A DNA stretch of 64,000 nucleotides from Rhodospirillaceae bacterium (lineage in GTDB: Bacteria > Pseudomonadota > Alphaproteobacteria > Rhodospirillales > JABHCV01): contig JABJHA010000014.1 of the NCBI GenBank assembly GCA_018662005.1, forward strand, positions 1-64,000, in the 5' to 3' direction. The notes below the pieces were generated by a model. The model saw only the letters and a list, made by a program, of their open reading frames with translations. It had not been told where the DNA came from and searched no databases. The position numbers and the translations under genes are program-made. Within the stretch, counting starts at the first letter, position 1, and each line of letters opens with the position of its first letter. This document shows positions 1-64,000 of the stretch, one piece after another.

Positions 1-15
1 CGGCCAGTAAGGTTC

Positions 16-450
16 GTGATTTTTGGAATGATAACAGATGAAGCGGGGCCTGCCTGCAGGCGTAAACCTCTCATATACAGCGCGATTTCTTTTCTGGTCA
101 TGCTCAGCGCATCCGCCAATCTAGAAGCCCACCTGTATCTTCCTAACATTGTCTGGATCGGTAGCGGCGTGCTTATCGCCGGTGGTTGGGCTTACGAAAA
201 ATTCTGTCGGTTCGAGGAAATAGACAGTGATCTCAACGACTCCGAAGAGTGCAGCGCCTGCGGCCTATTTGGACACAAGATTCCTTGGATATTGCTGGTC
301 AGTTGCGGCTTGATTAATTTTATCGATTTGTCGGAGGAGTGGAGTGCTTATACGAGTTATGCCATCGTCCTGGCGCTGTTTTCTCTGGCAGGATCGTTTT
401 TCATGATGCGGTTCAGTGGAGACCATCCTGCTGGGAACCACACGCCATAA
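16..450 (+). CDS. Small hypothetical membrane protein
   Basis: I do not recognise this 144-residue protein. It has about four hydrophobic stretches (roughly residues 20-36, 42-58, 90-105 and 114-130), so it is probably an inner-membrane protein. A short acidic loop near residues 66-82 holds a C-x-x-C pair (CSAC). The start is uncertain: a GTG at 16 lies just after AAGG, and an ATG at 28 is an alternative that removes four residues. The gene is at the window edge and points towards the convergent lipoprotein gene, so its upstream partners are not visible. Being a real gene is supported only by length, hydrophobic pattern and lack of a competing frame. Confidence 0.5.
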   Translation: MIFGMITDEAGPACRRKPLIYSAISFLVMLSASANLEAHLYLPNIVWIGSGVLIAGGWAYEKFCRFEEIDSDLNDSEECSACGLFGHKIPWILLVSCGLINFIDLSEEWSAYTSYAIVLALFSLAGSFFMMRFSGDHPAGNHTP

Positions 451-580
451 ACAATTCTTTTTGATACTCGATAAAATGTCGGCTATGGGTCAAAATCGGA
501 CTGAACCTCTTTCAATTAAAAAGGTCCTTTAATCGCCTAAAAGCAGACGTTTGCCCTGCCTTGTGAAGTGAGCTCGCGCC

Positions 581-1177
581 CTACAGCTTACCCAGACTGG
601 CGACAAACCGCGAGTAGATTTCAGTTAACGCCTTGTTCATGGCGATGACGGCGTCGCCGACACTTGCCGACTGGGCGCCGACTTCGACCCGGTAGTTGGC
701 AAGGTGGATAATTTCACCGTTCTGCTCGTCCTGAAGCCCCAGTTGCAGTTCGGCAATGGCGCTGGGTTTGGGGCCGACGATTTTTTCCAGACGTTTAATT
801 TTAGCAGTCAGGCGGTAGTCAGGGCGGGAGCGCATTTCAGGCGAGACAATCATATCGGAAACCTTGGCGGCGCGCAGAAAATCAATCAACTGATCACGCA
901 GCATGACCACCGGCGGCTCGGTCCAGAAATGATAGTGGTATTCCAGTAATTGATGTTCGCTGCCGGCCTCGGAATAAACGATGGGCCGACCGGCGGTCAG
1001 GCCATCGGCAAGGAAACGCTCAACCTCGATGGTGCCTTTGAAAAGGGGTTCATTCATGGCTTTATCCGGCCCCTGGACCTGCAGGCGGTAATAGTGGTCC
1101 TTGGGCAGTTCAGGTTGTGCGCAAGCGGCCAGTGAGACAACCGAAACCAGGGCCAGACTCCTAAAGATTTTTTTCAT
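581..1177 (-). CDS. Mla/Mce-associated ABC transporter auxiliary lipoprotein
   Basis: A predicted lipoprotein of 198 residues with a short signal peptide and a lipobox ending at Cys19 (Leu-Ala-Ala-Cys), so it should be lipid-anchored facing the periplasm. The size and the conserved DHYYRLQV stretch after the lipobox fit the ABC-type transport auxiliary lipoprotein family, which includes PqiC-like partners of MCE transporters. It is the last gene of the minus-strand run MlaE-MlaF-MlaD and starts 14 bp after the mlaD stop. I infer that it acts as the outer-membrane or periplasmic partner of the MlaD hexamer, taking the place of a separate MlaA/MlaC, which are not encoded here. Confidence 0.82.
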   Translation of the reverse strand: MKKIFRSLALVSVVSLAACAQPELPKDHYYRLQVQGPDKAMNEPLFKGTIEVERFLADGLTAGRPIVYSEAGSEHQLLEYHYHFWTEPPVVMLRDQLIDFLRAAKVSDMIVSPEMRSRPDYRLTAKIKRLEKIVGPKPSAIAELQLGLQDEQNGEIIHLANYRVEVGAQSASVGDAVIAMNKALTEIYSRFVASLGKL

Positions 1178-1191
1178 CCCTCATCGCCTTT

Positions 1192-2190
1192 TTATTTGGG
1201 TTTCGCTTCATCACGCGGCGGTGTGCCACCAAGCAGCAATCCCGGATTAAGCCTAATCTGCCGACTGAATTCGTACATGTTGCGCGACGTCGCTTCCATA
1301 TTCTGATTGAGCGCATCGATATGGCGGGCCAATGCGCCGGTAACGTAACGGACATCAACGACAGACGCGTCGATATTGGACTTGTTGTCAGTAACGACGC
1401 TGTTGAGATCCTTGATCAGGCCGTCAAGATTGCCTGACAAATCGGTGAAGTTAGCGGCCGCCGTATCCATATTTTCGATCAGACTTTCGATCTGCTTGCG
1501 ATTTTTCTCGGTTAGCAGGGTGCTCAACTCCTTGGTGCTGTCATTAATACGGGTGGTAATCTGTTCAATGTCGCCAGCAATTCTGGGGATGCGATCACCC
1601 AACTCGCCGGTCAAATCAACCAGGTCCGATACGAGAATGCTGCCATCGCCAGCCAGAATTTCACCGAAACTATCTGAGGTTTTGGTAATCGATTCAAGCA
1701 GCGGGCTGATGTTGTTAAGCAACGGCCGAATATCTTTTTCAGCCAACATACTTATTTGGTCGGCGACGGATGAAACCACGGCGAAAACATTGGCCGCTTC
1801 CAGACCGCTTACCTGTGAGGACGGCTCCAGCATCTTCTCGCTTTTGCCGGCGTTCAGGCTCAAAGTGATCGCCGAAAGCAATCCGGGGGCAGCGATTTTG
1901 GCGACGCTGTCTTCGGGAATGCGCCAGCCTTCAACGACTGTAAAGTCGACGCGGAAGCTCATTTTCGAGCCTTCGGCGACCGGGGTTACTTCCTCGACCT
2001 GGCCAATGGGAAAACCTTCATACAATACCTGGGTGCCGAACTTGACGCCGGTGACGTTTCGGTAGACGGCAAAATATTTATCGGTCGCCCCGGTTCGCCC
2101 GGTCAACATGGCGATCGAAAAAATCAGGCCGAAAATCATCGCCAATACGAAGCTGCCGACGATCACATAGTTCAGTTTGTTATTTCTCAT
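1192..2190 (-). CDS. mlaD: MlaD-family MCE-domain lipid-binding protein
   Basis: A 332-residue protein with one N-terminal membrane anchor (about residues 8-30), an MCE domain (about 38-115, with the typical G-x-x-V-x-Y-x-G-x-x-x-G-x-V pattern), and a long predicted helical/coiled region to about residue 315. It should form the periplasmic substrate-binding ring of an MCE lipid transporter. It is longer than E. coli MlaD (about 180 residues), so the C-terminal helices may form a tube or reach the auxiliary lipoprotein encoded next. Its ATG overlaps the mlaF stop by four bases (ATGA), indicating translational coupling. Confidence 0.9.
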   Translation of the reverse strand: MRNNKLNYVIVGSFVLAMIFGLIFSIAMLTGRTGATDKYFAVYRNVTGVKFGTQVLYEGFPIGQVEEVTPVAEGSKMSFRVDFTVVEGWRIPEDSVAKIAAPGLLSAITLSLNAGKSEKMLEPSSQVSGLEAANVFAVVSSVADQISMLAEKDIRPLLNNISPLLESITKTSDSFGEILAGDGSILVSDLVDLTGELGDRIPRIAGDIEQITTRINDSTKELSTLLTEKNRKQIESLIENMDTAAANFTDLSGNLDGLIKDLNSVVTDNKSNIDASVVDVRYVTGALARHIDALNQNMEATSRNMYEFSRQIRLNPGLLLGGTPPRDEAKPK

Positions 2191-3011
2191 AAGGTCGCGT
2201 CTCCCCCTTTTTCTTCTTCACCGGTGAGACGACGCAGATATTCGTCCGGATCAATGTTATCGTCTTCGGGACGGCGGTTGAGAAGGTTTTGAATGCGCTC
2301 GCTCTTATTGTTGCGCAGTTCGTCGACCGTACCAATAAAAAGAATGTGACCGCGATCAAGCACCGTCACCCTGTCGGCGATTTTAAAAACGCTTTCCAGT
2401 TCATGGGTGACGACGACGACGGTCATTTGCAAAGCGTCGCGGAGCTTCAGGATCAAATCATCCAGGGCAGACGCAACAACCGGGTCCAGCCCTGCCGAAG
2501 GCTCGTCACAGAACAACAGCTTAGGATCCATGATGACGGCCCTGGCAAAGGCGGCCCGTTTGATCATGCCGCCAGACAGTTCGGCCGGCATGAGGTCTTC
2601 AAAACCCGCCAGGTCAACGACTTCCAGTTTCATACGGGCCATAATTTCCATGGTTAGCATGTCAAGATTGGCGTGCTCGTAAAGCGGCAGCATGATGTTC
2701 TCGCCAACCGTCATCGAACTGAACAATGCGCCGCCCTGAAAGGCGACGCCGATTTTCTTGCGCAGATCAAACATTTCCTGCTGGTTGGCCGAACCGATAT
2801 CCTGACCGAGCAAGCTGATCGTGCCAGAGGTTTGCTTTTCAAGGGCCATCATGAACCTGAGCAAGGTGCTCTTTCCCGAACCACTGCCGCCCATGATGAC
2901 CATAATCTCGCCTTCGGCGACGTTCATGGAGACACCGTCAAGAATTTTGCGGGTTCCGTAATGGGTGACCAGGTCTTCAACTTCGATAACGGTGTTGGGT
3001 TCAGTGCTCAT
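2187..3011 (-). CDS. mlaF: MlaF-type ABC transporter ATP-binding protein
   Basis: The ATPase of an MCE phospholipid transporter, 274 residues. Visible motifs are Walker A (GGSGSGKST, about residues 41-49), a Q-loop, the signature LSGGM, Walker B followed by DEPSAGLDP, and the H-loop histidine in VVTHEL. In this family the ATPase pairs with the MlaE permease and can bind a STAS protein (MlaB), and both are encoded just upstream. It is three bases from the mlaE stop and overlaps mlaD by four bases, so the genes are co-transcribed. The acidic C-terminal tail after about residue 245 is typical of alphaproteobacterial members. Confidence 0.93.
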   Translation of the reverse strand: MSTEPNTVIEVEDLVTHYGTRKILDGVSMNVAEGEIMVIMGGSGSGKSTLLRFMMALEKQTSGTISLLGQDIGSANQQEMFDLRKKIGVAFQGGALFSSMTVGENIMLPLYEHANLDMLTMEIMARMKLEVVDLAGFEDLMPAELSGGMIKRAAFARAVIMDPKLLFCDEPSAGLDPVVASALDDLILKLRDALQMTVVVVTHELESVFKIADRVTVLDRGHILFIGTVDELRNNKSERIQNLLNRRPEDDNIDPDEYLRRLTGEEEKGGDATL

Positions 3012-3014
3012 CCT

Positions 3015-3830
3015 TTACCTCGTCGCCATGAATGCAAACAGCATATCGGTAATGATGATTGCCGATATAGCCTGAACAACGGCCCGTGTCGTTACCTTGC
3101 CGACACCTTCCGCACCACCGGTTACCGATGCGCCGTTAATGACCCCGATAAGCGCTATCAGAATGGCGAACAGGACGCTTTTGCCAACCCCGTGCAGGAC
3201 ATCACCCACAGCAAGGATATTGATCACCTGGTCAAAATAGGCGGCAAGTGAAATGCCTAAGTCGGCATTGATGTAAAGCCCGGCGCACAACATACCGACG
3301 ATCATATTCAGAATGGTCAAGGCAGGCACCATAACGATCATGCCAAGAAGCGCCGGCACCACCAGGAAGCGTACCGGATTGATCCCCATCACCTTCAGGG
3401 CATCTATTTCCTGGGATATTTTCATCGTCCCCAGCCTGGCGGCAAGGGCTGAACCGGACCGGCCAGCAACCAGAATGCCGGTGATCAGCGGCGCGAATTC
3501 ACGGACAACTGAAAAGGCGACACCGTACGTCACCTGTGATTCAGCCCCGAAGATGCGCAACATGTAAATGCTCTGCATGGCCATCATGGCACCGATGGTT
3601 CCGGCCATCATGGCGATCAGGGGGATTGCCTTGATGCCGATTTCCATCATTTGCATTACGACCGCGCCGAAACGCACCGGTTGTTTAAGGCGCGGACCGA
3701 CGAACAGCCAGTAGATGCTTTCAAGCAACAAAAATCCGCCGTTACCGATTTCCTCGACGCCGACGACTGTCTGGCGACCGATACTCTCGGTATACCCAAG
3801 TGCTCCTTCTTTGGCGTTCTTCAAGCTCAT
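3015..3830 (-). CDS. mlaE: MlaE-family ABC transporter permease
   Basis: A 271-residue inner-membrane permease of the MlaE (DUF140) family, with five or so membrane helices and the family signature around GRSGSALAARLGTM and EIDALKVMG (about residues 123-147), the coupling region facing MlaF. The N-terminal amphipathic stretch contains the GNGGFLLLES segment seen in this family. It lies three bases downstream of the STAS gene and three bases upstream of mlaF. It should be the membrane core of a lipid transporter that works with MlaF in the cytoplasm and MlaD in the periplasm. Confidence 0.92.
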   Translation of the reverse strand: MSLKNAKEGALGYTESIGRQTVVGVEEIGNGGFLLLESIYWLFVGPRLKQPVRFGAVVMQMMEIGIKAIPLIAMMAGTIGAMMAMQSIYMLRIFGAESQVTYGVAFSVVREFAPLITGILVAGRSGSALAARLGTMKISQEIDALKVMGINPVRFLVVPALLGMIVMVPALTILNMIVGMLCAGLYINADLGISLAAYFDQVINILAVGDVLHGVGKSVLFAILIALIGVINGASVTGGAEGVGKVTTRAVVQAISAIIITDMLFAFMATR

Positions 3831-3833
3831 AAT

Positions 3834-4163
3834 TTAAAGACTGGCCAGCCCTTCATCGATGGTGCCGCAGATTGTAAAGACCTTGTCCAGTCGGGCCAGT
3901 TCCAGCACCCTGAGCGCCGCTTCGCTGACCGACACCAGCAACAAATTTCCACCGCCCTTGCGTGCCGTTTGCAGGGATTCAACCAACGAAGCAATACCCG
4001 AACTGTCGATGTAGTTGACCTTTGACAAATCAACCAGAACCGGCATATTTCGGGCCACGCATTCAAGAAGGATTTTTCGGGCATCAGGGGAGGATTGCAA
4101 ATCCACATCGCCTGAAAAACCGACAATAAGGGCGCCATCTTGTTCGGTTACTTCATGTTCCAT
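3834..4163 (-). CDS. STAS-domain protein, MlaB/anti-anti-sigma type
   Basis: A single-domain STAS protein of 109 residues. The loop Y-I-D-S-S-G (Ser54, Ser55) matches the phosphorylated motif of SpoIIAA/RsbV-type anti-sigma antagonists. In the canonical Mla system the STAS protein MlaB binds and supports MlaF, and the position directly before mlaE fits that role. The gene also sits 17 bp after the stop of a PP2C phosphatase with a fused kinase-like ATPase domain. I infer that this STAS protein is both an Mla subunit and a substrate for reversible serine phosphorylation. An alternative is a general stress-type antagonist with no direct contact to the transporter. Confidence 0.85.
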   Translation of the reverse strand: MEHEVTEQDGALIVGFSGDVDLQSSPDARKILLECVARNMPVLVDLSKVNYIDSSGIASLVESLQTARKGGGNLLLVSVSEAALRVLELARLDKVFTICGTIDEGLASL

Positions 4164-4180
4164 TTTGGTTTCTCAATTCG

Positions 4181-5941
4181 TTACTCAATTCGTTTCACCA
4201 TTCTCAGTATATTTCCATCGCCTTCCGGAGGGGGTAAAAAATCAACCTCATCCATGATTTCACGAATGAAATGGGTGCCCAGGCCGCCGGGCTTTATATC
4301 ATCGAGCGCACGGGGCTTGATCTTGTCAACGTCCACAGGGTCTGCAAAATCCCTGAGAGACAGGACAATGCTATCGCCATCACGGCTGATATCAAGAACG
4401 ATTTTGCCATCGGGCGAGCCCTTATAGGCATGACGGATAACATTCTGACACGCCTCATCAACAGCAATGACGATATCGCGGGCGACAGTTTCAGAACATC
4501 CGCACATCTTCGCCGTATCGAAGACGGCGCTGCGCACCAGTTTCAGACGGTCGGGTTGGGAGGGAAAATTGACATGGAATATATTTTCCGGCGCCGCCTC
4601 GTCCTGATCGTTCTCCTGTTCAGGGCGTTCGGCTTTGTTCAGGCCATCATCAATGGCCAGCAATGTCAGATCATCACGCAAGGCAACATTTTCCCGGTAT
4701 ATGCAGTCGATCACCGTCTGCAACCGCGCCATTACAGGGTCGGCTGCCTTATCAACGAGAATTTTCATCAAGCCTTCGGACTCAAGTTCGCTGCCATCTT
4801 CCAGATAACCTTCGGTGACGCCATCAGTAAATATGTAAAGAGTTCCGCCATTCAGATTGAATTCAATCTCCGGAATGCCATCATCGCCTGACAACAACGG
4901 TGAAATTCCCAGCGGCGGGGCTTCCGCCTGAATGGCTTCAAAAGAGCCATCACCTGAATAAAACAGTGGCGGTTCATGCCCGGCATTGGCCAGTTTGACG
5001 ATACCGGTTTTTGGATCATAAATACCACCGGCCATCGTGACAAACATGCCGCGGGTTACGGTCTCGCAGATTTCATCATTGATCATCGACAACAAACGCC
5101 CAGGCTGATGAATGGTTTTACCAAGGCACCGAAACAGGCTGGCTGTCTTGGCCATCAGCAAAGCGGCGTTCATACCCTTGCCCGAAACATCGCCCAGATT
5201 GAAGCAGATACGCCCGTCATCAAGCGGGAAGAAATCATAGAAATCACCTGAGACTGTCCGCGCCGGGCAATTGACGCCGTGGATCGGTGAACTTTCATCA
5301 CCGGCATCGGGCAGGAGACCACGCTGAATTTCCGCCGCCAGTTCAAGTTCCCGGCGCACCCTTTCCTGCTCGACCAGGGCTTCGGCCATGCGAGCATTCT
5401 TTGTCGCCAGTGCCGCCGACGAAGACAGCGAACGCAGCAGATGTAAGTCATGTTCATCAAACAGGCCGTCACCGGAGCGTTTGTTGACCAGTTCAATGGC
5501 GCCGATGCGCTCTTCCTTGACGCTCATTGGGGCGCACATAATGGATCGGGTGGTAAAGCCGGTTTGGGCGTCTACAGAATTTTGAAAGTTGGGATCAGTG
5601 GATACATCGCGGACGATTTCCCCGACATCAAGCTGAACACAACGCCCGACGATGCCTTCATCACTGTTCAGGGTCAGGCCGGTGATTTCGGTTTCCCCGA
5701 CACACGCCGTACAGGTCAGTTTTTCACCTTTTTCATCAAGCAGGAAAAGAGCGCCACCTTCGGCGCCGACATAATCGGTGATCCGCTCCAGTCCATGGCG
5801 CAGGGTTTCATCAATATCAAGCGAGGTGGCAAAATCCTGCCCCATGGTGGAGAGCAATTCCAGATGGCCGGAAATCCTCTCTTCATAGATGCTGATGGTG
5901 CTCGACGGGGCTGTCGCTTTTTCCATGGCGATACTATGCAT
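4181..5941 (-). CDS. GAF - SpoIIE-type PP2C phosphatase - RsbW-type HATPase fusion
   Basis: A 586-residue cytoplasmic regulator with three domains: GAF (about 35-185), a SpoIIE/PP2C serine phosphatase (about 222-432) with metal-binding aspartates in GDFYD (Asp233), GDVSGKG (Asp251), FTDG (Asp373) and DDLT (Asp424), and a GHKL ATPase (about 455-586) with N-box DEACQNVIRHAY (Asn500) and a glycine-rich lid (PGGLGTHF). All metal and ATP motifs look intact, so one protein could both phosphorylate and dephosphorylate a STAS partner. Its next gene is exactly such a STAS protein, followed by MlaEFD. The GAF domain would supply a small-molecule or redox input. A start at the ATG at 5926 is also possible; neither start has a strong ribosome site. 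Confidence 0.88.
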   Translation of the reverse strand: MHSIAMEKATAPSSTISIYEERISGHLELLSTMGQDFATSLDIDETLRHGLERITDYVGAEGGALFLLDEKGEKLTCTACVGETEITGLTLNSDEGIVGRCVQLDVGEIVRDVSTDPNFQNSVDAQTGFTTRSIMCAPMSVKEERIGAIELVNKRSGDGLFDEHDLHLLRSLSSSAALATKNARMAEALVEQERVRRELELAAEIQRGLLPDAGDESSPIHGVNCPARTVSGDFYDFFPLDDGRICFNLGDVSGKGMNAALLMAKTASLFRCLGKTIHQPGRLLSMINDEICETVTRGMFVTMAGGIYDPKTGIVKLANAGHEPPLFYSGDGSFEAIQAEAPPLGISPLLSGDDGIPEIEFNLNGGTLYIFTDGVTEGYLEDGSELESEGLMKILVDKAADPVMARLQTVIDCIYRENVALRDDLTLLAIDDGLNKAERPEQENDQDEAAPENIFHVNFPSQPDRLKLVRSAVFDTAKMCGCSETVARDIVIAVDEACQNVIRHAYKGSPDGKIVLDISRDGDSIVLSLRDFADPVDVDKIKPRALDDIKPGGLGTHFIREIMDEVDFLPPPEGDGNILRMVKRIE

Positions 5942-5999
5942 TTATTTATCTTGCCGGGCAAACGATTGAAAGAAGGGGCTTATTTAAATCCGGGGCGGG

Positions 6000-7802
6000 T
6001 TATTCCTTCAACCGCACCTTGACGTATGACCCCGGCGCATCTTCCAGTGGCTTCAATTTTCCGGCACCCGGTTTTCTCGCAGTAACATCCTTGGCCCCGG
6101 CATGTTTTTTCAGCCACTTATCCCAATCCGGCCACCAGGAGCCTTCCTGCCGCTTTGCCCCCTCAAACCAGGCATCGGCGGCTTTTGGCATTTTGCTATT
6201 GGTCCAGTAACAATATTTTTCCTTAACCGGCGGATTGACGACGCCGGCGATATGGCCAGAGGCCGACAGGACAAAGCGTTTGGACCCACTATATAAATCT
6301 GTAGCGCTGTATGTGGATTGCCACGGTGCGATATGATCGTCGCGGGTCGACAGGATATATGTCGGGATTTTTATTTTACCGAGATCAATTGGCACCCCTG
6401 CCAATGATATGGCCCCGGGTTCAACCAGTTTGTTTTCCAGATACATGTTGCGTAGGTAAAAGCTGTGCATCATCACCGGCATTCGGGTTGAATCCGAATT
6501 CCAGTAAAGCAAATCAAACGGCAAGGGCCTGCGGCCCATCAGGTAATTGTTGACGATGAACGACCAGATCAGGTCGTTATCGCGCATCATATTGAACACC
6601 GTCGACATGTGAGAGCCTTCGAGATAGCCCTTTTTATTCATGTGCTCTTCCATCAGGTTGATTTGCTCATCATCAATGAACACACCCAATTCACCGGGAT
6701 CGGCGAAATCAACCATGGTGGTTAGGAACGTCGCCGATTTGATCCGGTTATCTTTTTTGGCGGCCATATAGGCAAGCGTGCAGGCCGTTAATGTACCGCC
6801 GATGCAGTAACCGACAATATTGGCCTTTTTCTCGCCCGTCGCCTTTTGCATGGCGTCAAGGGCAGCAAGCGGGCCTTCGAGCATGTAATCGTCAAAGGAT
6901 TTGCCAGCCAGCTTGCCATCGGGGTTTACCCAGGAAATAACAAACACGGTATTGCCCTGATCAACCGCCCATTTGATAAACGAATTCTTCGGCTGTAAAT
7001 CGAGGACATAAAACTTGTTAATCCAGGGTGGCACCACCAGCAACGGCGTCGCGCGAACCTTCTTCGTCGTCGGCGCGTATTGAATGAGTTGCATCAGTTC
7101 ATTTTCAAAAACCACCTTGCCCGGTGAGGTCGCGACGTTTTCTCCCAGGGTAAAGGCGTCTTCGTCGGTCATGGAAATACGCAAGCGCCCTTTGCCTTTT
7201 TCCAGGTCACCGAGCAGGTTTTCCATGCCATCAAGCAAATTTTCACCACCACTTTCCGCCGTCTTGCGAAGCACCACCGGGTTGGTGGCGACAAAGTTAC
7301 TGGGCGACAAGGCATCGACCCACTGGCGGGTGTAGAAGCGAACCTTTTCAGCGGTTTTCGGATCAAGACCCTCGACGTCGCCAACCGTTTGCTGCATCCA
7401 ATCGGACGTCAACAGATAGGATTGCTTGATAAAATCGAAAACCACTTGATCGTTCCAGGCCCCATCCTTAAAGCGCCGGTCGCCACTTTCGGGTTCGACG
7501 ACAGCCTCTGCCTCTTCCCCGCTCATGCGCTTGGCCGTGGTCTGCCATAATTCAGCGTAGTTGTTCCACAATTTGGCCTGGGTCTCAGCCAGCTTCTGCG
7601 GATCGGCCATTAACTGCTGGGCAAGCTCCATGAAAGCCTTGGAGACAACGACCGGATCAGGGACCTGATAGCCATCACCTGATTCTTGCTGTTTGATGAA
7701 AGACTCGGCGATGCGCTGTCCGCGTTCGGCAAAATCCTGCATGGCCCGGGACAATTTCTCAGGGTCTATGGAGGGTTGTTCTTTTTCGACTTTTGTATCC
7801 AT
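6000..7802 (-). CDS. phaC: Class I poly(3-hydroxyalkanoate) synthase PhaC
   Basis: Polymerises 3-hydroxyacyl-CoA into polyhydroxyalkanoate storage granules. The 600-residue length is typical of class I enzymes. The N-terminal PhaC domain is followed by an alpha/beta hydrolase core whose lipase-like box G-Y-C-I-G-G gives nucleophile Cys333, with Asp488 (in STRDD) and His517 (in SGHIAG) completing the triad. No phaA, phaB, phasin or phaR gene is next to it. It is 58 bp upstream of the phosphatase/STAS/Mla run on the same strand, so partial co-transcription is possible. A promoter candidate lies at 7912-7939. Confidence 0.95.
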   Translation of the reverse strand: MDTKVEKEQPSIDPEKLSRAMQDFAERGQRIAESFIKQQESGDGYQVPDPVVVSKAFMELAQQLMADPQKLAETQAKLWNNYAELWQTTAKRMSGEEAEAVVEPESGDRRFKDGAWNDQVVFDFIKQSYLLTSDWMQQTVGDVEGLDPKTAEKVRFYTRQWVDALSPSNFVATNPVVLRKTAESGGENLLDGMENLLGDLEKGKGRLRISMTDEDAFTLGENVATSPGKVVFENELMQLIQYAPTTKKVRATPLLVVPPWINKFYVLDLQPKNSFIKWAVDQGNTVFVISWVNPDGKLAGKSFDDYMLEGPLAALDAMQKATGEKKANIVGYCIGGTLTACTLAYMAAKKDNRIKSATFLTTMVDFADPGELGVFIDDEQINLMEEHMNKKGYLEGSHMSTVFNMMRDNDLIWSFIVNNYLMGRRPLPFDLLYWNSDSTRMPVMMHSFYLRNMYLENKLVEPGAISLAGVPIDLGKIKIPTYILSTRDDHIAPWQSTYSATDLYSGSKRFVLSASGHIAGVVNPPVKEKYCYWTNSKMPKAADAWFEGAKRQEGSWWPDWDKWLKKHAGAKDVTARKPGAGKLKPLEDAPGSYVKVRLKE

Positions 7803-7911
7803 GATTTTCCGTCTACTTCAGCACGTTAGAGCACGGGATCATATCGCGCCTTTGCCCTAATACCAAACACCAACATGGGCCAACAAAAAGGCCGACCCGC
7901 CCTTCGGATTC

Positions 7912-7939
7912 TCTATATTTTGCACGCCCTCGCGATCAA
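7912..7939 (-). promoter_or_regulatory. Candidate sigma-70-type promoter for phaC
   Basis: Read on the minus strand, TTGATC (7934-7939) is followed after 16 bases by TATAGA (7912-7917), about 110 bp before the phaC ATG. Assigned by eye from consensus similarity only. Confidence 0.35.
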
Positions 7940-8219
7940 CATCATTTATTTAATGAAAAAAATAAATATTTTTTGGATAAACAATAGAAGTAATTCAATA
8001 AACTATAGAAATAAGAGAGCAACCCCGGCCACGGGAAGAGAATACCCCGTGACTGCAAACCATTGTTTACTAATATCAGTTTAATCGTTGCTGTTCAGTT
8101 AAGTAGCCTGATTATTAGAATAACTAACCTCTTAATATTAAACTTTGCTTATATATAGAGAGATTTTTTACTGTGACGAATGACTGCCTCCCACCCAATC
8201 GGGTGAATTCATAGAACGT

Positions 8220-8248
8220 TTGACGATATTACAATGAGTCATTACAAA
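8220..8248 (+). promoter_or_regulatory. Candidate sigma-70-type promoter for the oxidase operon
   Basis: TTGACG (8220-8225) and TACAAA (8243-8248) are separated by 17 bases, about 108 bp before the ctaE ATG. The -35 is near consensus and the -10 is weaker. The leader would end in a good ribosome site (AAAGGGGAAG, about 8336-8346). Confidence 0.35.
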
Positions 8249-8355
8249 CGGGTGTATCGTAACTTAGAAACCTTTGCTGAGCGGTTTTTTGTTGCTCACT
8301 TATTGTACTTGTCGTTTCAGGTAAGTGTTTTCGATTAAAGGGGAAGACTAAAACC

Positions 8356-9150
8356 ATGTCCACCGAAGCAACCCATCAAATTCATGACATAACGCACGAC
8401 CATCACGAACACGAACATCACTGGGAAACCAGTTGGGCACCGCTGGTGCTGGTGGCGGGTATATTCTTTTTGGTTCCGATCGCCTTTTCCGGACATTTTG
8501 TATACGAAAACCAACTGATGACCATCATCGGTGCTGGTCTTGGTGTTCCAATGATCCTGGCCGGTGTCGCCAAATGGGTCCAGGAAGGCATGAGCCACAA
8601 GAACCTCGTTGAAGGGGTTTCCATTGTCGGCCTTCCCATTTTCATCGTTTCTGAAATTTTCATCTTCCTTGGGCTGTTCGCCAGTTACTGGACGATGCGT
8701 TTGTCGGCAGGCATCAACTGGCCGCCGGAAGGAACGCCTGAAATCAGCACCACGATCCCGCTGATCATGACCGTCATCCTGGTTTCATCCAGTTTCACCA
8801 TGCACAATGCGGAAATCAAACTTGATGATGGCGATAACAGCGGTTTCAACAAGTGGCTGATTATCACCATTGTGCTTGGCACCGTTTTCCTGGGCTTCAC
8901 CGTTTTTGAATACAACCATCTGATCCATGCAGGCTTTGTGCCCGGCACCAACTCGTACAGTTCGGCGTTCTTCTCGATCACCGGCTTCCACGCGTCACAT
9001 GTGTTTATTGGCCTGGCGTTGTTTGTCGCGGTCCTGATCCCGGCGCTAAAAGGTAAAACCAACGATTCCTTCGTCGCCTGTGCCTCGGTTTACTGGCACT
9101 TTGTTGACGTTGTCTGGTTCTTTGTCGTTTCCCAGATTTACTTCTGGTAA
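8356..9150 (+). CDS. ctaE: Cytochrome c oxidase subunit III
   Basis: Heme-copper oxidase subunit III, 264 residues, with about seven membrane helices. Family motifs include ETSW near the N-terminus, EIFIFLGLFASYW, the F-H-A-S-H-V-F-I-G segment and the C-terminal YWHFVDVVWF. The N-terminus is rich in histidine and acidic residues (about residues 6-22), which could bind metal but may simply be a polar tail. It is the first gene of the operon, ahead of SCO, II and I. Subunit III first is the reverse of the common II-I-III order. The ATG is preceded by a strong ribosome site. Confidence 0.95.
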   Translation: MSTEATHQIHDITHDHHEHEHHWETSWAPLVLVAGIFFLVPIAFSGHFVYENQLMTIIGAGLGVPMILAGVAKWVQEGMSHKNLVEGVSIVGLPIFIVSEIFIFLGLFASYWTMRLSAGINWPPEGTPEISTTIPLIMTVILVSSSFTMHNAEIKLDDGDNSGFNKWLIITIVLGTVFLGFTVFEYNHLIHAGFVPGTNSYSSAFFSITGFHASHVFIGLALFVAVLIPALKGKTNDSFVACASVYWHFVDVVWFFVVSQIYFW

Positions 9151-9176
9151 GACGGAAAACCGGTAGGATTGGGACC

Positions 9177-10016
9177 ATGCTGAGGGTTCGTAACTTAATA
9201 ACGGGTATTGTCTTGTGTTCCGCCTTTGCCATTTCTACGGCAAAGGCGCAGTACAACCGCGTGCCGGAATCCTACATTGACCCAAGCACCTTCCAGATCG
9301 ACGAACAAAAAGTTCTCGGCGTTAAGGTCGACAAAAATCTTGCTCTGATCGATGAAAGCGGCCAACCGTTCACGTTAGGCGATAAACTGGGCAAGCCCCT
9401 GATTTTGGTGCTTTCGTATTATACCTGCGATGGCAGCTGTTCGATTATCAACGCCGATCTTCGCGACCGGCTTGAAGGCGTCACCGACATTAAGATGGGC
9501 GAGGACTTCGAGGTTCTGACCATTTCTTTCGACAAGCAGGACAATTTGGAAAAACTGGGCGTCTTCAAACAGCATCTGGAAGAAACAAAGAAGCTTGGAA
9601 AAGGATGGTCTTTTGCGACCCTGAAGGATCCTGAACAAATCAAGCCCTTTACCGACAGGCTGGGCTTTAATTACTTCTGGTCACCCACTGATCGGACGTT
9701 CTTCCATCCCGGAGCATTCCTGTTCCTGTCGGCAGAAGGAAGGCTCATTCGCGTTTTGTATTCCCAAACTGTGGAGTCCAAAGACGTTGAACTGGCTGTG
9801 TTCGATGCCAAGCAGGGCAAGTTCAGGCCGAACGAAATCATCAATTTTGCAACCAGCCTTTGCTATAGCTACAACTATAAAGAAGGTCGTTACACATACA
9901 ACATTCCATTATTTGTCGCCGTGGGCTCATTAACTTTTGGGGTTACGGCGTTTTCCGGTTCGGTTTTCGTTTTCCGACGCCGGCGGAAAGAGAGGGAGAA
10001 GAAACTTGAAACTTAA
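9177..10016 (+). CDS. SCO1/SenC-family copper chaperone with C-terminal membrane anchor
   Basis: A thioredoxin-fold copper chaperone that should load the CuA centre of subunit II, whose gene follows. The 279-residue protein has an N-terminal signal peptide (cleavage near AKA, about residue 24), the copper motif C-D-G-S-C (about residues 84-88, within YTCDGSC) and the conserved distal histidine in FFHPGAF. Most SCO proteins are anchored by an N-terminal helix. This one also has a hydrophobic stretch near residues 243-263 followed by a basic tail, so it is probably anchored at its C-terminus. Its last codons overlap the probable TTG start of ctaC. Confidence 0.9.
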   Translation: MLRVRNLITGIVLCSAFAISTAKAQYNRVPESYIDPSTFQIDEQKVLGVKVDKNLALIDESGQPFTLGDKLGKPLILVLSYYTCDGSCSIINADLRDRLEGVTDIKMGEDFEVLTISFDKQDNLEKLGVFKQHLEETKKLGKGWSFATLKDPEQIKPFTDRLGFNYFWSPTDRTFFHPGAFLFLSAEGRLIRVLYSQTVESKDVELAVFDAKQGKFRPNEIINFATSLCYSYNYKEGRYTYNIPLFVAVGSLTFGVTAFSGSVFVFRRRRKEREKKLET

Positions 10017-10701
10017 GCGATTTTTATCAGTGCTTAACGGTGCGGCTGTGGCCTTGCTGTTTGCAACACCGGCATTTGCCGCAGCCGGGGACACCCCTGA
10101 CACGCGGGCCGATTGGGACGCACTTTGGCATGAGGTCCTGGTAGATATTACCGTGATTGGCGTCATTTTCATTGTCGCCGCTATCTACATGCTGATTCGC
10201 TTCAAGGCGACCAGCCCCGAACAGGTCGGTACCGCGACGAAATTATCAAGGGCCAATGCTATCGGTTGGGCCTTGATCCCGGCAGCCATCTTCATGGCTG
10301 ATGACTTCTACCTTGCTGCTAAAGGCTGGACAGTCTGGGATCATCAACGCACCGTTCCCGAGAACGCCATGGAAGTCAAAGTCACCGGCTATCAGTGGTA
10401 CTGGGAGTTTGAGTATGAAGACGGCACAACCACCGACGAGCTGAAAGTTCCCGTCGGCACCCCGGTTGTCCTGCGGATGACTTCGGACGACGTCATTCAT
10501 TCCTTCGGTGTCCCATACTATCGCCTGACCGAAGATGTCATGCCGGGGCGGATTACCTACATCTGGTTTAATCCCATCGAAGAAGTTAAATCCCTCGTCA
10601 CGTGCCGTGAATTCTGCGGTAATTCGCACTCGGAAATGTTTACCGACGTCGAAGCAATTGCCCCCGCTGAATTTGAAAAATGGTTAGCCGAACAAGGCTG
10701 A
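10006..10701 (+). CDS. ctaC: Cytochrome c oxidase subunit II
   Basis: Subunit II of an aa3-type oxidase, 231 residues from a TTG start at 10006. A longer frame opens at 9937, but 10006 is preferred because GGGAG lies about 8 bases upstream and translation from there gives a clean signal peptide (cleavage after about residue 26). Two membrane helices (about 47-65 and 84-105) precede the periplasmic CuA domain. The CuA ligands are complete: His165, Cys200, Glu202, Cys204, His208 and Met211. There is no fused cytochrome c domain, so it is not of the caa3 form. The start overlaps the SCO stop, suggesting translational coupling. Confidence 0.93.
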   Translation: MKLKRFLSVLNGAAVALLFATPAFAAAGDTPDTRADWDALWHEVLVDITVIGVIFIVAAIYMLIRFKATSPEQVGTATKLSRANAIGWALIPAAIFMADDFYLAAKGWTVWDHQRTVPENAMEVKVTGYQWYWEFEYEDGTTTDELKVPVGTPVVLRMTSDDVIHSFGVPYYRLTEDVMPGRITYIWFNPIEEVKSLVTCREFCGNSHSEMFTDVEAIAPAEFEKWLAEQG

Positions 10702-10729
10702 GGCCCAGGCGCCAAGGAGTAAATTTGAT

Positions 10730-12337
10730 ATGAGTACTGCAACAACAACCCACGATCAGGAAGCTTTTAGCCTGAAAGAGTGGATTTTCACCACTGATCA
10801 CAAGCGTATCGGTGTCATGTATCTGATCGGTTCAATGGCGGCCTTCGCGGTTGCCGGCATGATGGCCATGATGATGCGTTTGGAACAATCCCAGCTCGGC
10901 GCCCAGTTCATTGAAACAGGAACCGATTACAACGAATGGCTCTACTTCCACGGGGCAGCAATGATCCTGGCTTTCCTGATCCCGGGCTTGACCGGTTTCG
11001 CGGCCAACTATTTCCTGCCTTTGATGATTGGCGCCGCCGATGTGGCGTTCCCGCGGATCAATGCTTTCAGCATCTGGCTGTTCTACTTCGCCATTGTCCT
11101 GGCATTGCTCAGCGTCGTCGTACCCGACACGCCGGACATCATGTGGACGGGCTATCCGCCTTATTCGATAACCACGGAGGGGAACACATCATTCTATGTG
11201 TTTACGGTTCACTTGCTCGGCTTCTCGTCGATCCTGGGCGCCGTCAACTTCCTGGTCACGGTGATTTACATGCGTGCCCCGGGCATGGGCTGGAACCAGC
11301 TAAACATCTTCGTCTGGACCACCCTGGCCGCATTTGTCCTGCAGTTGGTGTTCATTCCGGTGCTTGCCGCCGCTGTGACCTTGCTTCTGTTTGATAAATA
11401 TCTTGGCACCCACTTCTTCGACCCGGCTGCGGGCGGTGATGTGCTTTTGTATCAGAACCTGTTCTGGTTCTACTCACACCCGGCGGTTTACGTTATCTTC
11501 CTGCCAGCGGTGGGCATCCTGTTTGAAATCATCGCCACCATGGCCAAAAACCAGATCTTTAATTACAAGGTCTGCGTCTATGGTGGTATTGGCGGTGTTG
11601 TCGCCATCGGCGGTGAAGTGTGGATCCATCACCTGTATGTCACCGGCATGCCCGACTGGATTCGCATCGGCATGATGATTTCAACCCTGCTGATCTCGGT
11701 TCCGGTTGGTCTGATCGTGATGTCACTTTGGGGAACGCTGTGGAGAGCCGCTATCTCCTACAACGTCGCCATGATGTATGCCGTCGCCATGTTGTACCTG
11801 ATTATGGTTGGCGGCTTGACCGGCATTCCGCTGGCCATGACATCCCTGACGGTCCACCTGTCGGAAACCTCGTTCATTCATGCCCACTTCCACTTCATCA
11901 TGGGCCTGTTCTCGACGTACGCAGTGTTCGCCGCCGTCTATTACTGGTTCCCGAAGATGACCGGACGCATGGCCGACACCGGCATGGCGAAGATCGGCTT
12001 CTGGCTCAACTTCATCGGCATCAACGTCACCTTCTGGCCCCTGTTTATCATCGGCCCACAAGGGATGCCCCGTCGCTACTGGAACTACGAAATGTTCCCG
12101 CAGTTCGAGGGTTATCACGAAGTCGCCACGGTTGGCGCTTTCCTGACGGCCGCCGGCGTTGCCATCATGGTTATCGGCTGGATCAAGTGCGCGATCTCAG
12201 GCGAGAAAGCACCGGCAAATCCGTGGAACTCCAAGTCTTTGGAATGGACCCACGCGCCGAACCCTCCGGGACCGGGTAACTTCCCCGAACCGGTAACTGT
12301 TGCCGATGACTGGACCCCTTACGACTACAACAAATAG
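10730..12337 (+). CDS. ctaD: Cytochrome c oxidase subunit I (divergent A-type)
   Basis: The catalytic subunit, 535 residues, 12 or so helices. Ligands are intact: His74 and His388 (low-spin heme), His386 (high-spin heme), His250, His300 and His301 (CuB), with the cross-link tyrosine Tyr254 in Y-S-H-P-A-V-Y. The usual HPEVY glutamate is replaced by Ala252, and YSHP resembles the A2-type motif. Asp104 at the D-channel entry is kept. The helix VIII motif usually read as VPTGIK reads VPVGLI, so the K-channel lysine position is Ile329. AAGGAG lies 10 bases before the ATG. A strong terminator follows the stop. Confidence 0.95.
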   Translation: MSTATTTHDQEAFSLKEWIFTTDHKRIGVMYLIGSMAAFAVAGMMAMMMRLEQSQLGAQFIETGTDYNEWLYFHGAAMILAFLIPGLTGFAANYFLPLMIGAADVAFPRINAFSIWLFYFAIVLALLSVVVPDTPDIMWTGYPPYSITTEGNTSFYVFTVHLLGFSSILGAVNFLVTVIYMRAPGMGWNQLNIFVWTTLAAFVLQLVFIPVLAAAVTLLLFDKYLGTHFFDPAAGGDVLLYQNLFWFYSHPAVYVIFLPAVGILFEIIATMAKNQIFNYKVCVYGGIGGVVAIGGEVWIHHLYVTGMPDWIRIGMMISTLLISVPVGLIVMSLWGTLWRAAISYNVAMMYAVAMLYLIMVGGLTGIPLAMTSLTVHLSETSFIHAHFHFIMGLFSTYAVFAAVYYWFPKMTGRMADTGMAKIGFWLNFIGINVTFWPLFIIGPQGMPRRYWNYEMFPQFEGYHEVATVGAFLTAAGVAIMVIGWIKCAISGEKAPANPWNSKSLEWTHAPNPPGPGNFPEPVTVADDWTPYDYNK

Positions 12338-12357
12338 GGTTCCTTTTAGAAAATGTG

Positions 12358-12395
12358 AAGGCGGGGATCGTAAATCGATTCCCGCCTTTTCTTTT
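12358..12395 (+). terminator. Intrinsic terminator of the ctaE-SCO-ctaC-ctaD operon
   Basis: A long near-perfect stem (AAGGCGGGGATCG pairing with CGATTCCCGCCTT, one mismatch) with a five-base loop is followed by TTCTTTT. It begins 21 bp after the ctaD stop and separates the oxidase operon from the small ORF/DUF420/COX1-like genes. Confidence 0.88.
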
Positions 12396-12459
12396 GCCTG
12401 GACCCCACCTATATTCCCCTCACGTCTATCCTGATTGACGAAACGCCGGAACCCCATCC

Positions 12460-12576
12460 ATGACCGACACTCAAAAACCTAAATCGAAAAAATGGCTCGT
12501 CTTCGCAATCCTGCTGGCCACTGCCGTTCTTATGTATGTCTCTATCATGTACAAGATCATTAATTACGGTCCCTGA
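12460..12576 (+). CDS. 38-residue single-helix membrane peptide of the oxidase locus
   Basis: A very small gene encoding 38 residues: a polar, lysine-rich N-terminus (about 1-12), one hydrophobic helix (about 13-30, W-L-V-F-A-I-L-L-A-T-A-V-L) and a short tail ending in NYGP. It should be a single-span inner-membrane peptide with its N-terminus in the cytoplasm. CCGGAA lies about 12 bases before the ATG. It ends five bases before the DUF420 gene, so the two are probably co-translated. Location and form resemble small accessory or assembly peptides of terminal oxidases, but I cannot assign it to a named family. Confidence 0.7.
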   Translation: MTDTQKPKSKKWLVFAILLATAVLMYVSIMYKIINYGP

Positions 12577-12581
12577 GCATC

Positions 12582-13013
12582 ATGATCGCGATCACCACTT
12601 TCCCCCATATCCTGGCCGGGTTGAATTCGGCGACCGTCGCCTTGTTGCTTGCGGGATTTTATTTTATTCGTACCGGCCAGCAAGGCCGACACATGGCGAT
12701 GATGAAATCCGCCCTGTGCGCCGCCGTCATTTTCCTTATTGTTTATGTCTACTACCACGCCAATTCCGGGCTGGCTAAATTCGGTGGCGAGGGGATTATT
12801 CGGCCGGTTTATTTCAGCATTCTGGTCGCCCATGTGTTGGGTGCCATTACGCTGACCCCAATGGTGCCCTTGCTGGCCTTCCGCGCCTTTAAGGGACGAT
12901 TTGACGCCCACAAGCGCCTTGCCCGGTGGATCTTGCCCTTGTGGCTTTATGTATCGATATCAGGCGTTGTTATCTATGTTATGGCCATTCACCTTTATCC
13001 CTTTAACGGTTAG
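12582..13013 (+). CDS. DUF420 (CtaM-like) membrane protein
   Basis: A 143-residue membrane protein with four helices (about 6-28, 42-62, 78-100, 115-138) and conserved histidines in PHILAG, YYHANSG, VAHVLG and DAHKRLARW. The pattern fits DUF420, whose Firmicutes members (CtaM/YozB) are needed for active aa3-type oxidase. This suggests a role in maturing the oxidase encoded upstream or the COX1-like protein encoded next. The gene lies between the 38-residue peptide (5 bp) and the COX1-like gene (5 bp). Confidence 0.85.
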   Translation: MIAITTFPHILAGLNSATVALLLAGFYFIRTGQQGRHMAMMKSALCAAVIFLIVYVYYHANSGLAKFGGEGIIRPVYFSILVAHVLGAITLTPMVPLLAFRAFKGRFDAHKRLARWILPLWLYVSISGVVIYVMAIHLYPFNG

Positions 13014-13018
13014 CAATA

Positions 13019-14443
13019 ATGACATCTGACAAGCCCACAGAAGAAGCCGGTTTCCTGGACACGATAAGGGTCAATCGCAGCCCCGCCCTGAACGCCGAAT
13101 TACGCGGCTGGGCCGGGTTGGCGATGCTGTCACTTGCCATGGCCGGGATATTTGCCCTTCTGCTCGCCGTTTCGCGTATTCCCGGCATTCAGGACATCTT
13201 GCCCCTGCCACTGGATTTCTTTGACCGGGGTCTGGTCATCCATGTGGTGTTTTCCTTTGTGGTTTGGTTTCAGGCCGTCTTTGGCTGTCTGTTGAACGTT
13301 TCAACATCCAGACTGGCTGATGGCGCGCCGCGCCTGCAGGGGCTCGGCAAACTGGCCCTACTTGGCGCTTACGCCAGTTGCGTGCTGTTGTTCGTACCGG
13401 CTTTCATGGAGAACGGCGAGGCAACCCTGAACAATTATATTCCCGCCATCACCGACCCGGTGTATTACGCTGGCCTCGCGTTGCTGGGGGCAGCCCTCGG
13501 CCTGATGGTGCTCAGGCTTTTGATCAATGTTTCAGGCAGCCAGGGCCGCTGGAAAGAACCCCTGCCCTTTGGTACCTTAAGCACAGCCTTGATTTTCGGC
13601 GTCGCCCTGTTGTGTTTCGCCATAGCCTGGGCCGTGCTGGCCGAAGAATTGCTCTCCTATGAATTCAACGAGAGTCTGTTCTGGGGTGGCGGTCATATCC
13701 TGCAATTCGCCAATACCGCCATGCTGATTACGGCGCTTTTCGTTCTCGCCCGCCTGACCCTTAAGGACATTGTCCTGAAAGACAATCAACTGACGCTAAC
13801 GGCAATGGCAACGCTCGTGCTTTATAGTGGTATGGGCATTTCAATCACCCTGAAATATGCCCCGGTCCATGAAAAATACTGGACCATGTTTACCAAGTTC
13901 CAGTACGGCCTGGTCCTGCCCGCCATGCTGGTTGGCATCCCCATGCTGGTCGACATTTTACAACAACGTAAAATCGGCAAGGGCCTGCAAATGCGTGACC
14001 CGGTCTTGCTGTGCCTGCTGCTGTCACCGGTTGTCTTCGCCGTTGGCGGCATTCTTGGTTTGTTCGTTGATGGTGGCGACACACGCACCCCGGCCCATTA
14101 TCACGGCATTATCGCCGGTATCAATTTGAGCTTCATGGGCCTGTTCTACGGCTTTTTCCTGCCCCTGCTGGACCGCGATCTAAAGCCCGGCAAAGCGCTT
14201 TACGCGCAAATCTACATGTTTGGCGGCGGCCAGCTTGTGGCCAGTGTCGGGTTGTTCCTGGCCGGTGGCTACGGCACCCCGCGCAAGACCGCCGGCGGGG
14301 CCCAGGGTCTGGAAGCCATTGGCGCCAAAATCGGCATGTATATGAACGGGATAGGCGCCCTGATCGCCGTTATCGGTGGCGTCATGTTCATCTGGATGGT
14401 CTCAAAATCGTTGCTGGGGGCGCCACGAACAAGCACTGAGTAA
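13019..14443 (+). CDS. COX1-fold protein lacking the CuB His-His pair
   Basis: A 474-residue polytopic protein with the heme-copper oxidase subunit I fold. His75 (HVVFSFVVW) matches the helix II low-spin heme ligand, His226 (GGGHILQF) the helix VI CuB ligand, and His360 and His362 (AHYHGIIAG) the helix X ligands for the two hemes. The helix VII His-His pair is missing; only a lone His284 is nearby. The Tyr of the usual H-P-x-V-Y cross-link is absent. It could therefore bind hemes but not a normal CuB, and may be an electron-transfer, assembly or sensing protein rather than an oxygen reductase. It follows DUF420 by 5 bp. Confidence 0.78.
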   Translation: MTSDKPTEEAGFLDTIRVNRSPALNAELRGWAGLAMLSLAMAGIFALLLAVSRIPGIQDILPLPLDFFDRGLVIHVVFSFVVWFQAVFGCLLNVSTSRLADGAPRLQGLGKLALLGAYASCVLLFVPAFMENGEATLNNYIPAITDPVYYAGLALLGAALGLMVLRLLINVSGSQGRWKEPLPFGTLSTALIFGVALLCFAIAWAVLAEELLSYEFNESLFWGGGHILQFANTAMLITALFVLARLTLKDIVLKDNQLTLTAMATLVLYSGMGISITLKYAPVHEKYWTMFTKFQYGLVLPAMLVGIPMLVDILQQRKIGKGLQMRDPVLLCLLLSPVVFAVGGILGLFVDGGDTRTPAHYHGIIAGINLSFMGLFYGFFLPLLDRDLKPGKALYAQIYMFGGGQLVASVGLFLAGGYGTPRKTAGGAQGLEAIGAKIGMYMNGIGALIAVIGGVMFIWMVSKSLLGAPRTSTE

Positions 14444-14531
14444 GTTCAGAGTTTCCTTGTTCCATCCACTTTGTACGTTCACTATAACGTCTGCGAAGGC
14501 CCTATTTGATAACACTCAAAGGTGTCCGTAG

Positions 14532-16310
14532 ATGGATTACCAGCAACTTTTTCTGCTTGTTCTACTGGGCTGCGTGCTCGTCCTCTTTATCTGGGGGCGC
14601 TGGCGTTACGATGTCGTCGCCTTTGGCGCGTTATTGGCGGTGACGCTTGCCGGAATTATTGAACCGGGAAAGGCGTTTTCGGGTTTTGGACATCCGGCAA
14701 CAGTAACGGTGGCCATGGTTTTTATCGTTGGCCGAGGTTTGCAAAATTCCGGCGCTGTCGACCTGATCGCCCGCCATCTATTGCCGCCCCTGCAATCACC
14801 GGTCCATCACATCGGCCTGCTATCAACGGTGGCCGGGGCGCTATCGGCCATCATGAATAATGTCGGCGCCTTGGCGCTGCTGATGCCGGCAGCCCTGCAA
14901 TCGGCTGAAAAAGCAAAAAGAACGGCTTCCCATATCCTGATGCCGCTTTCCTTTGGTTCTATCCTGGGCGGGCTTGTGACCCTAATCGGGACACCGCCAA
15001 ACATCATTATCGCCGCGTTTCGCGAAGAATTAACCGGCACGCCCTTCACCATGTTCGATTTTTCACCGGTTGGCGGCGTCGTCGCCCTAAGTGGTATCCT
15101 TTTCATCGCAATTGTCGGATGGCGACTGATCCCGGTCGGCAAAAAGGCCAGACTGTCACCGATGGAGCTTTTCGATATCGAAACCTATGTCACTGAAACC
15201 AAGGTCGACAAGGAGAGCCAAACAGTCGGCAAGACACTTGCTGAACTGGACGACGCAGCCCAAGAGCACGACGCTGAAATTCTTGCCGTTATTCGCCGAG
15301 GTCAGCGACTGGGCGGTCGCCGTACCGTCGTCAAAACGGGTGATTTTCTTGTTATTGAGATCGGCCCGGAAAAGCTTGGTGGGCTTCTGGCAACCTTGCA
15401 ACTGTCCCCCGCCGGTTCACGAAAAAGCAAGAAATCCCGCTTTTTCGAAACCGGGGACACGGCCTTGAACGAAGCGCTGGTGGCCCCTGGGTCCCGAATC
15501 ATCGGGCTAACCGGGGAAGCATTGCGCTTACCCCGCCGCTTTGCCGTTAATCTTCTTGGCGTGGCCAGACAGGGGCGCCCCTTCCGGGGGCGATTGCGCT
15601 CCTTCAGGTTCAAGGTCGGTGACGTACTGCTGCTCGAAGGTGATCCAGATCGCCTTGCTGAAGTTGTCGTCTCGCTGGGATGCATGCCCCTGGCCGGTCG
15701 TGGCTTGCAGCCGCCACGCCACCATCTGGCGTGGCTGTCGATCAGCCTGTTCGCAACGGCCATAGCGCTTGCGACCTTTGGGCTGGTCGCGTTGCCTATG
15801 GCCCTGGCACTGGCGGCGGGGCTGATGGTGGTGCTCAATATCGTCCCGCCACGCGATATCTATGACAGTGTCGACTGGCCGGTGATCGTGCTTCTGGGGG
15901 CTATGATTCCCATCGGTCAGGCTATGGAGACAACCGGCGTCACCCACTTGATCGCCGCAACCATACTGGATTTATCGACAGGTTTTCCGCCAATTTTTGC
16001 CCTTACCATCGTACTGGTGCTGACAATGACCCTGTCGGACATCATGAATAACGCCGCCACCGCCGTCGTCATGGCCCCGGTAGCGGCCAACATGGCCCAG
16101 CAACTTGGGGTCAACACCGACCCTTTCATTATGGCTGTCGCCATTGGCGCGTCCTGTGCTTTCCTGACCCCGATAGGACACCAGAACAATACCCTGATCA
16201 TGGGTCCGGGTGGCTATTCCTTCGGTGATTACTGGCGGCTTGGCCTGCCCCTTGAAATCCTGATCGTTGCCGTCAGCCTGCCGATGCTGATATGGATTTG
16301 GCCGCTCTAG
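14532..16310 (+). CDS. SLC13/DASS-type transporter with RCK_C (TrkA-C) domains
   Basis: A 592-residue transporter with two membrane halves (about 1-200 and 395-592) separated by a cytoplasmic insert with two TrkA-C-like domains (about 210-290 and 300-380). The repeated helix-break motifs SAIMNNVGALALL with GTPPNII, and LSDIMNNAATAVV with TPIGHQNN, are typical of the SLC13/CitT-like superfamily. Close relatives are annotated as sulfate, dicarboxylate or citrate carriers, so the substrate is unknown; it is probably a sodium- or proton-coupled anion transporter. The inserted domains suggest ligand gating. It is read from its own start 88 bp after the COX1-like gene. Confidence 0.85.
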   Translation: MDYQQLFLLVLLGCVLVLFIWGRWRYDVVAFGALLAVTLAGIIEPGKAFSGFGHPATVTVAMVFIVGRGLQNSGAVDLIARHLLPPLQSPVHHIGLLSTVAGALSAIMNNVGALALLMPAALQSAEKAKRTASHILMPLSFGSILGGLVTLIGTPPNIIIAAFREELTGTPFTMFDFSPVGGVVALSGILFIAIVGWRLIPVGKKARLSPMELFDIETYVTETKVDKESQTVGKTLAELDDAAQEHDAEILAVIRRGQRLGGRRTVVKTGDFLVIEIGPEKLGGLLATLQLSPAGSRKSKKSRFFETGDTALNEALVAPGSRIIGLTGEALRLPRRFAVNLLGVARQGRPFRGRLRSFRFKVGDVLLLEGDPDRLAEVVVSLGCMPLAGRGLQPPRHHLAWLSISLFATAIALATFGLVALPMALALAAGLMVVLNIVPPRDIYDSVDWPVIVLLGAMIPIGQAMETTGVTHLIAATILDLSTGFPPIFALTIVLVLTMTLSDIMNNAATAVVMAPVAANMAQQLGVNTDPFIMAVAIGASCAFLTPIGHQNNTLIMGPGGYSFGDYWRLGLPLEILIVAVSLPMLIWIWPL

Positions 16311-16362
16311 GCCAAATACCAACACATTCTTAACAGTTTACCCAATAGTCTTGATTCTGTTG

Positions 16363-17859
16363 ATGGATTCGGTACGTAGAAACTTGACAGAGACCCTGGG
16401 AATTGACATCTTCCGAACCAATTCCACCAACAAAAGCGAACACGAAAGACAATTCCCCTTGGGTACGGAAAGAAGAAAAGCAGGAACCATGTTCCTAAGA
16501 GGCCTCCTTGCTGTCGTGGTTCTAACCACGGGTGTTCTGGCGTCGGCTCATTTCGTTCTTGAGCAGACAGATGCCGGTGCGCCCGGTGATACCGGTAATG
16601 AAGCAACATTGGCGCTGGCCCCGATCTCGTTGGGCAACCCGGCCGCCGCTGCTGCCCTGTCAACCCGTGCGCCCGTTCAACAGCACGAAGATTCATCCGA
16701 ACAGGCGACCCCGTCTAAGGCGCCGGCCTATCAGGTTCGTGTCCGTGTCGGTCGCGGTGACACCATGAGCGCCATTCTGGATCGGGCCGGGGTTGTCCGT
16801 CAGGATGCCAATCGGGCCATCCAGGCGCTGAAAAAAGTCTTTAACCCGACCCGTATTCGTCAGGGCCAGGAAATCAATATTTCCTTTCAGGCCGATGCCG
16901 AGGCCCTGAGTGACACCAGCACCGCTAAGGCGGGAGAATTCCTTGGTCTTTCCCTGCTTCCGGATTTCCGGCACAGGGCCGTTGTGACCAGAGATGGCGC
17001 AGGTTCTTTTAGCGCCAGTCGCGAAAAGCGCGTCCTGATGTCCGAACCTATTCGCGCCACCAACACCATTTCCCATAGTCTGTACATGGCCGGAAGCAAG
17101 GTGCAAGTCCCCAATTCTGTATTGGCTGAACTGATCCGCCTGTATTCCTGGGATGTTGATTTTCAACGCGATATTCGTTCCGGCGACGGCTTCGAGCTGA
17201 TGTATGAGCGCTTTAGCGACGCTAACGGTAAACCCGTTCACAATGGTGACGTTATTTTTGCCACCTTGGAGCTAAGCGGCAAGCGCCACGTCATCTACCG
17301 CCATACCCTTGCCGACGGAAGCGTCGATTACTTTGACGAAAAAGGCCAAAGCGCCAGGAAAGCACTGATGCGCACCCCCATCGACGGGGCACGCCTGTCA
17401 TCGGGTTTCGGTAAACGCAAGCATCCGGTTCTCGGTTACACTAAAATGCACAAGGGCCTTGATTTCGCCGCCCCGCGCGGCACCCCGATTTATGCAGCCG
17501 GCAGTGGCACCGTCAAGTACGCCGGTCGCAAAGGCGCTTACGGTAAATTCGTCCTGATCCGCCACAATGCGGATTACTCCACCGCCTACGCCCATATGAA
17601 GCGGATCAACACGGCCAGGGGTCGCCGCGTCAAGCAGGGCCAGATTATTGGCTATGTAGGCACCACTGGGCGTTCAACAGGGCCGCACCTGCATTATGAA
17701 ATCCGCCGTTCAGGCCGTCAGGTCAATCCTTTCCGCGTCAAAATGCCTTCCGGTCGCAAACTTAAGGGTAAGGAACTGGAAGAATTTCAGGCGGTTCGCG
17801 CAACCATTGACCGCCAGTACGCCGAACAAGCGCAACCGGTCAACGTGGCATCCCGGTAA
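16363..17859 (+). CDS. M23-family peptidoglycan metallopeptidase with LysM-like domain
   Basis: A membrane-anchored or secreted cell-wall hydrolase. After a polar N-terminus comes one hydrophobic anchor (just after the internal Met at 16489), a disordered linker, a LysM/OapA-like domain (around VGRGDTMSAILDRAGV), a middle domain, and a C-terminal LytM/M23 domain. Zinc ligands are visible in HKGLD and HLHYE. It should cleave peptide cross-links in the periplasm or activate amidases. The ATG at 16363 keeps a cytoplasmic tail of about 42 residues; the ATG at 16489 after CAGGAA would give a plain signal anchor, so the start is uncertain. It is convergent with flaF with no gap between stops. Confidence 0.88.
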   Translation: MDSVRRNLTETLGIDIFRTNSTNKSEHERQFPLGTERRKAGTMFLRGLLAVVVLTTGVLASAHFVLEQTDAGAPGDTGNEATLALAPISLGNPAAAAALSTRAPVQQHEDSSEQATPSKAPAYQVRVRVGRGDTMSAILDRAGVVRQDANRAIQALKKVFNPTRIRQGQEINISFQADAEALSDTSTAKAGEFLGLSLLPDFRHRAVVTRDGAGSFSASREKRVLMSEPIRATNTISHSLYMAGSKVQVPNSVLAELIRLYSWDVDFQRDIRSGDGFELMYERFSDANGKPVHNGDVIFATLELSGKRHVIYRHTLADGSVDYFDEKGQSARKALMRTPIDGARLSSGFGKRKHPVLGYTKMHKGLDFAAPRGTPIYAAGSGTVKYAGRKGAYGKFVLIRHNADYSTAYAHMKRINTARGRRVKQGQIIGYVGTTGRSTGPHLHYEIRRSGRQVNPFRVKMPSGRKLKGKELEEFQAVRATIDRQYAEQAQPVNVASR

Positions 17860-18231
17860 TTAATGTTCCGGTTTCTGAAATAACCCGGCAGCTATATTGC
17901 GATTGATATCAACAAGCGGCACGACGTTTTCCAATGACGGGGCGGCCCGCGCCTTCAGGGTCTGCTTATCAACAAAAATACTGAGTTTTAGAATATCCTC
18001 GCGCAGATCATCGGGAAGATGATCTTCATCCTTGCGCAAACTGACCTGAAGAACTGTCCATAATTTCAGGTTGCTTTGCAGGGCTTCTTCGAGTGCGGCG
18101 GCGTCAAAGGGGGCAGAGGCGGCCTGATGTAGGTTTCTTGCCGATTTGGCAAAGGCTTCTGCCTCTGCAGCGCGGCCATGGGTGGCGGACTTCTGAACCT
18201 TCCCATAAGCCTTGCTGATGTCCGTCGTCAT
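17860..18231 (-). CDS. flaF: Flagellar biosynthesis regulator FlaF
   Basis: A 123-residue soluble helical protein matching the alphaproteobacterial FlaF family, with the N-terminal AYGKVQK and the LKLWTVLQVSL segments typical of it. FlaF is a small protein needed for flagellin production or secretion in alphaproteobacteria and usually sits beside flagellin, as here: its ATG directly abuts the flagellin stop. Its partner FlbT is not visible in the window. Confidence 0.9.
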   Translation of the reverse strand: MTTDISKAYGKVQKSATHGRAAEAEAFAKSARNLHQAASAPFDAAALEEALQSNLKLWTVLQVSLRKDEDHLPDDLREDILKLSIFVDKQTLKARAAPSLENVVPLVDINRNIAAGLFQKPEH

Positions 18232-19053
18232 CTAGAAAAGATCGGCGATGGCGTTATTCTTTTCGGCAATAAGATTGAGCGAGACGTTACCCAACTTCTG
18301 ACGAACCTGAAGGGCAAGAAGATTGGCCGCTTGTTCGTCCAGGTCCGCAGCAGTCAGTTCATCAGAACCCACTTGCAAGGTATTGCCAAGATCTTCATTA
18401 AATTGCTCACGGATACTGATGACCGAAACATCGGTTGCAAAGGATTGCTCACGGGCACGGATAGAATTTATCGCCGCGTCTAGCTTAGCCAGGGCTGCAT
18501 CAATATCAGCGTCCGTTGCAAGATTTCCATAATCGCTAACAGCGGAACCGATGCCCAGCCCGGCCCTATCCGCGGCGGCACCAGAAATCGTCAGGGTTTC
18601 GCCCTTTTCGTTGACTGCAACATCAAGATTCTGCGGTGAACCGCTGATCAGGCCAACACCGGAATAGCTTGCGTCAGAGGCAATGGAATCCAGTTGCGCC
18701 GCAACCCGGTCAAAGAGTTGTGCCGCTGCCTGACGTTCGGCGACGCTGCCGCCTTTGGCGTTTGATGCAATGGCGCGGATTTGCGCGACGGTGTCGCCCT
18801 GGGCGTGAAGGCCGACTGACGCCGTCTCGACGGTATGCAGGCTCTGACCGATACTGTCCTTTACGGCCAACAGGTCGCCGGCACGGTTGCTTAAGCTGCG
18901 GGCCTGAAAATAGGCTGCCGGGTTGTCGTTGATGGAATTGACCTTGCGACCGGTGGAAATATTACGGCTCGTCTGCTCGGTCAGGGTCGCTGTCTGCTGC
19001 TGGCTAAGCAACACCTGGCGGGTTCCGGCGGTCAGGTTTACGCTATTAATCAT
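18232..19053 (-). CDS. Flagellin
   Basis: A flagellin of 273 residues from the ATG at 19053, whose product starts MINSVNLTAGT. An upstream in-frame ATG at 19110 would add 19 residues unlike any flagellin N-terminus, so 19053 is preferred. The conserved N-terminal D0/D1 region (R-N-I-S-T-G-R-K-V-N-S-I-N-D-N-P, A-A-Y-F-Q-A) and C-terminal helices ending in LALQVRQKLG and IADLF are present. The central variable domain is small, giving a mostly D0-D1 filament subunit. It is the only structural flagellar gene here and may be one of several flagellins. Confidence 0.92.
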   Translation of the reverse strand: MINSVNLTAGTRQVLLSQQQTATLTEQTSRNISTGRKVNSINDNPAAYFQARSLSNRAGDLLAVKDSIGQSLHTVETASVGLHAQGDTVAQIRAIASNAKGGSVAERQAAAQLFDRVAAQLDSIASDASYSGVGLISGSPQNLDVAVNEKGETLTISGAAADRAGLGIGSAVSDYGNLATDADIDAALAKLDAAINSIRAREQSFATDVSVISIREQFNEDLGNTLQVGSDELTAADLDEQAANLLALQVRQKLGNVSLNLIAEKNNAIADLF

Positions 19054-19131
19054 CCGACCATTATGACAGCTCGCCAAAGCGATGCCAGTGACGGGCATCA
19101 CAGAGGCCATAAAGACCTATTTTCAGTGATT

Positions 19132-21723
19132 TTAAGCGGCTACGGCCTTGTTGCCGTTGATGGTCAGGGCCTCTTCACCGGCTGATACCGCGACCCGCTC
19201 ACCATCCTTGATACTGCCGTCCAGTATCAATCCTGCCAGAGAATTCTGCAGACTGCGCTGGATGACCCGTTTCAACGGCCTGGCCCCGTAAACAGCATCG
19301 TATCCGGTGTCTGCCAACCAGGCACGTGCCGCACTGTCCAGTTCAAGGATGATGCCCCTGTCTTCAAGCAGCTTTTCCAAACCGGCAAGCTGAATATCGA
19401 CAATTGCGTCCATGTGGCTGCGGAACAGGCGGTGGAAGAGGATGACCTCGTCCAGACGGTTCAGGAATTCCGGCCGGAATGCGGCGCGGACTACCTCCAT
19501 CACCTGAGTGCGAACTTCTTCACTGTCATGGCCTTCGTCCTGGGCCGCCAGAATGTCACCGCCCAGATTACTGGTCAGCACGATCATGGTGTTGGTGAAA
19601 TCGACGGTGCGGCCCTGGCCATCGGTGAGCCGACCATCGTCAAGGACTTGCAATAGAACATTGAAAACATCGGGATGGGCCTTTTCGACCTCATCAAACA
19701 GAATAACCTGGAAAGGTCTGCGCCTGACAGCCTCGGTAAGGGCACCGCCTTCGTCATAGCCAACATAGCCCGGCGGGGCGCCGATCAGGCGCGCAACGGC
19801 GTGTTTTTCCATGTATTCGGACATATCGATACGCAGTAAGGCTTGTTCGTCATCAAACAAGAATTCCGCCAATGCCTTGGTCAACTCCGTTTTACCAACA
19901 CCGGTTGGTCCCAAAAACAGGAAAGAACCGATGGGTCGGCTGGCATCCTGCAATCCGGCGCGGGCCCGCCTGACAGCGTTGGAGACAGCACCAAGGGCTT
20001 CCTCCTGACCGATAACCCGCAGGCGGAGGTTATCTTCCATGCCCAACAATTTGTCACGTTCACCCTGCAACATTTTATCGACAGGGATGCCGGTCCAGCG
20101 CGAGACGATGGCGGCGATATGTTCCGGGGTTACGGATTCTTCAAGCATGGAATTATCTTCAGCCGCCTCGGCTTCACGTAACTGGCTTTCCAGGCGCGGA
20201 ATAAGATCGTACTGAAGCTCACCCGCCTTCTCGTGCTCCCCTTCACGCAAGGTCCTATCATAGGCAATACGGGCCTGTTCGAGCTTTTCTTTCAATTTGG
20301 TTGCATCGGCAAGCGCCGTTTTTTCCGACATCCAGCTTTGCGTCAGCACTGCCGAGCGGGCTTCAAGCTCAAGCAGTTCATCCTCCAACTTGATCAGGCG
20401 ATCCTTTGAAGCATCGTCGTTTTCTTTTTTCAGGGCCTCGCGTTCAATTTTCAACTGAATGATGCGGCGATCCAGCTCGTCGATTTCTTCGGGCTTGCTG
20501 TCAACCTCCATGCGTAATCGCGAGGCTGCCTCGTCAACCAGGTCAATCGCCTTATCGGGCAGAAACCGGTCTGAAATATAACGATTGGAAAGGGTTGCCG
20601 CCGAAACCAGGGCCCCGTCGGCAATGCGCACACCGTGGTGTAATTCATACTTTTCCTTAATGCCGCGCAAGATCGATACTGTATCCTCGACCGTTGGCTC
20701 GGAAACGAAAACCGGCTGGAAGCGCCGCGCCAGGGCGGCGTCCTTTTCCACATACTTACGATACTCGTTCAGTGTCGTCGCCCCGACACAGTGCAGTTCA
20801 CCGCGCGCCAAGGCCGGTTTAATCAGGTTCGATGCATCCATGGAGCCTTCTGATGCACCGGCACCGACAAGAGTATGCATTTCATCAATAAACAGGACGA
20901 TCTCGCCGGCCGCCTGGGTGACTTCATTGAGCACTGCTTTCAGGCGTTCCTCGAACTCGCCGCGGAACTTGGCCCCGGCGACCAACGCCCCCAGGTCAAG
21001 CACCATCAGTTTTTTATCTTTCAGGGTTTCAGGGACATCACCATTGACAATGCGCTGGGCCAATCCCTCAATAATCGCCGTCTTGCCAACCCCGGGCTCA
21101 CCGATCAAGACCGGGTTGTTCTTGGTTCGCCTAGACAAGACCTGGATTGTGCGACGAATTTCCTCGTCGCGGCCAATAACCGGATCGATCTTTCCTTCTG
21201 CGGCGGCGGCGGTTAAATCGCGCGCGTATTTGTTTAAGGCGTCGTAGGTGTCTTCAGCGTTGGCGCTGTCGGCAGTGCGGCCCTTGCGCACGTCTTCAAT
21301 AGCCTTGTTAAGATTCTGGGGGGTAAGACCTGCATCGCCCAGCGCCTTGGCCGCAGCCGTCCCGGTCGCCAGGACAAGGGCCAGCAGCAAGCGTTCGGCG
21401 GTAACGTAACTGTCACCGGCTTTTTCAGCAATTTGCTCGGCCTGCTCAAGAAGTTTGCCGGTTTCCTGGGACAGGTAAACCTGTCCGGCGCCACTGCCTT
21501 CGACCTTGGGCAATTTTGCCAGCTCCGCTTCAACAGCGCTGAACGCCTTTACCGGGTCCGCTCCTGCGGCGCCAATCAGGTTGCTGGCCAGGCCTTCTTT
21601 ATCATCAAGAAGAACCTTTAAAATATGCAACGGCGTCAGTTGCTGATGACCCGTGCGTGCGGCCAAAGTCTGCGCCGACTGGATAAACCCACGCGAGCGT
21701 TCCGTATATTTTTCGAAATCCAT
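19132..21723 (-). CDS. clpB: ATP-dependent disaggregase ClpB
   Basis: A cytoplasmic AAA+ hexamer that resolves protein aggregates with DnaK. At 863 residues it is full length: Clp N-domain (about 1-145), AAA-1 with Walker A GEPGVGKT, the coiled-coil middle domain (about 400-530) that separates ClpB from ClpA/ClpC, AAA-2 with GPTGVGKT, and the C-terminal D2-small domain. AAAGG lies about 10 bases before the ATG. A heat-shock-like promoter candidate is upstream at 21783-21812. The location beside DUF4167 and prmC is common in alphaproteobacteria. Confidence 0.97.
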
Positions 21724-21782
21724 TCGATCCGAAACCTTTCTAATTGATAATGCCGGAACATCATATTGTCATTGGTTAAGAT

Positions 21783-21812
21783 TAATATGGACTAAATACC
21801 CGCCATCGCAAG
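21783..21812 (-). promoter_or_regulatory. Candidate heat-shock (sigma-32-like) promoter of clpB
   Basis: On the minus strand CTTGCG (21807-21812) is followed after 16 bases by CCATATTA (21783-21790), about 60 bp before the clpB ATG. This resembles the CTTG / CCATNT pattern of sigma-32 promoters and fits clpB being a heat-shock gene. Assigned by eye. Confidence 0.4.
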
Positions 21813-21882
21813 GGTAGCCGTGATTGCTTTAAGAATATTCAACTTGATTGACAATTCAATAGGTTACGCGGATTGTTGATCA

Positions 21883-22647
21883 ATGATCGCAAAAATTTCC
21901 AGTATCTGGCGCTTCCCTGTTAAAGGCCTTAGCCCGGAAAGATTAAACAAAACCCAGGTCGAGGCGGCAAATGCCATACCAGGAGACCGGCGCTTTGCAC
22001 TGGCCCTGTCGTCAACCCTGTTCGATAGCGCAACACCACACTGGCTGCCAAAAAACAGTTTCCTGATGCTCATGAAAAATGAAAAACTGGCCGCACTGGA
22101 AACAATTTTTGACGAAGCAGATAATGACCTGAGAATTCTGCGCGGCGGCAAACAGGTCGCCCGCGGCAAGCTGACGGACCCTGTCGGTCGGGCCATGGTC
22201 GAGGATTTCTTTTCTGCCTATATGAAAGAAGAGGCGCACGGCAAACCGCGGCTGGTTGAAGCCAAGGGCGAGACCGCCTTTAGCGATCAGAAACGAAAAA
22301 TGATTTCGATCATCAATCTGGCCTCGGTCCGTGACCTGGAAAGAGTTCTCGGTAAACCAATAGAGCCAACCCGGTTTCGCGCCAATATCATGATTGACGG
22401 TATTGAGGCGTGGTCGGAATTCAACTGGATCGGCAAAAACGTCACCTGCGGCAGCGCCGGATTGATCGTCGAAGAACGGACAGGCAGGTGTCCTGCCATC
22501 AACGTCAATCCGATGAGCGGCGAGCGCGATGAAAACCTCGTTAAAACCCTTCACGAGGGTTTCGGTCATACGGATATGGGAATTTTTGCGAAAGTGACGG
22601 AGGCCGGCACCTTCGCTGTCGATGATACACTCAACGTTACTGATTAA
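21883..22647 (+). CDS. MOSC-domain protein
   Basis: A 254-residue protein with an N-terminal MOSC beta-barrel domain (starting I-W-R-F-P-V-K-G-L) and a C-terminal MOSC domain. The conserved cysteine region is present in EERTGRCPAINVNP (about residues 201-214). MOSC proteins handle sulfur for the molybdenum cofactor; mARC-like members are Mo reductases. Which activity applies here is not clear. It is divergent from clpB and overlaps the end of the DUF4167 gene by four bases on the opposite strand. Confidence 0.85.
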   Translation: MIAKISSIWRFPVKGLSPERLNKTQVEAANAIPGDRRFALALSSTLFDSATPHWLPKNSFLMLMKNEKLAALETIFDEADNDLRILRGGKQVARGKLTDPVGRAMVEDFFSAYMKEEAHGKPRLVEAKGETAFSDQKRKMISIINLASVRDLERVLGKPIEPTRFRANIMIDGIEAWSEFNWIGKNVTCGSAGLIVEERTGRCPAINVNPMSGERDENLVKTLHEGFGHTDMGIFAKVTEAGTFAVDDTLNVTD

Positions 22648-23201
22648 GCAGCAGGTTCAGCAGCTTCAGCTTTGCGCGGGCGGCCACGACGACGTGGTTT
22701 TTCTTCGGCAACCTCTTCCACACTTTCCACCATTTCGGTAGACGTCAGCTCGGCGACGGGAGGAACAGGTTCTGGCGGCGTTACATCCGCGACTTCGGCG
22801 ACTTCGACAACCTGGGTCAATTCAGCCACAGGCTCTGATGGTGTCACATTGGCATCCACAGGCTTGACTTGATTTTCGGACTGCTGTCTTGGTTTATTTT
22901 GATGACGCGGCTTGTGGTCTTGCTGATTTGCGTTCTGTCCCCCATCGTCGCCCTGCTCAGGATTAAGAACCCGGAAATAATGCTCAGCATGTTGATGGAA
23001 ACCCTCTGCGGCTATCCTGTCCCCGGCGACTGCGGCATCGCGAGCAAGCGCCAGATACTTATCAAGGACCTGCTGAGCCGAACCGCGAATTTTGGTATCA
23101 GAACCGCCGCCATCATAATTCCTACCCCGGGAATTTTGATTGGAATTACGCTTGCCGTTATTACGACCGCGCCCGCGACGAGAATTTGTCGTTTGTTTCA
23201 T
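22644..23201 (-). CDS. DUF4167-domain protein, probable RNA-binding
   Basis: A 185-residue protein from the ATG at 23201 (an upstream in-frame start at 23246 would add 15 unconserved residues). The very basic, Arg/Asn/Gly-rich N-terminus (about 5-40) precedes the conserved helical DUF4167 segment (KIRGSAQQVLDKYLALARDA ... FHQHAEHYFRVL). A Pro/Glu/Val-rich spacer and a C-terminal basic RRRGRPRK AT-hook-like motif follow. The composition suggests nucleic-acid binding; function is not established. Downstream of prmC, as in many alphaproteobacteria. A folded RNA element lies in its long 5' region (23361-23425). Confidence 0.85.
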   Translation of the reverse strand: MKQTTNSRRGRGRNNGKRNSNQNSRGRNYDGGGSDTKIRGSAQQVLDKYLALARDAAVAGDRIAAEGFHQHAEHYFRVLNPEQGDDGGQNANQQDHKPRHQNKPRQQSENQVKPVDANVTPSEPVAELTQVVEVAEVADVTPPEPVPPVAELTSTEMVESVEEVAEEKPRRRGRPRKAEAAEPAA

Positions 23202-23360
23202 GGAACCTGTATCTCTATTGACAGTTTGGCGATCAACGACAGCCAACTGCGATCATTAATGTATTGTCTGAGTAAATTCCACCAACGTGCACGGCATTTC
23301 GTTTCCGCAAGCCCGCACCACCAATATCCATCTCGAAAATAACTAACGGATCGGCTGTAA

Positions 23361-23425
23361 CGTGGGGAATGGGACCTTTCAAGACGCCCCAAGCGTCCGG
23401 TCCCCGTGGTCAACTCCTGACCACC
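23361..23425 (-). ncRNA. Candidate structured RNA or mRNA leader upstream of the DUF4167 gene
   Basis: Two stems lie in the 287-bp gap between prmC and DUF4167. Read on the minus strand: a perfect 7-bp hairpin (GTGGTCA, loop GGAGT, TGACCAC; 23406-23424), then a nested stem with outer GGGACC/GGTCCC (23371-23376 with 23399-23404) and inner GACGC/GCGTC (23383-23387 with 23393-23397). No U-run follows, so it is not an intrinsic terminator. It could be a leader element of the DUF4167 mRNA or a separate small RNA. I do not recognise it as SRP RNA, tmRNA, RNase P RNA or a tRNA. Confidence 0.4.
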
Positions 23426-23488
23426 TTCAGTTAAGAAACTAGTCTGGATGACCCCATATTCCAACAGTTAATTTAAAAAATCGAAGAT

Positions 23489-24340
23489 TTATAATTTTGC
23501 CCTTACGCAACGCCCGATACCGGCAAGATCAGGAGAAATGTCGAGACTGTGCATTCCCGTCCCGCGCAACATTTGAGCAACGGCTTCGGCTTGACCGGCC
23601 CCTACTTCAAAAAACACCCAACCCCCTTCCTTAAGAAGGCCGGGTAACAAAGCGACTAGAGTGGAATATTCCGACAGGCCGTCACGCCCGGCAAACAAAG
23701 CGCCACCGGGTTCGTACTGACTGACTTCCGGCTGCAATGAATCCCTGTCGCCCACCGGTATGTATGGAGGATTGCAGAGAACGATATGGAAGTCGGTAAA
23801 GTCACCCGTGCCATCGTTCCAATCGGCGAGGATAAAATCTGCCCGACCCGCAAATTGGAGATTTTCTGAATTGGCGCGAGCAACCTGCAATGCCTGCTCA
23901 CTGATATCGGTTCCAATACCCCTGGCGTTTTCATATTCATGCAACAAAGACAAAAGCAGGCAGCCCGAGCCGGTGCCAAGATCAAGAATTTTTACCGGTG
24001 CCGTCTTATCGGGGAAAGTTCCAAGAACCGCCTCTATCAGTGTTTCAGAATCCGGCCTGGGGATCAGGGTCGCGGGGCTAACGGCGAAACGAAGACTCCA
24101 GAATTCTTTTTCGCCGGTGATCAGGGCCAACGGTTCGCGGGCTACCCGCCGGGCTACCAGATCGCGCAGATGGTCGCGTTCATCAGCTTCAAGCTCAACT
24201 TCTGGAAACCCGAAGATGTGCTCAGGCGCACGATTAAGGGCGAAAGCCGCAAGCAGACGGGCATCGAGGCGTGGATCGTCGACACCGGCTCTGGTAAGGG
24301 CCCCAACGGCTTCCTCAAGCGCCTCACCCGTGGTTGTCAC
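23489..24340 (-). CDS. prmC: Release factor glutamine N5-methyltransferase PrmC
   Basis: Methylates the GGQ glutamine of release factors. The 283-residue protein has an N-terminal helical domain and a SAM-binding Rossmann domain ([15 protein letters not shown]), with the catalytic N-P-P-Y motif near residue 189. It starts with GTG overlapping the prfA stop as GTGA, so enzyme and substrate are translationally coupled. Confidence 0.96.
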
Positions 24341-25410
24341 GAAATTTCTGCCAATCTGCTCGCCTGATCTTCTGACGTCAGGGCGTCAATGGCTTCATCC
24401 AGTTCACCGTCCATGATGCGATCAAGTTTGTGCAAGGTCAGATTGATACGGTGATCGGTGACCCGCCCTTGGGGAAAGTTATAGGTCCGGATACGTTCGG
24501 AACGGTCACCCGATCCAACCTGACTCTTACGCTCAGCCGCCCGTTCTGCATCGACCAATTGACGCTCATGATCATAAAGCCTGGAACGCAACACCCGCAT
24601 CGCCTTGGCTTTGTTTTTATGCTGCGATTTTTCATCCTGCTGGATAACAACCAGACCCGTCGGTAGATGCGTAATGCGGATGGCGCTGTCCGTGGTATTG
24701 ACCGACTGCCCACCCGGACCACTGGCCCGGAAAATATCAATGCGCAAATCTTTATCTTCGATCTGGACGTCCACATCTTCGGCTTCGGGCATCACCGCGA
24801 CGGTCGCAGCCGATGTGTGAATACGCCCCCCCGATTCTGTCGCTGGAACACGCTGAACGCGGTGAACGCCTGATTCGAATTTCAATTTGGCAAACACACC
24901 ACGACCGGTGACGGAAGCCACGGCTTCCTTGCAGCCGCCGATCCCTGTTTCGCTCATGGCCATAATTTCAAATTTCCAGCCCTGGGTTTCGCTATAGCGC
25001 TGATACATGCGAAACAGGTCAGCGGCAAACAGCGCCGCTTCTTCGCCACCGGTACCGGCGCGAACTTCAAGGATCGCATTCTTGGCGTCGGCTTCGTCCT
25101 TGGGCAGCAAATGGATCTGAATATTTTTTTCCAGGGCCGGTATTGTTTCCTTTAATTCCTGAAATTCCATTTCCGCCATTTCGCGCATTTCAGGGTCGGT
25201 TTCCGGATCGGCCAGCATGGTCGCAAGATCGGCAGCTTCCCCCTGCGCCGAATCCAGATTGGCGATGGCCTCAACGATAGGGGTCAGTTCCGCATATTCT
25301 TTGGACATGTCGACAAAATCGGACGAAGAAGCAACATCGGGGGCTAACATCAATTCCCTCAACTCTTCATGACGAGCAACAACTTTTTGCAAACTCTCGT
25401 TCAGACTCAC
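24337..25410 (-). CDS. prfA: Peptide chain release factor 1
   Basis: RF1, 357 residues, reads UAA and UAG stop codons and releases the peptide. The universal GGQ motif is visible in [11 protein letters not shown] (about residues 230-240), as is the codon-recognition region near R-V-P-A-T-E. Start is GTG at 25410 with AGGAG about 9 bases upstream. It is followed by prmC, which methylates this GGQ. Confidence 0.97.
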
Positions 25411-25423
25411 TTTACGCTAACTC

Positions 25424-26725
25424 CTAAATTTCTTCATCGTCATCAAGGCTGAACAGCCGGTCGATAATCTCTTCAATTTCCTGCAATGAGGCGGAATCTG
25501 GTCCATCCCCCGCTACTTGACGCAATTGTTCAGAGGGACCGTGCAGCAACCGGTTTATCAATAACCGGGTCGCCTTTTCTGCGTCTCCACCACCATCTGC
25601 AAGGGCCTGTTCGCGCATCCCCTCGAAGTGGGAACGCAGTTTGCTTAACGCCGGAACTGCTGTTCGTTCGGCGTGACCCCGCACGAAGACATCAACATCA
25701 GCATCGATGATGTCCCACGCCGCACCGGATTCATTTTCGCGCCCGGCCCTGCCTTCCATTGCAACGCGTTCAAGGTCATCCAGACTGTAAAGGAAAGCGT
25801 CTTCAATGCGCTCGACCTGGGGGTCGATATCACCTGGAATGGCCGTATCAATCAGAAAGATCGGTTTGTGACGGCGTGCTGATATGGCGTTATCGACCAT
25901 TTCAGCCGTGATCGCCTGGCGTCGCCGCCCCAGCGCCGTCAGCACAATATCAGCCTCGGCCAAAAGCGTCGCAAGATCTTCAAACAGGCTGGTGTGGCAA
26001 TCCAGACGCTGAGCTGCTTCCTCAGCACGGCGCTGCGTTGGATGGGTGGCGACAAGTTTGCTCAAGCCCACCGCCATCATATCGGTTGCGATAAGCTCGC
26101 CCATTTCACCGCCGCCAACCAACACCACCGTGCATTTATCAAGATCGCCATGCAGATCACCGGCAAGCTGTGTCGCCGCCGCCGCAATCGAAACCGGCCG
26201 CTCGCCTATAGCTGTTTCGTTACGCACTTTTTTGGCTGTGCTGTATGCCGCCTGCAGGATTGATTCAAGACCGCCTGAGGCCATCCCGACCTTCTTGGCG
26301 ATACGATGGGCCGCCTTGACCTGTCCCAGCACCTGCGGCTCGCCAATAATCAGGCTGTCGAGAGATGAGGTCACGGCAAAGATTTGCCGTACCGCATCCT
26401 GATCCCAGTGAACATAGGTCTGTCCGTCCATTTCCGACGGGCCCAGTTCGCCGTGTTCGGCCAGAATTTCGATGATCAGGCGGGCTGTTTGTTCTTCACT
26501 AATAACCGGGGCTTTGCAAAACGCCTGGACCTCGACCCGGTCACACGTCGAGAGCACCAGGGCTTGTTCGATCCCGGCATTTTTCAGACGCTCAAGTATA
26601 AAGGGCGCAGCCGTGTCTTCGACAAACAGCCGGTCACGCATAATCATCGAACTGGAACGATGATTGGCGCCAACAACGAGCGCACGACCATCCAGCAAAA
26701 GAGGTGGGGTTGGGTTATCTGTCAT
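25424..26725 (-). CDS. hemA: Glutamyl-tRNA reductase
   Basis: First step of C5-pathway tetrapyrrole synthesis, reducing glutamyl-tRNA to glutamate-1-semialdehyde. The 433-residue protein has the N-terminal catalytic domain with the nucleophilic cysteine in STCDRVEV (normally STCNRVE), the SLIIGEPQVLGQVK segment, an NADPH domain (VLVGGGEMGEL) and a C-terminal dimerisation domain. The presence of this gene is notable since many alphaproteobacteria use 5-aminolevulinate synthase (the Shemin route) instead. It lies 13 bp from prfA and 7 bp from hisS. Confidence 0.95.
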   Translation of the reverse strand: MTDNPTPPLLLDGRALVVGANHRSSSMIMRDRLFVEDTAAPFILERLKNAGIEQALVLSTCDRVEVQAFCKAPVISEEQTARLIIEILAEHGELGPSEMDGQTYVHWDQDAVRQIFAVTSSLDSLIIGEPQVLGQVKAAHRIAKKVGMASGGLESILQAAYSTAKKVRNETAIGERPVSIAAAATQLAGDLHGDLDKCTVVLVGGGEMGELIATDMMAVGLSKLVATHPTQRRAEEAAQRLDCHTSLFEDLATLLAEADIVLTALGRRRQAITAEMVDNAISARRHKPIFLIDTAIPGDIDPQVERIEDAFLYSLDDLERVAMEGRAGRENESGAAWDIIDADVDVFVRGHAERTAVPALSKLRSHFEGMREQALADGGGDAEKATRLLINRLLHGPSEQLRQVAGDGPDSASLQEIEEIIDRLFSLDDDEEI

Positions 26726-26732
26726 GGCGTCG

Positions 26733-27977
26733 CTAACGATAGCCGGCCAGGTGGTCCTCCAACGAAGCCAGAGGCACCTCTACCTGATCACCTGTTTCCA
26801 TATTTCGGACGGTGGCGACGTCCTTGGCCAGTTCGTCTTCGCCCAAAATAACACAGGCCGCCGCACCCACGCTATTTGCCCGCTTCATGCGTTTTTTCAT
26901 ATTTCCTGAATAACCCAGTTCGATGCTGAAGCCACCCTGGCGCAAACGTTGGGTCAGGCCCAGGGCCTTGATCTCGGCTTCTGCGCCAAGGGGAACCATA
27001 GCGATGGGACGGGCGCGGCCTTCCGGATCATCAATCATCATGGCCAGACGTTCGACACCGGCAGCCCAGCCAACACCCGGCGTTGGCGGTCCACCCATCT
27101 GCTTGATCAGGCCGTCATAACGCCCCCCCGCAACCAGCGCGCCCTGGGCACCCAGTTCGGTGGTGGTGAATTCAAAAGCCGTATGACAATAATAATCCAG
27201 GCCACGAACCAGCCTGGGGTTTAGGGTGTATTCAACCCGGGCCACATCGAGGCCCTGCTTGACTGTCTCGAAAAAATCACGGGAATAATCATTAAAGCTG
27301 TCGCTGATCAACGGCGCATTTTCGATAATCGCCCGATCACCCTGATCCTTTGAGTCGAGGATACGCAAGGGGTTGCGCTCAAGGCGGTCACGGCTGTCTT
27401 CGGAAAGTTCATCAAAATGACTGCGAAAGTAATCGACAAGCATGTCTCGATAAGCGGTACGGCTTTCGGTATCGCCAAGGGAATTCAGTTCAAGCAGCGT
27501 TTTATCCCTGACCCCGAGGGCTTCAAGATAGTGAGAACCCAGGGCGATAATTTCGATATCGGCCAGCGGCCCTTCAACGCCGAGAATTTCCGCGCCGGTT
27601 TGATGAAACTGACGCAGGCGGCCTTTCTGGGGGCGCTCATAGCGGAACATGGATCCCTGATAGGTAAATTTCAGAGGCAGTGACTGGGCCAACCCGCCGG
27701 AGATAAAGGCGCGCGCCACACCGGCCGTGTTTTCAGGCCGCAGGGTCAGCGAATCTCCACCCTTGTCTTCAAAGGTGTACATTTCCTTGGTCACAATGTC
27801 GGAGGTGTCGCCGAGGGTGCGGGCGAAAACTTCCGTACGTTCAAAAATCGGCGTCTCGATTTCATCAAAACCGTAGCGACCGGAAATGTCGCGCACGGTA
27901 TCGATGACCTTACGATGGCGTAAGCTGTCTTCAGCTAACAGATCGTGGGTGCCGCGAACCGGCTGCAACGTCGACAT
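26733..27977 (-). CDS. hisS: Histidyl-tRNA synthetase
   Basis: Class II aminoacyl-tRNA synthetase that charges tRNA-His, 414 residues. Motif 1 around the N-terminal RGTHDLL, motif 2 with the FRYERPQKGRLRQFHQ segment, the histidine-specific LVRGLDYYCHTAFE, and motif 3 (GVGWAAGVERLAMM) are all visible, followed by the anticodon-binding domain. It sits between ispG (17 bp) and hemA (7 bp) on the same strand. Confidence 0.97.
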   Translation of the reverse strand: MSTLQPVRGTHDLLAEDSLRHRKVIDTVRDISGRYGFDEIETPIFERTEVFARTLGDTSDIVTKEMYTFEDKGGDSLTLRPENTAGVARAFISGGLAQSLPLKFTYQGSMFRYERPQKGRLRQFHQTGAEILGVEGPLADIEIIALGSHYLEALGVRDKTLLELNSLGDTESRTAYRDMLVDYFRSHFDELSEDSRDRLERNPLRILDSKDQGDRAIIENAPLISDSFNDYSRDFFETVKQGLDVARVEYTLNPRLVRGLDYYCHTAFEFTTTELGAQGALVAGGRYDGLIKQMGGPPTPGVGWAAGVERLAMMIDDPEGRARPIAMVPLGAEAEIKALGLTQRLRQGGFSIELGYSGNMKKRMKRANSVGAAACVILGEDELAKDVATVRNMETGDQVEVPLASLEDHLAGYR

Positions 27978-27994
27978 CTTATTCTCGAAACTCC

Positions 27995-29227
27995 TTAACT
28001 TTTGGGCTTGTAGCGGCTTGTTATGTAATCGTCGATGATTTTCTTGAAATCTTCGGCTATGGCAGGGCCACGCAGGGTCATTTCCTTTTTGCCGTCAATA
28101 AATACAGGGGCCGCAGGCTCCTCACCCGTTCCTGGCAGACTGATACCAATATCGGCATGTTTGCTTTCCCCCGGGCCGTTCACGATACAGCCCATTACGG
28201 CAAGGTTCAAATCTTCAACGCCACTATACGCCTTTCGCCACTCGGGCATGGAAGTCCGAACATGGTCCTGAATTTGTTGAGTCAGTTCCTGAAATACCGT
28301 GCTGGTGGTGCGACCGCAGCCGGGGCACGCAATAACCATGGGTGAAAAGGAGCGCAATCCCATGGTTTGAAGCATTTCCTGTGCGACGATGACCTCCTGT
28401 GTGCGCTCACCGCCCGGTTCAGGGGTCAGGGATACGCGAATGGTATCGCCGATCCCATTTTGCAGCAAAATACCCATGGCGGCGCTTGAGGCAACGATGC
28501 CCTTGGAGCCCATGCCCGCTTCCGTCAAACCCAAATGCAGGGCGTAGTCGCAGCGCCCGGCCAACTCGGTATACACGGCGATCAAGTCCTGTACGCCGCT
28601 GACCTTGCACGACAAAATAATTTTATCAGCCCCCATGCCCAATGTTCCGGCACGTTCAGCACTATCAAGGGCGGAGCGGACAAGCGCTTCGCGGGTTACC
28701 AGGGCAGCCTCCAGCGGTTGCGTCCGCTTGCTGTTTTCATCCATCAGGGCGACGACCAGATCCTGATCCAGACTGCCCCAGTTGACGCCGATGCGGATCG
28801 GTCGGTCATATGTCAGGGCTGTTTCGATCATTGATGAGAACTGGCTGTCTTTTTTCCCTTTGAACCCGACATTTCCCGGGTTGATACGGTACTTGGACAA
28901 GGCTTCCGCGCAACCCGGATTGTCATCCAGCAAGGTGTGGCCGATGTAGTGAAAATCGCCAATCAACGGTACTGAGACGCCCCGTGCATCAAGCTTGTCG
29001 CGAATATGGGGAACAGCCTTGGCGGCTTCGTCGCGGTCTACGGTAAGACGCACCAATTCCGATCCGGCTTCGGCCAATGCCGCGATCTGGCTAACCGTAG
29101 CGTCTATATCGGCAGTGTCCGTGTTGGTCATCGACTGGACGATGATGGGGGCCTCGCCACCGACAGTAAGAGAACCAATTGGTACCGCAACGCTGGCGCG
29201 TCTGGACGGTTGGAGAACGTTAGACAC
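27995..29227 (-). CDS. ispG: 4-hydroxy-3-methylbut-2-en-1-yl diphosphate synthase IspG
   Basis: A 4Fe-4S enzyme of the non-mevalonate isoprenoid pathway. The 410-residue protein has the TIM-barrel N-terminal part ([12 protein letters not shown]) and the C-terminal cluster domain with Cys ligands in CPGCGRT and GCIVNGPGE. Start is GTG at 29227 after AGGGA. It lies between the rodZ-like gene and hisS, an order common to many proteobacteria (rodZ-ispG-hisS). Confidence 0.97.
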
Positions 29228-29247
29228 CTGTTAAATCCCTGTAACCA

Positions 29248-30636
29248 CTAATTTGCGGCGGAACCCTGGCGCAATAAATCCGGGTCCAGGGTCACATTAC
29301 GCCGAACTTTACCGGCTTCGCCCAAATCCGGCACCTTTTCACCATCTACATAAATTTCCAATGCGCCGGCATTGCCCGTTAACAGGACCAGGCCCTGTTG
29401 ATCAGGCACCCGGTAGCTGTCACCAGCCCTGAGCAAACGGGTCAACAACAGGCGATTGGCATTATTATCGCGAACCTGAATCCAGCTGTTCTTATGGGCC
29501 TTGACGAGAATCCGGGAATTGCCGTTCTCTTCGCCGTAGACCTGGGCATCTGGCGTCGTTGGTGTCTGGGTTGGTGCACTGGCGGTTTCTGTTACCGCAG
29601 GTGTTGGTTCCGGATCAGGTTCAGGCTCAGGCTCTGCAGCCGTTTCTTCCTCTACCGCCTCGGTACTGGGTTCGGGGGTTGCTTCGGCGACAGCCTGAAC
29701 GACCTCAGTTGCTTCCGTCGTTTCAAGAACGACAGCCTGAACTGTTTCACCGGAAGTGGGCTCTGTCGGCGCCGATCTAACCACCGTCTCAACGTTCTCA
29801 AAGTCAGTCTCGACTTCAGCAACAGCCGCTTGTTGAACCTCTTCAACCTCCTCAACAACCTGAACAGATTGTTCGGTTTCTTCGCTTACATCGCTTGCTT
29901 CAGTTGCTTCAGTTGCTTCAGTTGCTTCAGTTGCTTCAGTTGTTTCGCTTGTTTCGCTTGCTTCGCTTGCTTCAGTTGCGGGTTCGGAAACGGGTTCAGG
30001 TTGTGCTTCCTCAACCGGTGTACTCGAAACCTCGGCAATTTCAGGAGCTTCTTTATCGGTTTCCTCGGGTGGTTGTTCGGCAGCCTCGGCAGGTTCTTCC
30101 GTCTGGGCCACTTCAGGGACAGGTTCGACGGGTTCAACCTTTATTTCTGGCTCTTCTGCCTGTTTTTGTTCGCTTAAGCGGTCGGGAACCTGCGTCACCA
30201 GACCGGCCAGGAAGCCATCTTTGGCCGTGCTCACATACCAAACGCCGTAGGTCAAAAGGGCGATGACAACACCAACGAAGACAATGGCGCCGCCGGGAAT
30301 GCTCGATTCAGGGATCGGCACCGGGAATACAAGTTTGGTGTCTCCCGCCTCGCCGGTACTTTCAACCTTGTAGCGGCGAACCACCTCATCACTGTCGAGG
30401 CCCATATAGTCGGCGTAGGAACGAATAAACCCAATCGCATAGGCAGGGCCCGGTAATTCCTCGTAACGACTGGCCTCAATGGCTTCAAGGTAAATAAAGC
30501 GGATATGAAGGGTTTCAGCGACGTAACGCAGATCATCGCCCAGCCTGAGCCGTGATGCCTTCAAAAGAGCGCCAACACCGCCAATGTTATCTCTGTCGTC
30601 TTCCTGAGTTTCGTTGTTAGGTTCCGTAGAGGCCAT
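29248..30636 (-). CDS. RodZ-like helix-turn-helix membrane protein with Thr-Glu-Ala repeats
   Basis: A 462-residue protein from the ATG at 30636. An N-terminal HTH_25 domain (about 20-92) is followed by one membrane helix (about 115-135), a long acidic Pro/Glu/Thr/Ala-rich periplasmic linker (about 150-380), and a C-terminal DUF4115 domain (around ILVKAHKNSWIQVRD to DPDLLRQG). This is the architecture of the cell-shape protein RodZ, which links MreB to the wall enzymes. The linker contains a tripeptide repeat encoded by a 9-bp tandem repeat (29895-29975) and is longer than in E. coli RodZ (337 residues in total). It precedes ispG, as in many bacteria. Confidence 0.85.
   Translation of the reverse strand: MASTEPNNETQEDDRDNIGGVGALLKASRLRLGDDLRYVAETLHIRFIYLEAIEASRYEELPGPAYAIGFIRSYADYMGLDSDEVVRRYKVESTGEAGDTKLVFPVPIPESSIPGGAIVFVGVVIALLTYGVWYVSTAKDGFLAGLVTQVPDRLSEQKQAEEPEIKVEPVEPVPEVAQTEEPAEAAEQPPEETDKEAPEIAEVSSTPVEEAQPEPVSEPATEASEASETSETTEATEATEATEATEASDVSEETEQSVQVVEEVEEVQQAAVAEVETDFENVETVVRSAPTEPTSGETVQAVVLETTEATEVVQAVAEATPEPSTEAVEEETAAEPEPEPDPEPTPAVTETASAPTQTPTTPDAQVYGEENGNSRILVKAHKNSWIQVRDNNANRLLLTRLLRAGDSYRVPDQQGLVLLTGNAGALEIYVDGEKVPDLGEAGKVRRNVTLDPDLLRQGSAAN
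29895..29975. repeat. 9-bp tandem repeat inside the rodZ-like gene
   Basis: Nine head-to-tail 9-mers. Five identical TTGCTTCAG units (29895-29939) are followed by two TTGTTTCGC, one TTGCTTCGC and one more TTGCTTCAG. On the coding strand they give an E-A-T/E-T-S-type tripeptide repeat in the periplasmic linker. Because the unit is a multiple of three, copy-number change would alter linker length without a frameshift. Confidence 0.9.
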
Positions 30637-30650
30637 TTCCAATTCCCAAA

Positions 30651-30671
30651 GAAAGCCTGTAATGGGCTTTC
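30651..30671 (-). other. Hairpin just upstream of the rodZ-like gene
   Basis: GAAAGCC (30651-30657) pairs with GGCTTTC (30665-30671) around a 7-base loop, 14 bp before the rodZ-like ATG. Only a short CTTT follows on the minus strand, so it is either a weak terminator for ptsP read-through or a leader hairpin near the ribosome site. Confidence 0.4.
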
Positions 30672-30802
30672 CTGAATTCTTGCGATGCTGGAAACGAAAA
30701 AGGATTGTGGATGCCCAGCCTTGATTATCCGTCCAACCGATGCCGTAAATGAAAGCGGCGGAATTAAACGTATTCTGACGAAATATTGAGAATTTTCAAG
30801 CG

Positions 30803-33106
30803 CTAAACAGTAATGCCATGATCCTTGGCAAAGGCGCGAAGATTGCCGCGAAGACTGTGTTGGGACAAGTTGTACAGGGTATCCATGTATTGCGATAGGG
30901 GCTCCACCTCCAGGCTTCGGATCATCGCCTTAACCGGCCCAATGGCGTTTGGCTGCATGGAAATATTGCGAAACCCGATACCGATTAACGCCATGGCATC
31001 AAGGGGGCTGGCCGCCATTTCCCCACACAGGCTTAAAGGCACCTGGGCTTCATTGCAGCGGAAAACCACGTCTTGCAACAGCGACATCACCGGTGGGGAA
31101 AGCATGTCGTAACGTTCAGACAGGCGGGAATTACCCCGATCGGCGGCAAACAGAAACTGGTATAAATCGTTGCTGCCAACCGAAATAAAGTCGACTCGTT
31201 CCAGCAAAGACGGCAACTGGAATAAAAGCGAGGGCACTTCCAGCATCACCCCGGCACTGATCGAGGTCGGCATCTCGGCGCCATGTTCTTTTTCGCGTTC
31301 CAGTTCAAGATCGAGCAGGGCCCGTGCCTGATCAAATTCGGGTACTTCGGCAATCATCGGGAACATCACCGACAGATCCCTTCCACTTGCTGCCTGAATA
31401 AGCGCGCGCAACTGCTGGCGTAGCAACATAGGCCGATCAAAAGAAATCCGAATGGCCCGCCAACCCATGGCTGGGTTTTCTTCGTCCTGGGCATCCCAAT
31501 AGGGTAGTATTTTATCGCCCCCCACATCCAGGGTGCGGAAGACAACCGGTTTACCATCGGTTTGTTCAAGCACCTTGGCGTAAATATTGCGCTGATCGTC
31601 AACGCCGGGAAAATCCGATCTGACCATGAACGGCACTTCCGTGCGGTAAAGCCCGACCCCGTCAGCCCCCATGTCATGCAGATGCGGTAAATCAATCAGA
31701 AGCCCGGCATTGATGTTCAGGTTGATGCGCACCCCATCGCGGGTAACACTTTCCAGGTCACGTAGCTGAGCATAGGACGCCTTGCGTTCAGCCCGTACCC
31801 GGGCGCTGTTTTTAAAGCGCTGGCGCACTTCTTCGCCGGGGCGAACAAAAACCTGGGCATTGGTGCCATCGACGATAACCGGTTCGCCGGTTTCGATCAT
31901 ATCGAGGACACCGCGCGCCTGACCGACGACCGGAATATCAAGGGCGCGGGCGACAATCGACACATGGGCCGTCGCAGAACCTTCCTCGAGCACCAGTCCA
32001 TCCAGCTTTGATCTGTCATAGTCGAGCAGTTGCGCCGGTCCCATATTACGGGCGATCAGGATAACGCTGTCGGCATTCTTCACAGTTTCATCATCAGGCA
32101 TGGCCCCATTGCTGCCATTTGCGCCGACTAAATGCTGGAGCAGACGGGTCCCCAGGTCTTCCAGATCATGGACCCTTTCACGCAAATAAGGATCGGTAAC
32201 CTGGTTCATTTTGGCGCGGATGTCGTTGTGGACTTTCTGAACCGCCGCCTCCGCCGTCAGACCACTTGAAACAGCCTCATCAATACGGGCGAACCAACCG
32301 GCGTCCTCGGCAATCATCCGGTAAGATTCAAGAATTTCACGGTGTTCCCCCGCACCTGCCAGATCGGAATGCTCCATCATGTCATCCAGGGCGCCATGCA
32401 TTTCCGAAACGGCATTGCGCAGGCGTTGATGTTCATGGTCGACATCTTCGGCGACCATTTGACTGATATGAAACTGCGGCTCGTGCAAGACGGCGACACC
32501 AACGCCAAGACCGGGGTTCAGGGTGATGCCCTCAAGACGCAGTGGCAACAAGGCATTACCATCGGCAGGCATTAACTCATCGCGACTGATCAGGTCACCG
32601 CCACCAACCAGTTCGGCCAGCACCATCGCGACGGTTTGCAGGATTTCGACTTCCTCGTCACTGTAATTACGGCGGGTCCGGTTCTGTACAGCAATGACAC
32701 CAACAACCCGGCCACCACGTAAAATCGGCACACCCATTAGGGAATGGTACAGTTCCTCGCCAGTTTCCGGGCGGAAAACAAAGTCAGAATGGGTTTGGGC
32801 ATCGGCAAGGGCAAACGGGCGGGCCTGAGCGGCGATCAGACCGATCAGGCCCTCACCGACGCGAAGCCGGGTGTTATGCACAGCAGAGGCATTGAGGCCC
32901 TTGGTGCCGAACAGTTCCAGCACTTCACCGGCGCGCATGACGTAAACCGAACACACCTCGGCGACCATGTCCGCGGCGATAATCAGGACAATTTCATCGA
33001 GTTGTTGCTGCGCCGCACCCGAACCGGCCATGACATCGCGCACCCGCGACAGCAAGCGGCGCGACACTGGCGACATCTGGGAACCTGGGTTTTGTGGTGT
33101 TGTCAT
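30803..33106 (-). CDS. ptsP: PtsP, nitrogen-PTS enzyme I (GAF + PEP-utilising)
   Basis: Phosphoenolpyruvate-protein phosphotransferase, 767 residues from the ATG at 33106. An upstream in-frame TTG at 33127 would add seven residues and has no properly spaced ribosome site. An N-terminal GAF domain (about 15-160) precedes the enzyme I fold: PEP-utiliser N-domain, the phosphohistidine loop GSATAHVSI (His of T-A-H), and the C-terminal PEP-binding barrel (VGLYRTEVPFM, SVGSNDLYQF, LCGEMAA). It starts the regulatory phosphorelay to NPr and IIANtr, which controls nitrogen, potassium or PHA metabolism in related bacteria. NPr and IIANtr genes are not in the window. Confidence 0.95.
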   Translation of the reverse strand: MTTPQNPGSQMSPVSRRLLSRVRDVMAGSGAAQQQLDEIVLIIAADMVAEVCSVYVMRAGEVLELFGTKGLNASAVHNTRLRVGEGLIGLIAAQARPFALADAQTHSDFVFRPETGEELYHSLMGVPILRGGRVVGVIAVQNRTRRNYSDEEVEILQTVAMVLAELVGGGDLISRDELMPADGNALLPLRLEGITLNPGLGVGVAVLHEPQFHISQMVAEDVDHEHQRLRNAVSEMHGALDDMMEHSDLAGAGEHREILESYRMIAEDAGWFARIDEAVSSGLTAEAAVQKVHNDIRAKMNQVTDPYLRERVHDLEDLGTRLLQHLVGANGSNGAMPDDETVKNADSVILIARNMGPAQLLDYDRSKLDGLVLEEGSATAHVSIVARALDIPVVGQARGVLDMIETGEPVIVDGTNAQVFVRPGEEVRQRFKNSARVRAERKASYAQLRDLESVTRDGVRINLNINAGLLIDLPHLHDMGADGVGLYRTEVPFMVRSDFPGVDDQRNIYAKVLEQTDGKPVVFRTLDVGGDKILPYWDAQDEENPAMGWRAIRISFDRPMLLRQQLRALIQAASGRDLSVMFPMIAEVPEFDQARALLDLELEREKEHGAEMPTSISAGVMLEVPSLLFQLPSLLERVDFISVGSNDLYQFLFAADRGNSRLSERYDMLSPPVMSLLQDVVFRCNEAQVPLSLCGEMAASPLDAMALIGIGFRNISMQPNAIGPVKAMIRSLEVEPLSQYMDTLYNLSQHSLRGNLRAFAKDHGITV

Positions 33107-33151
33107 AACAAAGAGATAAGGCAGCAACCTTTAAACTTCAAAGGGATGCCC

Positions 33152-34177
33152 TTATTTGCTTTCCCTTGCTTCCAGGCAATGAACGGCTTGCGCGACCAAG
33201 TCCTGAATAATTTGCCGGGTCGATTGTTCTTCCGAAACCATGCCGACGCTTTGACCCGCCATCATGGAGCCGTTTTCAACATCGCCGTCAATGGCGGCGC
33301 GTTTAAGGGCACCGGCCCAGAAATGCTCAATTTCCAACTGCGCATCTTTCAATTCAACCTCGCCCTTCTCAACCCGCGCGGCAGCTTCACGCTGGGCTTC
33401 GTTGAAACGCTTGGTGCCTTCGTTGATCAGGGCACGAACCGGGATCACAGGGAATTTTGGATCGACCTGAACGGTGGTCAGCGCGTCACGGGCGTTGGCG
33501 CGGATAAAGGCTTTCTTGAAATCCGCATGGGCAACACACTCTTCAGCACAAACGAAGCGGGTGCCCAACTGGCATCCGGAAGCGCCCATTTCAAGATAAG
33601 AGACAATAGCCTCGCCGCGGCCGATACCACCGGCGATAAAGACCGGAACATCGGCAATATGGGGAAGGATTTCCTGGGCCAGAACACTTGTTGCAACGGG
33701 GCCGATATGGCCACCGGCCTCTGCACCTTCAATAACCAGTGCGTCAGCGCCGTTTCTTATCAACCTTTTGGCAATCGCCAGGGCCGGGGCAAAGCAAATG
33801 ACCTTGATACCCGCTTCCTTCAACTTGGCAATGGACGCGGCAGCAGGCAAACCACCGGCCAGCACGACATGAGAAACGCCCCCCTCGATACAAACATCAA
33901 TAAGCCCATCAAGTTCAGGATGCATGGTGATCAGGTTGACGCCAAAAGGCTTGTCAGTCATTTCCTGTGTCGCCGCAATTTCCGGGCCCAGCAAGTCAGG
34001 AGTCATGGCGCCACAAGCAATAACGCCAAAACCACCAGCGTTGGAAATCGCCGAAACCAGATTACGTTCTGACAACCACGACATGGCGCCGCCCATAATG
34101 GCATGGGGGCAGCCAAGAAATTCCGTTCCGCGCGCCCACAGGGCTTTAAGCTTTTGATCGGGGGTTTTCACTGACAT
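33152..34177 (-). CDS. Nitronate monooxygenase-family flavoprotein
   Basis: An FMN-dependent TIM-barrel protein of the 2-nitropropane dioxygenase/nitronate monooxygenase family, 341 residues from the ATG at 34177. Visible parts are GCPHAIMGGAMSWLS, the FMN-phosphate motif VIEGAEAGGHIGP, and PVFIAGGIGRGEAI with LGTRFVCAEEC. Many members are annotated only by homology, and some are enoyl-ACP-reductase-like, so the substrate is uncertain. Its start lies four bases past the lysC stop, with lysC upstream and ptsP downstream on the same strand. This placement between lysC and ptsP is an insertion in the common lysC-ptsP pair. Confidence 0.85.
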   Translation of the reverse strand: MSVKTPDQKLKALWARGTEFLGCPHAIMGGAMSWLSERNLVSAISNAGGFGVIACGAMTPDLLGPEIAATQEMTDKPFGVNLITMHPELDGLIDVCIEGGVSHVVLAGGLPAAASIAKLKEAGIKVICFAPALAIAKRLIRNGADALVIEGAEAGGHIGPVATSVLAQEILPHIADVPVFIAGGIGRGEAIVSYLEMGASGCQLGTRFVCAEECVAHADFKKAFIRANARDALTTVQVDPKFPVIPVRALINEGTKRFNEAQREAAARVEKGEVELKDAQLEIEHFWAGALKRAAIDGDVENGSMMAGQSVGMVSEEQSTRQIIQDLVAQAVHCLEARESK

Positions 34178-34181
34178 CAGA

Positions 34182-35402
34182 TTACTCGGCATCCAGGCCA
34201 TAAACCGTATGCAGAGCACGAACGGCGCGTTCGGTGAACTCTTCGGCGATCAGGACACTGACCTTGATTTCCGATGTCGAAATGACCTGAATGTTGATGC
34301 CTTCATCGGCCAGCGACTTGAACATGCGCTGGGCAACACCGGCGTGAGAGCGCATGCCGACACCGATCACCGAAACCTTGACCACATCAGAATCACTGGC
34401 CAGATCCTGATAACCCAGGTCGTCTTTATTTTGCTTTATTATGTCGACGGCGCGTTCAAGATCGCTGCGGGTGACGGTAAAGGTCAAGTCCGTCGCCTTG
34501 CCATCGTCCGATACGTTCTGGACGATCATATCCACGTTGACGCTCGCGTCAGCCAGGGGGCCAAAAATGCGGGCGGCAACGCCGGGACGATCGGCGACTT
34601 TGACGAGGGTGATCTTGGCCTCGTCACGAGAGTAGGCAATTCCGCTGACTAATTCATGTTCCACGACTTCATCCTCATCAACGACAAGTGTTCCGGGTTT
34701 ATTGGTAAACGATGACAGCACCTGCAGGCGCACGGCATGTTTCATCGCCATTTCGACGGCACGGGTTTGCAGCACTTTGGCCCCGACCGATGCCATCTCC
34801 AACATTTCTTCGTAAGTGATTTTATCCAGTTTGTGGGCCTTGGCGACAATTCTGGGATCTGCTGTATAGATGCCTTCAACATCGGTGTAGATATCGCAGC
34901 GGTCAGCCTCAAGTGCTGCGGCCAGACCAACGGCGGAGGTATCGGAGCCGCCGCGTCCCAGTGTCGAAATGCGGCCATCAGGGGCGACGCCCTGAAAACC
35001 GGGGACAATGACAACCTCACCCTGTTTCATACAGGCAATCAGATCACCGCCTTCAATCGATGATATGCGCGCCTTGGCGTGGGCGCTATCGGTATGGACG
35101 GGGATTTGCCAACCCTGCCACGAACGGGCCTTAACACCCAGTTCCTGCAAGGCAAGCGCCAGCAAGCCCGAGGTTACCTGCTCGCCCGATGAAACCACCA
35201 CGTCGTATTCACGGGCGTCATAAAGGGGGGATATTTCCTCAACATAGCCAACCAGACGGTTGGTCACCCCCGACATTGCCGAGACCACCACCGCGATTTC
35301 ATTACCGGCGGAGGCTTCGGCTTTGACGCGTACGGCAACCGCCTTGATACGATCAAGGTCGCCGACAGATGTACCACCAAATTTTAAAACCAGACGCGCC
35401 AT
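34182..35402 (-). CDS. lysC: Aspartate kinase
   Basis: Phosphorylates aspartate in the first step towards lysine, threonine and methionine. It has 406 residues from the ATG at 35402, where the protein starts M-A-R-L-V-L-K-F-G-G-T-S-V; the frame is open upstream, but those 30 residues are not family-like. The kinase domain (1-245) is followed by two ACT domains for feedback regulation. An internal start for a beta subunit, as in some lysC genes, was not evaluated. It is divergent from ubiG. Confidence 0.96.
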   Translation of the reverse strand: MARLVLKFGGTSVGDLDRIKAVAVRVKAEASAGNEIAVVVSAMSGVTNRLVGYVEEISPLYDAREYDVVVSSGEQVTSGLLALALQELGVKARSWQGWQIPVHTDSAHAKARISSIEGGDLIACMKQGEVVIVPGFQGVAPDGRISTLGRGGSDTSAVGLAAALEADRCDIYTDVEGIYTADPRIVAKAHKLDKITYEEMLEMASVGAKVLQTRAVEMAMKHAVRLQVLSSFTNKPGTLVVDEDEVVEHELVSGIAYSRDEAKITLVKVADRPGVAARIFGPLADASVNVDMIVQNVSDDGKATDLTFTVTRSDLERAVDIIKQNKDDLGYQDLASDSDVVKVSVIGVGMRSHAGVAQRMFKSLADEGINIQVISTSEIKVSVLIAEEFTERAVRALHTVYGLDAE

Positions 35403-35539
35403 ATCAACCTTCAAAATTAACCGCCGAAACGCCGCCGAAAATCTGCTAAAATGATCAAGGGACTTGCCCAGAGGCGACGGGCGCGTATACATACTCTAAA
35501 TCGCCAAATTGAAGCAACCCTGCCACGTAACAAGTGACT

Positions 35540-36289
35540 ATGGAAACTGACAGCAAATCAACGACCGCATCGCCCGAGGAAGTCGCACGTTTTACCGCCA
35601 TGGCTGAAACCTGGTGGGATGCAAACGGCAAGTTTAGGCCCCTGCACCAGATCAACCCGGTGAGGATTGCCTATATCCGCGATTTTGTTTGCGCCCATTT
35701 CAACCGTGACCCCATGGAAAAAGAGCCGTTTAAGGGGCTGGAACTAATCGATATTGGCTGCGGTGGCGGTCTGCTTTGCGAACCCATGGCCCGGTTGGGT
35801 GCCAACGTCAGCGGCATTGACGCCGGCGACAAAAACATCGCCATTGCCAGCCTCCATGCGCAGCAAGGCGATCTGGACATCAATTACCGTCAGCAATTGC
35901 CCGAAGAGCTTGTAAAATCCGGGAAAACCTTTGATGTGGTTCTCAACATGGAAGTTATCGAGCACGTCGCCGACGTCGATGCTTTCCTCGCGGCAAGCGC
36001 CGCCCTGGTCAAGCCGGGCGGGGTGATGGTGCTATCAACCCTGAACCGAACCCTGAAAGCCTTTGCACTGGCCAAGGTCGGTGCTGAATACATTATGCGC
36101 TGGCTACCCACAGGCACCCACGACTGGCGCAAGTTTGTGAAGCCGTCAGAACTGGCCCGGGGTCTCAAGACCAACGGTGTCGAGGTCAGTGATATTCAAG
36201 GTATGGTTTACAGCCCGTTTCAGGACACTTGGTCCTTGTCCAAAGACCTGGATGTCAATTATCTGGTTAGTGCCGCGAAGCGCTTATGA
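35540..36289 (+). CDS. ubiG: Ubiquinone biosynthesis O-methyltransferase UbiG
   Basis: SAM-dependent enzyme that O-methylates polyprenyl catechol intermediates of ubiquinone. About 249 residues from the ATG at 35540; a GTG six bases upstream is an alternative. The typical N-terminus (F-x-A-M-A-E-T-W-W-D-x-N-G-K-F-R-P-L-H), SAM motif IDIGCGGGLLCEPMAR and post-motif EVIEHVADV are present. Divergent from lysC, an order frequent in alphaproteobacteria. Confidence 0.96.
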   Translation: METDSKSTTASPEEVARFTAMAETWWDANGKFRPLHQINPVRIAYIRDFVCAHFNRDPMEKEPFKGLELIDIGCGGGLLCEPMARLGANVSGIDAGDKNIAIASLHAQQGDLDINYRQQLPEELVKSGKTFDVVLNMEVIEHVADVDAFLAASAALVKPGGVMVLSTLNRTLKAFALAKVGAEYIMRWLPTGTHDWRKFVKPSELARGLKTNGVEVSDIQGMVYSPFQDTWSLSKDLDVNYLVSAAKRL

Positions 36290-36317
36290 TCACATATTGC
36301 GCACTGGCAGAAATTTC

Positions 36318-36806
36318 ATGAGCCGCCTCGATAGCGTTATTCGCCGCCTCACCGCCCAACGCATTTGCCTGGGTCATGTCGCCGATTTGATCGCCTCTGT
36401 TCCCGGCCCGGTGCTTGAGCTTGGGCTGGGCAACGGGCGGACCTATGACCATCTGCGCGAGATTCTGCCAGAGCGTGAAATATTCGCCTTCGATGCCCAG
36501 GTTACGGCGCATCCAAAAAGCACGCCCGACGACGACCATTTAATACTCGGTGATTTTTCCAGCACGCTTCCCAACGCATTAAGTTTTATGGGAGCCCCGG
36601 CAGCCCTTGCCCATGCCGACTTTGGCTCCACCGGCGATGAGGCCGTCAACAAGGCGACATCGGCCTTCCTGTCACAGGTCTTGCAGAAACTGATGGCCCC
36701 GGGTGGAGTGATCGTCTCTGACCAGGTGCTTGAACTGGATGGCTGGTCAATCCAGCCTCTGCCCGAAGGGGTTCTCGAAGACCGCTACTTCATCCTTCGC
36801 GCCTGA
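36318..36806 (+). CDS. Class I SAM-dependent methyltransferase, unknown substrate
   Basis: A 162-residue protein with a Rossmann-type SAM domain. The glycine motif is V-L-E-L-G-L-G-N-G-R-T-Y-D-H-L, followed by acidic IFAFDAQV and a GGVIVSDQVL strand. It lacks an obvious substrate domain. The chosen ATG gives the compact form; an open frame reaches back into ubiG but is not supported. It follows ubiG by 28 bp and may be co-transcribed, but no role in quinone synthesis is shown. Confidence 0.8.
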   Translation: MSRLDSVIRRLTAQRICLGHVADLIASVPGPVLELGLGNGRTYDHLREILPEREIFAFDAQVTAHPKSTPDDDHLILGDFSSTLPNALSFMGAPAALAHADFGSTGDEAVNKATSAFLSQVLQKLMAPGGVIVSDQVLELDGWSIQPLPEGVLEDRYFILRA

Positions 36807-36823
36807 AAATTCGCAATAAGGTA

Positions 36824-37264
36824 TTAGTCGTTGCGGCGCGGGCGGCGCGGGCGAAAGGGCAGGCGGGAGAATTCTATGCCTTCTTCGTCAAGTTCTTCGG
36901 CTTCCTGGTCGGTGGTGGTGCCGTAGATGTCGCGTTCCTCGGCATCGCCGTAATGAATGGCGCGTGCCTCATCGGCGAATTCTTCACCGACGAATTCACT
37001 GTTTTCTTCGATCACATCGCGCAATTTACCGGCCGCATTGAGAATTTGCTCGGCCACTTCCCTGGCCCGCTTTTCGGGATCATTTCCGGAAGGTTTATCA
37101 GTAGTCGAGATATTGGGCGCCATCAGTGCCTTGGTAATTTCGATATCGCCGCACACCGGGCAATCCACATCACCACGCTTGCACTGCTCGTCAAACGAAG
37201 CACTGGAACGAAACCAGGCCTCGAATTCATGCTTGCGTGAGCATTTAAGCTGAAAGTGAATCAT
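36824..37264 (-). CDS. DUF1178 family protein
   Basis: A 146-residue acidic protein with an N-terminal zinc-ribbon-like part: Cys8 with CPVCGD at about residues 35-40, within MIHFQLKCSRKHEFEAWF. This N-terminus is the DUF1178 hallmark. The C-terminal half is helical and ends in an arginine-rich RRPRR tail. Function is unknown; zinc binding is inferred from the cysteines. Its neighbours are convergent or divergent, so it stands alone. Confidence 0.88.
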   Translation of the reverse strand: MIHFQLKCSRKHEFEAWFRSSASFDEQCKRGDVDCPVCGDIEITKALMAPNISTTDKPSGNDPEKRAREVAEQILNAAGKLRDVIEENSEFVGEEFADEARAIHYGDAEERDIYGTTTDQEAEELDEEGIEFSRLPFRPRRPRRND

Positions 37265-37344
37265 TTATCTTGCCGCCCATAAAAGGATATTGTTCGGGAA
37301 CCATAGTACCCTCAACAAGACAATAGAGGAAGACCACTTAACAA

Positions 37345-37983
37345 ATGGCAAATAATTCTGATCCCTCTGGCCCACCGCGCCACCTGCGCATAACCGACCC
37401 GTCGCCCTGGGTTGTCCGCTTTGCACCGCTTATCAAGGTCGGCGGCACCGCCCTCGACCTGGCCTGCGGCGGTGGTCGTCATACACGACACCTGCTGGGC
37501 CTTGGCCATAAAGTGGTGGCCCTTGATCGTTCGACCGAAGCACTGGAGGATCTGGCTGGAAATCCGGATTGTCAGATTATCAACGCTGACCTTGAACAGG
37601 ATGCCCCGGTTTTCCAGAAGCCCGGAGAGTTAGCCGGGCGCACGTTTGATGGCGTTATTGTCGTCAATTACTTGTACCGACCGTTGCTGGCATCTCTGCT
37701 TGAGGCATTGGCCCCCGGTGGGGTCCTGATATACGAAACCTTCGCCCGTGGAAATGAACGCTTCACCCGTCCACGCAATCCCGATCATCTTTTGAAAAGT
37801 GGTGAATTGCTGGCGTTGACCGAAGGTGCTCTTCAGGTCGTCGCTTATGAGCACGGCATTGTCGAAAAGGGGCCGTTGCCAGGGGTCATCCAGCGGTTGT
37901 GCGCGGTCAAGGCCTGTGGGCCAAGCCACCGTGATGATGCAGAACCCGAACCCCTGCGCGTGCATCCTGAAACTGCCGACTAA
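37345..37983 (+). CDS. SAM-dependent methyltransferase, TehB/UbiE-like
   Basis: A 212-residue Rossmann-fold methyltransferase with motif I ALDLACGGGRHTRHLLGLGH, an acidic second strand VVALDRS, and GGVLIYETFA after the third. This type is often annotated as tellurite-resistance-like, without evidence for that function here. A good ribosome site (GAGGAAG) precedes the ATG. Its last four bases overlap the convergent nitrilase gene. Confidence 0.85.
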   Translation: MANNSDPSGPPRHLRITDPSPWVVRFAPLIKVGGTALDLACGGGRHTRHLLGLGHKVVALDRSTEALEDLAGNPDCQIINADLEQDAPVFQKPGELAGRTFDGVIVVNYLYRPLLASLLEALAPGGVLIYETFARGNERFTRPRNPDHLLKSGELLALTEGALQVVAYEHGIVEKGPLPGVIQRLCAVKACGPSHRDDAEPEPLRVHPETAD

Positions 37984-38813
37984 CTTTTGCTTACAGAAAC
38001 ATCCCGGTCATGGGTAAGAGCCGGGATTTTACTGCGCGCCTCATCCACCCTGGCAAGATCAATGTCGGCGATAATAAAGCCCGTTTCCTCGCCACCATCG
38101 GCCAGTACCTGCCCCCAAGGATCGATAATCAGCGAATGGCCAAAGGTCTTCCGCTCGCCGGGATGATCCCCGCATTGCGCCGGGGCGATAATGTAGCAGC
38201 CTGTCTCGATGGCGCGGGCCCTAAGCAAGACATGCCAATGGGCTTCGCCGCTGACCCGGGTAAAGGCGGAAGGTACCGAAATCATCGCCGCACCGGCCTG
38301 GGCCAGGGCGCGGTACAAATAGGCAAAGCGCAAATCGTAACAAATCGTCATGCCGAGCGGCGCCCAGGGCGTTTCGGCCAGGACAGACTCCCCACCGGCA
38401 TTATAATGATTGGATTCCCGGTGGGTTTCAGCGCCGCCCAAATTAACGTCAAACATGTGGACTTTGTCATAACGGGCGCGCACGGCCCCGTCCGCGTCAA
38501 GAAGCAACGAGCGATTGGCCATCTTTTCGCTGCCGGGCACATCGACCAGTATTGATCCAATCAGCACCCAGGCTCCGGTTTCACGGGCCAGATCGGCAAA
38601 GGCCAACAATGCCTGATTGCCTTCTTCGGGCTGGATGTTGGCTTTTAGAAAGGCCCGGTCCGGGGCCATGATATTAACGGTTTCAGGCAGCGCGATCAGA
38701 TCGGCACCGGCGGCGCTGGCTTGTCGGGCAAGGTCGATCGCGGTAGCCAGATTGGCGGTCACGTCGGAACCTGAATTGGTTTGAATACAGGCGACCTTGA
38801 ATGGGTTGCTCAC
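37980..38813 (-). CDS. Carbon-nitrogen hydrolase (Nit1/omega-amidase-like)
   Basis: A 277-residue nitrilase-superfamily amidase. The Glu-Lys-Cys catalytic set is visible: Glu in LPETVNI, Lys in YDKVHMFDV, Cys in TICYDLRFAYLYR. The DVNLGG segment and overall length point to the Nit1 branch, whose members hydrolyse deaminated glutathione or alpha-keto amides. The GTG start overlaps the grxC stop by four bases (GTGA), so this amidase is translationally coupled to a glutaredoxin; a glutathione-linked role is a reasonable inference. Confidence 0.92.
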   Translation of the reverse strand: MSNPFKVACIQTNSGSDVTANLATAIDLARQASAAGADLIALPETVNIMAPDRAFLKANIQPEEGNQALLAFADLARETGAWVLIGSILVDVPGSEKMANRSLLLDADGAVRARYDKVHMFDVNLGGAETHRESNHYNAGGESVLAETPWAPLGMTICYDLRFAYLYRALAQAGAAMISVPSAFTRVSGEAHWHVLLRARAIETGCYIIAPAQCGDHPGERKTFGHSLIIDPWGQVLADGGEETGFIIADIDLARVDEARSKIPALTHDRDVSVSKS

Positions 38814-39073
38814 GAAGCAATGCCGAGCATTGGATCGAGTTCGTCATCAAGATCCAGTTCGATCAGATCGTCACTGCCGCCGACGCATTTACCGTCGATA
38901 AAAACCTGCGGCACCGAGGTCTTGCCACCGGCGCGCTCGGTCATCTCCGTGCGTTTTGCCCGGTCAAAAGTAACATCGTACTCGACAAACTTGACGCCCT
39001 TATTGCCCAGCAGGTGCTTGGCGCGGTGCGAGTAACCGCAAAGAGCGGACGTATAAATTTCAACTTCGGCCAC
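38810..39073 (-). CDS. grxC: Glutaredoxin (GrxC type) with a CGYS active site
   Basis: An 87-residue thioredoxin-fold protein that aligns with glutaredoxin 3 (VEIYTSALCGYSHRAKHLL, then TSVPQVFIDGKCVGGSDDL with the cis-proline and glutathione loop). The active site reads Cys12-Gly-Tyr-Ser15 instead of the usual CPYC, leaving a single catalytic cysteine. It could still handle glutathione mixed disulfides or bind a cluster, but not use a dithiol mechanism. Start is GTG with GGAG about 9 bases upstream. It overlaps the Nit1-like gene by GTGA. Confidence 0.9.
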   Translation of the reverse strand: MAEVEIYTSALCGYSHRAKHLLGNKGVKFVEYDVTFDRAKRTEMTERAGGKTSVPQVFIDGKCVGGSDDLIELDLDDELDPMLGIAS

Positions 39074-39272
39074 GTTTCTTAATCTCCGTCATACTATCTG
39101 GTCAATTTGTTAAACCCTTATATATGACATCTCCCGCCCAATACAAGGTCGCCATAAAGACCGCTGTAACCCTTGCCCGCCAAGGACTACGCCGACTACG
39201 CCAACAGCAAACCTAACGATGTCCGTTATCAAGAGAATGACCCGATTGAAACATTTAAAACACCCCCTAGCC

Positions 39273-40856
39273 CTACGCTGCTGTGGCTTTGTCGATAACC
39301 AGGTCCACCAGGGGGAGTTCAATCCAGAATGTGGCTCCCTTGCCCACTTCGCTTTCCACACCGATCGCGCCGCTCATACGCTCTATCAGGTCTTTGCTAA
39401 CAACCAGACCGATGCCGGTTCCTTCGACCCCAGAAGTCTCGGCTCCCAGGCGACTGAAAGGTTTAAACAGTTCCTTTTGCTTGTCCTCGTGGATTCCTTC
39501 GCCTGTGTCGGTCACTGCGATGCGCAACATTTTGTCGGCGACTTTTTCGATAGTGATGGATACCGTACCGTTCTTCCGGTTGTACTTGACGGCGTTGGAC
39601 ATCAGATTGAGCAGCACCTGCTTGAAGCGGGTGTGATCGGCGCGAACCATGGGTACTTCCATTGCCTCTTCAGGCACGGAAACATTGATGCCATGTTCCT
39701 CGGCCAGTGTTGTTATCAGCAGCAGACATTCGTTGAGAATTTCCGTTGGTGAAAAATCCTCGATGACAAGTTCCACCTTGCCAGCCTCGATCTTAGCCAG
39801 ATCGAGAACATCGTCGATCAGTTTGAGCAAGTGCTGGCCGCCCGTGAGGATATGACCGACGCTCTCTTCTTGCGATTTGCTAAGTGGCTCTTTGGGGTTG
39901 TACTTCAGCATTTGAGCGAAGCCGAGAACAGCGTTCATTGGCGTCCGCAGTTCATGGCTCATGGAAGACAGGAATTCGGACTTGGCCATGTTCGCCTTTT
40001 CGGCTTCTTCCTTGCTAACCTGCAGTTCATTCTCTTTTCTCTTGATCATTTCCAAATTTACACAAGCCCATTGAAGCATCCGGTTAAAGGCTCGAATGAC
40101 ATCCCCCCACTCATCGGATCTTTGTGATTCTAGATAGTAATTTTCGGGGTTGTTTGGATCGGAACCGACGGCCCTCAATCGAACACCAAGGCTAATGAGT
40201 GGTGTGAAGACCATCCGATTCAGAACGAGCATCGTTACGAACGTTACAAAGACAGAAATCAGAAGAACAAGGCCTGCAATCCGCCACACAAAGGCTACGA
40301 TTTGAGCGTCGATTTCACTTGTGTCAATTCTGGATAAAACCAGATAGGGCGTTTGAACGCGCTGTGTCGGCCAAAGAACATCCAATCGGGTATTGTCATT
40401 TGATCTTCGCCGGATTGACTGGCTGGGATTTTCGATTGCCTTATCAAATAAACCGGGAGATTCTCCGAATCTGGTTAGTTCCTTTCCAGTTTGATCAAAT
40501 ATCCTTGCGCCAACCAAAACCGACCCATCCCGCAGCGATTTAAAGATGTCGGAAAATTGTGTATCCAGGGTGCCTTTGGAATCAACGGACCTGAGGATCG
40601 ACCGCATCACCACCACGGCTTCCCTTTCCACTTCCAGGAGACGGTCTCTTTCGTAGTTCTTTACCGAGAAAAACAGGATTCCGCCTTCGATCACGAGGAT
40701 CGAAAAAAATACCGCAACGGTAATCCTTTTACAGAGGCGGCATCCAAAGGCGCTTCTCAAGTGATCCCAAACGTCGTTGATAAACAGTATTTTTTTTGGA
40801 GATGTATCCATCATACGTGCAAAAAGTTTCACCACTATGCCTTTGTCTCTTAACAT
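39273..40856 (-). CDS. Membrane sensor histidine kinase
   Basis: A 527-residue kinase. Two membrane helices (about 45-65 and 190-212) flank a periplasmic sensor region, followed by HAMP (about 212-270), a coiled segment, a HisKA dimerisation domain with the phospho-accepting His in SSMSHELRTPMNAVLGF, and a GHKL ATPase with SNAVKYN (N-box), D-T-G-E-G-I and G-T-G-I-G-L-V-V-S. No receiver domain is fused and no response regulator gene is adjacent, so it is an orphan kinase. Alternative starts exist around 40811-40814. Confidence 0.9.
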   Translation of the reverse strand: MLRDKGIVVKLFARMMDTSPKKILFINDVWDHLRSAFGCRLCKRITVAVFFSILVIEGGILFFSVKNYERDRLLEVEREAVVVMRSILRSVDSKGTLDTQFSDIFKSLRDGSVLVGARIFDQTGKELTRFGESPGLFDKAIENPSQSIRRRSNDNTRLDVLWPTQRVQTPYLVLSRIDTSEIDAQIVAFVWRIAGLVLLISVFVTFVTMLVLNRMVFTPLISLGVRLRAVGSDPNNPENYYLESQRSDEWGDVIRAFNRMLQWACVNLEMIKRKENELQVSKEEAEKANMAKSEFLSSMSHELRTPMNAVLGFAQMLKYNPKEPLSKSQEESVGHILTGGQHLLKLIDDVLDLAKIEAGKVELVIEDFSPTEILNECLLLITTLAEEHGINVSVPEEAMEVPMVRADHTRFKQVLLNLMSNAVKYNRKNGTVSITIEKVADKMLRIAVTDTGEGIHEDKQKELFKPFSRLGAETSGVEGTGIGLVVSKDLIERMSGAIGVESEVGKGATFWIELPLVDLVIDKATAA

Positions 40857-41074
40857 TAAAATTAGTTTGGAACGCTCGTTCAGTTATTATTTGACCTTAC
40901 TATCGGCACGGATTGCCCACAAGTGAAACAGTGAGATATGAAGTTCACATGGTTGTGATTTCTGATTAACAGCTAAGGTCTGGAAACGGCAATGAACCGA
41001 CGGTAATAACACCACCAGGTTTGGACTACTCAGCGAACGTAGAATGCCAATGTTGCGGAATTTATGGGACTAAA

Positions 41075-42439
41075 ATGACCGAACACGATACCGATATTGC
41101 CGTAATCGGCGCTGGAATAATTGGCATTGCGACGGCCTATTTTCTTAAAAAAGCAGATCCCCGCCTGAAAGTGACCCTCATCGATCAGGGACAACCGATG
41201 GCCTTTACGTCCGCGCAATCGGGCGAAAACTATCGTAACTGGTGGCCACATCCGCTGATCAAGCGTTTCACCGACCACAGCATCGATTTGATGGAGGCCA
41301 TTGCCGGGGAAACAGATAACCGCATTAATATGACCCGTAGCGGTTACGTGTTGGCGACCCGGATGCTGGATGTTGACAGTCTGGCAAGTGCACTGTTTGC
41401 CGGATATGGCGACGATCCCGACAACAATATCCGCATTCATTATGACAGCACCTCGGCAACCTACGCACCGGCTGGTTTTGAACAGTGGCAAGCCGCACCA
41501 TCCGGCGTCGATATGCTGTGCGGGGAAGCCCTGATCAAGAAACATTACCCCTGGTATGGCGCTGATTTGCGTACCCTTGTCCACATCCGCCGCGCCGGCA
41601 TGATTGACAGTCAGCAAATGGGCCAGTTCATGCTTGAGCAATTTCGCCAGTGGGGTGGAAAGCGCATCCAGGCCCAACTGACAGGGGTTGAAGTAAAACG
41701 GGGATTTATCCTGATTTTTAATGATGGCGAAGAAAAACTTCATACCGCCAAGGCCGTCAATGCGACCGGGCCGTTCCTCAACGATGTTGCCAATCTTTTC
41801 GGGGTAGACTTACCCGTCCACAATGTCCTGCAACAGAAAATTGCCTTTGAAGATGTCGCTGGCGCCATCCCCCGGCAAATGCCGTTTTCCATCGACCTGG
41901 ACAGCCAATCAATCGATTGGGGTGAGGAGGAGCGAGAGCTTCTGCTTGCCGACCCTGATCATGCCTGGATGGCCCGGGAAATGCCGGGAGCCATCCACTG
42001 TCGACCCGATGGCGGGGAAAAAGGTAACTGGGTCAAACTGGGTTGGGCCTATAACGAAACACCGACGCAGGCGCATTTCGAGCCACAGTTCGATGATCAT
42101 TTTCCGGAACTTGTGCTGCGCGGTGCTTCACGGCTCAACCCGTCACTGAAATCCTATTTCGAGCGCCTGCCGCGCAACCGCACTCATTACGGCGGCTACT
42201 ACACAATGACCCGGGAAAACTGGCCATTGATCGGACCGATGGGTGTCGAGGGCACCTATGTGGTCGGTGCCATGTCCGGCTTCGGGACAATGACCGCCTG
42301 CGCCAGCGGCGAGCTTTGCGCTGATTGGGTTCTGGATGGCGACTTGCCCGCCTACGCCGAACAGCTCAGCCTGCGCCGCTATCAGGATGCCCCGCTGATG
42401 GCCGAACTGAACGCCCGACAAGACCGCGGTTTGTTGTAG
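41075..42439 (+). CDS. FAD-dependent oxidoreductase (DAO/DadA-like)
   Basis: A 454-residue flavoprotein from the ATG at 41075; the open frame extends 18 codons upstream without conserved residues. The N-terminal dinucleotide motif is AVIGAGIIGIATAYFLKK and the C-terminal FAD motif is TYVVGAMSGFGTMTA. The SGENYRNWWP segment is typical of the D-amino-acid or sarcosine/glycine oxidase group. The amine substrate is unknown. It is alone between a divergent kinase gene and the convergent comF. Confidence 0.85.
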   Translation: MTEHDTDIAVIGAGIIGIATAYFLKKADPRLKVTLIDQGQPMAFTSAQSGENYRNWWPHPLIKRFTDHSIDLMEAIAGETDNRINMTRSGYVLATRMLDVDSLASALFAGYGDDPDNNIRIHYDSTSATYAPAGFEQWQAAPSGVDMLCGEALIKKHYPWYGADLRTLVHIRRAGMIDSQQMGQFMLEQFRQWGGKRIQAQLTGVEVKRGFILIFNDGEEKLHTAKAVNATGPFLNDVANLFGVDLPVHNVLQQKIAFEDVAGAIPRQMPFSIDLDSQSIDWGEEERELLLADPDHAWMAREMPGAIHCRPDGGEKGNWVKLGWAYNETPTQAHFEPQFDDHFPELVLRGASRLNPSLKSYFERLPRNRTHYGGYYTMTRENWPLIGPMGVEGTYVVGAMSGFGTMTACASGELCADWVLDGDLPAYAEQLSLRRYQDAPLMAELNARQDRGLL

Positions 42440-42442
42440 GTC

Positions 42443-43234
42443 TTATAAGGGGAACGGCCTTAAAACCCGGCCCAACGTCAACACATCAACGGCCTCTGCC
42501 CCGGCCCCCAGCAGAGCGCGGGTCACGGCGGACGCCGTCGCCCCCGTCGTCAGCACATCATCAACAAGGACAACCCGCTTGCCCGAAATATTGGGTATAT
42601 ATTTTTCGCGAACCTGAAAAGCGCCCCGTACATTGCGTTTTCTTGCCGACGGACTGAACCGCCCTTGTGATGGCGTCGCCCGCTTGCGAACCAGTAAATC
42701 GGGGATGGCTGGAACAGCGCTTATCTGGCTGAGACGCTGACCCAGCAACGCCGCCTGATTATAGCGCCGCTTGAACAGGCGGCTCCAATGCAGCGGCACG
42801 GGGGTGATCAAATCGGCATTTTCCAATACGTCAGCCCCTGCCCTTGCCATCCAGCGGGCAAAGGCGGAGGCGGCTTCGGTCCTGTCTGCGTGCTTGAAAG
42901 TCAGGATAAATGGGCTTGAGGCATCATCGTAAGCGAGCACTGCACGGGCCCGCTCGAAAACCGGCCGCTTCCTGACACAGGAACCACAAAGATGACCATC
43001 AGAATAATCGTTCCCCTGTGCGGCGAATTCAAATGGCAGACCACAGATTGCACAATGGGGCTGACTGATAAAGGTGACATCCTGCCAGCAATCCAGACAC
43101 AATGCGCCCTGTTCTTCGACCAGGGTTCCACAACTTAAACATTGCGGCGGCAAAAGCACGTCCAGGGCCCGCCTGCCAAAATGGCGCAGGGGTGCTGTGA
43201 ATGTGGCTTTTGTCCGGGGCTCTGCCTGTGTCAT
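42443..43234 (-). CDS. comF: ComF-family phosphoribosyltransferase-like protein
   Basis: A 263-residue ComF/GntX homologue from the ATG at 43234. An N-terminal double zinc finger (C-L-S-C, C-L-D-C, C-A-I-C and C-G-S-C pairs) is followed by a phosphoribosyltransferase-like domain with VVLVDDVLTTGATASA. Homologues take part in DNA uptake or carbon-source use; the role here is unknown. Its start is only nine bases from that of the divergent methyltransferase gene, so their control regions overlap the coding sequences. Confidence 0.9.
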   Translation of the reverse strand: MTQAEPRTKATFTAPLRHFGRRALDVLLPPQCLSCGTLVEEQGALCLDCWQDVTFISQPHCAICGLPFEFAAQGNDYSDGHLCGSCVRKRPVFERARAVLAYDDASSPFILTFKHADRTEAASAFARWMARAGADVLENADLITPVPLHWSRLFKRRYNQAALLGQRLSQISAVPAIPDLLVRKRATPSQGRFSPSARKRNVRGAFQVREKYIPNISGKRVVLVDDVLTTGATASAVTRALLGAGAEAVDVLTLGRVLRPFPL

Positions 43235-43243
43235 AAAGTGATC

Positions 43244-44068
43244 ATGTCTGAATCCATGACCGTGTTCAATCGCCAGCTTGTCGCCCGCCACCGCGACCGG
43301 GCAGCAGCAACCCTGGACGACCACGATTTCCTGTTTCAGGAAACAGGCGAGCGTTTGTGTGATCGTCTCGACGATGTTCACAGGAAATTCCCGGTCGCCC
43401 TCGATCTGGGATGCAGAACCGGCACCCTGGGTCGCACGCTGGCCGGGCGTGGCGGCATTGAGGAGCTCATTGTCTGCGATCTTTCACAACCTATGACCGA
43501 GCGTGCCGGCCCCCGGGGAGTTGTTGCCGACGAGGAATATCTGCCCTTTGCACCCAAGGCCTTCGATTTGATTTTGAGCAACCTCAGCTTGCACTGGGTC
43601 AACGATTTGCCCGGCGCCCTGACCCAGATCCGTCGCTGCCTGAAGCCGGGCGGTTTGTTCCTGGCCACGATGCTGGGCGGCGATACCTTAAGCGAGCTGC
43701 GCCAGTCCCTGGCCAAAGCCGAAGCCGCCATCGATGGTGGCTTAAGTCCCCGCATTTCACCCTTCGCCGACGTCAAGGATGCCGGTAACCTTCTCGCACG
43801 GGCCGGTTTCACCATTCCTGTCGCCGATCAGGAAGCCATCACTGTTTCCTACCCTGACCCCTTCAAACTGATGGCCGACCTTCGCGGCATGGGTGAAGGC
43901 AACGCCGTCATGGAGGCCCGCAAGGGCCTGACCAGCCGGACCATGATGATGGAAGCGGCCCGATATTACAGTGAAGACTTTGCTACAGATGACGAACGCA
44001 TCCCGGCAACCTTTCAGGTCATCACCCTGAGCGCTTGGGCCGAAGATAAGAATAATGATAGTGTTTAG
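43244..44068 (+). CDS. NDUFAF5/BioC-like SAM-binding protein
   Basis: A 274-residue protein with a methyltransferase fold (ALDLGCRTGTLGRTLAGRG, ICDLSQPM-type acidic strand, LSLHWVNDLPGAL, LKPGGLFLATMLGGDTL). The LHWVNDLP and GGDTLSELR segments match the family of mitochondrial NDUFAF5, a complex I assembly factor that acts as an arginine hydroxylase; bacterial members are often mislabelled BioC. The gene is back to back with comF, as in many alphaproteobacteria. The ATG at 43256 is an alternative start. Confidence 0.85.
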   Translation: MSESMTVFNRQLVARHRDRAAATLDDHDFLFQETGERLCDRLDDVHRKFPVALDLGCRTGTLGRTLAGRGGIEELIVCDLSQPMTERAGPRGVVADEEYLPFAPKAFDLILSNLSLHWVNDLPGALTQIRRCLKPGGLFLATMLGGDTLSELRQSLAKAEAAIDGGLSPRISPFADVKDAGNLLARAGFTIPVADQEAITVSYPDPFKLMADLRGMGEGNAVMEARKGLTSRTMMMEAARYYSEDFATDDERIPATFQVITLSAWAEDKNNDSV

Positions 44069-44095
44069 CTAACAATCAACAGGGAGGAACAACCA

Positions 44096-44275
44096 ATGTT
44101 TTTTAACATCAAAAAAGTGATCGTCACCTTCAGTGGCATTCTCGCCATTGCCGCCCTCACCGCCTGCTCGCCGGAAGTTGGCTCTAAAGAGTGGTGTGAG
44201 GATTTAAAAGAAAAGCCAAAAGGTGACTGGTCCAGCAATGAAGCAGCCGACTTTGCTAAAAATTGTGTTTTCTAG
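44096..44275 (+). CDS. DUF3012-like small lipoprotein
   Basis: A 59-residue lipoprotein. The signal peptide ends in the lipobox Leu-Thr-Ala-Cys24, and the mature part carries SPEVGSKEWCEDLKEKPKGD and a second cysteine near the C-terminus (N-C-V-F end), so two cysteines could form a disulfide. This mature sequence matches DUF3012, a family of very short lipoproteins with unknown function. A near-perfect ribosome site (AGGGAGG) lies 7 bases before the ATG. It lies between the NDUFAF5-like gene and sfsA. Confidence 0.85.
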   Translation: MFFNIKKVIVTFSGILAIAALTACSPEVGSKEWCEDLKEKPKGDWSSNEAADFAKNCVF

Positions 44276-44294
44276 CGTGCTTTAAAACACAACA

Positions 44295-45005
44295 ATGAAA
44301 TTTCCTGACCCCCTGATCGCTGGCCGCCTGGTCAAGCGCTACAAGCGCTTTCTTGCCGATGTGGAACTTGAAGACGGTACAATTGTCACCGCCCATTGCG
44401 CCAATTCCGGCTCCATGTTGAGTGTTAAGGAGCCGGGTTCGGAAGTCTGGTTGTCACCGGCCAGAAATCCGGAACGCAAGTTGCGCTACACATGGGAGTT
44501 GATAAAAATCGGCAAAACCTTTGTCGGCATCAACACCGCCCTGCCAAATGGCATTGTCGAAGAAGCCATCAAAGAAAATAAAATCCCCGAACTCGCCGGT
44601 TACGCAAGTCTGCGCCGGGAAGTTAAATACGGCAAGAACTCGCGCATTGACCTGTTGCTCGAGGACCCGGCGCGCCCCATATGTTATGTCGAGGTCAAAA
44701 ATGTTACCTTAAGACGCGGATTGAAAAAGGGTGACCCGGTTGAATTCCCCGATTCTGTGACGACACGGGGAGCAAAACATCTGGTTGAACTGGCCGATAT
44801 GGTGAAACAGGGCCACCGTTCGGTTATGATGTATCTGGTCCAGCGTCAGGATGGGGATACTTTCACCATTGCCGGGGATATCGACCCCGACTATAAAGCC
44901 GGGCTCGATACGGCAATAGCGGCGGGTGTTGAGGTATTGTGTTATCAATGCGCCCTGAACACCAAGGGGATTAAAGTCTCGAAACCCCTAAAACTGGCCC
45001 TTTAA
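44295..45005 (+). CDS. sfsA: SfsA family protein
   Basis: A 236-residue SfsA homologue, identified by the N-terminal AGRLVKRYKRFLADVEL, the HCANSGSM motif, and the nuclease-like core RIDLLLEDP ... CYVEVKNVTL and FPDSVTTRGAKHL. The name comes from sugar fermentation stimulation in E. coli, and the D...E-V-K arrangement suggests a PD-(D/E)XK nuclease fold. It is 16 bp upstream of map on the same strand. Confidence 0.95.
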   Translation: MKFPDPLIAGRLVKRYKRFLADVELEDGTIVTAHCANSGSMLSVKEPGSEVWLSPARNPERKLRYTWELIKIGKTFVGINTALPNGIVEEAIKENKIPELAGYASLRREVKYGKNSRIDLLLEDPARPICYVEVKNVTLRRGLKKGDPVEFPDSVTTRGAKHLVELADMVKQGHRSVMMYLVQRQDGDTFTIAGDIDPDYKAGLDTAIAAGVEVLCYQCALNTKGIKVSKPLKLAL

Positions 45006-45021
45006 GTTTAAGAGTTTAAGA

Positions 45022-45846
45022 ATGAACGATCAGTTACACAAAGATGCTGTCTATCCTGAAGAGCGCTCCATAAAGATTCACACGGCGCGTGATTTTGAAG
45101 GTATGCGCAAGGCCGGCCGTCTGGCCGCCGAAACGCTCGACATGCTCGTTCCCCTGGTCAAACCCGGCATGAAGACCGAAGAAATCAATACCCTTGTCCA
45201 CAACTACACCCTTGATCACGGTGGCACACCGGCGCCGTTGGGTTATCGTGGTTTTCCCAAATCCGTCTGCACGTCGATCAACCACGTTGTCTGCCACGGA
45301 ATTCCCGGCGATAAAAAGTTAAATGAGGGGGATGTCGTCAACATCGACGTCACCACCATTCTTGATGGCTGGTTTGGCGACACCAGCCGCATGTTTTATG
45401 TTGGCGATGTGGGGATCAAGGCGCAGAAGCTGGTGGAAACCACTTATGAAGCCCTGTGGCGCGGCATCAATGTTGTTCGCCCCGGCGCCACCACCGGTGA
45501 CATCGGCTACGCCATTCAGGAATTTGCCGAAGCCAAACGTTATTCGGTTGTACGCGATTTTTGCGGCCATGGCCTGGGCCGGGTTTTCCATGACGCCCCC
45601 AACATCATGCATTTCGGCAAACCCGGCGTCGGCACGACCCTGAAGACGGGTATGTTCTTTACCATCGAGCCAATGATCAATATTGGTGGCTACGATGTGA
45701 AGGTTAAATCCGATGGCTGGACAGCCGTTACCAAGGATCGCTCCCTTTCGGCCCAGTTTGAACATTCAATCGCCGTCACCGATGATGGTTTTGAAGTCTT
45801 CACCCGCTCCCCCGCCGGTTTAAACTGCCCGCCCTACGGGACATAA
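45022..45846 (+). CDS. map: Type I methionine aminopeptidase
   Basis: Removes the N-terminal methionine of nascent proteins. 274 residues, with metal ligands seen in NIDVTTILDGWFGDTSRMF (two Asp), CGHGLGRVFHD (His), TIEPMI (Glu) and AQFEHSIAV (Glu). It has a short N-terminal extension of about 15 residues. Its stop overlaps the radC start by one base (TAATG). The order sfsA-map-radC is common in alphaproteobacteria. Confidence 0.97.
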   Translation: MNDQLHKDAVYPEERSIKIHTARDFEGMRKAGRLAAETLDMLVPLVKPGMKTEEINTLVHNYTLDHGGTPAPLGYRGFPKSVCTSINHVVCHGIPGDKKLNEGDVVNIDVTTILDGWFGDTSRMFYVGDVGIKAQKLVETTYEALWRGINVVRPGATTGDIGYAIQEFAEAKRYSVVRDFCGHGLGRVFHDAPNIMHFGKPGVGTTLKTGMFFTIEPMINIGGYDVKVKSDGWTAVTKDRSLSAQFEHSIAVTDDGFEVFTRSPAGLNCPPYGT

Positions 45847-46526
45847 TGACAAAAAAACCAGATCATAGCGGCCATCGTGAGCGCCTTCGTGGGCGCTTTA
45901 TGAAAAGTGGTCGGGACAGTCTTGCCGACTATGAACTGCTTGAGCTGGTTTTGTTTCCGGCTTTGCCCAGACGTGACACCAAGCCGCTGGCGAAAGCCCT
46001 GCTCAAGAAATTTGGTTCATTTGCTGAAGTGATCAGTGCTGAGCCCCGGGAACTTCGCAGCATTGACGGCATTGGCGAGGCCGCTGTGGTCGCCTTGAAA
46101 ACAGTTCAGGCGGCGGCCCTTAAACTTTCTCAAGGTGAAATCATGGACCGCCCGGTTCTGACATCATGGGATAAACTGATGAAATACTGCCGGGCCAGCA
46201 TGGCTTACGAAAAGTCGGAACATTTCCGCATTTTGTTTCTCAACAAAAAAAATGTCCTGATCGCCGATGAAGTTCAACAACAAGGCACCGTCGACCATAC
46301 CCCGGTTTATCCGCGCGAAGTGGTCAAGCGCGCACTCGAGCTTGGGGCAACGGCGATCATCATGGTCCACAACCACCCCAGCGGTGATGCATCGCCCTCA
46401 AAGGCCGACATCGAGATGACCATGGAAGTGAAGGAAGCAGGCGAGAGACTGGGAATCATGTTGCACGATCATGTGATTGTTTCCAAAAGCGGCAATAACT
46501 CATTTAAAACCATGGGATTGCTTTAA
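45846..46526 (+). CDS. radC: RadC/JAB-domain DNA repair-associated protein
   Basis: A 226-residue protein with an N-terminal helix-hairpin-helix-like part (SIDGIGEAAVVAL) and a JAB1/MPN-type domain whose zinc motif reads HNHPSGDASPSKAD. Despite its name, a direct role in DNA repair is unproven for the family. It overlaps map by one base and abuts the MFS gene directly. Confidence 0.95.
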   Translation: MTKKPDHSGHRERLRGRFMKSGRDSLADYELLELVLFPALPRRDTKPLAKALLKKFGSFAEVISAEPRELRSIDGIGEAAVVALKTVQAAALKLSQGEIMDRPVLTSWDKLMKYCRASMAYEKSEHFRILFLNKKNVLIADEVQQQGTVDHTPVYPREVVKRALELGATAIIMVHNHPSGDASPSKADIEMTMEVKEAGERLGIMLHDHVIVSKSGNNSFKTMGLL

Positions 46527-47780
46527 TTGAGCCAGCCGTTTTCCCTGATCCGGGTTTTTGTTCCTTTCGCGCTGGGTTACTTCCTGTCCTATCTGTACAG
46601 GGTGGTCAACGCGGTGATCGCACCTGATCTGATATCCGAAATGGGCTTGGGGGCATCGGACCTGGGCTTGATGACGAGCGCCTATTTTCTAACTTTCGCA
46701 CTGTTTCAATTGCCCCTTGGGATGCTTCTCGATCACTACGGGCCGCGAAAGACTGAGGCAATCTTGCTGTTGTTCGCGGCCACCGGCGCTTTCGTTTTCG
46801 CAGGCTCGACCAGCGCCTTAGGCCTTATTGCCGGTCGGGCCCTGATCGGGCTGGGGGTGTCATCCTGCCTGATGGCGGCGTTCAAGGCTTATTCCATATG
46901 GGTATCAAGGGAACGCCTGCCGCTGATTAACGGTTTCCATATGGCCGTAGGGGGACTGGGTGCACTGAGCGGTACCGTACCGGTCGAAGCGGCGCTGTCA
47001 TATACGGACTGGCGCGGGGTTTTCCTGTTTCTGGGTTCGCTCACGGTGTTGGCGTCGGCGGTCATCTTTATTATCGTACCCAAGAGGAACGAGAGCGAGA
47101 TCAAAGAAACATCGGGCGGTATGAAAAGTCAGTTAAACGGCGTCATCACTGTCTTCACCAGTCCCATGTTCTGGTGGGTCGCACCCTTCACCGTCGCCTC
47201 GCAAGCGGCGTTTCTGGCTACTCAAAGTCTATGGGCGGGCCCCTGGCTGCATGATGTTGGCGGCCTGGAGCGCGATCAGGTCGCCAGTCACTTGTTGCTG
47301 GTCGCAGCTTCCATGGTTGCCGGATTCGCCTCTTCGGGCGTTATCACAGACCGCTTGCGGCGTTTCGGCATCAAGCCGTTATCCATCGCCGTCGCTGGCA
47401 TAAGTATTTTCATTATTGTTCAGTGCCTGATTACCTTCCGTCTTGTCGACGCGGCGCTGCCGTTGTGGATGATGTTTGGATTTTTCGGCACCACAGGCAT
47501 CCTGCCTTATGCCGCCTTATCACAAAAATTTCCCCTGCATTTGTCCGGCCGGGTCACCACCGGGCTCAACCTTCTCGTCTTCGTCAGCGCCTTCGCCACC
47601 CAGTGGGCAACCGGCGCCATTATCGGCCTGTGGCCAAAAACCGCAGTCGGTGGCTACGACCCGGCAGGCTACCAGGCCGCTTTCGGTGTTATTATCGGAT
47701 TTCAGGTTCTGGGACTTCTGTGGTTAATCGTTTTCGGCAAGGGCCGCCGCGAATTTGCGATAGCTCAACAGGACATTTGA
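46527..47780 (+). CDS. MFS transporter
   Basis: A 417-residue major facilitator with 12 predicted helices. The signature D-H-Y-G-P-R-K loop after helix 2 and the YFLSYLYRVVNAVIAP N-terminus place it near the nitrate/nitrite or oxalate/formate porter-like groups, but the substrate is unknown. Start is a TTG directly after the radC stop; no better start lies nearby. It is probably expressed with radC. Confidence 0.85.
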   Translation: MSQPFSLIRVFVPFALGYFLSYLYRVVNAVIAPDLISEMGLGASDLGLMTSAYFLTFALFQLPLGMLLDHYGPRKTEAILLLFAATGAFVFAGSTSALGLIAGRALIGLGVSSCLMAAFKAYSIWVSRERLPLINGFHMAVGGLGALSGTVPVEAALSYTDWRGVFLFLGSLTVLASAVIFIIVPKRNESEIKETSGGMKSQLNGVITVFTSPMFWWVAPFTVASQAAFLATQSLWAGPWLHDVGGLERDQVASHLLLVAASMVAGFASSGVITDRLRRFGIKPLSIAVAGISIFIIVQCLITFRLVDAALPLWMMFGFFGTTGILPYAALSQKFPLHLSGRVTTGLNLLVFVSAFATQWATGAIIGLWPKTAVGGYDPAGYQAAFGVIIGFQVLGLLWLIVFGKGRREFAIAQQDI

Positions 47781-47858
47781 TACGATCACTACTTTTCATT
47801 CCGGCCCTGTTTCGCTATACCCCACCTATGGATTTTGCTTTTAATAGGAAGCCCCGCA

Positions 47859-49250
47859 ATGATACCCCGCTACAGCCGCCCCAAGATGACCGCCATATGG
47901 GAACCTGCAAACAAGTTCCGTATCTGGTTTGAGATCGAGGCCCACGCGTGCGACGCACAGGCCGATCTTGGCGTTATTCCGGCGCAGGCGGCAAAGACTG
48001 TCTGGGAAAAAGGCGACAAGCCGTACACCCAGGATCGTATTGATCGCATCGATGAGATCGAACGCGAAACCCACCACGACGTCATCGCTTTCTTGAGCGA
48101 ACTGGCCGAGCATGTCGGTGATGAGGCGCGCTTTATCCATCAGGGCATGACATCCTCCGATGTTCTTGATACCTGCCTGAGTGTGCAGATGACCCAAGCT
48201 GCCGATCTTATTCTTGAAGATATGGACGCCTTGCTGGTTGTTCTGGAGGCCCGCGCCCGCGAACATAAGGATGATGTCTGCATTGGCAGGTCCCATGGCA
48301 TCCATGCCGAACCGACATCCTTTGGCATTAAACTGGCCGGTCATTACGCCGAATTCAAACGTGGCCGCGATCGCATGGCCATGGCCCGCGAAGACGTCGC
48401 CACCTGCGCCATTTCAGGGGCTGTCGGCACCTTTGCCAACATCGACCCGAAGGTCGAGGAACATGTCGCCGCCAAACTGGGCCTGAGGCCGGAACCGGTA
48501 TCGACACAAGTTATCCCGCGCGACCGCCACGCCGCCTATTTTGCGGCGATGGGTATTATCGCCGGGGCCATAGAGCGACTGGCGACGGAAGTCAGGCATC
48601 TTCAGCGTTCGGAAGTCCGCGAGGCCCAGGAATACTTTGCGCCGGGCCAAAAAGGCTCAAGCGCCATGCCGCACAAGCGCAACCCGATTTTATCTGAGAA
48701 CCTGACGGGTCTGGCCCGCATCGTTCGCGCCGCCGTCATCCCGGCAATGGAAAACATCACCCTTTGGCATGAACGCGACATTTCCCATTCGTCCGTCGAG
48801 CGCATGTTCGGACCCGACGCAACGGTAACACTGGATTTCGCCCTGGGCCGCCTGACCGGCATGATGGACAAGCTGGTGGTTTATCCAAAGACGATGATGG
48901 AAAACCTGATGCAGTTCGGTGGTTTGCATGACTCGCAACGGGTTTTACTGACCCTGACCCAACACGGGGTCAGTCGCGAGGACGCCTACGTCATCGTACA
49001 ACGCAATGCCATGAAGGTATGGCGCAGTTACGGTATCGATCCGGATAATCCGGAAGGTACGGTTGAAGCATCTGCGGAAGACAAGCAGGCCGAAGAGCAC
49101 GGAAATCGTTTCTTCTATTTCCTGTCAAAAGACGCCGACGTCGCCGAAGCACTTGGGGAAAGCGGCTTGAAAGAACTGTTTGACGTCGACTCGACGGCCT
49201 TCCACACGAAAAACGCCGACGCGATCTTCGCCCGGGTTTTCGGATCTTAA
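47859..49250 (+). CDS. purB: Adenylosuccinate lyase
   Basis: Cleaves SAICAR in the purine pathway and adenylosuccinate to AMP. It has 463 residues from the ATG at 47859, where the protein starts MIPRYSRPKM. The fumarase-superfamily signature SSAMPHKRNP is present, as are the TSSDVLDT and HGIHAEPT active-site segments. It opens the purine block that continues with purC after two unrelated genes. Confidence 0.97.
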   Translation: MIPRYSRPKMTAIWEPANKFRIWFEIEAHACDAQADLGVIPAQAAKTVWEKGDKPYTQDRIDRIDEIERETHHDVIAFLSELAEHVGDEARFIHQGMTSSDVLDTCLSVQMTQAADLILEDMDALLVVLEARAREHKDDVCIGRSHGIHAEPTSFGIKLAGHYAEFKRGRDRMAMAREDVATCAISGAVGTFANIDPKVEEHVAAKLGLRPEPVSTQVIPRDRHAAYFAAMGIIAGAIERLATEVRHLQRSEVREAQEYFAPGQKGSSAMPHKRNPILSENLTGLARIVRAAVIPAMENITLWHERDISHSSVERMFGPDATVTLDFALGRLTGMMDKLVVYPKTMMENLMQFGGLHDSQRVLLTLTQHGVSREDAYVIVQRNAMKVWRSYGIDPDNPEGTVEASAEDKQAEEHGNRFFYFLSKDADVAEALGESGLKELFDVDSTAFHTKNADAIFARVFGS

Positions 49251-49255
49251 GAAAT

Positions 49256-49621
49256 TCAGCCGCCGACGCGACCGTGATCACTGCCCAGCGGTTCGGAATA
49301 GCCTTCGGTGACTTCTTTTTCAGCGATCACTTGCAGGCGCTTGATTTCGGCACGGATAACATCATCGTCGATGTCCACACCACCATCGCTAAAGCTTTTC
49401 GATACCATGCGCACGACATCTTCGTGGCCAGCCTCTTCAAGGTCGGAAACCACGACTTTCTTGGCAAAAGCCTCGATATCGTCACCGCTTAGGCCCAGTT
49501 TTTCCGCTGCCCAGAACCCAAGCATCTTGTCGCGCCTGGCTTCAATCTTGAACCGGGTTTCCGCGTCATTCTTAAATTTGGCTTCTTCGCTGGAGCCACG
49601 ATTCTTAAAGCTGTCGTTCAT
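49256..49621 (-). CDS. DUF1476 protein, F1-ATPase inhibitor zeta-subunit type
   Basis: A 121-residue helical protein matching DUF1476, with the motif F-x-N-D-A-E-T-R-F-K-I-E-A-R-R-D-K-M-L-G-x-W-A-A. In Paracoccus this family is the zeta subunit that inhibits the F1FO-ATPase by its N-terminus. It lies beside purC-type genes in many alphaproteobacteria, but on the opposite strand to purB here, with a 5-bp convergent gap. Confidence 0.93.
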   Translation of the reverse strand: MNDSFKNRGSSEEAKFKNDAETRFKIEARRDKMLGFWAAEKLGLSGDDIEAFAKKVVVSDLEEAGHEDVVRMVSKSFSDGGVDIDDDVIRAEIKRLQVIAEKEVTEGYSEPLGSDHGRVGG

Positions 49622-49758
49622 CGGTGTCGTCCTTGATTTTGGGTCATTTCCGGGACAATACGTGCCTAAGTCCTGTTTCGCAACGACTACTATCCATTTT
49701 TTGTGGGTATTTCGATAACAGCTACGAAATTACCTTACTTTCTATATATAATGCACAA

Positions 49759-50517
49759 ATGTGCACTTTGGTAACCCTGCGCCGCCCGGACCATGATTGG
49801 CCATTGATTGTCGCCACCAATCGCGATGAAAAGATTGATCGCCCCTGGGCCCCACCGGGCCGTCACTGGCCGGACCGGGGTAACGTTATCGCTGGTCGGG
49901 ACGAACTGGCAGGCGGCACCTGGCTGGGCGTCAATGATGATGGCGTCATCGCCGGGGTCCTCAATCGCACCGGCTCGCTGGGCCCCGATCCGGCATTTAG
50001 AAGTCGCGGCGAGTTGCCCCTTGAGGCACTTGATCACGCCGAGGCGGTGGCTGTCGCCGAAGCCTTGTTCGACCTTGACCCGAAAGCCTACCGTCCCTTC
50101 AATCTGTTCGTAGGCGACGCCCAGGAGGCGTTCTGGATATCCTCCCTGAATGAATATGGTGAGCCGGGTATGCGGCTGGGTGATATCCCGTCAGGCGTCT
50201 CGATGTTAACTGACAGCGACCTTAATGATGCCTTTTCACACCGGGTCATGCGCTACCTGCCACAGTTCCATGAAGCACCGGCACCCGAACCGGCAGAAGA
50301 CGACTGGTCGACCTGGACTGAGATCCTTGCAAGAAAAGAATTTGAAGAAGACGCGGGCCAAAAGGGAGCCATGAATATTGATGGCGGTGACGGCTTTGGC
50401 ACCGTTTGCTCATCAATCATCGCGATCCCTTCGATGGCCCTGGCGCCCCAAAAACCACGCTGGGTTTTCGCAGGCGGCGCCCCCGACAAGACCCCGTTCG
50501 AGGCGGTTCAACTTTGA
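49759..50517 (+). CDS. TANGO2/NRDE family protein
   Basis: A 252-residue protein starting at the ATG at 49759, which leaves a cysteine at position 2 (M-C-T-L-V), the hallmark of this Ntn-hydrolase-like family. The N-R-D-E motif (ATNRDEKIDRPW) and the AGGTWLGVN segment are clear. Eukaryotic TANGO2 is linked to heme or acyl-CoA handling; the bacterial role is not settled. Divergent from DUF1476 and 89 bp before purC. Confidence 0.9.
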   Translation: MCTLVTLRRPDHDWPLIVATNRDEKIDRPWAPPGRHWPDRGNVIAGRDELAGGTWLGVNDDGVIAGVLNRTGSLGPDPAFRSRGELPLEALDHAEAVAVAEALFDLDPKAYRPFNLFVGDAQEAFWISSLNEYGEPGMRLGDIPSGVSMLTDSDLNDAFSHRVMRYLPQFHEAPAPEPAEDDWSTWTEILARKEFEEDAGQKGAMNIDGGDGFGTVCSSIIAIPSMALAPQKPRWVFAGGAPDKTPFEAVQL

Positions 50518-50606
50518 TCTTTCGGGGCCGTTGTTTTGTGTAGGGACTCCTGCTATATCAGGCTTTCAACTTAAAACGAGCCCGATTCTTTTTGGAAACC
50601 AGCCCC

Positions 50607-51371
50607 ATGGCCCGACGCAGACAGTTATTCGAAGGCAAGGCAAAAGTCATTTTTGAAGGCCCTGAACCGGGCACCCTTGTGCAACACTTCAAGGACGACG
50701 CATCGGCCTTCCATGCCCGTAAAACCGGCACCATTACCGGTAAAGGGGTCATCAACAACCGGATTTCCGAGCACCTGATGATGAAACTCGGCGATATCGG
50801 TATCCCGACCCATTTCATGCGCCGCCTGAACATGCGCGAGCAACTTGTTCGCGAAGTCGAAATCATTCCGCTGGAGGTGGTCGTGCGCAATGTTGTCGCG
50901 GGCTCTCTGGTCAAGCGTTTCGGCCTGACCGAAGGCGCCACGCTGCCGCGTTCCATCGTCGAATATTATTACAAGTCAGGCGAACTGGGCGATCCCATGG
51001 TCAATGAAGAGCACATCACCGCCTTTGGCTGGGCCAGCCCACCCGAACTGGATGAAATCATGAGCCTGACATTAAGGATCAATGATTTTATGTCTGGCCT
51101 GTTCATGGGCATCGGCATCCGTCTGGTCGATTTCAGGCTTGAATTCGGCAGACTTTGGGAAGAAGACCAGATGCGCATCGTGCTGGCAGATGAAATCAGC
51201 CCGGACAACTGCCGCTTCTGGGATTCCAAAACCGATGAGAAAATGGACAAGGACCGCTTCCGCGAGGATATGGGCGGCGTCAAGGAAGCCTATCAGGAAG
51301 TCGCCCGACGCTTGGGAATTTTACCCGAAAGTGGCCCCGCTGACATGCGCGGACCGGAGTTAATGCAATGA
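50607..51371 (+). CDS. purC: SAICAR synthetase PurC
   Basis: Phosphoribosylaminoimidazole-succinocarboxamide synthase, 254 residues from the ATG at 50607, where the protein begins [13 protein letters not shown]. The SAICAR signatures [17 protein letters not shown] and [14 protein letters not shown] are present. The last four bases overlap purS (ATGA). Confidence 0.97.
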
Positions 51372-51610
51372 AAGCCCTGATCCACGTCACCCTGAAGCCC
51401 GGTGTCCTTGACCCCCAGGGCAAGGCCGTACAACACGCACTGGGCTCGCTTGGATTTTCCGGTGTTGACGGTGTCCGCCAGGGCAAGTTCATCGAAATCG
51501 ACCTGAGCGAAACCGACGCCGTCAGGGCCCGCGAAAATGTCGAGGCCATGTGCAAGCAACTGCTCGCCAATACGGTTATTGAAGATTATTCAATCGAGAT
51601 TACGGAATAG
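51368..51610 (+). CDS. purS: Phosphoribosylformylglycinamidine synthase subunit PurS
   Basis: An 80-residue ferredoxin-like fold subunit of the three-part FGAM synthase. The opening [20 protein letters not shown] is typical. It bridges PurQ and PurL for ammonia transfer. It is translationally coupled to purC and lies 5 bp before purQ. Confidence 0.95.
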
Positions 51611-51615
51611 GCCGC

Positions 51616-52308
51616 ATGAAAACCTCCGTCATCGTCTTTCCCGGATCAAATTGTGACCGCGATGTTCAGGTCGCCCTTGCAGCGTCCACGGGAGTTGAGC
51701 CCGAGATGGTCTGGCATGGCGACACGGCGCTTGCCAAGACCGACCTTATTGTTATTCCCGGTGGCTTTTCTTACGGTGATTACCTGCGTTCGGGAGCCAT
51801 CGCCGCCCATTCACCGGTCATGCGCGAGGTCGTCAGCCGCGCCAATGCCGGTGTGCCGGTGCTGGGAATTTGCAACGGCTTTCAGATTTTAACAGAAGCC
51901 GGACTGTTGCCGGGCACGCTGATGCGTAACGCCAACCTGAAATATATCTGCAAGGATGTGCACCTGAAGGTCGAAGCCAGCAACACCCTGTTTACCCATG
52001 GCTATGACCAGGGCCAGGTGATCCGCATCCCCATCGCCCATCACGACGGTAATTTTGAAACCGACGAAGAAACCCTGAAACGTCTGGAAGACGATGGCCG
52101 GATTGCTTTTCGTTATTGCGACGAAGGGGGCAACGCATCGAAAACCGCCAATCCCAATGGCTCCATCGCCAACATCGCCGGTATCACCAGCGAAAGCCGT
52201 ACCGTCTTAGGGCTGATGCCCCACCCCGAAAGACTGGTCGATCCCCTGCAAGGTGGCACCGACGGCAAAGCCATGTTCGACGGCCTGATGGAGAGCCTGG
52301 CGGCTTAG
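51616..52308 (+). CDS. purQ: Phosphoribosylformylglycinamidine synthase glutaminase subunit PurQ
   Basis: A 230-residue class I glutamine amidotransferase supplying ammonia to PurL. The nucleophilic Cys is in [14 protein letters not shown] and the His-Glu pair in LMPHPERL. It ends the purC-purS-purQ unit; purL is separated from it by three inserted genes. Confidence 0.96.
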
Positions 52309-52351
52309 CTTTTATTTCCCATAAAAAAACACTAATAAGTTAATCTTGCGC

Positions 52352-53842
52352 ATGTTTTTAGAAACCAGCTTTGTCCTGCCCGTTACAGTCGCCCTGCAGT
52401 TGGCAGCCGCATTTTTCGCCTATCGGTTAATGCGGCGAACAAGCAGCAACATTTCATGGACCCTCATTACGGCATCCCTGCTACTGATGGCGGCCTTCAG
52501 TTCCATCCATTTTTACTACATGCCGGAAAGCGATGCCGTTAAAATGGCAAGCAATGCTGAATTCATGGTGCTGTTGATTTCTGCGCTGATGGTCATCGTA
52601 ACAATCCAGCGACCACAGCCCACCCCTGGCCAGGGTGACAACCACGGCGAGCGCATTGAAAACATTCTCAACGATGCCATTAAAAATATTTCAGAAGGTT
52701 TTGTTATTTTTGACAGCGATGGCAGATTGGTCATCTGTAATGACCGCTACAAGGATTTCTATAAATATTCTGACGAAGACTGTGCCCCCGGCGTCCTTTC
52801 AATAGACCTTGGCAAACTGGACCTGGAACGCAAAACTGTTATCTACGACGGCAAGGTAGAAGATTATATTTTACGCCGTGATGACACCTACGAATTAAAG
52901 GACATACTGACAATCTATCTGGCCGATGGCCGGATTCTGGAAACCCGCGACCGAAAAACCGCCACCGGAGGTGTCGTCAGTTTTCAGCAGGACGTGACAG
53001 AGCGCGTACAGGCGCGTCAGGCCTTGCAACAGGCCCATGACAAGCTGGAAAGTCGTGTCGAGGAACGGACACGCGAACTGTCCCGGGAAGTACTCGATCG
53101 TAAACGGGCAGAAGAAAATGCCAAAGTCGCCAGCCACGCCAAATCTGACCTGCTGGCGAACATGAGCCACGAATTGCGTACCCCTCTCAATGCAATAATC
53201 GGCTTCTCAGGAACCATAAAAGAAGAAACATTCGGTACACTGGACAATGAAAAATATCGTGAATACATCAATGATATCCATCAATCCGGGGAACATCTTC
53301 TTGAATTGATTGATGACATCCTTGATGTTTCTGCAATCGAGGCGGATGCCATCAAATTGCAAGACGAGACTGTCTCTTTATCCGCAATCGTTGATACCTC
53401 GGTTCGTCTCATCAGGCCCCGGGCGGAAGATGGTCATGTCACCATCAGCCAATCTATTGATTCCGAAATCCCAATGATCATTGTCGATCAACGGCGGATG
53501 AAACAAATATTGCTTAACCTGCTGAGCAATGCCGTAAAGTTCACCCCCGAAGGAGGGAAGGTTTCCTTAAGCGCCCGGCTGAATGAACAGGGGTCTCTCA
53601 GTATTGCCATCGCTGACACAGGCATCGGTATGGATGAAGACCACCTGAAAATAGCCTTAAGCACGTTTGGTCAGGTAGACAGTGGCCTTGATCGAAAACA
53701 CGAAGGCACGGGCCTGGGGCTTCCTTTGACCAAGGGGTTGGTCAATCTGCATGGCGGCAAGCTGGATGTTGAAAGTGAAGTCGGTAACGGCACACAGGTA
53801 ACGGTAACCCTGCCCAAGGAACGTATCGCCCAGGATAAATGA
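52352..53842 (+). CDS. PAS-domain sensor histidine kinase
   Basis: A 496-residue kinase. The N-terminus has three hydrophobic segments (about 5-25, 32-50, 68-86), then a PAS domain (about 105-220, with SEGFVIFDSDGRLVICNDRY), a coiled-coil stretch (about 225-260), HisKA with SHELRTPLNAIIGF, and a GHKL ATPase with NAVKFTPEGG, D-T-G-I-G-M-D and G-T-G-L-G-L-P-L. No response regulator is adjacent. A TTG six bases upstream is an alternative start. The gene is inserted between purQ and purL. Confidence 0.9.
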   Translation: MFLETSFVLPVTVALQLAAAFFAYRLMRRTSSNISWTLITASLLLMAAFSSIHFYYMPESDAVKMASNAEFMVLLISALMVIVTIQRPQPTPGQGDNHGERIENILNDAIKNISEGFVIFDSDGRLVICNDRYKDFYKYSDEDCAPGVLSIDLGKLDLERKTVIYDGKVEDYILRRDDTYELKDILTIYLADGRILETRDRKTATGGVVSFQQDVTERVQARQALQQAHDKLESRVEERTRELSREVLDRKRAEENAKVASHAKSDLLANMSHELRTPLNAIIGFSGTIKEETFGTLDNEKYREYINDIHQSGEHLLELIDDILDVSAIEADAIKLQDETVSLSAIVDTSVRLIRPRAEDGHVTISQSIDSEIPMIIVDQRRMKQILLNLLSNAVKFTPEGGKVSLSARLNEQGSLSIAIADTGIGMDEDHLKIALSTFGQVDSGLDRKHEGTGLGLPLTKGLVNLHGGKLDVESEVGNGTQVTVTLPKERIAQDK

Positions 53843-53881
53843 CGGGTTTGTGACGCGGCCTGAATTTGCCATACTCCGGCT

Positions 53882-54706
53882 ATGCTTCTGCCGCTTAAAG
53901 ACGATAATCCCCTCAAGCGCATTCCCTACCAGTACGTGACGGTGGCCTTGATCGGCTTGTGTGTGATCGTCTTCATGTGGCAATTGTCGTTGGGCGAGGC
54001 AGGCGGGCGCAAGGCGGTGCTTGGCTTTGGTGCTATTCCATCGGTCCTGTTCGGCAGCCGCACCCTGCCCCTCGAACTGGCCACAATCCCGGCCCCTCTG
54101 ACATTGATCACATCCATGTTCATGCATGGTGGCTGGATGCACCTGATTGGCAACATGTTGTTCTTATGGGTGCTGGGCGACAATGTTGAAGACGCCATGG
54201 GCCATCGCCGGTTTATTGTCTTCTATATTTTGTGCGGTATCGCCGCCGCCCTGACCCACGCCGGGCTCGACCCGGATTCGACGACCCCGATGATCGGCGC
54301 CAGCGGCGCTATATCGGGTGTCATCGGGGCCTACCTGATTTTGCACCCGAAGGCGCAAATCCTGACTCTGGCCTTCCGCTTTTTCATCCACATCCCGGCC
54401 TACATCATGTTGGGGATCTGGATCGCCATGCAGGTTATCAATGTCTCCATGGCGACGAACACAGGCGGCGGGGGTGTTGCCTGGTGGGCCCATATTGGCG
54501 GCCTGATTGCAGGATGCATCCTGATCGCGCCCATGCGCCACAAATCAGTGCCGCTGCTCGCAGGCTTCGGAAAAAATACTGTTGAACCCGAACCCGAGGA
54601 GGCCCCACCGAGCGGCCCATGGGGACGGTTGACTCTCGGGCAAGCCAAGGACCATAAGAAACGACGCGCAAGACGCTCTTTTATTCCAGACTCAGGAAAC
54701 AAATGA
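53882..54706 (+). CDS. Rhomboid-family intramembrane serine protease
   Basis: A 274-residue rhomboid with six helices. The loop HGGWMHLIGNMLFLW carries the conserved His/Asn of helix 2, the catalytic serine is in GASGAISG, and the catalytic histidine is in WWAHIGGLIAG. A hydrophilic C-terminal tail of about 45 residues is Pro/Glu- then Lys/Arg-rich. Its stop overlaps the molybdopterin oxidoreductase start as ATGA, so the two are translated together. Confidence 0.93.
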   Translation: MLLPLKDDNPLKRIPYQYVTVALIGLCVIVFMWQLSLGEAGGRKAVLGFGAIPSVLFGSRTLPLELATIPAPLTLITSMFMHGGWMHLIGNMLFLWVLGDNVEDAMGHRRFIVFYILCGIAAALTHAGLDPDSTTPMIGASGAISGVIGAYLILHPKAQILTLAFRFFIHIPAYIMLGIWIAMQVINVSMATNTGGGGVAWWAHIGGLIAGCILIAPMRHKSVPLLAGFGKNTVEPEPEEAPPSGPWGRLTLGQAKDHKKRRARRSFIPDSGNK

Positions 54707-56775
54707 CTCACTTCGCCAAAACCACCTGCCCCCACGATTGTCCGTCCGCCTGTTCGCTTGAGGTGGAGGTCCTGAGCCCTACCGAGATCGGTCGCGTGCA
54801 CGGCTCCAAGAGCAACACCTATACGGACGGCGTCATCTGCGCCAAGGTCGCCCGCTATGCTGAACGGGTGCATCATCCGGACCGGTTGACTGCGCCGCTG
54901 CGCCGAACCGGCAAGAAGGGTTCGGGAGGATTTGAAGAAATATCATGGGAAGAGGCGCTTGATACCACTGCAGAAACCTTTCTGAAGGCAGAAGAACAAT
55001 ACGGCCCCGAAACCGTCTGGCCGTACTTCTATGCCGGGACAATGGGACAGGTCATGCGCGACGGCATCAATCGGCTTCGCCACGTCAAAAAATACAGTGG
55101 CCAGCATTCGACCCTGTGCAGCATGGTCGCAAACATCGCCTCGCGCGCCGGAACCGGCAAGACGATGGGGCCGGACCCGCGCGAAATGGCTGTTTCGGAC
55201 CTGGTTATCATCTGGGGCACCAACCCGGTTTCGACCCAGGTCAACGTCATGACCCACGCCATTAAAGCGCGCAAAAACCGCGGTACTAAAATCATCGTCA
55301 TCGACACCTACAACACACCAACCGCCAAACAGGCCGACAATTTTATTTGTGTACGTCCGGGCACCGACGGTGCGCTGGCTTGCGCCCTGATGCATGTGCT
55401 GTTCCGCGATGACTTGGCGGACCGGGAATTTATGCACCAATACGCCGACGCGCCGGATCAACTGGAAGCCCACCTGAAAGACAAAACGCCTGAGTGGGCT
55501 GAAGCCATCAGCGGCGTTCCGGCTGCCCGCATTGAAGAACTGGCGGCGATGATCGGGGCCACAGCAAAAACCTATTTCCGTTTGGGTTTTGGCTTCACCC
55601 GTAACCGCAACGGCGCGGTCGCCATGCATTCTGCCTTTTGCGTCGCCACCGTTTGCGGCGCGTGGGCGCACGCAGGCGGCGGCGCTTTTCACAGCAATGG
55701 CGATATTTTCAAACTCAACAAAACGATGATCGAAGGGCTCGATGTGCGCGATCCCACCGTTCGGGTTATCGACATGTCGCGCATTGGCCCAGCCCTGATC
55801 GGTGACCCGCAGGATCTGGGCGATGGCCCGCCGATCACCGCCATGCTGATTCAAAACACCAACCCCATGAACGTCGCCCCCGACCTGAACAAGGTCCGTC
55901 AGGGTTTTGCCCGCGAAGACCTGTTCGTTTGTGTGCACGAGCAATTCATGACCGAAACGGCGAAGATGGCCGACATCGTCCTGCCGGCGACGATGTTCAT
56001 GGAACATGACGACCTGTACCGGGGTGGCGGTCACCAACATTTATCACTGGGGCCAAAAGTCATCGATGCCCCCGAAGGCTGCCGAACCAACCACTTTGTT
56101 ATTTGCGAACTGGCCAAGCGACTGGGGGCCAGTCACCCAGGCTTCGAGATGACGCCGTTGCAGCTGATCAACGACTGTCTTAAAAAATCAGAATATCCCG
56201 ATACCGACGCGATTAAGAAAGATTGCTGGATTGATGTTCAACCGGACTTTGATACATCCCATTACCGGAATGGTTTTGCCCACCCCGACGGGAAATTCCA
56301 TTTCAAGGCCGACTGGGCAAAAGCGGGACGTCAGGGGTTTGGACCCGCAAAGCTTATGGAGACCATGCCCGCCCTGCCCGACCACTGGGCGGTTATCGAA
56401 CAAACCAGTGACGAAATGCCCTATAAACTGGTCACCGCACCGGCCAGGAATTACCTGAATTCCACCTTCACCGAGACCAAAACCTCGATAAAGAAGGAAG
56501 GTGAACCGCACGTCAAAATCAGCGCCCAAGATGCTGGTACACTTGCCATTTCCGACGGGGACAGGGTCCGCCTTGGTAACGAACGCGGCACCATTGTCGT
56601 CAAGGCAAAACTTGAAGAAGGCGCTGTCCCGGGTGTCGTTGTTGTTGAAAGCGTCTGGCCCAACGCCGCCTTCGAGGAAGGCATCGGTGTCAACGCCCTG
56701 ACCGGGGCCGACCCGACAGCACCTAACGGCGGGGTACCCTTCCATGACAACGCCATTTGGATTCGTAAAATTTAG
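54703..56775 (+). CDS. Molybdopterin (bis-PGD) oxidoreductase
   Basis: A 690-residue Mo enzyme of the DMSO reductase superfamily. The N-terminal 4Fe-4S cysteines are Cys9, Cys13, Cys17 and Cys46. Cys140 (in STLCSMVAN) is at the usual position of the Mo ligand, by inference. The molybdopterin-binding core (WGTNPVSTQVNV, IDTYNTPTAKQAD) and the C-terminal dinucleotide-binding domain (RVRLGNERG ... GVNALTGADPTAPNGG) follow. There is no Tat signal, so it is cytoplasmic. The substrate is unknown; no dedicated electron-transfer subunit is adjacent. Coupled to the rhomboid gene by ATGA. Confidence 0.9.
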   Translation: MTHFAKTTCPHDCPSACSLEVEVLSPTEIGRVHGSKSNTYTDGVICAKVARYAERVHHPDRLTAPLRRTGKKGSGGFEEISWEEALDTTAETFLKAEEQYGPETVWPYFYAGTMGQVMRDGINRLRHVKKYSGQHSTLCSMVANIASRAGTGKTMGPDPREMAVSDLVIIWGTNPVSTQVNVMTHAIKARKNRGTKIIVIDTYNTPTAKQADNFICVRPGTDGALACALMHVLFRDDLADREFMHQYADAPDQLEAHLKDKTPEWAEAISGVPAARIEELAAMIGATAKTYFRLGFGFTRNRNGAVAMHSAFCVATVCGAWAHAGGGAFHSNGDIFKLNKTMIEGLDVRDPTVRVIDMSRIGPALIGDPQDLGDGPPITAMLIQNTNPMNVAPDLNKVRQGFAREDLFVCVHEQFMTETAKMADIVLPATMFMEHDDLYRGGGHQHLSLGPKVIDAPEGCRTNHFVICELAKRLGASHPGFEMTPLQLINDCLKKSEYPDTDAIKKDCWIDVQPDFDTSHYRNGFAHPDGKFHFKADWAKAGRQGFGPAKLMETMPALPDHWAVIEQTSDEMPYKLVTAPARNYLNSTFTETKTSIKKEGEPHVKISAQDAGTLAISDGDRVRLGNERGTIVVKAKLEEGAVPGVVVVESVWPNAAFEEGIGVNALTGADPTAPNGGVPFHDNAIWIRKI

Positions 56776-56853
56776 CTCCTATTCCTTGGTATTGACCCGA
56801 AGAATCGGGTATGAAAACCCCCATCATCAACGGATCAGTCAAAAACGGAAATC

Positions 56854-59037
56854 ATGAGCGAAATTACCCCTGAAATCGTCGCCAGCCATGGCCTCAGTAA
56901 AGATGAATACAGCCAGGTCCTGGAGATCATGGGACGCGAGCCGAACCTGACGGAGCTGGGCATTTTTTCGGTCATGTGGTCCGAGCATTGCTCCTACAAA
57001 TCATCAAAAAAATGGCTGAAAACCTTACCGACAGAGGCTCCATGGGTGATTTGCGGACCCGGCGAGAATGCCGGCATCATCGATATCGGGGACAACCACG
57101 CCATCATCTTCAAGATGGAAAGCCACAACCACCCATCGTTCATTGAACCTTATCAGGGGGCGACGACAGGTGTTGGCGGCATCATGCGTGATGTCTTCAC
57201 CATGGGCGCCAGGCCGATTGCCAACCTGAATGCGCTTCGTTTCGGCAGAACCGATCATCCCAAGACCAAACATCTGGTTTCAGGTGTCGTCGCCGGGATC
57301 GCGGGATACGGCAACTGCATGGGGGTTCCGACCGTCGGCGGTGAGTGTGAATTCCACACCTCGTACGATGGCAACATTCTGGTAAACGCCATGACCATTG
57401 GTCTTGCCGACACCGACAACATTTTCTATTCCGCCGCCGCAGGCATCGGTAACCCGGTGGTCTACGTTGGCTCCAAGACCGGCCGTGACGGCATCCACGG
57501 CGCGACCATGGCCTCGACCGAATTTTCCGAAGATTCCGACGCCAAACGCCCGACTGTCCAGGTCGGCGATCCGTTCACTGAAAAACTGCTGCTTGAGGCC
57601 TGCCTGGAACTGATGGCGACCGACGCCATTGTCGCCATTCAGGACATGGGCGCTGCGGGATTGACATCTTCCAGCTTCGAGATGGCCTCCAAGGGTGGTG
57701 TCGGTATCGACATGGACCTGGACGCGGTCCCCCAGCGCGAAGAAAACATGACCGCTTACGAGATGATGCTGTCGGAAAGCCAGGAACGCATGTTGATGGT
57801 CTTAAAGCCCGGCCGCGAGGACGAGGCCCGGGCCATCTTCGAGAAATGGGAACTGGATTTCTCAATCATCGGAACCTTAACCGACACCAGGCACATGGTC
57901 CTGCGCCACAAGGGGGAAATCGTCGCCGACCTGCCCATCGATCCGCTGGCCGAATCCTCGCCTGAATATGACCGCCCATGGGTGGAAACACCCAAGCAGC
58001 AAGCGATCACTGACAGCAACCCGCCAGATGATCTGATGGCTTGTCTTAAAAAATTGGTCAGCTGTCCCGATCTGGCTTCCAAACGATGGATTTGGGAACA
58101 GTACGATCACATGGTCATGGCCGACACGGTCGAGCGCCCCGGTGGCGACGCCGCCATCGTCCGCATCCACGGCACCGACAAGGCTATCGCCACGGCGTCG
58201 GACTGTTCGCCGCGTTATTGCTTCGCCGACCCTTATGAGGGCGGCAAGCAGGTCGTCGCCGAAGCCTGGCGCAACATCAACGCCGTTGGCGCGAAGCCGA
58301 TGGCGATCACCGACAACATGAATTTCGGCAACCCGGAGCGCCCTGAAATCATGGGCCAGTTCGTCGGCTGCGTGAAAGGCATCGGCGCGGCTTGCGTGGC
58401 CCTCGACTTCCCTGTCGTTTCAGGCAATGTCTCCCTTTACAACGAAACCAACGGCGAGGGTATCCTGCCAACCCCGACCATTGGCGGTGTTGGTCTGATG
58501 GCCGATGTCCACAAGCGCGCCTCTATTGCTTTCGGCGCTGAAGATCAGGACATTATCCTGATTGGCGAGACCCTCGGCCAGCTTGGCCAGTCACTTTATT
58601 TGCGTGAAATCGAGGGCCGTGAAGAAGGCGCGCCGCCGCCGGTCGATTTGGGGCTTGAACGCCTGAACGGTGATTTTGTCCGCTCGCTGATTGAAACGGG
58701 AACCATCACCACGGCCCACGATGTTTCAGGTGGCGGCCTGGGTGTGGCGCTTGCTGAAATGGCCATGGCCTCAAACATTGGTGCGACCATCGAGCCCTCT
58801 GAAAGCGCACCAACATTACACGGCTGGCTGTTTGGTGAGGATCAGGCCCGCTACCTCATCGCCACAAGTGACGCGGAAACGGTCCTTGCAAAAGCCGAAG
58901 CCGCTGGCGTCCACGCCAAAAAAATTGGCCGCACAGGCGGCAAACAGTTGACTGTCGGGGGGCAAGCAACCATATCCGTTGAAGAGTTGGCTGCCAGCCA
59001 TAACAACTGGCTGCCTGATTTTATGTCGAAACCTTAA
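56854..59037 (+). CDS. purL: Phosphoribosylformylglycinamidine synthase subunit PurL
   Basis: The 727-residue small-type FGAM synthetase that works with PurS and PurQ. Signatures [28 protein letters not shown] and TVGGECEFH are visible, with the second AIRS-like half containing [12 protein letters not shown]. The pseudo-twofold ATP-binding fold is complete. It follows the Mo enzyme by 78 bp, a gap with a small hairpin (56795-56810) but no terminator-like U-run. Confidence 0.97.
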
Positions 59038-59067
59038 ATTATTAGCTATTACAAAGGACTAACGCAC

Positions 59068-59301
59068 ATGGCAATGGAATCTGCCGAGATCGAAAAGATG
59101 ATCAAGGAAGCGCTTCCCGACGCACAAATCGATATCGAGGATTTGCGCGGCGACGGCGATCATTATTCCGCCCGCATTATTTCCAGCGCCTTCGCGGGCA
59201 AATCCCGCGTTCAGCAACACCAAATGGTCTATGCCGCCCTGCAAGGCAAAATGGGCGGCCAACTTCATGCCCTGGCCTTAACTACCGAAGTCCCGGCTTA
59301 A
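59068..59301 (+). CDS. BolA-family protein
   Basis: A 77-residue BolA/IbaG-like protein with the class II KH-like fold; the AFAGKSRVQQHQMVYAAL segment carries the conserved histidine that coordinates an iron-sulfur cluster with a monothiol glutaredoxin. The next gene, 30 bp downstream, encodes that CGFS glutaredoxin, so the pair probably forms a BolA-Grx cluster-trafficking complex. Confidence 0.95.
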   Translation: MAMESAEIEKMIKEALPDAQIDIEDLRGDGDHYSARIISSAFAGKSRVQQHQMVYAALQGKMGGQLHALALTTEVPA

Positions 59302-59331
59302 AACAGACAACTTCTACAAAGGAATTATCAG

Positions 59332-59667
59332 ATGAGCGACAACCCAACCTTCGACCGCATCAACGGCGAAATCAGCGACACCGACGTGGTTTTGTTTATG
59401 AAGGGCACACCGATGTTCCCGCAGTGCGGTTTTTCCGCCGCCGTCGTTGGCGCACTGTCCCAGATGCAGGTCAAGTTCAAGGGCGTCAACGTCCTTGAAG
59501 ACATGGAAATTCGCGAAGCCATCAAGGCTTTTTCAGACTGGCCGACGATCCCCCAGCTTTACGTCAAGGGCGAGTTCGTCGGTGGTTGCGACATCATCAA
59601 GGAAATGTATGAAGCCGGTGAGTTGCAAAAGATGTTCGACGACAAGGGCATCGACTATCAGGCTTAA
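59332..59667 (+). CDS. grxD: Monothiol glutaredoxin GrxD
   Basis: A 111-residue monothiol glutaredoxin with the CGFS motif in FPQCGFSAAVVGAL, the W-P-T-I-P-Q-L-Y cis-proline loop and the GGCDI glutathione-binding turn. This family carries [2Fe-2S] clusters with BolA partners. It is paired with the upstream bolA gene, an arrangement conserved after purL in alphaproteobacteria. Confidence 0.96.
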   Translation: MSDNPTFDRINGEISDTDVVLFMKGTPMFPQCGFSAAVVGALSQMQVKFKGVNVLEDMEIREAIKAFSDWPTIPQLYVKGEFVGGCDIIKEMYEAGELQKMFDDKGIDYQA

Positions 59668-59690
59668 GTGAGCGCCACGCGATCGGGTGA

Positions 59691-60461
59691 CTATTCAAAA
59701 GCGTAAGCGGACATTCCGACGCCGCCGTCCATGAAGCCCCGGTGCAGGGCGCGGCCCCTTGCGTTTGCGCCGCCAGCGCCGAAGGCCACGCCAAGCGGCA
59801 GGAAATGCTCATCGCGTGGATGGGCCAGCGCCCCGTCTTCGTTGCGATAGTTTGCCAATGCCGCACCATCCCCGGCGATCAGGATTTCTGTCAGCCAGTC
59901 ATCAAAACGTAAGGCCCAGTCCGGCACTTTGTCGCCGCCGGGACGGAATGCTGAAAAGTTATGAACCGCACCACCGCTGGCCAGCACCAGCACGCCTTCA
60001 TGACGCAGTGGCGCCAGCGCCCGGCCAAGCGCCATATGATAGGCCATGCCCAACCCTGCCTGAACGGAAAGCTGGGTCACCGGCACATCGGCCTTGGGCA
60101 GCATCTCCTTCAATGGAATCCAGGCCCCGTGATCAAGGCCGCGGCTGACGTCAAGGTGACAATCCATCCCGGCCGAATTCAATAATGCCTGTGCACGTTC
60201 TGCCAATTGCGGCGCCCCCGGGGCCGGGTATGACATTTGATACAATTCATCGGGAAAACCATAAAAATCATGGATGGTTTCAGGTTCCTGGGCCGTACTC
60301 AGCGTCGGAACGGTAGTTTCCCAGTGTGCCGATACGCATAGGACTGACGTCGGCTTGCCTATGTTTTCGATGAGTTCCCGCCAAAAAACGCGGGCCGGAC
60401 AATCCTGCAACATGATGGTCGGCGCACCATGGGAAATAAAGACACTTGGCAAAGAGGCCAC
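59691..60461 (-). CDS. DODA/LigB-type extradiol dioxygenase
   Basis: A 256-residue class III ring-cleaving dioxygenase-like protein. The metal-binding His is in FISHGAPT and further histidines are in SRGLDHGAWIPL and LVLASGGAVHNF. Homologues (E. coli YgiD) act on DOPA-like catechols, with broad annotation. Start is GTG with AGGAGG about 8 bases upstream. The first aromatic-degradation partner gene is not seen nearby, so the substrate is unknown. Confidence 0.9.
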   Translation of the reverse strand: MASLPSVFISHGAPTIMLQDCPARVFWRELIENIGKPTSVLCVSAHWETTVPTLSTAQEPETIHDFYGFPDELYQMSYPAPGAPQLAERAQALLNSAGMDCHLDVSRGLDHGAWIPLKEMLPKADVPVTQLSVQAGLGMAYHMALGRALAPLRHEGVLVLASGGAVHNFSAFRPGGDKVPDWALRFDDWLTEILIAGDGAALANYRNEDGALAHPRDEHFLPLGVAFGAGGANARGRALHRGFMDGGVGMSAYAFE

Positions 60462-60481
60462 TTGAAGACCCTCCTGAAACG

Positions 60482-60511
60482 AAAAAGGCGGCCCCTAAAG
60501 GACCGCCTTTA
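60482..60511 (-). terminator. Intrinsic terminator of rpsD
   Basis: On the minus strand, the stem AAAGGCGG / CCGCCTTT (60484-60491 with 60503-60510) with additional inner pairs and a TTTA loop ends in TTTTT. It lies about 20 bp after the rpsD stop and about 20 bp upstream of the LigB-type gene. Confidence 0.75.
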
Positions 60512-60532
60512 AACAGTATATGCCGACTTCGA

Positions 60533-61147
60533 TTAACGCGAATAAAATTCGATCACCAGGTTGGGTTCCATCTGCACCGGATACGGTACGTCGGCCAACA
60601 GCGGCTGGCGTACGAAGGTGCCCTTCATCTTTTTGTGGTCAACGGACATGTAGTCGGGAATCTCGCGCTCGGAGGAGACAACAGCTTCCAGAACCATCGG
60701 AATGTCGTGTGCCTTCTTGCGAACTTCGATTTCATCGCCGTCCTGAACCAGGTAGGAACCAATATTGACCTTCTTACCATTGACCGCGACATGGCCATGG
60801 TTGACGAACTGGCGAGCGGCGAACACGGTGGGAACAAATTTCATGCGATAGACGACGGCGTCCAGACGGCGCTCAAGAATGCCAATCAGGTTTTCCGATG
60901 TGTCGCCACGACGACGCACGGCCTCGGCATAATAGCGGCGGAATTTTTTCTCGGTGATGTTGCCGTAATAGCCTTTAAGCTTCTGTTTGGCCATCAGCTG
61001 GGTGCCGTAATCGGTTTCTTTACGGCGTCGCTGACCATGCTGGCCGGGGCGGCTGTCGCGGTTGTTAATGGGGCTTTTGGGACGTCCCCACAGGTTGACG
61101 CCAAGGCGCCTGTTAATCTTGTATTTCGATTTGATACGTCTGCTCAT
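60533..61147 (-). CDS. rpsD: 30S ribosomal protein S4
   Basis: A 204-residue primary 16S rRNA-binding protein of the small subunit. The N-terminal domain has K-Y-K-x-x-R-R-L-G-x-N-x-W-G-R-P-x-S-P, and the S4 RNA-binding domain lies at about 94-155 ([30 protein letters not shown]). Start is the ATG at 61147 (protein begins [10 protein letters not shown]). It is monocistronic: a promoter is at 61279-61306 and a terminator at 60482-60511, unlike the alpha-operon placement in enterobacteria. Confidence 0.97.
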
Positions 61148-61231
61148 AACTTTTCTCTTTTCCAATCACTCGTTAGCCGGTTGTTTTTGTCCCAATAGCC
61201 GTCAACGACACCCACTAAAGTGCTTATGGGT

Positions 61232-61250
61232 ATGCTGGGGCGGGGTCTTT
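61232..61250 (-). promoter_or_regulatory. Hairpin in the rpsD 5' leader
   Basis: The inverted repeat GGGTC-TTTT-GACCC sits in the 125-nt leader between the promoter and the rpsD start. It may be part of an autoregulatory leader for S4, which is known to control its own mRNA in other bacteria; the sequence shows only the hairpin. Confidence 0.4.
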
Positions 61251-61278
61251 TGACCCTCATTCTTGGGAATAGTGCGCG

Positions 61279-61306
61279 AATATAGCCACCCGGCCCGGAA
61301 AGGCAA
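61279..61306 (-). promoter_or_regulatory. Candidate sigma-70 promoter of rpsD
   Basis: On the minus strand TTGCCT (61301-61306) and TATATT (61279-61284) are separated by 16 bases, giving a leader of about 125 nt to the rpsD ATG. Assigned by eye; the -10 differs from consensus by one base. Confidence 0.55.
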
Positions 61307-61323
61307 GGGTTTTTAAGGTAAAT

Positions 61324-61887
61324 CTAGTCCTGCAGCAGTTCGGCGTCCCAATAGAGAAAATCGTGCCAGCTTTTGTGCAGGTGACCCGGTGGAAAACCGC
61401 GGCCATTTTCCTGTAATTCCCAGGCCGTCGGCTGGCGTGGTTTGGTCAAGGGATACATCCGCGCTTGTTTGGAAAGCTGGTGGCCCTTTGTCAGGTTACA
61501 CGGCGCGCAGGCAGTCACCACATTGCCCCATAACGTCGTACCGCCATGGGCACGGGGAATGACGTGATCGAAGGTCAGGTTTTCACTGGGGAAGTCATGG
61601 CCACAGTATTGGCACGAGAAGCGGTCACGCAGGAAAACGTTAAAGCGGGTAAAGGCCGGTTTCTTGGCCATGGGGACGTAGTCTTTTAGCGAAATAACGC
61701 TGGGCAGGGGCATCTCGAAGCTGGGGGAATGGACCGCCTGATCGTATTCATCGACGACATTAACGCGGCCCATGAACACCGCCTTGATGGTATCCTGCCA
61801 GCACCAAAGCGACAGCGGGAAGTAGCTCAACGGCCGGAAATCGGCGTTGAGAACGAGAGCCGGATAGCGTTCTAAAACGGCAGACAC
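61324..61887 (-). CDS. HNH endonuclease
   Basis: A 187-residue HNH-family nuclease with zinc cysteines in SCQYCG and CAPCN and the catalytic part L-T-F-D-H-V-I-P-R-A-H-G-G. The N-terminal NADFRPLSYFPLSLW segment is typical of a widely conserved bacterial housekeeping-type HNH protein rather than a phage enzyme. A GTG at 61887 with GGGAG 8 bases upstream is the best start; a TTG at 61902 would overlap that ribosome site. No methyltransferase or restriction partner is adjacent. Confidence 0.9.
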   Translation of the reverse strand: MSAVLERYPALVLNADFRPLSYFPLSLWCWQDTIKAVFMGRVNVVDEYDQAVHSPSFEMPLPSVISLKDYVPMAKKPAFTRFNVFLRDRFSCQYCGHDFPSENLTFDHVIPRAHGGTTLWGNVVTACAPCNLTKGHQLSKQARMYPLTKPRQPTAWELQENGRGFPPGHLHKSWHDFLYWDAELLQD

Positions 61888-61943
61888 CTCATATTCTCCC
61901 AATACTGTGTTGAAAGAATACTACATGTTGTGTTTTATGCCAA

Positions 61944-62450
61944 TTATAAGTCTGGTTCATAAACCATCGGATAAACCGTGTGTGGCGGCAGCTTATGAAC
62001 CACCCAGGCAATGGCGATGAGCACCAGACAACCGCTGAAAATGGGAAACAGCAGAAACATCGGTCCGGGGTCCGTCAGCATGACAACAACCGGGGTCGCC
62101 CCGGCCGGTGGATGGGTGACCCGAAAGGCGACCATCAGACCGATCACCAGACCAACGGCAATGCCCACCGCCCACCAGTCCGGCGGCAGCCAAACGCGCA
62201 AGACCAGAGTGACCGCCGCCGCCAGCATATGACCACCGATCACATTGGCCGGTTGCGCCAAAGGACTTTTGGGAACCGCAAACAGCAAAACGCACGACGC
62301 GCCGAAGGGGGCGATCAGGAACGGATGGCCGCTGACAACGCCAAGCCAGCCGACAAACCCCATACCAAGCATGGCGCCAAGGCCGGACTTTATCCAGCAA
62401 GCGCAATGCAGTTCAGGTTGATGGCGATGAAAAAACGACAGCATATTCAT
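61944..62450 (-). CDS. HPP-family integral membrane protein
   Basis: A 168-residue membrane protein with about four helices, carrying the HPP-family motifs FGASCVLLFAVPKSPLAQP, N-V-I-G-G-H and the hallmark T-H-P-P-A-G. Such proteins in cyanobacteria have been linked to nitrite transport, but the role here is unknown. It is divergent from gluQ with 32 bp between starts. Confidence 0.92.
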   Translation of the reverse strand: MNMLSFFHRHQPELHCACWIKSGLGAMLGMGFVGWLGVVSGHPFLIAPFGASCVLLFAVPKSPLAQPANVIGGHMLAAAVTLVLRVWLPPDWWAVGIAVGLVIGLMVAFRVTHPPAGATPVVVMLTDPGPMFLLFPIFSGCLVLIAIAWVVHKLPPHTVYPMVYEPDL

Positions 62451-62482
62451 AGTAGGGCCGTTATAACTGCTGATTCGAAAAC

Positions 62483-63364
62483 ATGTATAGTTCTAAAATG
62501 AATATGCCCTCACCCGACCGCGCCATTGTCACCCGGTTCGCCCCGTCGCCAACGGGGTTGTTGCATCTGGGTCATGCCTATTCGGCCTTACTTGCCGAAA
62601 ACCTGGCCAAACAGGCAGCAGGCCAGTTGCTGCTAAGAATCGAAGACATCGATCCCCTGCGCTGCCACGCCGAATTCGAGACCGCCATTTTTGAAGATCT
62701 CGACTGGCTGGGACTTGAGTGGGAGCTTCCGGTGCGGCGGCAATCCGATCATATGGATACTTACGAGGAAGCGCTTGCGCGGCTCGAAGACATGGAGTTG
62801 CTGTATCCCTGTTTCTGCTCGCGCAAGGATATCCGCGACGAGATCGCAGCGGCGGGTGGTGCCCCCCATCAAGGGCCGGAGGGGCCACACTATCCGGGTA
62901 TTTGTCGCGGCCTTACGCGGGCAGAAGCCACCCAGCGCAGAGAAGCCGGGGAGCCCTTCGCCCTCAGGCTTGATACCCATAGGGCTTTATCGGGGATAAA
63001 GGGCCCGCTCATCTGGCGAGACACAGACAACCTGGAATTCACGGCCCGTCCAGAGCAATTCGGTGATGTGGTTTTGGCTCGCAAAGACATCCCGACCAGC
63101 TATCATCTGGCCGTCACCATTGACGATGATCTGCAGGGTGTCACTCTGGTCAGTCGCGGCGAGGATTTGTTGCCCTCAACAGATGTTCACCGCCTGCTGC
63201 AGGAATTGCTGAACCTGAACGTCCCCACCTACCACCATCATCCCCTGTTGAATGACAAGGACGGTCGCAGGCTGGCAAAGCGCCACAAGTCAGAGACCAT
63301 CAGGGCCCTGCGTGAAGCGGGTAACAGTCCAGAGGTGGTCAGGGCCATGGCCGGAATCGACTAA
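62483..63364 (+). CDS. gluQ: tRNA glutamyl-Q(34) synthetase
   Basis: A 293-residue GluRS paralogue without an anticodon-binding domain that glutamylates queuosine in tRNA-Asp. The class I HIGH motif is H-L-G-H in APSPTGLLHLGHA, zinc ligands are in YPCFCSRKD and YPGICRG, and a KMSKS-like site reads LAKRHKS. Three closely spaced ATGs (62483, 62498, 62504) are possible starts and none has a clear ribosome site. Confidence 0.94.
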   Translation: MYSSKMNMPSPDRAIVTRFAPSPTGLLHLGHAYSALLAENLAKQAAGQLLLRIEDIDPLRCHAEFETAIFEDLDWLGLEWELPVRRQSDHMDTYEEALARLEDMELLYPCFCSRKDIRDEIAAAGGAPHQGPEGPHYPGICRGLTRAEATQRREAGEPFALRLDTHRALSGIKGPLIWRDTDNLEFTARPEQFGDVVLARKDIPTSYHLAVTIDDDLQGVTLVSRGEDLLPSTDVHRLLQELLNLNVPTYHHHPLLNDKDGRRLAKRHKSETIRALREAGNSPEVVRAMAGID

Positions 63365-63413
63365 AATATGATCGCTAAATAAGGAAAATTAACTTATTTT
63401 ATATATATTTTCC

Positions 63414-63442
63414 TTGTTTTTCCGATATTTTTATCCTATACT
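63414..63442 (+). promoter_or_regulatory. Candidate sigma-70 promoter upstream of tandem terminators
   Basis: TTGTTT (63414-63419) and TATACT (63437-63442) with a 17-base spacer. Predicted start of transcription near 63449, just before the first hairpin. It overlaps a weak AT-rich inverted repeat (63381-63389 with 63407-63415) that could end gluQ. Confidence 0.5.
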
Positions 63443-63453
63443 CCCCCTTAACG

Positions 63454-63493
63454 AGTGGCACAAATGCGTTTGCATTTCGGGGCCACTTTTTTT
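63454..63493 (+). terminator. First intrinsic terminator in the leader
   Basis: AGTGGC (63454-63459) pairs with GCCACT (63482-63487), and an inner AAATGC/GCATTT stem (63462-63467 with 63472-63477) extends the fold; seven T residues follow. It begins within a few bases of the predicted transcription start, so it could also end gluQ read-through. Confidence 0.7.
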
Positions 63494-63544
63494 GTCCGGC
63501 CTGTCGGTGATTTAAAAAACCAGCGCCGCACAGACCGAAGAACA

Positions 63545-63580
63545 AACCGCCGCCCAGGCTAAAGCCTGAGCGGTTTTTTT
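63545..63580 (+). terminator. Second intrinsic terminator in the leader
   Basis: AACCGC (63545-63550) pairs with GCGGTT (63570-63575) and CAGGC (63555-63559) with GCCTG (63564-63568) around a TAAA loop; a T run follows. It lies about 80 bp upstream of the partial PG-binding gene. Confidence 0.75.
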
Positions 63581-63658
63581 GTGCCCGCCAATCTTTTTAA
63601 CGGCGACGGAAGCCAACACGCCGACAGACACCTCAGCCTTTCATCAGGAGATAAAACC

Positions 63659-64000
63659 ATGACAAGAATTTTCAAATTGAGCCACCCCATTGCCGAAAAC
63701 GTAAACGCCAGGCCGAAAGACGTTCTGTCGGCGAAGCGCTTTTTGTATGACAGGGGATTCTACGAACCACCAAAATGGGGACTGACTGAATTCCCCGACC
63801 ACGCCCTGATCGACGCCATCCGAGATTTCCAGCGCGCCAGCGCATTACGCGTCGATGGCGTCATGAAACCGGGTGGCTCAACAGAAGAAACGATCCGGAA
63901 AATCCAGTCCCGGGCGCGCCAGTTGCAGGGCATGGGCCGTCATGGCGATACCCTGCTCGCCCACATTAACCCCGCCGAGGCGATGATACTGAAAGCCAAA
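63659..64000 (+). CDS. Peptidoglycan-binding-domain-like protein, 3' end outside the window
   Basis: An open frame of 114 codons that runs off the window without a stop. CAGGAG lies 8 bases before the ATG. The segment ALIDAIRDFQRASALRVDG (about residues 49-67) followed by V-M-K-P-G-G-S-T-E matches a PG_binding_1-type repeat, and the preceding R-F-L-Y-D-R-G-F-Y-E-P-P-K-W-G resembles its first helix. No signal peptide is visible at the N-terminus. The full length, and so the function, cannot be judged here. Confidence 0.75.
   Translation, partial: MTRIFKLSHPIAENVNARPKDVLSAKRFLYDRGFYEPPKWGLTEFPDHALIDAIRDFQRASALRVDGVMKPGGSTEETIRKIQSRARQLQGMGRHGDTLLAHINPAEAMILKAK

Follow-up and report, generated by a model that had tools for sequence, protein, structure and literature searches.

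The window analysed here comprises 64,000 nucleotides of a Rhodospirillaceae contig, and on its minus strand, from position 5941 to 581, six genes follow one another almost without gaps. The first encodes a 586-aa fusion of a GAF domain, a PP2C phosphatase and a HATPase kinase of the RsbU-RsbW type (4181..5941; Pfam GAF_2, SpoIIE 6e-37, HATPase_c_2 1.5e-27). It is followed by an RsbV-like STAS protein of 109 aa, a putative MlaB-like subunit (3834..4163; Pfam STAS 1.4e-19, TIGR00377 above cut-off), an MlaE-type permease of 271 aa (3015..3830; Pfam MlaE 1.2e-64) and an MlaF-type ATPase of 274 aa with the C-terminal extension DPDEYLRRL (2187..3011; Pfam ABC_tran). The operon ends with an MlaD/MCE protein of 332 aa that has a long C-terminal part (1192..2190; Pfam MlaD 7e-9, Mtu_fam_mce 1.5e-20) and a PqiC-like auxiliary lipoprotein of 198 aa with a Leu-Ala-Ala-Cys lipobox near its N-terminus (581..1177; Pfam ABC_trans_aux 2.4e-12). 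Spacers between successive genes, from the enzyme to the lipoprotein, measure 17, 3, 3, -4 and 14 bases, and a genome search returned this mlaE as the sole MlaE of its own genome. All six genes were recovered with the positions and order given in the initial annotation, the Pfam domains agreed, and its numbering of Asp233, Asp251, Asp373, Asp424 and Asn500 in the enzyme and of Ser54/55 in the STAS protein, where DSSG begins at Asp53, was correct.

Pfam places the domains of the enzyme at residues 41-179 (GAF), 241-430 (SpoIIE/PP2C) and 459-583 (HATPase_c_2); a REC domain is absent by the same search, with GAF in its stead. The GAF domain resembles PDE5-type GAF domains. Glu496, at the position of the kinase catalytic base, is also in place. 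Within the order, three of the four metal-binding PP2C aspartates are kept in 39 of 39 aligned sequences and the fourth in 38 of 38, and the N-box Glu and Asn of the GHKL ATP site are kept in all 40. The enzyme thus carries the defining residues of both an RsbW/SpoIIAB-type kinase and an RsbU-type PP2C phosphatase, and both activities are predicted. Several relatives encode it as two separate genes. A predicted structure of the kinase-STAS chain reached a pLDDT of 90 and a pTM of 0.83, and the fold of an orthologue matches the SpoIIAB and RsbV/RsbW structures 1th8 and 6m36.

By profile score the STAS protein is closer to RsbV than to MlaB, reaching 81.1 bits against the anti-sigma factor antagonist model ant_ant_sig TIGR00377 (cut-off 53.5) and 23.6 bits against NCBIfam mlaB_1 (cut-off 90). 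It carries the phosphorylatable Ser after a conserved Asp that is typical of RsbV and SpoIIAA, and in the alignment Ser54 falls on the RsbV phosphoserine position and on E. coli MlaB Thr52 (phosphosite numbering from the literature). Loss of this serine where the phosphatase is present would have spoken against the circuit proposed in the initial annotation; instead, DSSG is found in 126/126 STAS homologues. The invariant serine is nevertheless weak proof by itself, because canonical MlaBs without a known kinase carry Ser or Thr at the same place, and its conservation was dropped as sole proof of regulation.

The label "Mla" given initially to the transporter holds for the permease, which is a member of the MlaE family (Pfam MlaE 218 bits, cut-off 22.5) although it falls just under the cut-off of TIGR00056 (201.9 against 212.2). 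It does not extend to the remaining components, since MlaF (199.6, cut-off 441) and MlaD (54 bits, cut-off 135) score below the canonical NCBIfam equivalogs, as the STAS protein does, and no mlaC was found in the operon between 581 and 5941. The gene set of E, F, long D and PqiC-like lipoprotein is instead that of Mpc (Mla-Pqi chimera), as described for Brucella (PMC12436622). Judged by sequence, we therefore regard the transporter as an Mpc-like member of the MCE family, nearer to Brucella Mpc than to canonical Mla. In Brucella, mpcEFDA has the same order, a long D of 331 aa (332 aa here) and no MlaC; however, STAS is fused to MpcE, whereas the 271-aa permease here consists of the MlaE domain alone (Pfam) and STAS is a gene of its own, and the accessible text mentions no partner-switching enzyme (PMC12436622). 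An N-terminal STAS domain on the alphaproteobacterial canonical MlaE of the same order was not seen in a profile scan. E. coli MlaFEDB shares MlaE, an MlaF with a C-terminal tail and a STAS protein whose corresponding residue is Ser/Thr, but it has MlaC, a short MlaD and no known kinase or phosphatase, and its MlaB is encoded by the last gene and, unlike the present STAS protein, is without an RsbV-like C-terminus (PMC7367683, PMC5016091).

The linkage of enzyme, STAS and transporter is not a chance local arrangement. Among 60 genomes of the order, 42 encode the enzyme together with this mlaE paralogue, two the enzyme alone, one the transporter alone (with the kinase retained) and 15 neither, and across 337 genomes of the class the enzyme is encoded on the contig of each of the eight other strong matches to this MlaE. 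In a survey of about 120 loci (121; 1.49 Mb) from Alpha- and Gammaproteobacteria and a few others, the set of kinase, STAS, MlaE and MlaF is kept in order in about 112, and the catalytic residues of the enzyme are conserved as well. The adjacency of enzyme, STAS and mlaE that the initial annotation had put up for survey therefore recurs across alphaproteobacteria and also in gammaproteobacteria, and its suggestion that relatives with this operon might usually lack the phosphatase was not borne out, the enzyme being almost always present. Exceptions include one relative that has the transporter and no adjacent STAS or kinase, and another that keeps kinase and transporter with no adjacent phosphatase.

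In some gammaproteobacteria the enzyme and STAS genes precede an E. coli-type mlaE-mlaD-mlaA-mlaC arrangement; the mlaF there belongs to the switch-linked type, and mlaB is absent from these operons. MlaF of this group is 62% identical to switch-linked and 40% to canonical gammaproteobacterial MlaF, and MlaE shows the reverse, with 32% identity to switch-linked and 45% to canonical gammaproteobacterial MlaE. Deep long branches in the MlaF and MlaE trees permit small rearrangements, and alternative placements of the gammaproteobacterial MlaF (p 0.34) and MlaE (p 0.12) were not rejected in AU tests; the case for a permease swap thus stands on identities and profile scores. A further lineage has the order kinase-STAS-mlaF-mlaE-mlaD-mlaC-phosphatase, and in a Thiotrichaceae genome that has a switch-type mlaF without an adjacent mlaB, the STAS protein of the module is the only stand-alone STAS found. 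Gene content and identities together show that the enzyme, STAS and MlaF travel together regardless of the permease. It is moderately likely that they form a regulatory unit that has been combined with at least two permease lineages in Alpha- and Gammaproteobacteria and that gates the ATPase subunit of an ABC lipid transporter, a single enzyme adding the phosphate to the STAS subunit of MlaF and taking it off again.

Switch-linked MlaFs share a C-terminal YLxRL that resembles Tyr261/Leu265 of E. coli MlaF, residues of the tail that pack on MlaB (PMC7367683); the alphaproteobacterial canonical MlaF is without this tail. Together with the permease swap in gammaproteobacteria, the tail favours a putative STAS-MlaF contact; a read-through structure model of STAS-MlaE-MlaF was of low confidence (pTM 0.49) and was set aside. 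The STAS protein is most likely an MlaB-like subunit of the transporter whose phosphorylation gates transport, because MlaF stays of the module type despite the permease swap, mlaB is absent and the MlaF tail is of the MlaB-packing type. In E. coli, assembly of MlaF with MlaE requires MlaB, the Thr52Glu exchange in MlaB weakens its binding to MlaF and Thr52Ala abolishes ATPase activity (PMC7367683, PMC5016091), all of which agrees with such a role. The idea that phosphorylation controls MlaB was put forward in 2016 and again in 2020 with no kinase named (PMC5016091, PMC7367683). We consider it fairly likely that the transporter of this operon is an ABC lipid transporter of the MCE family, made up of MlaE, MlaF, a long MlaD and a PqiC-like outer-membrane lipoprotein, in which the STAS subunit of the ATPase doubles as the substrate of the partner-switching enzyme. 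Unphosphorylated STAS would bind MlaF, partly via the MlaF C-terminal tail, so that the transporter can assemble and hydrolyse ATP. Phosphorylation of Ser54, which would lie centrally in the docking face, by the HATPase domain would expel STAS and halt transport; a GAF signal relayed by the linker helix would cause the PP2C domain to remove the phosphate and let transport resume. Enzyme activities, STAS-MlaF binding, switch direction, GAF signal and lipid cargo are what we infer in this scheme. The gating circuit put forward in the initial annotation gains from the linkage, the invariant serine, the swap and the tail, but the following observations leave room for another target.

The genome also encodes an orphan STAS protein that shares the motif, and three genomes encode the enzyme and STAS without this transporter, so that the module may have another target there or be decaying. 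With the STAS score as an anti-sigma factor antagonist and a module apart from mla in some Thiotrichaceae-like genomes, these findings fit an ordinary partner switch whose mla genes are merely co-transcribed, kinase and STAS acting on a sigma factor or other target elsewhere. We regard this as unlikely, given that no FliA/SigB-kind sigma factor adjoins the module in the 121 loci (1.49 Mb), the few matches lying kilobases off on the opposite strand, and that in many families the enzyme is lost along with the transporter; co-travel of MlaF with another permease and the missing mlaB would both be unexpected under co-transcription. The genomes without the transporter also suit a reverse flow of information, in which the transporter would be the sensor of lipid state and STAS, free or bound, would inform a kinase-phosphatase with some other output, and SypA-SypE shows that circuit direction can depart from the Bacillus order (PMC10120452). 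Such a flow seems very improbable, as no conserved output gene was seen beside the module and the GAF domain would give the enzyme an input of its own.

The sign of the switch could also be reversed, with phospho-STAS as the active form, the kinase domain turning transport on and the phosphatase turning it off. E. coli MlaB Thr52Ala assembles but loses ATPase activity, so that the side chain matters for catalysis (PMC5016091), in Bordetella a binding event is reportedly favoured once the STAS protein BtrV is phosphorylated (PMC8256260), and the relative with kinase and transporter but no adjacent phosphatase agrees with this polarity. It is nonetheless improbable in view of the Thr52Glu variant, which lowers MlaF binding and alters a site at the centre of the interface (PMC7367683), and of SpoIIAA, RsbV and SypA, which are active when unphosphorylated (PMC10120452). 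Alternatively, STAS might be a constitutive structural subunit that the HATPase domain sequesters, phosphorylation being minor; SpoIIAB-type proteins form tight complexes with their STAS partners, and confidence in the kinase-STAS chain model is high. The kinase Glu and Asn and four phosphatase Asp are invariant, however, and would not be needed for pure sequestration, which makes this reading rather remote.

Partner-switching circuits are known mainly from transcription control. Among those close to the phosphorylation-gated transporter favoured here is SypE-SypA of Vibrio fischeri, in which a serine kinase and a PP2C phosphatase on one polypeptide act on a STAS protein that is itself the downstream effector, as proposed here; however, the domain order of SypE is kinase-REC-phosphatase with phosphotransfer input, and SypA controls biofilm through a target that is not known, whereas the present STAS is transporter-linked (PMC10120452, PMC8256260). 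Rv1364c of Mycobacterium tuberculosis (3KE6) likewise joins PP2C (RsbU) to a following RsbW kinase within a single polypeptide and gives a sequence match over 229-525, but it uses PAS for input and has STAS fused to it (PMC12143880), and it is counted among general stress response phosphatases with no transporter link. RsbU/RsbW/RsbV and SpoIIE/SpoIIAB/SpoIIAA of Bacillus comprise the same three enzyme and substrate families with the same serine position, but as separate proteins with a sigma factor as output. A literature search, with most subscription papers and all preprints outside its scope, found no description of a partner switch controlling a lipid transporter. If the proposal is true, partner switching would act directly on an envelope lipid transporter, beyond its role in transcription, and would provide a signal-dependent means of adjusting lipid traffic at the outer membrane. 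A candidate kinase and phosphatase for the MlaB-type phosphorylation proposed in 2016 and 2020 are now at hand, encoded with the transporter. As cultured carriers include Terasakiella pusilla, Paramagnetospirillum caucaseum and Dongia mobilis, the question of MlaB phosphorylation becomes directly testable in organisms that encode kinase, phosphatase and substrate with the transporter.

The operon occupies the minus strand of the window from 5941 to 581 and comprises six genes with intergenic gaps of 17, 3, 3, -4 and 14 bases. Based on Pfam assignments, these encode, in order, a GAF-PP2C-HATPase protein (586 residues; hereafter the enzyme), a STAS protein (109 residues), an MlaE-type permease, an MlaF-type ATPase, an MlaD/MCE protein (332 residues) and a PqiC-like lipoprotein. 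The phosphatase residues Asp233, Asp251, Asp373 and Asp424 and the kinase residue Asn500 lie where the initial annotation placed them, as does the STAS motif Asp53-Ser54-Ser55-Gly. The enzyme also has Glu496, at the catalytic-base position of SpoIIAB-type kinases, and STAS Ser54 aligns with the RsbV phosphosite position and with Thr52 of E. coli MlaB. The label 'Mla' was too specific: the operon is not canonical Mla, has no mlaC, and its MlaF, MlaD and STAS proteins score below canonical cut-offs. The enzyme gene is preceded, on the same strand and at a distance of 58 bases, by a class I polyhydroxyalkanoate synthase gene, phaC (window 6000-7802); various relatives likewise have phaC upstream (e.g. 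loci L075, L076, L078, L111, L149, L152 and L159).

To compare distributions across 60 genomes of the Rhodospirillales, including that of the window, the enzyme was identified by protein search and MlaE by Pfam profile, and co-occurrence was tallied by hand from the two tables. MlaE scores split into ~243-280 bits for the canonical paralogue and ~216-233 bits for the paralogue adjoining the enzyme (hereafter switch-linked), the latter being the only MlaE in the window's own genome. The enzyme and switch-linked MlaE occur together in 42 genomes, the enzyme alone in two and neither in 15, with joint losses dispersed across several families. The initial annotation had counted frequent absence of the phosphatase from relatives with this operon against a link; just one of the 60 genomes has switch-linked MlaE without the phosphatase. 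Among 337 alphaproteobacterial genomes, all eight other strong matches to switch-linked MlaE share their contig with the enzyme. Scanning named genomes yielded 80 loci, including Rhodospirillales (Terasakiella, Paramagnetospirillum, Magnetospirillum and Dongia among them), Gammaproteobacteria (Solimonas, Halorhodospira, Ectothiorhodospiraceae and Sulfuriflexus) and a few deltaproteobacterial bins. The permease is present in 118 of ~122 loci with kinase and STAS genes, a count that includes metagenome bins, near relatives and the same locus fetched twice, hence not 118 independent events, and one locus (L108/L222) only via an mlaE remnant; the remaining four are a contig end, two genomes without the permease (L107, L203) and an unlinked module of enzyme and STAS (L214). 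Several genomes encode phosphatase and kinase as two neighbouring genes, and fusion is therefore not essential. One relative (G007, L100:5838-6626) has kept kinase, STAS and transporter and lost the adjacent GAF-PP2C phosphatase, and two further loci (L216:9646-10400, L219:6321-7039) have two successive STAS genes, both DSSG, between kinase and mlaE.

The PP2C aspartates are kept in 39/39 sequences (the fourth in all 38 that align), and the kinase Glu and Asn in 40/40. Likewise, the STAS serine proved invariant where conservation alongside the phosphatase had been in question, with DSSG in 126/126 STAS matches, one odd motif in the tally being a pattern artefact. Since canonical MlaBs of gammaproteobacterial genomes also have Ser at this position, it is necessary but not diagnostic. 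An RsbU-type linker motif precedes the PP2C domain in 106 of 124 sequences; such linkers relay sensor signals to PP2C domains (PMC12143880). A kinase-linker-STAS chain, modelled from Dongia mobilis (L217) by reading through the one stop codon between the two genes, reached a mean pLDDT of 90 and a pTM of 0.83 despite ~45 disordered residues, suggesting that the predicted relative placement of kinase and STAS is confident. Structures of SpoIIAB and RsbV/RsbW match the two halves of the chain. The STAS-MlaE-MlaF chain model of L161 is of low confidence and uninformative.

In E. coli, MlaF requires MlaB to join MlaE, the MlaB substitutions Thr52Glu and Thr52Ala respectively weaken MlaF binding and abolish ATPase activity, and MlaB phosphorylation has been proposed with no kinase known (PMC5016091, PMC7367683). 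As the operon encodes both a kinase and a phosphatase, the circuit initially proposed, in which a phospho-switched STAS protein gates the transporter, is the most likely; we infer its steps from phosphorylation onward. Unphosphorylated STAS on MlaF would keep the transporter on, phosphorylation of Ser54 would release STAS and turn it off, and a signal at the GAF domain would activate the phosphatase; the switch could also be of opposite sign. The enzyme belongs to the RsbU-RsbW kind; Rv1364c and SypE (PMC10120452) are precedents for one-chain kinase-phosphatases. Brucella Mpc matches the transporter in its E, F, long D and PqiC-like lipoprotein, but has its STAS domain fused to the permease (PMC12436622). 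The individual parts are all known; none of the literature searched describes the combination of enzyme, STAS and transporter.

A C-terminal tail with the motif [YH]LxR[LM] is present in 99 of 114 switch-linked MlaFs, most others being one or two residues off or cut by a contig end, and one (L279) having no tail; alphaproteobacterial canonical MlaFs lack such a tail. It resembles the tail of E. coli MlaF, in which Tyr261 and Leu265 pack against MlaB (PMC7367683). In Ectothiorhodospiraceae-like Gammaproteobacteria (L165, L172, L180, L181, L218), enzyme and STAS are followed by mlaE, a short mlaD, mlaA and mlaC, all of the E. coli kind; mlaF, on contigs that extend far enough, is encoded on the opposite strand, and mlaB is absent from these loci. 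Their permease averages 45% identity to canonical gammaproteobacterial MlaE versus 32% to switch-linked MlaE, whereas their ATPase shows the reverse (62% to switch-linked versus 40% to canonical gammaproteobacterial MlaF). This swap was judged by identities, profile scores and trees, and is based on the first two because an AU test did not reject alternative MlaF/MlaE trees. The same genomes have a separate canonical mla operon, with its own MlaB wherever the downstream part was read. Another lineage (L274:6515-11127) has a single kinase-STAS-mlaF-mlaE-mlaD-mlaC-PP2C run without mlaB, in whose usual place stands the phosphatase, a PP2C of a different class. A Thiotrichaceae genome, where the module is unlinked, encodes an MlaF with the same tail that groups with the switch-linked type and has no mlaB beside it; the module's STAS is the only stand-alone STAS found there. 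Most simply, enzyme, STAS and MlaF can be read as a single regulatory unit that has been joined to different permeases, as a STAS-MlaF contact would predict.

Against a strict tie, three genomes (L107, L108/L222 and Magnetospirillum molischianum, L203) have enzyme and STAS without the switch-linked transporter. At L108:3953-6751 (the same locus as L222) the transporter is in decay: of mlaE only a short remnant is left and both mlaF and mlaD are missing, while enzyme and STAS are intact. One genome (L272) has the transporter without an adjacent module, and diverged kinase-STAS and phosphatase-STAS pairs elsewhere; another locus (L271) holds an isolated switch-linked MlaF. No FliA/SigB-type sigma factor adjoins the module in 121 loci, making a transcriptional output located elsewhere less likely. 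A possible second substrate is an orphan STAS protein of the window's own genome (G000:C28:27040-27330; L035:1489-1815; motif ELIDSSGIASL), beside which there is no kinase or phosphatase. The sole other SpoIIE-type phosphatase of this genome is an RssB-like REC-PP2C response regulator (G000:C35:8919-9650; L032).
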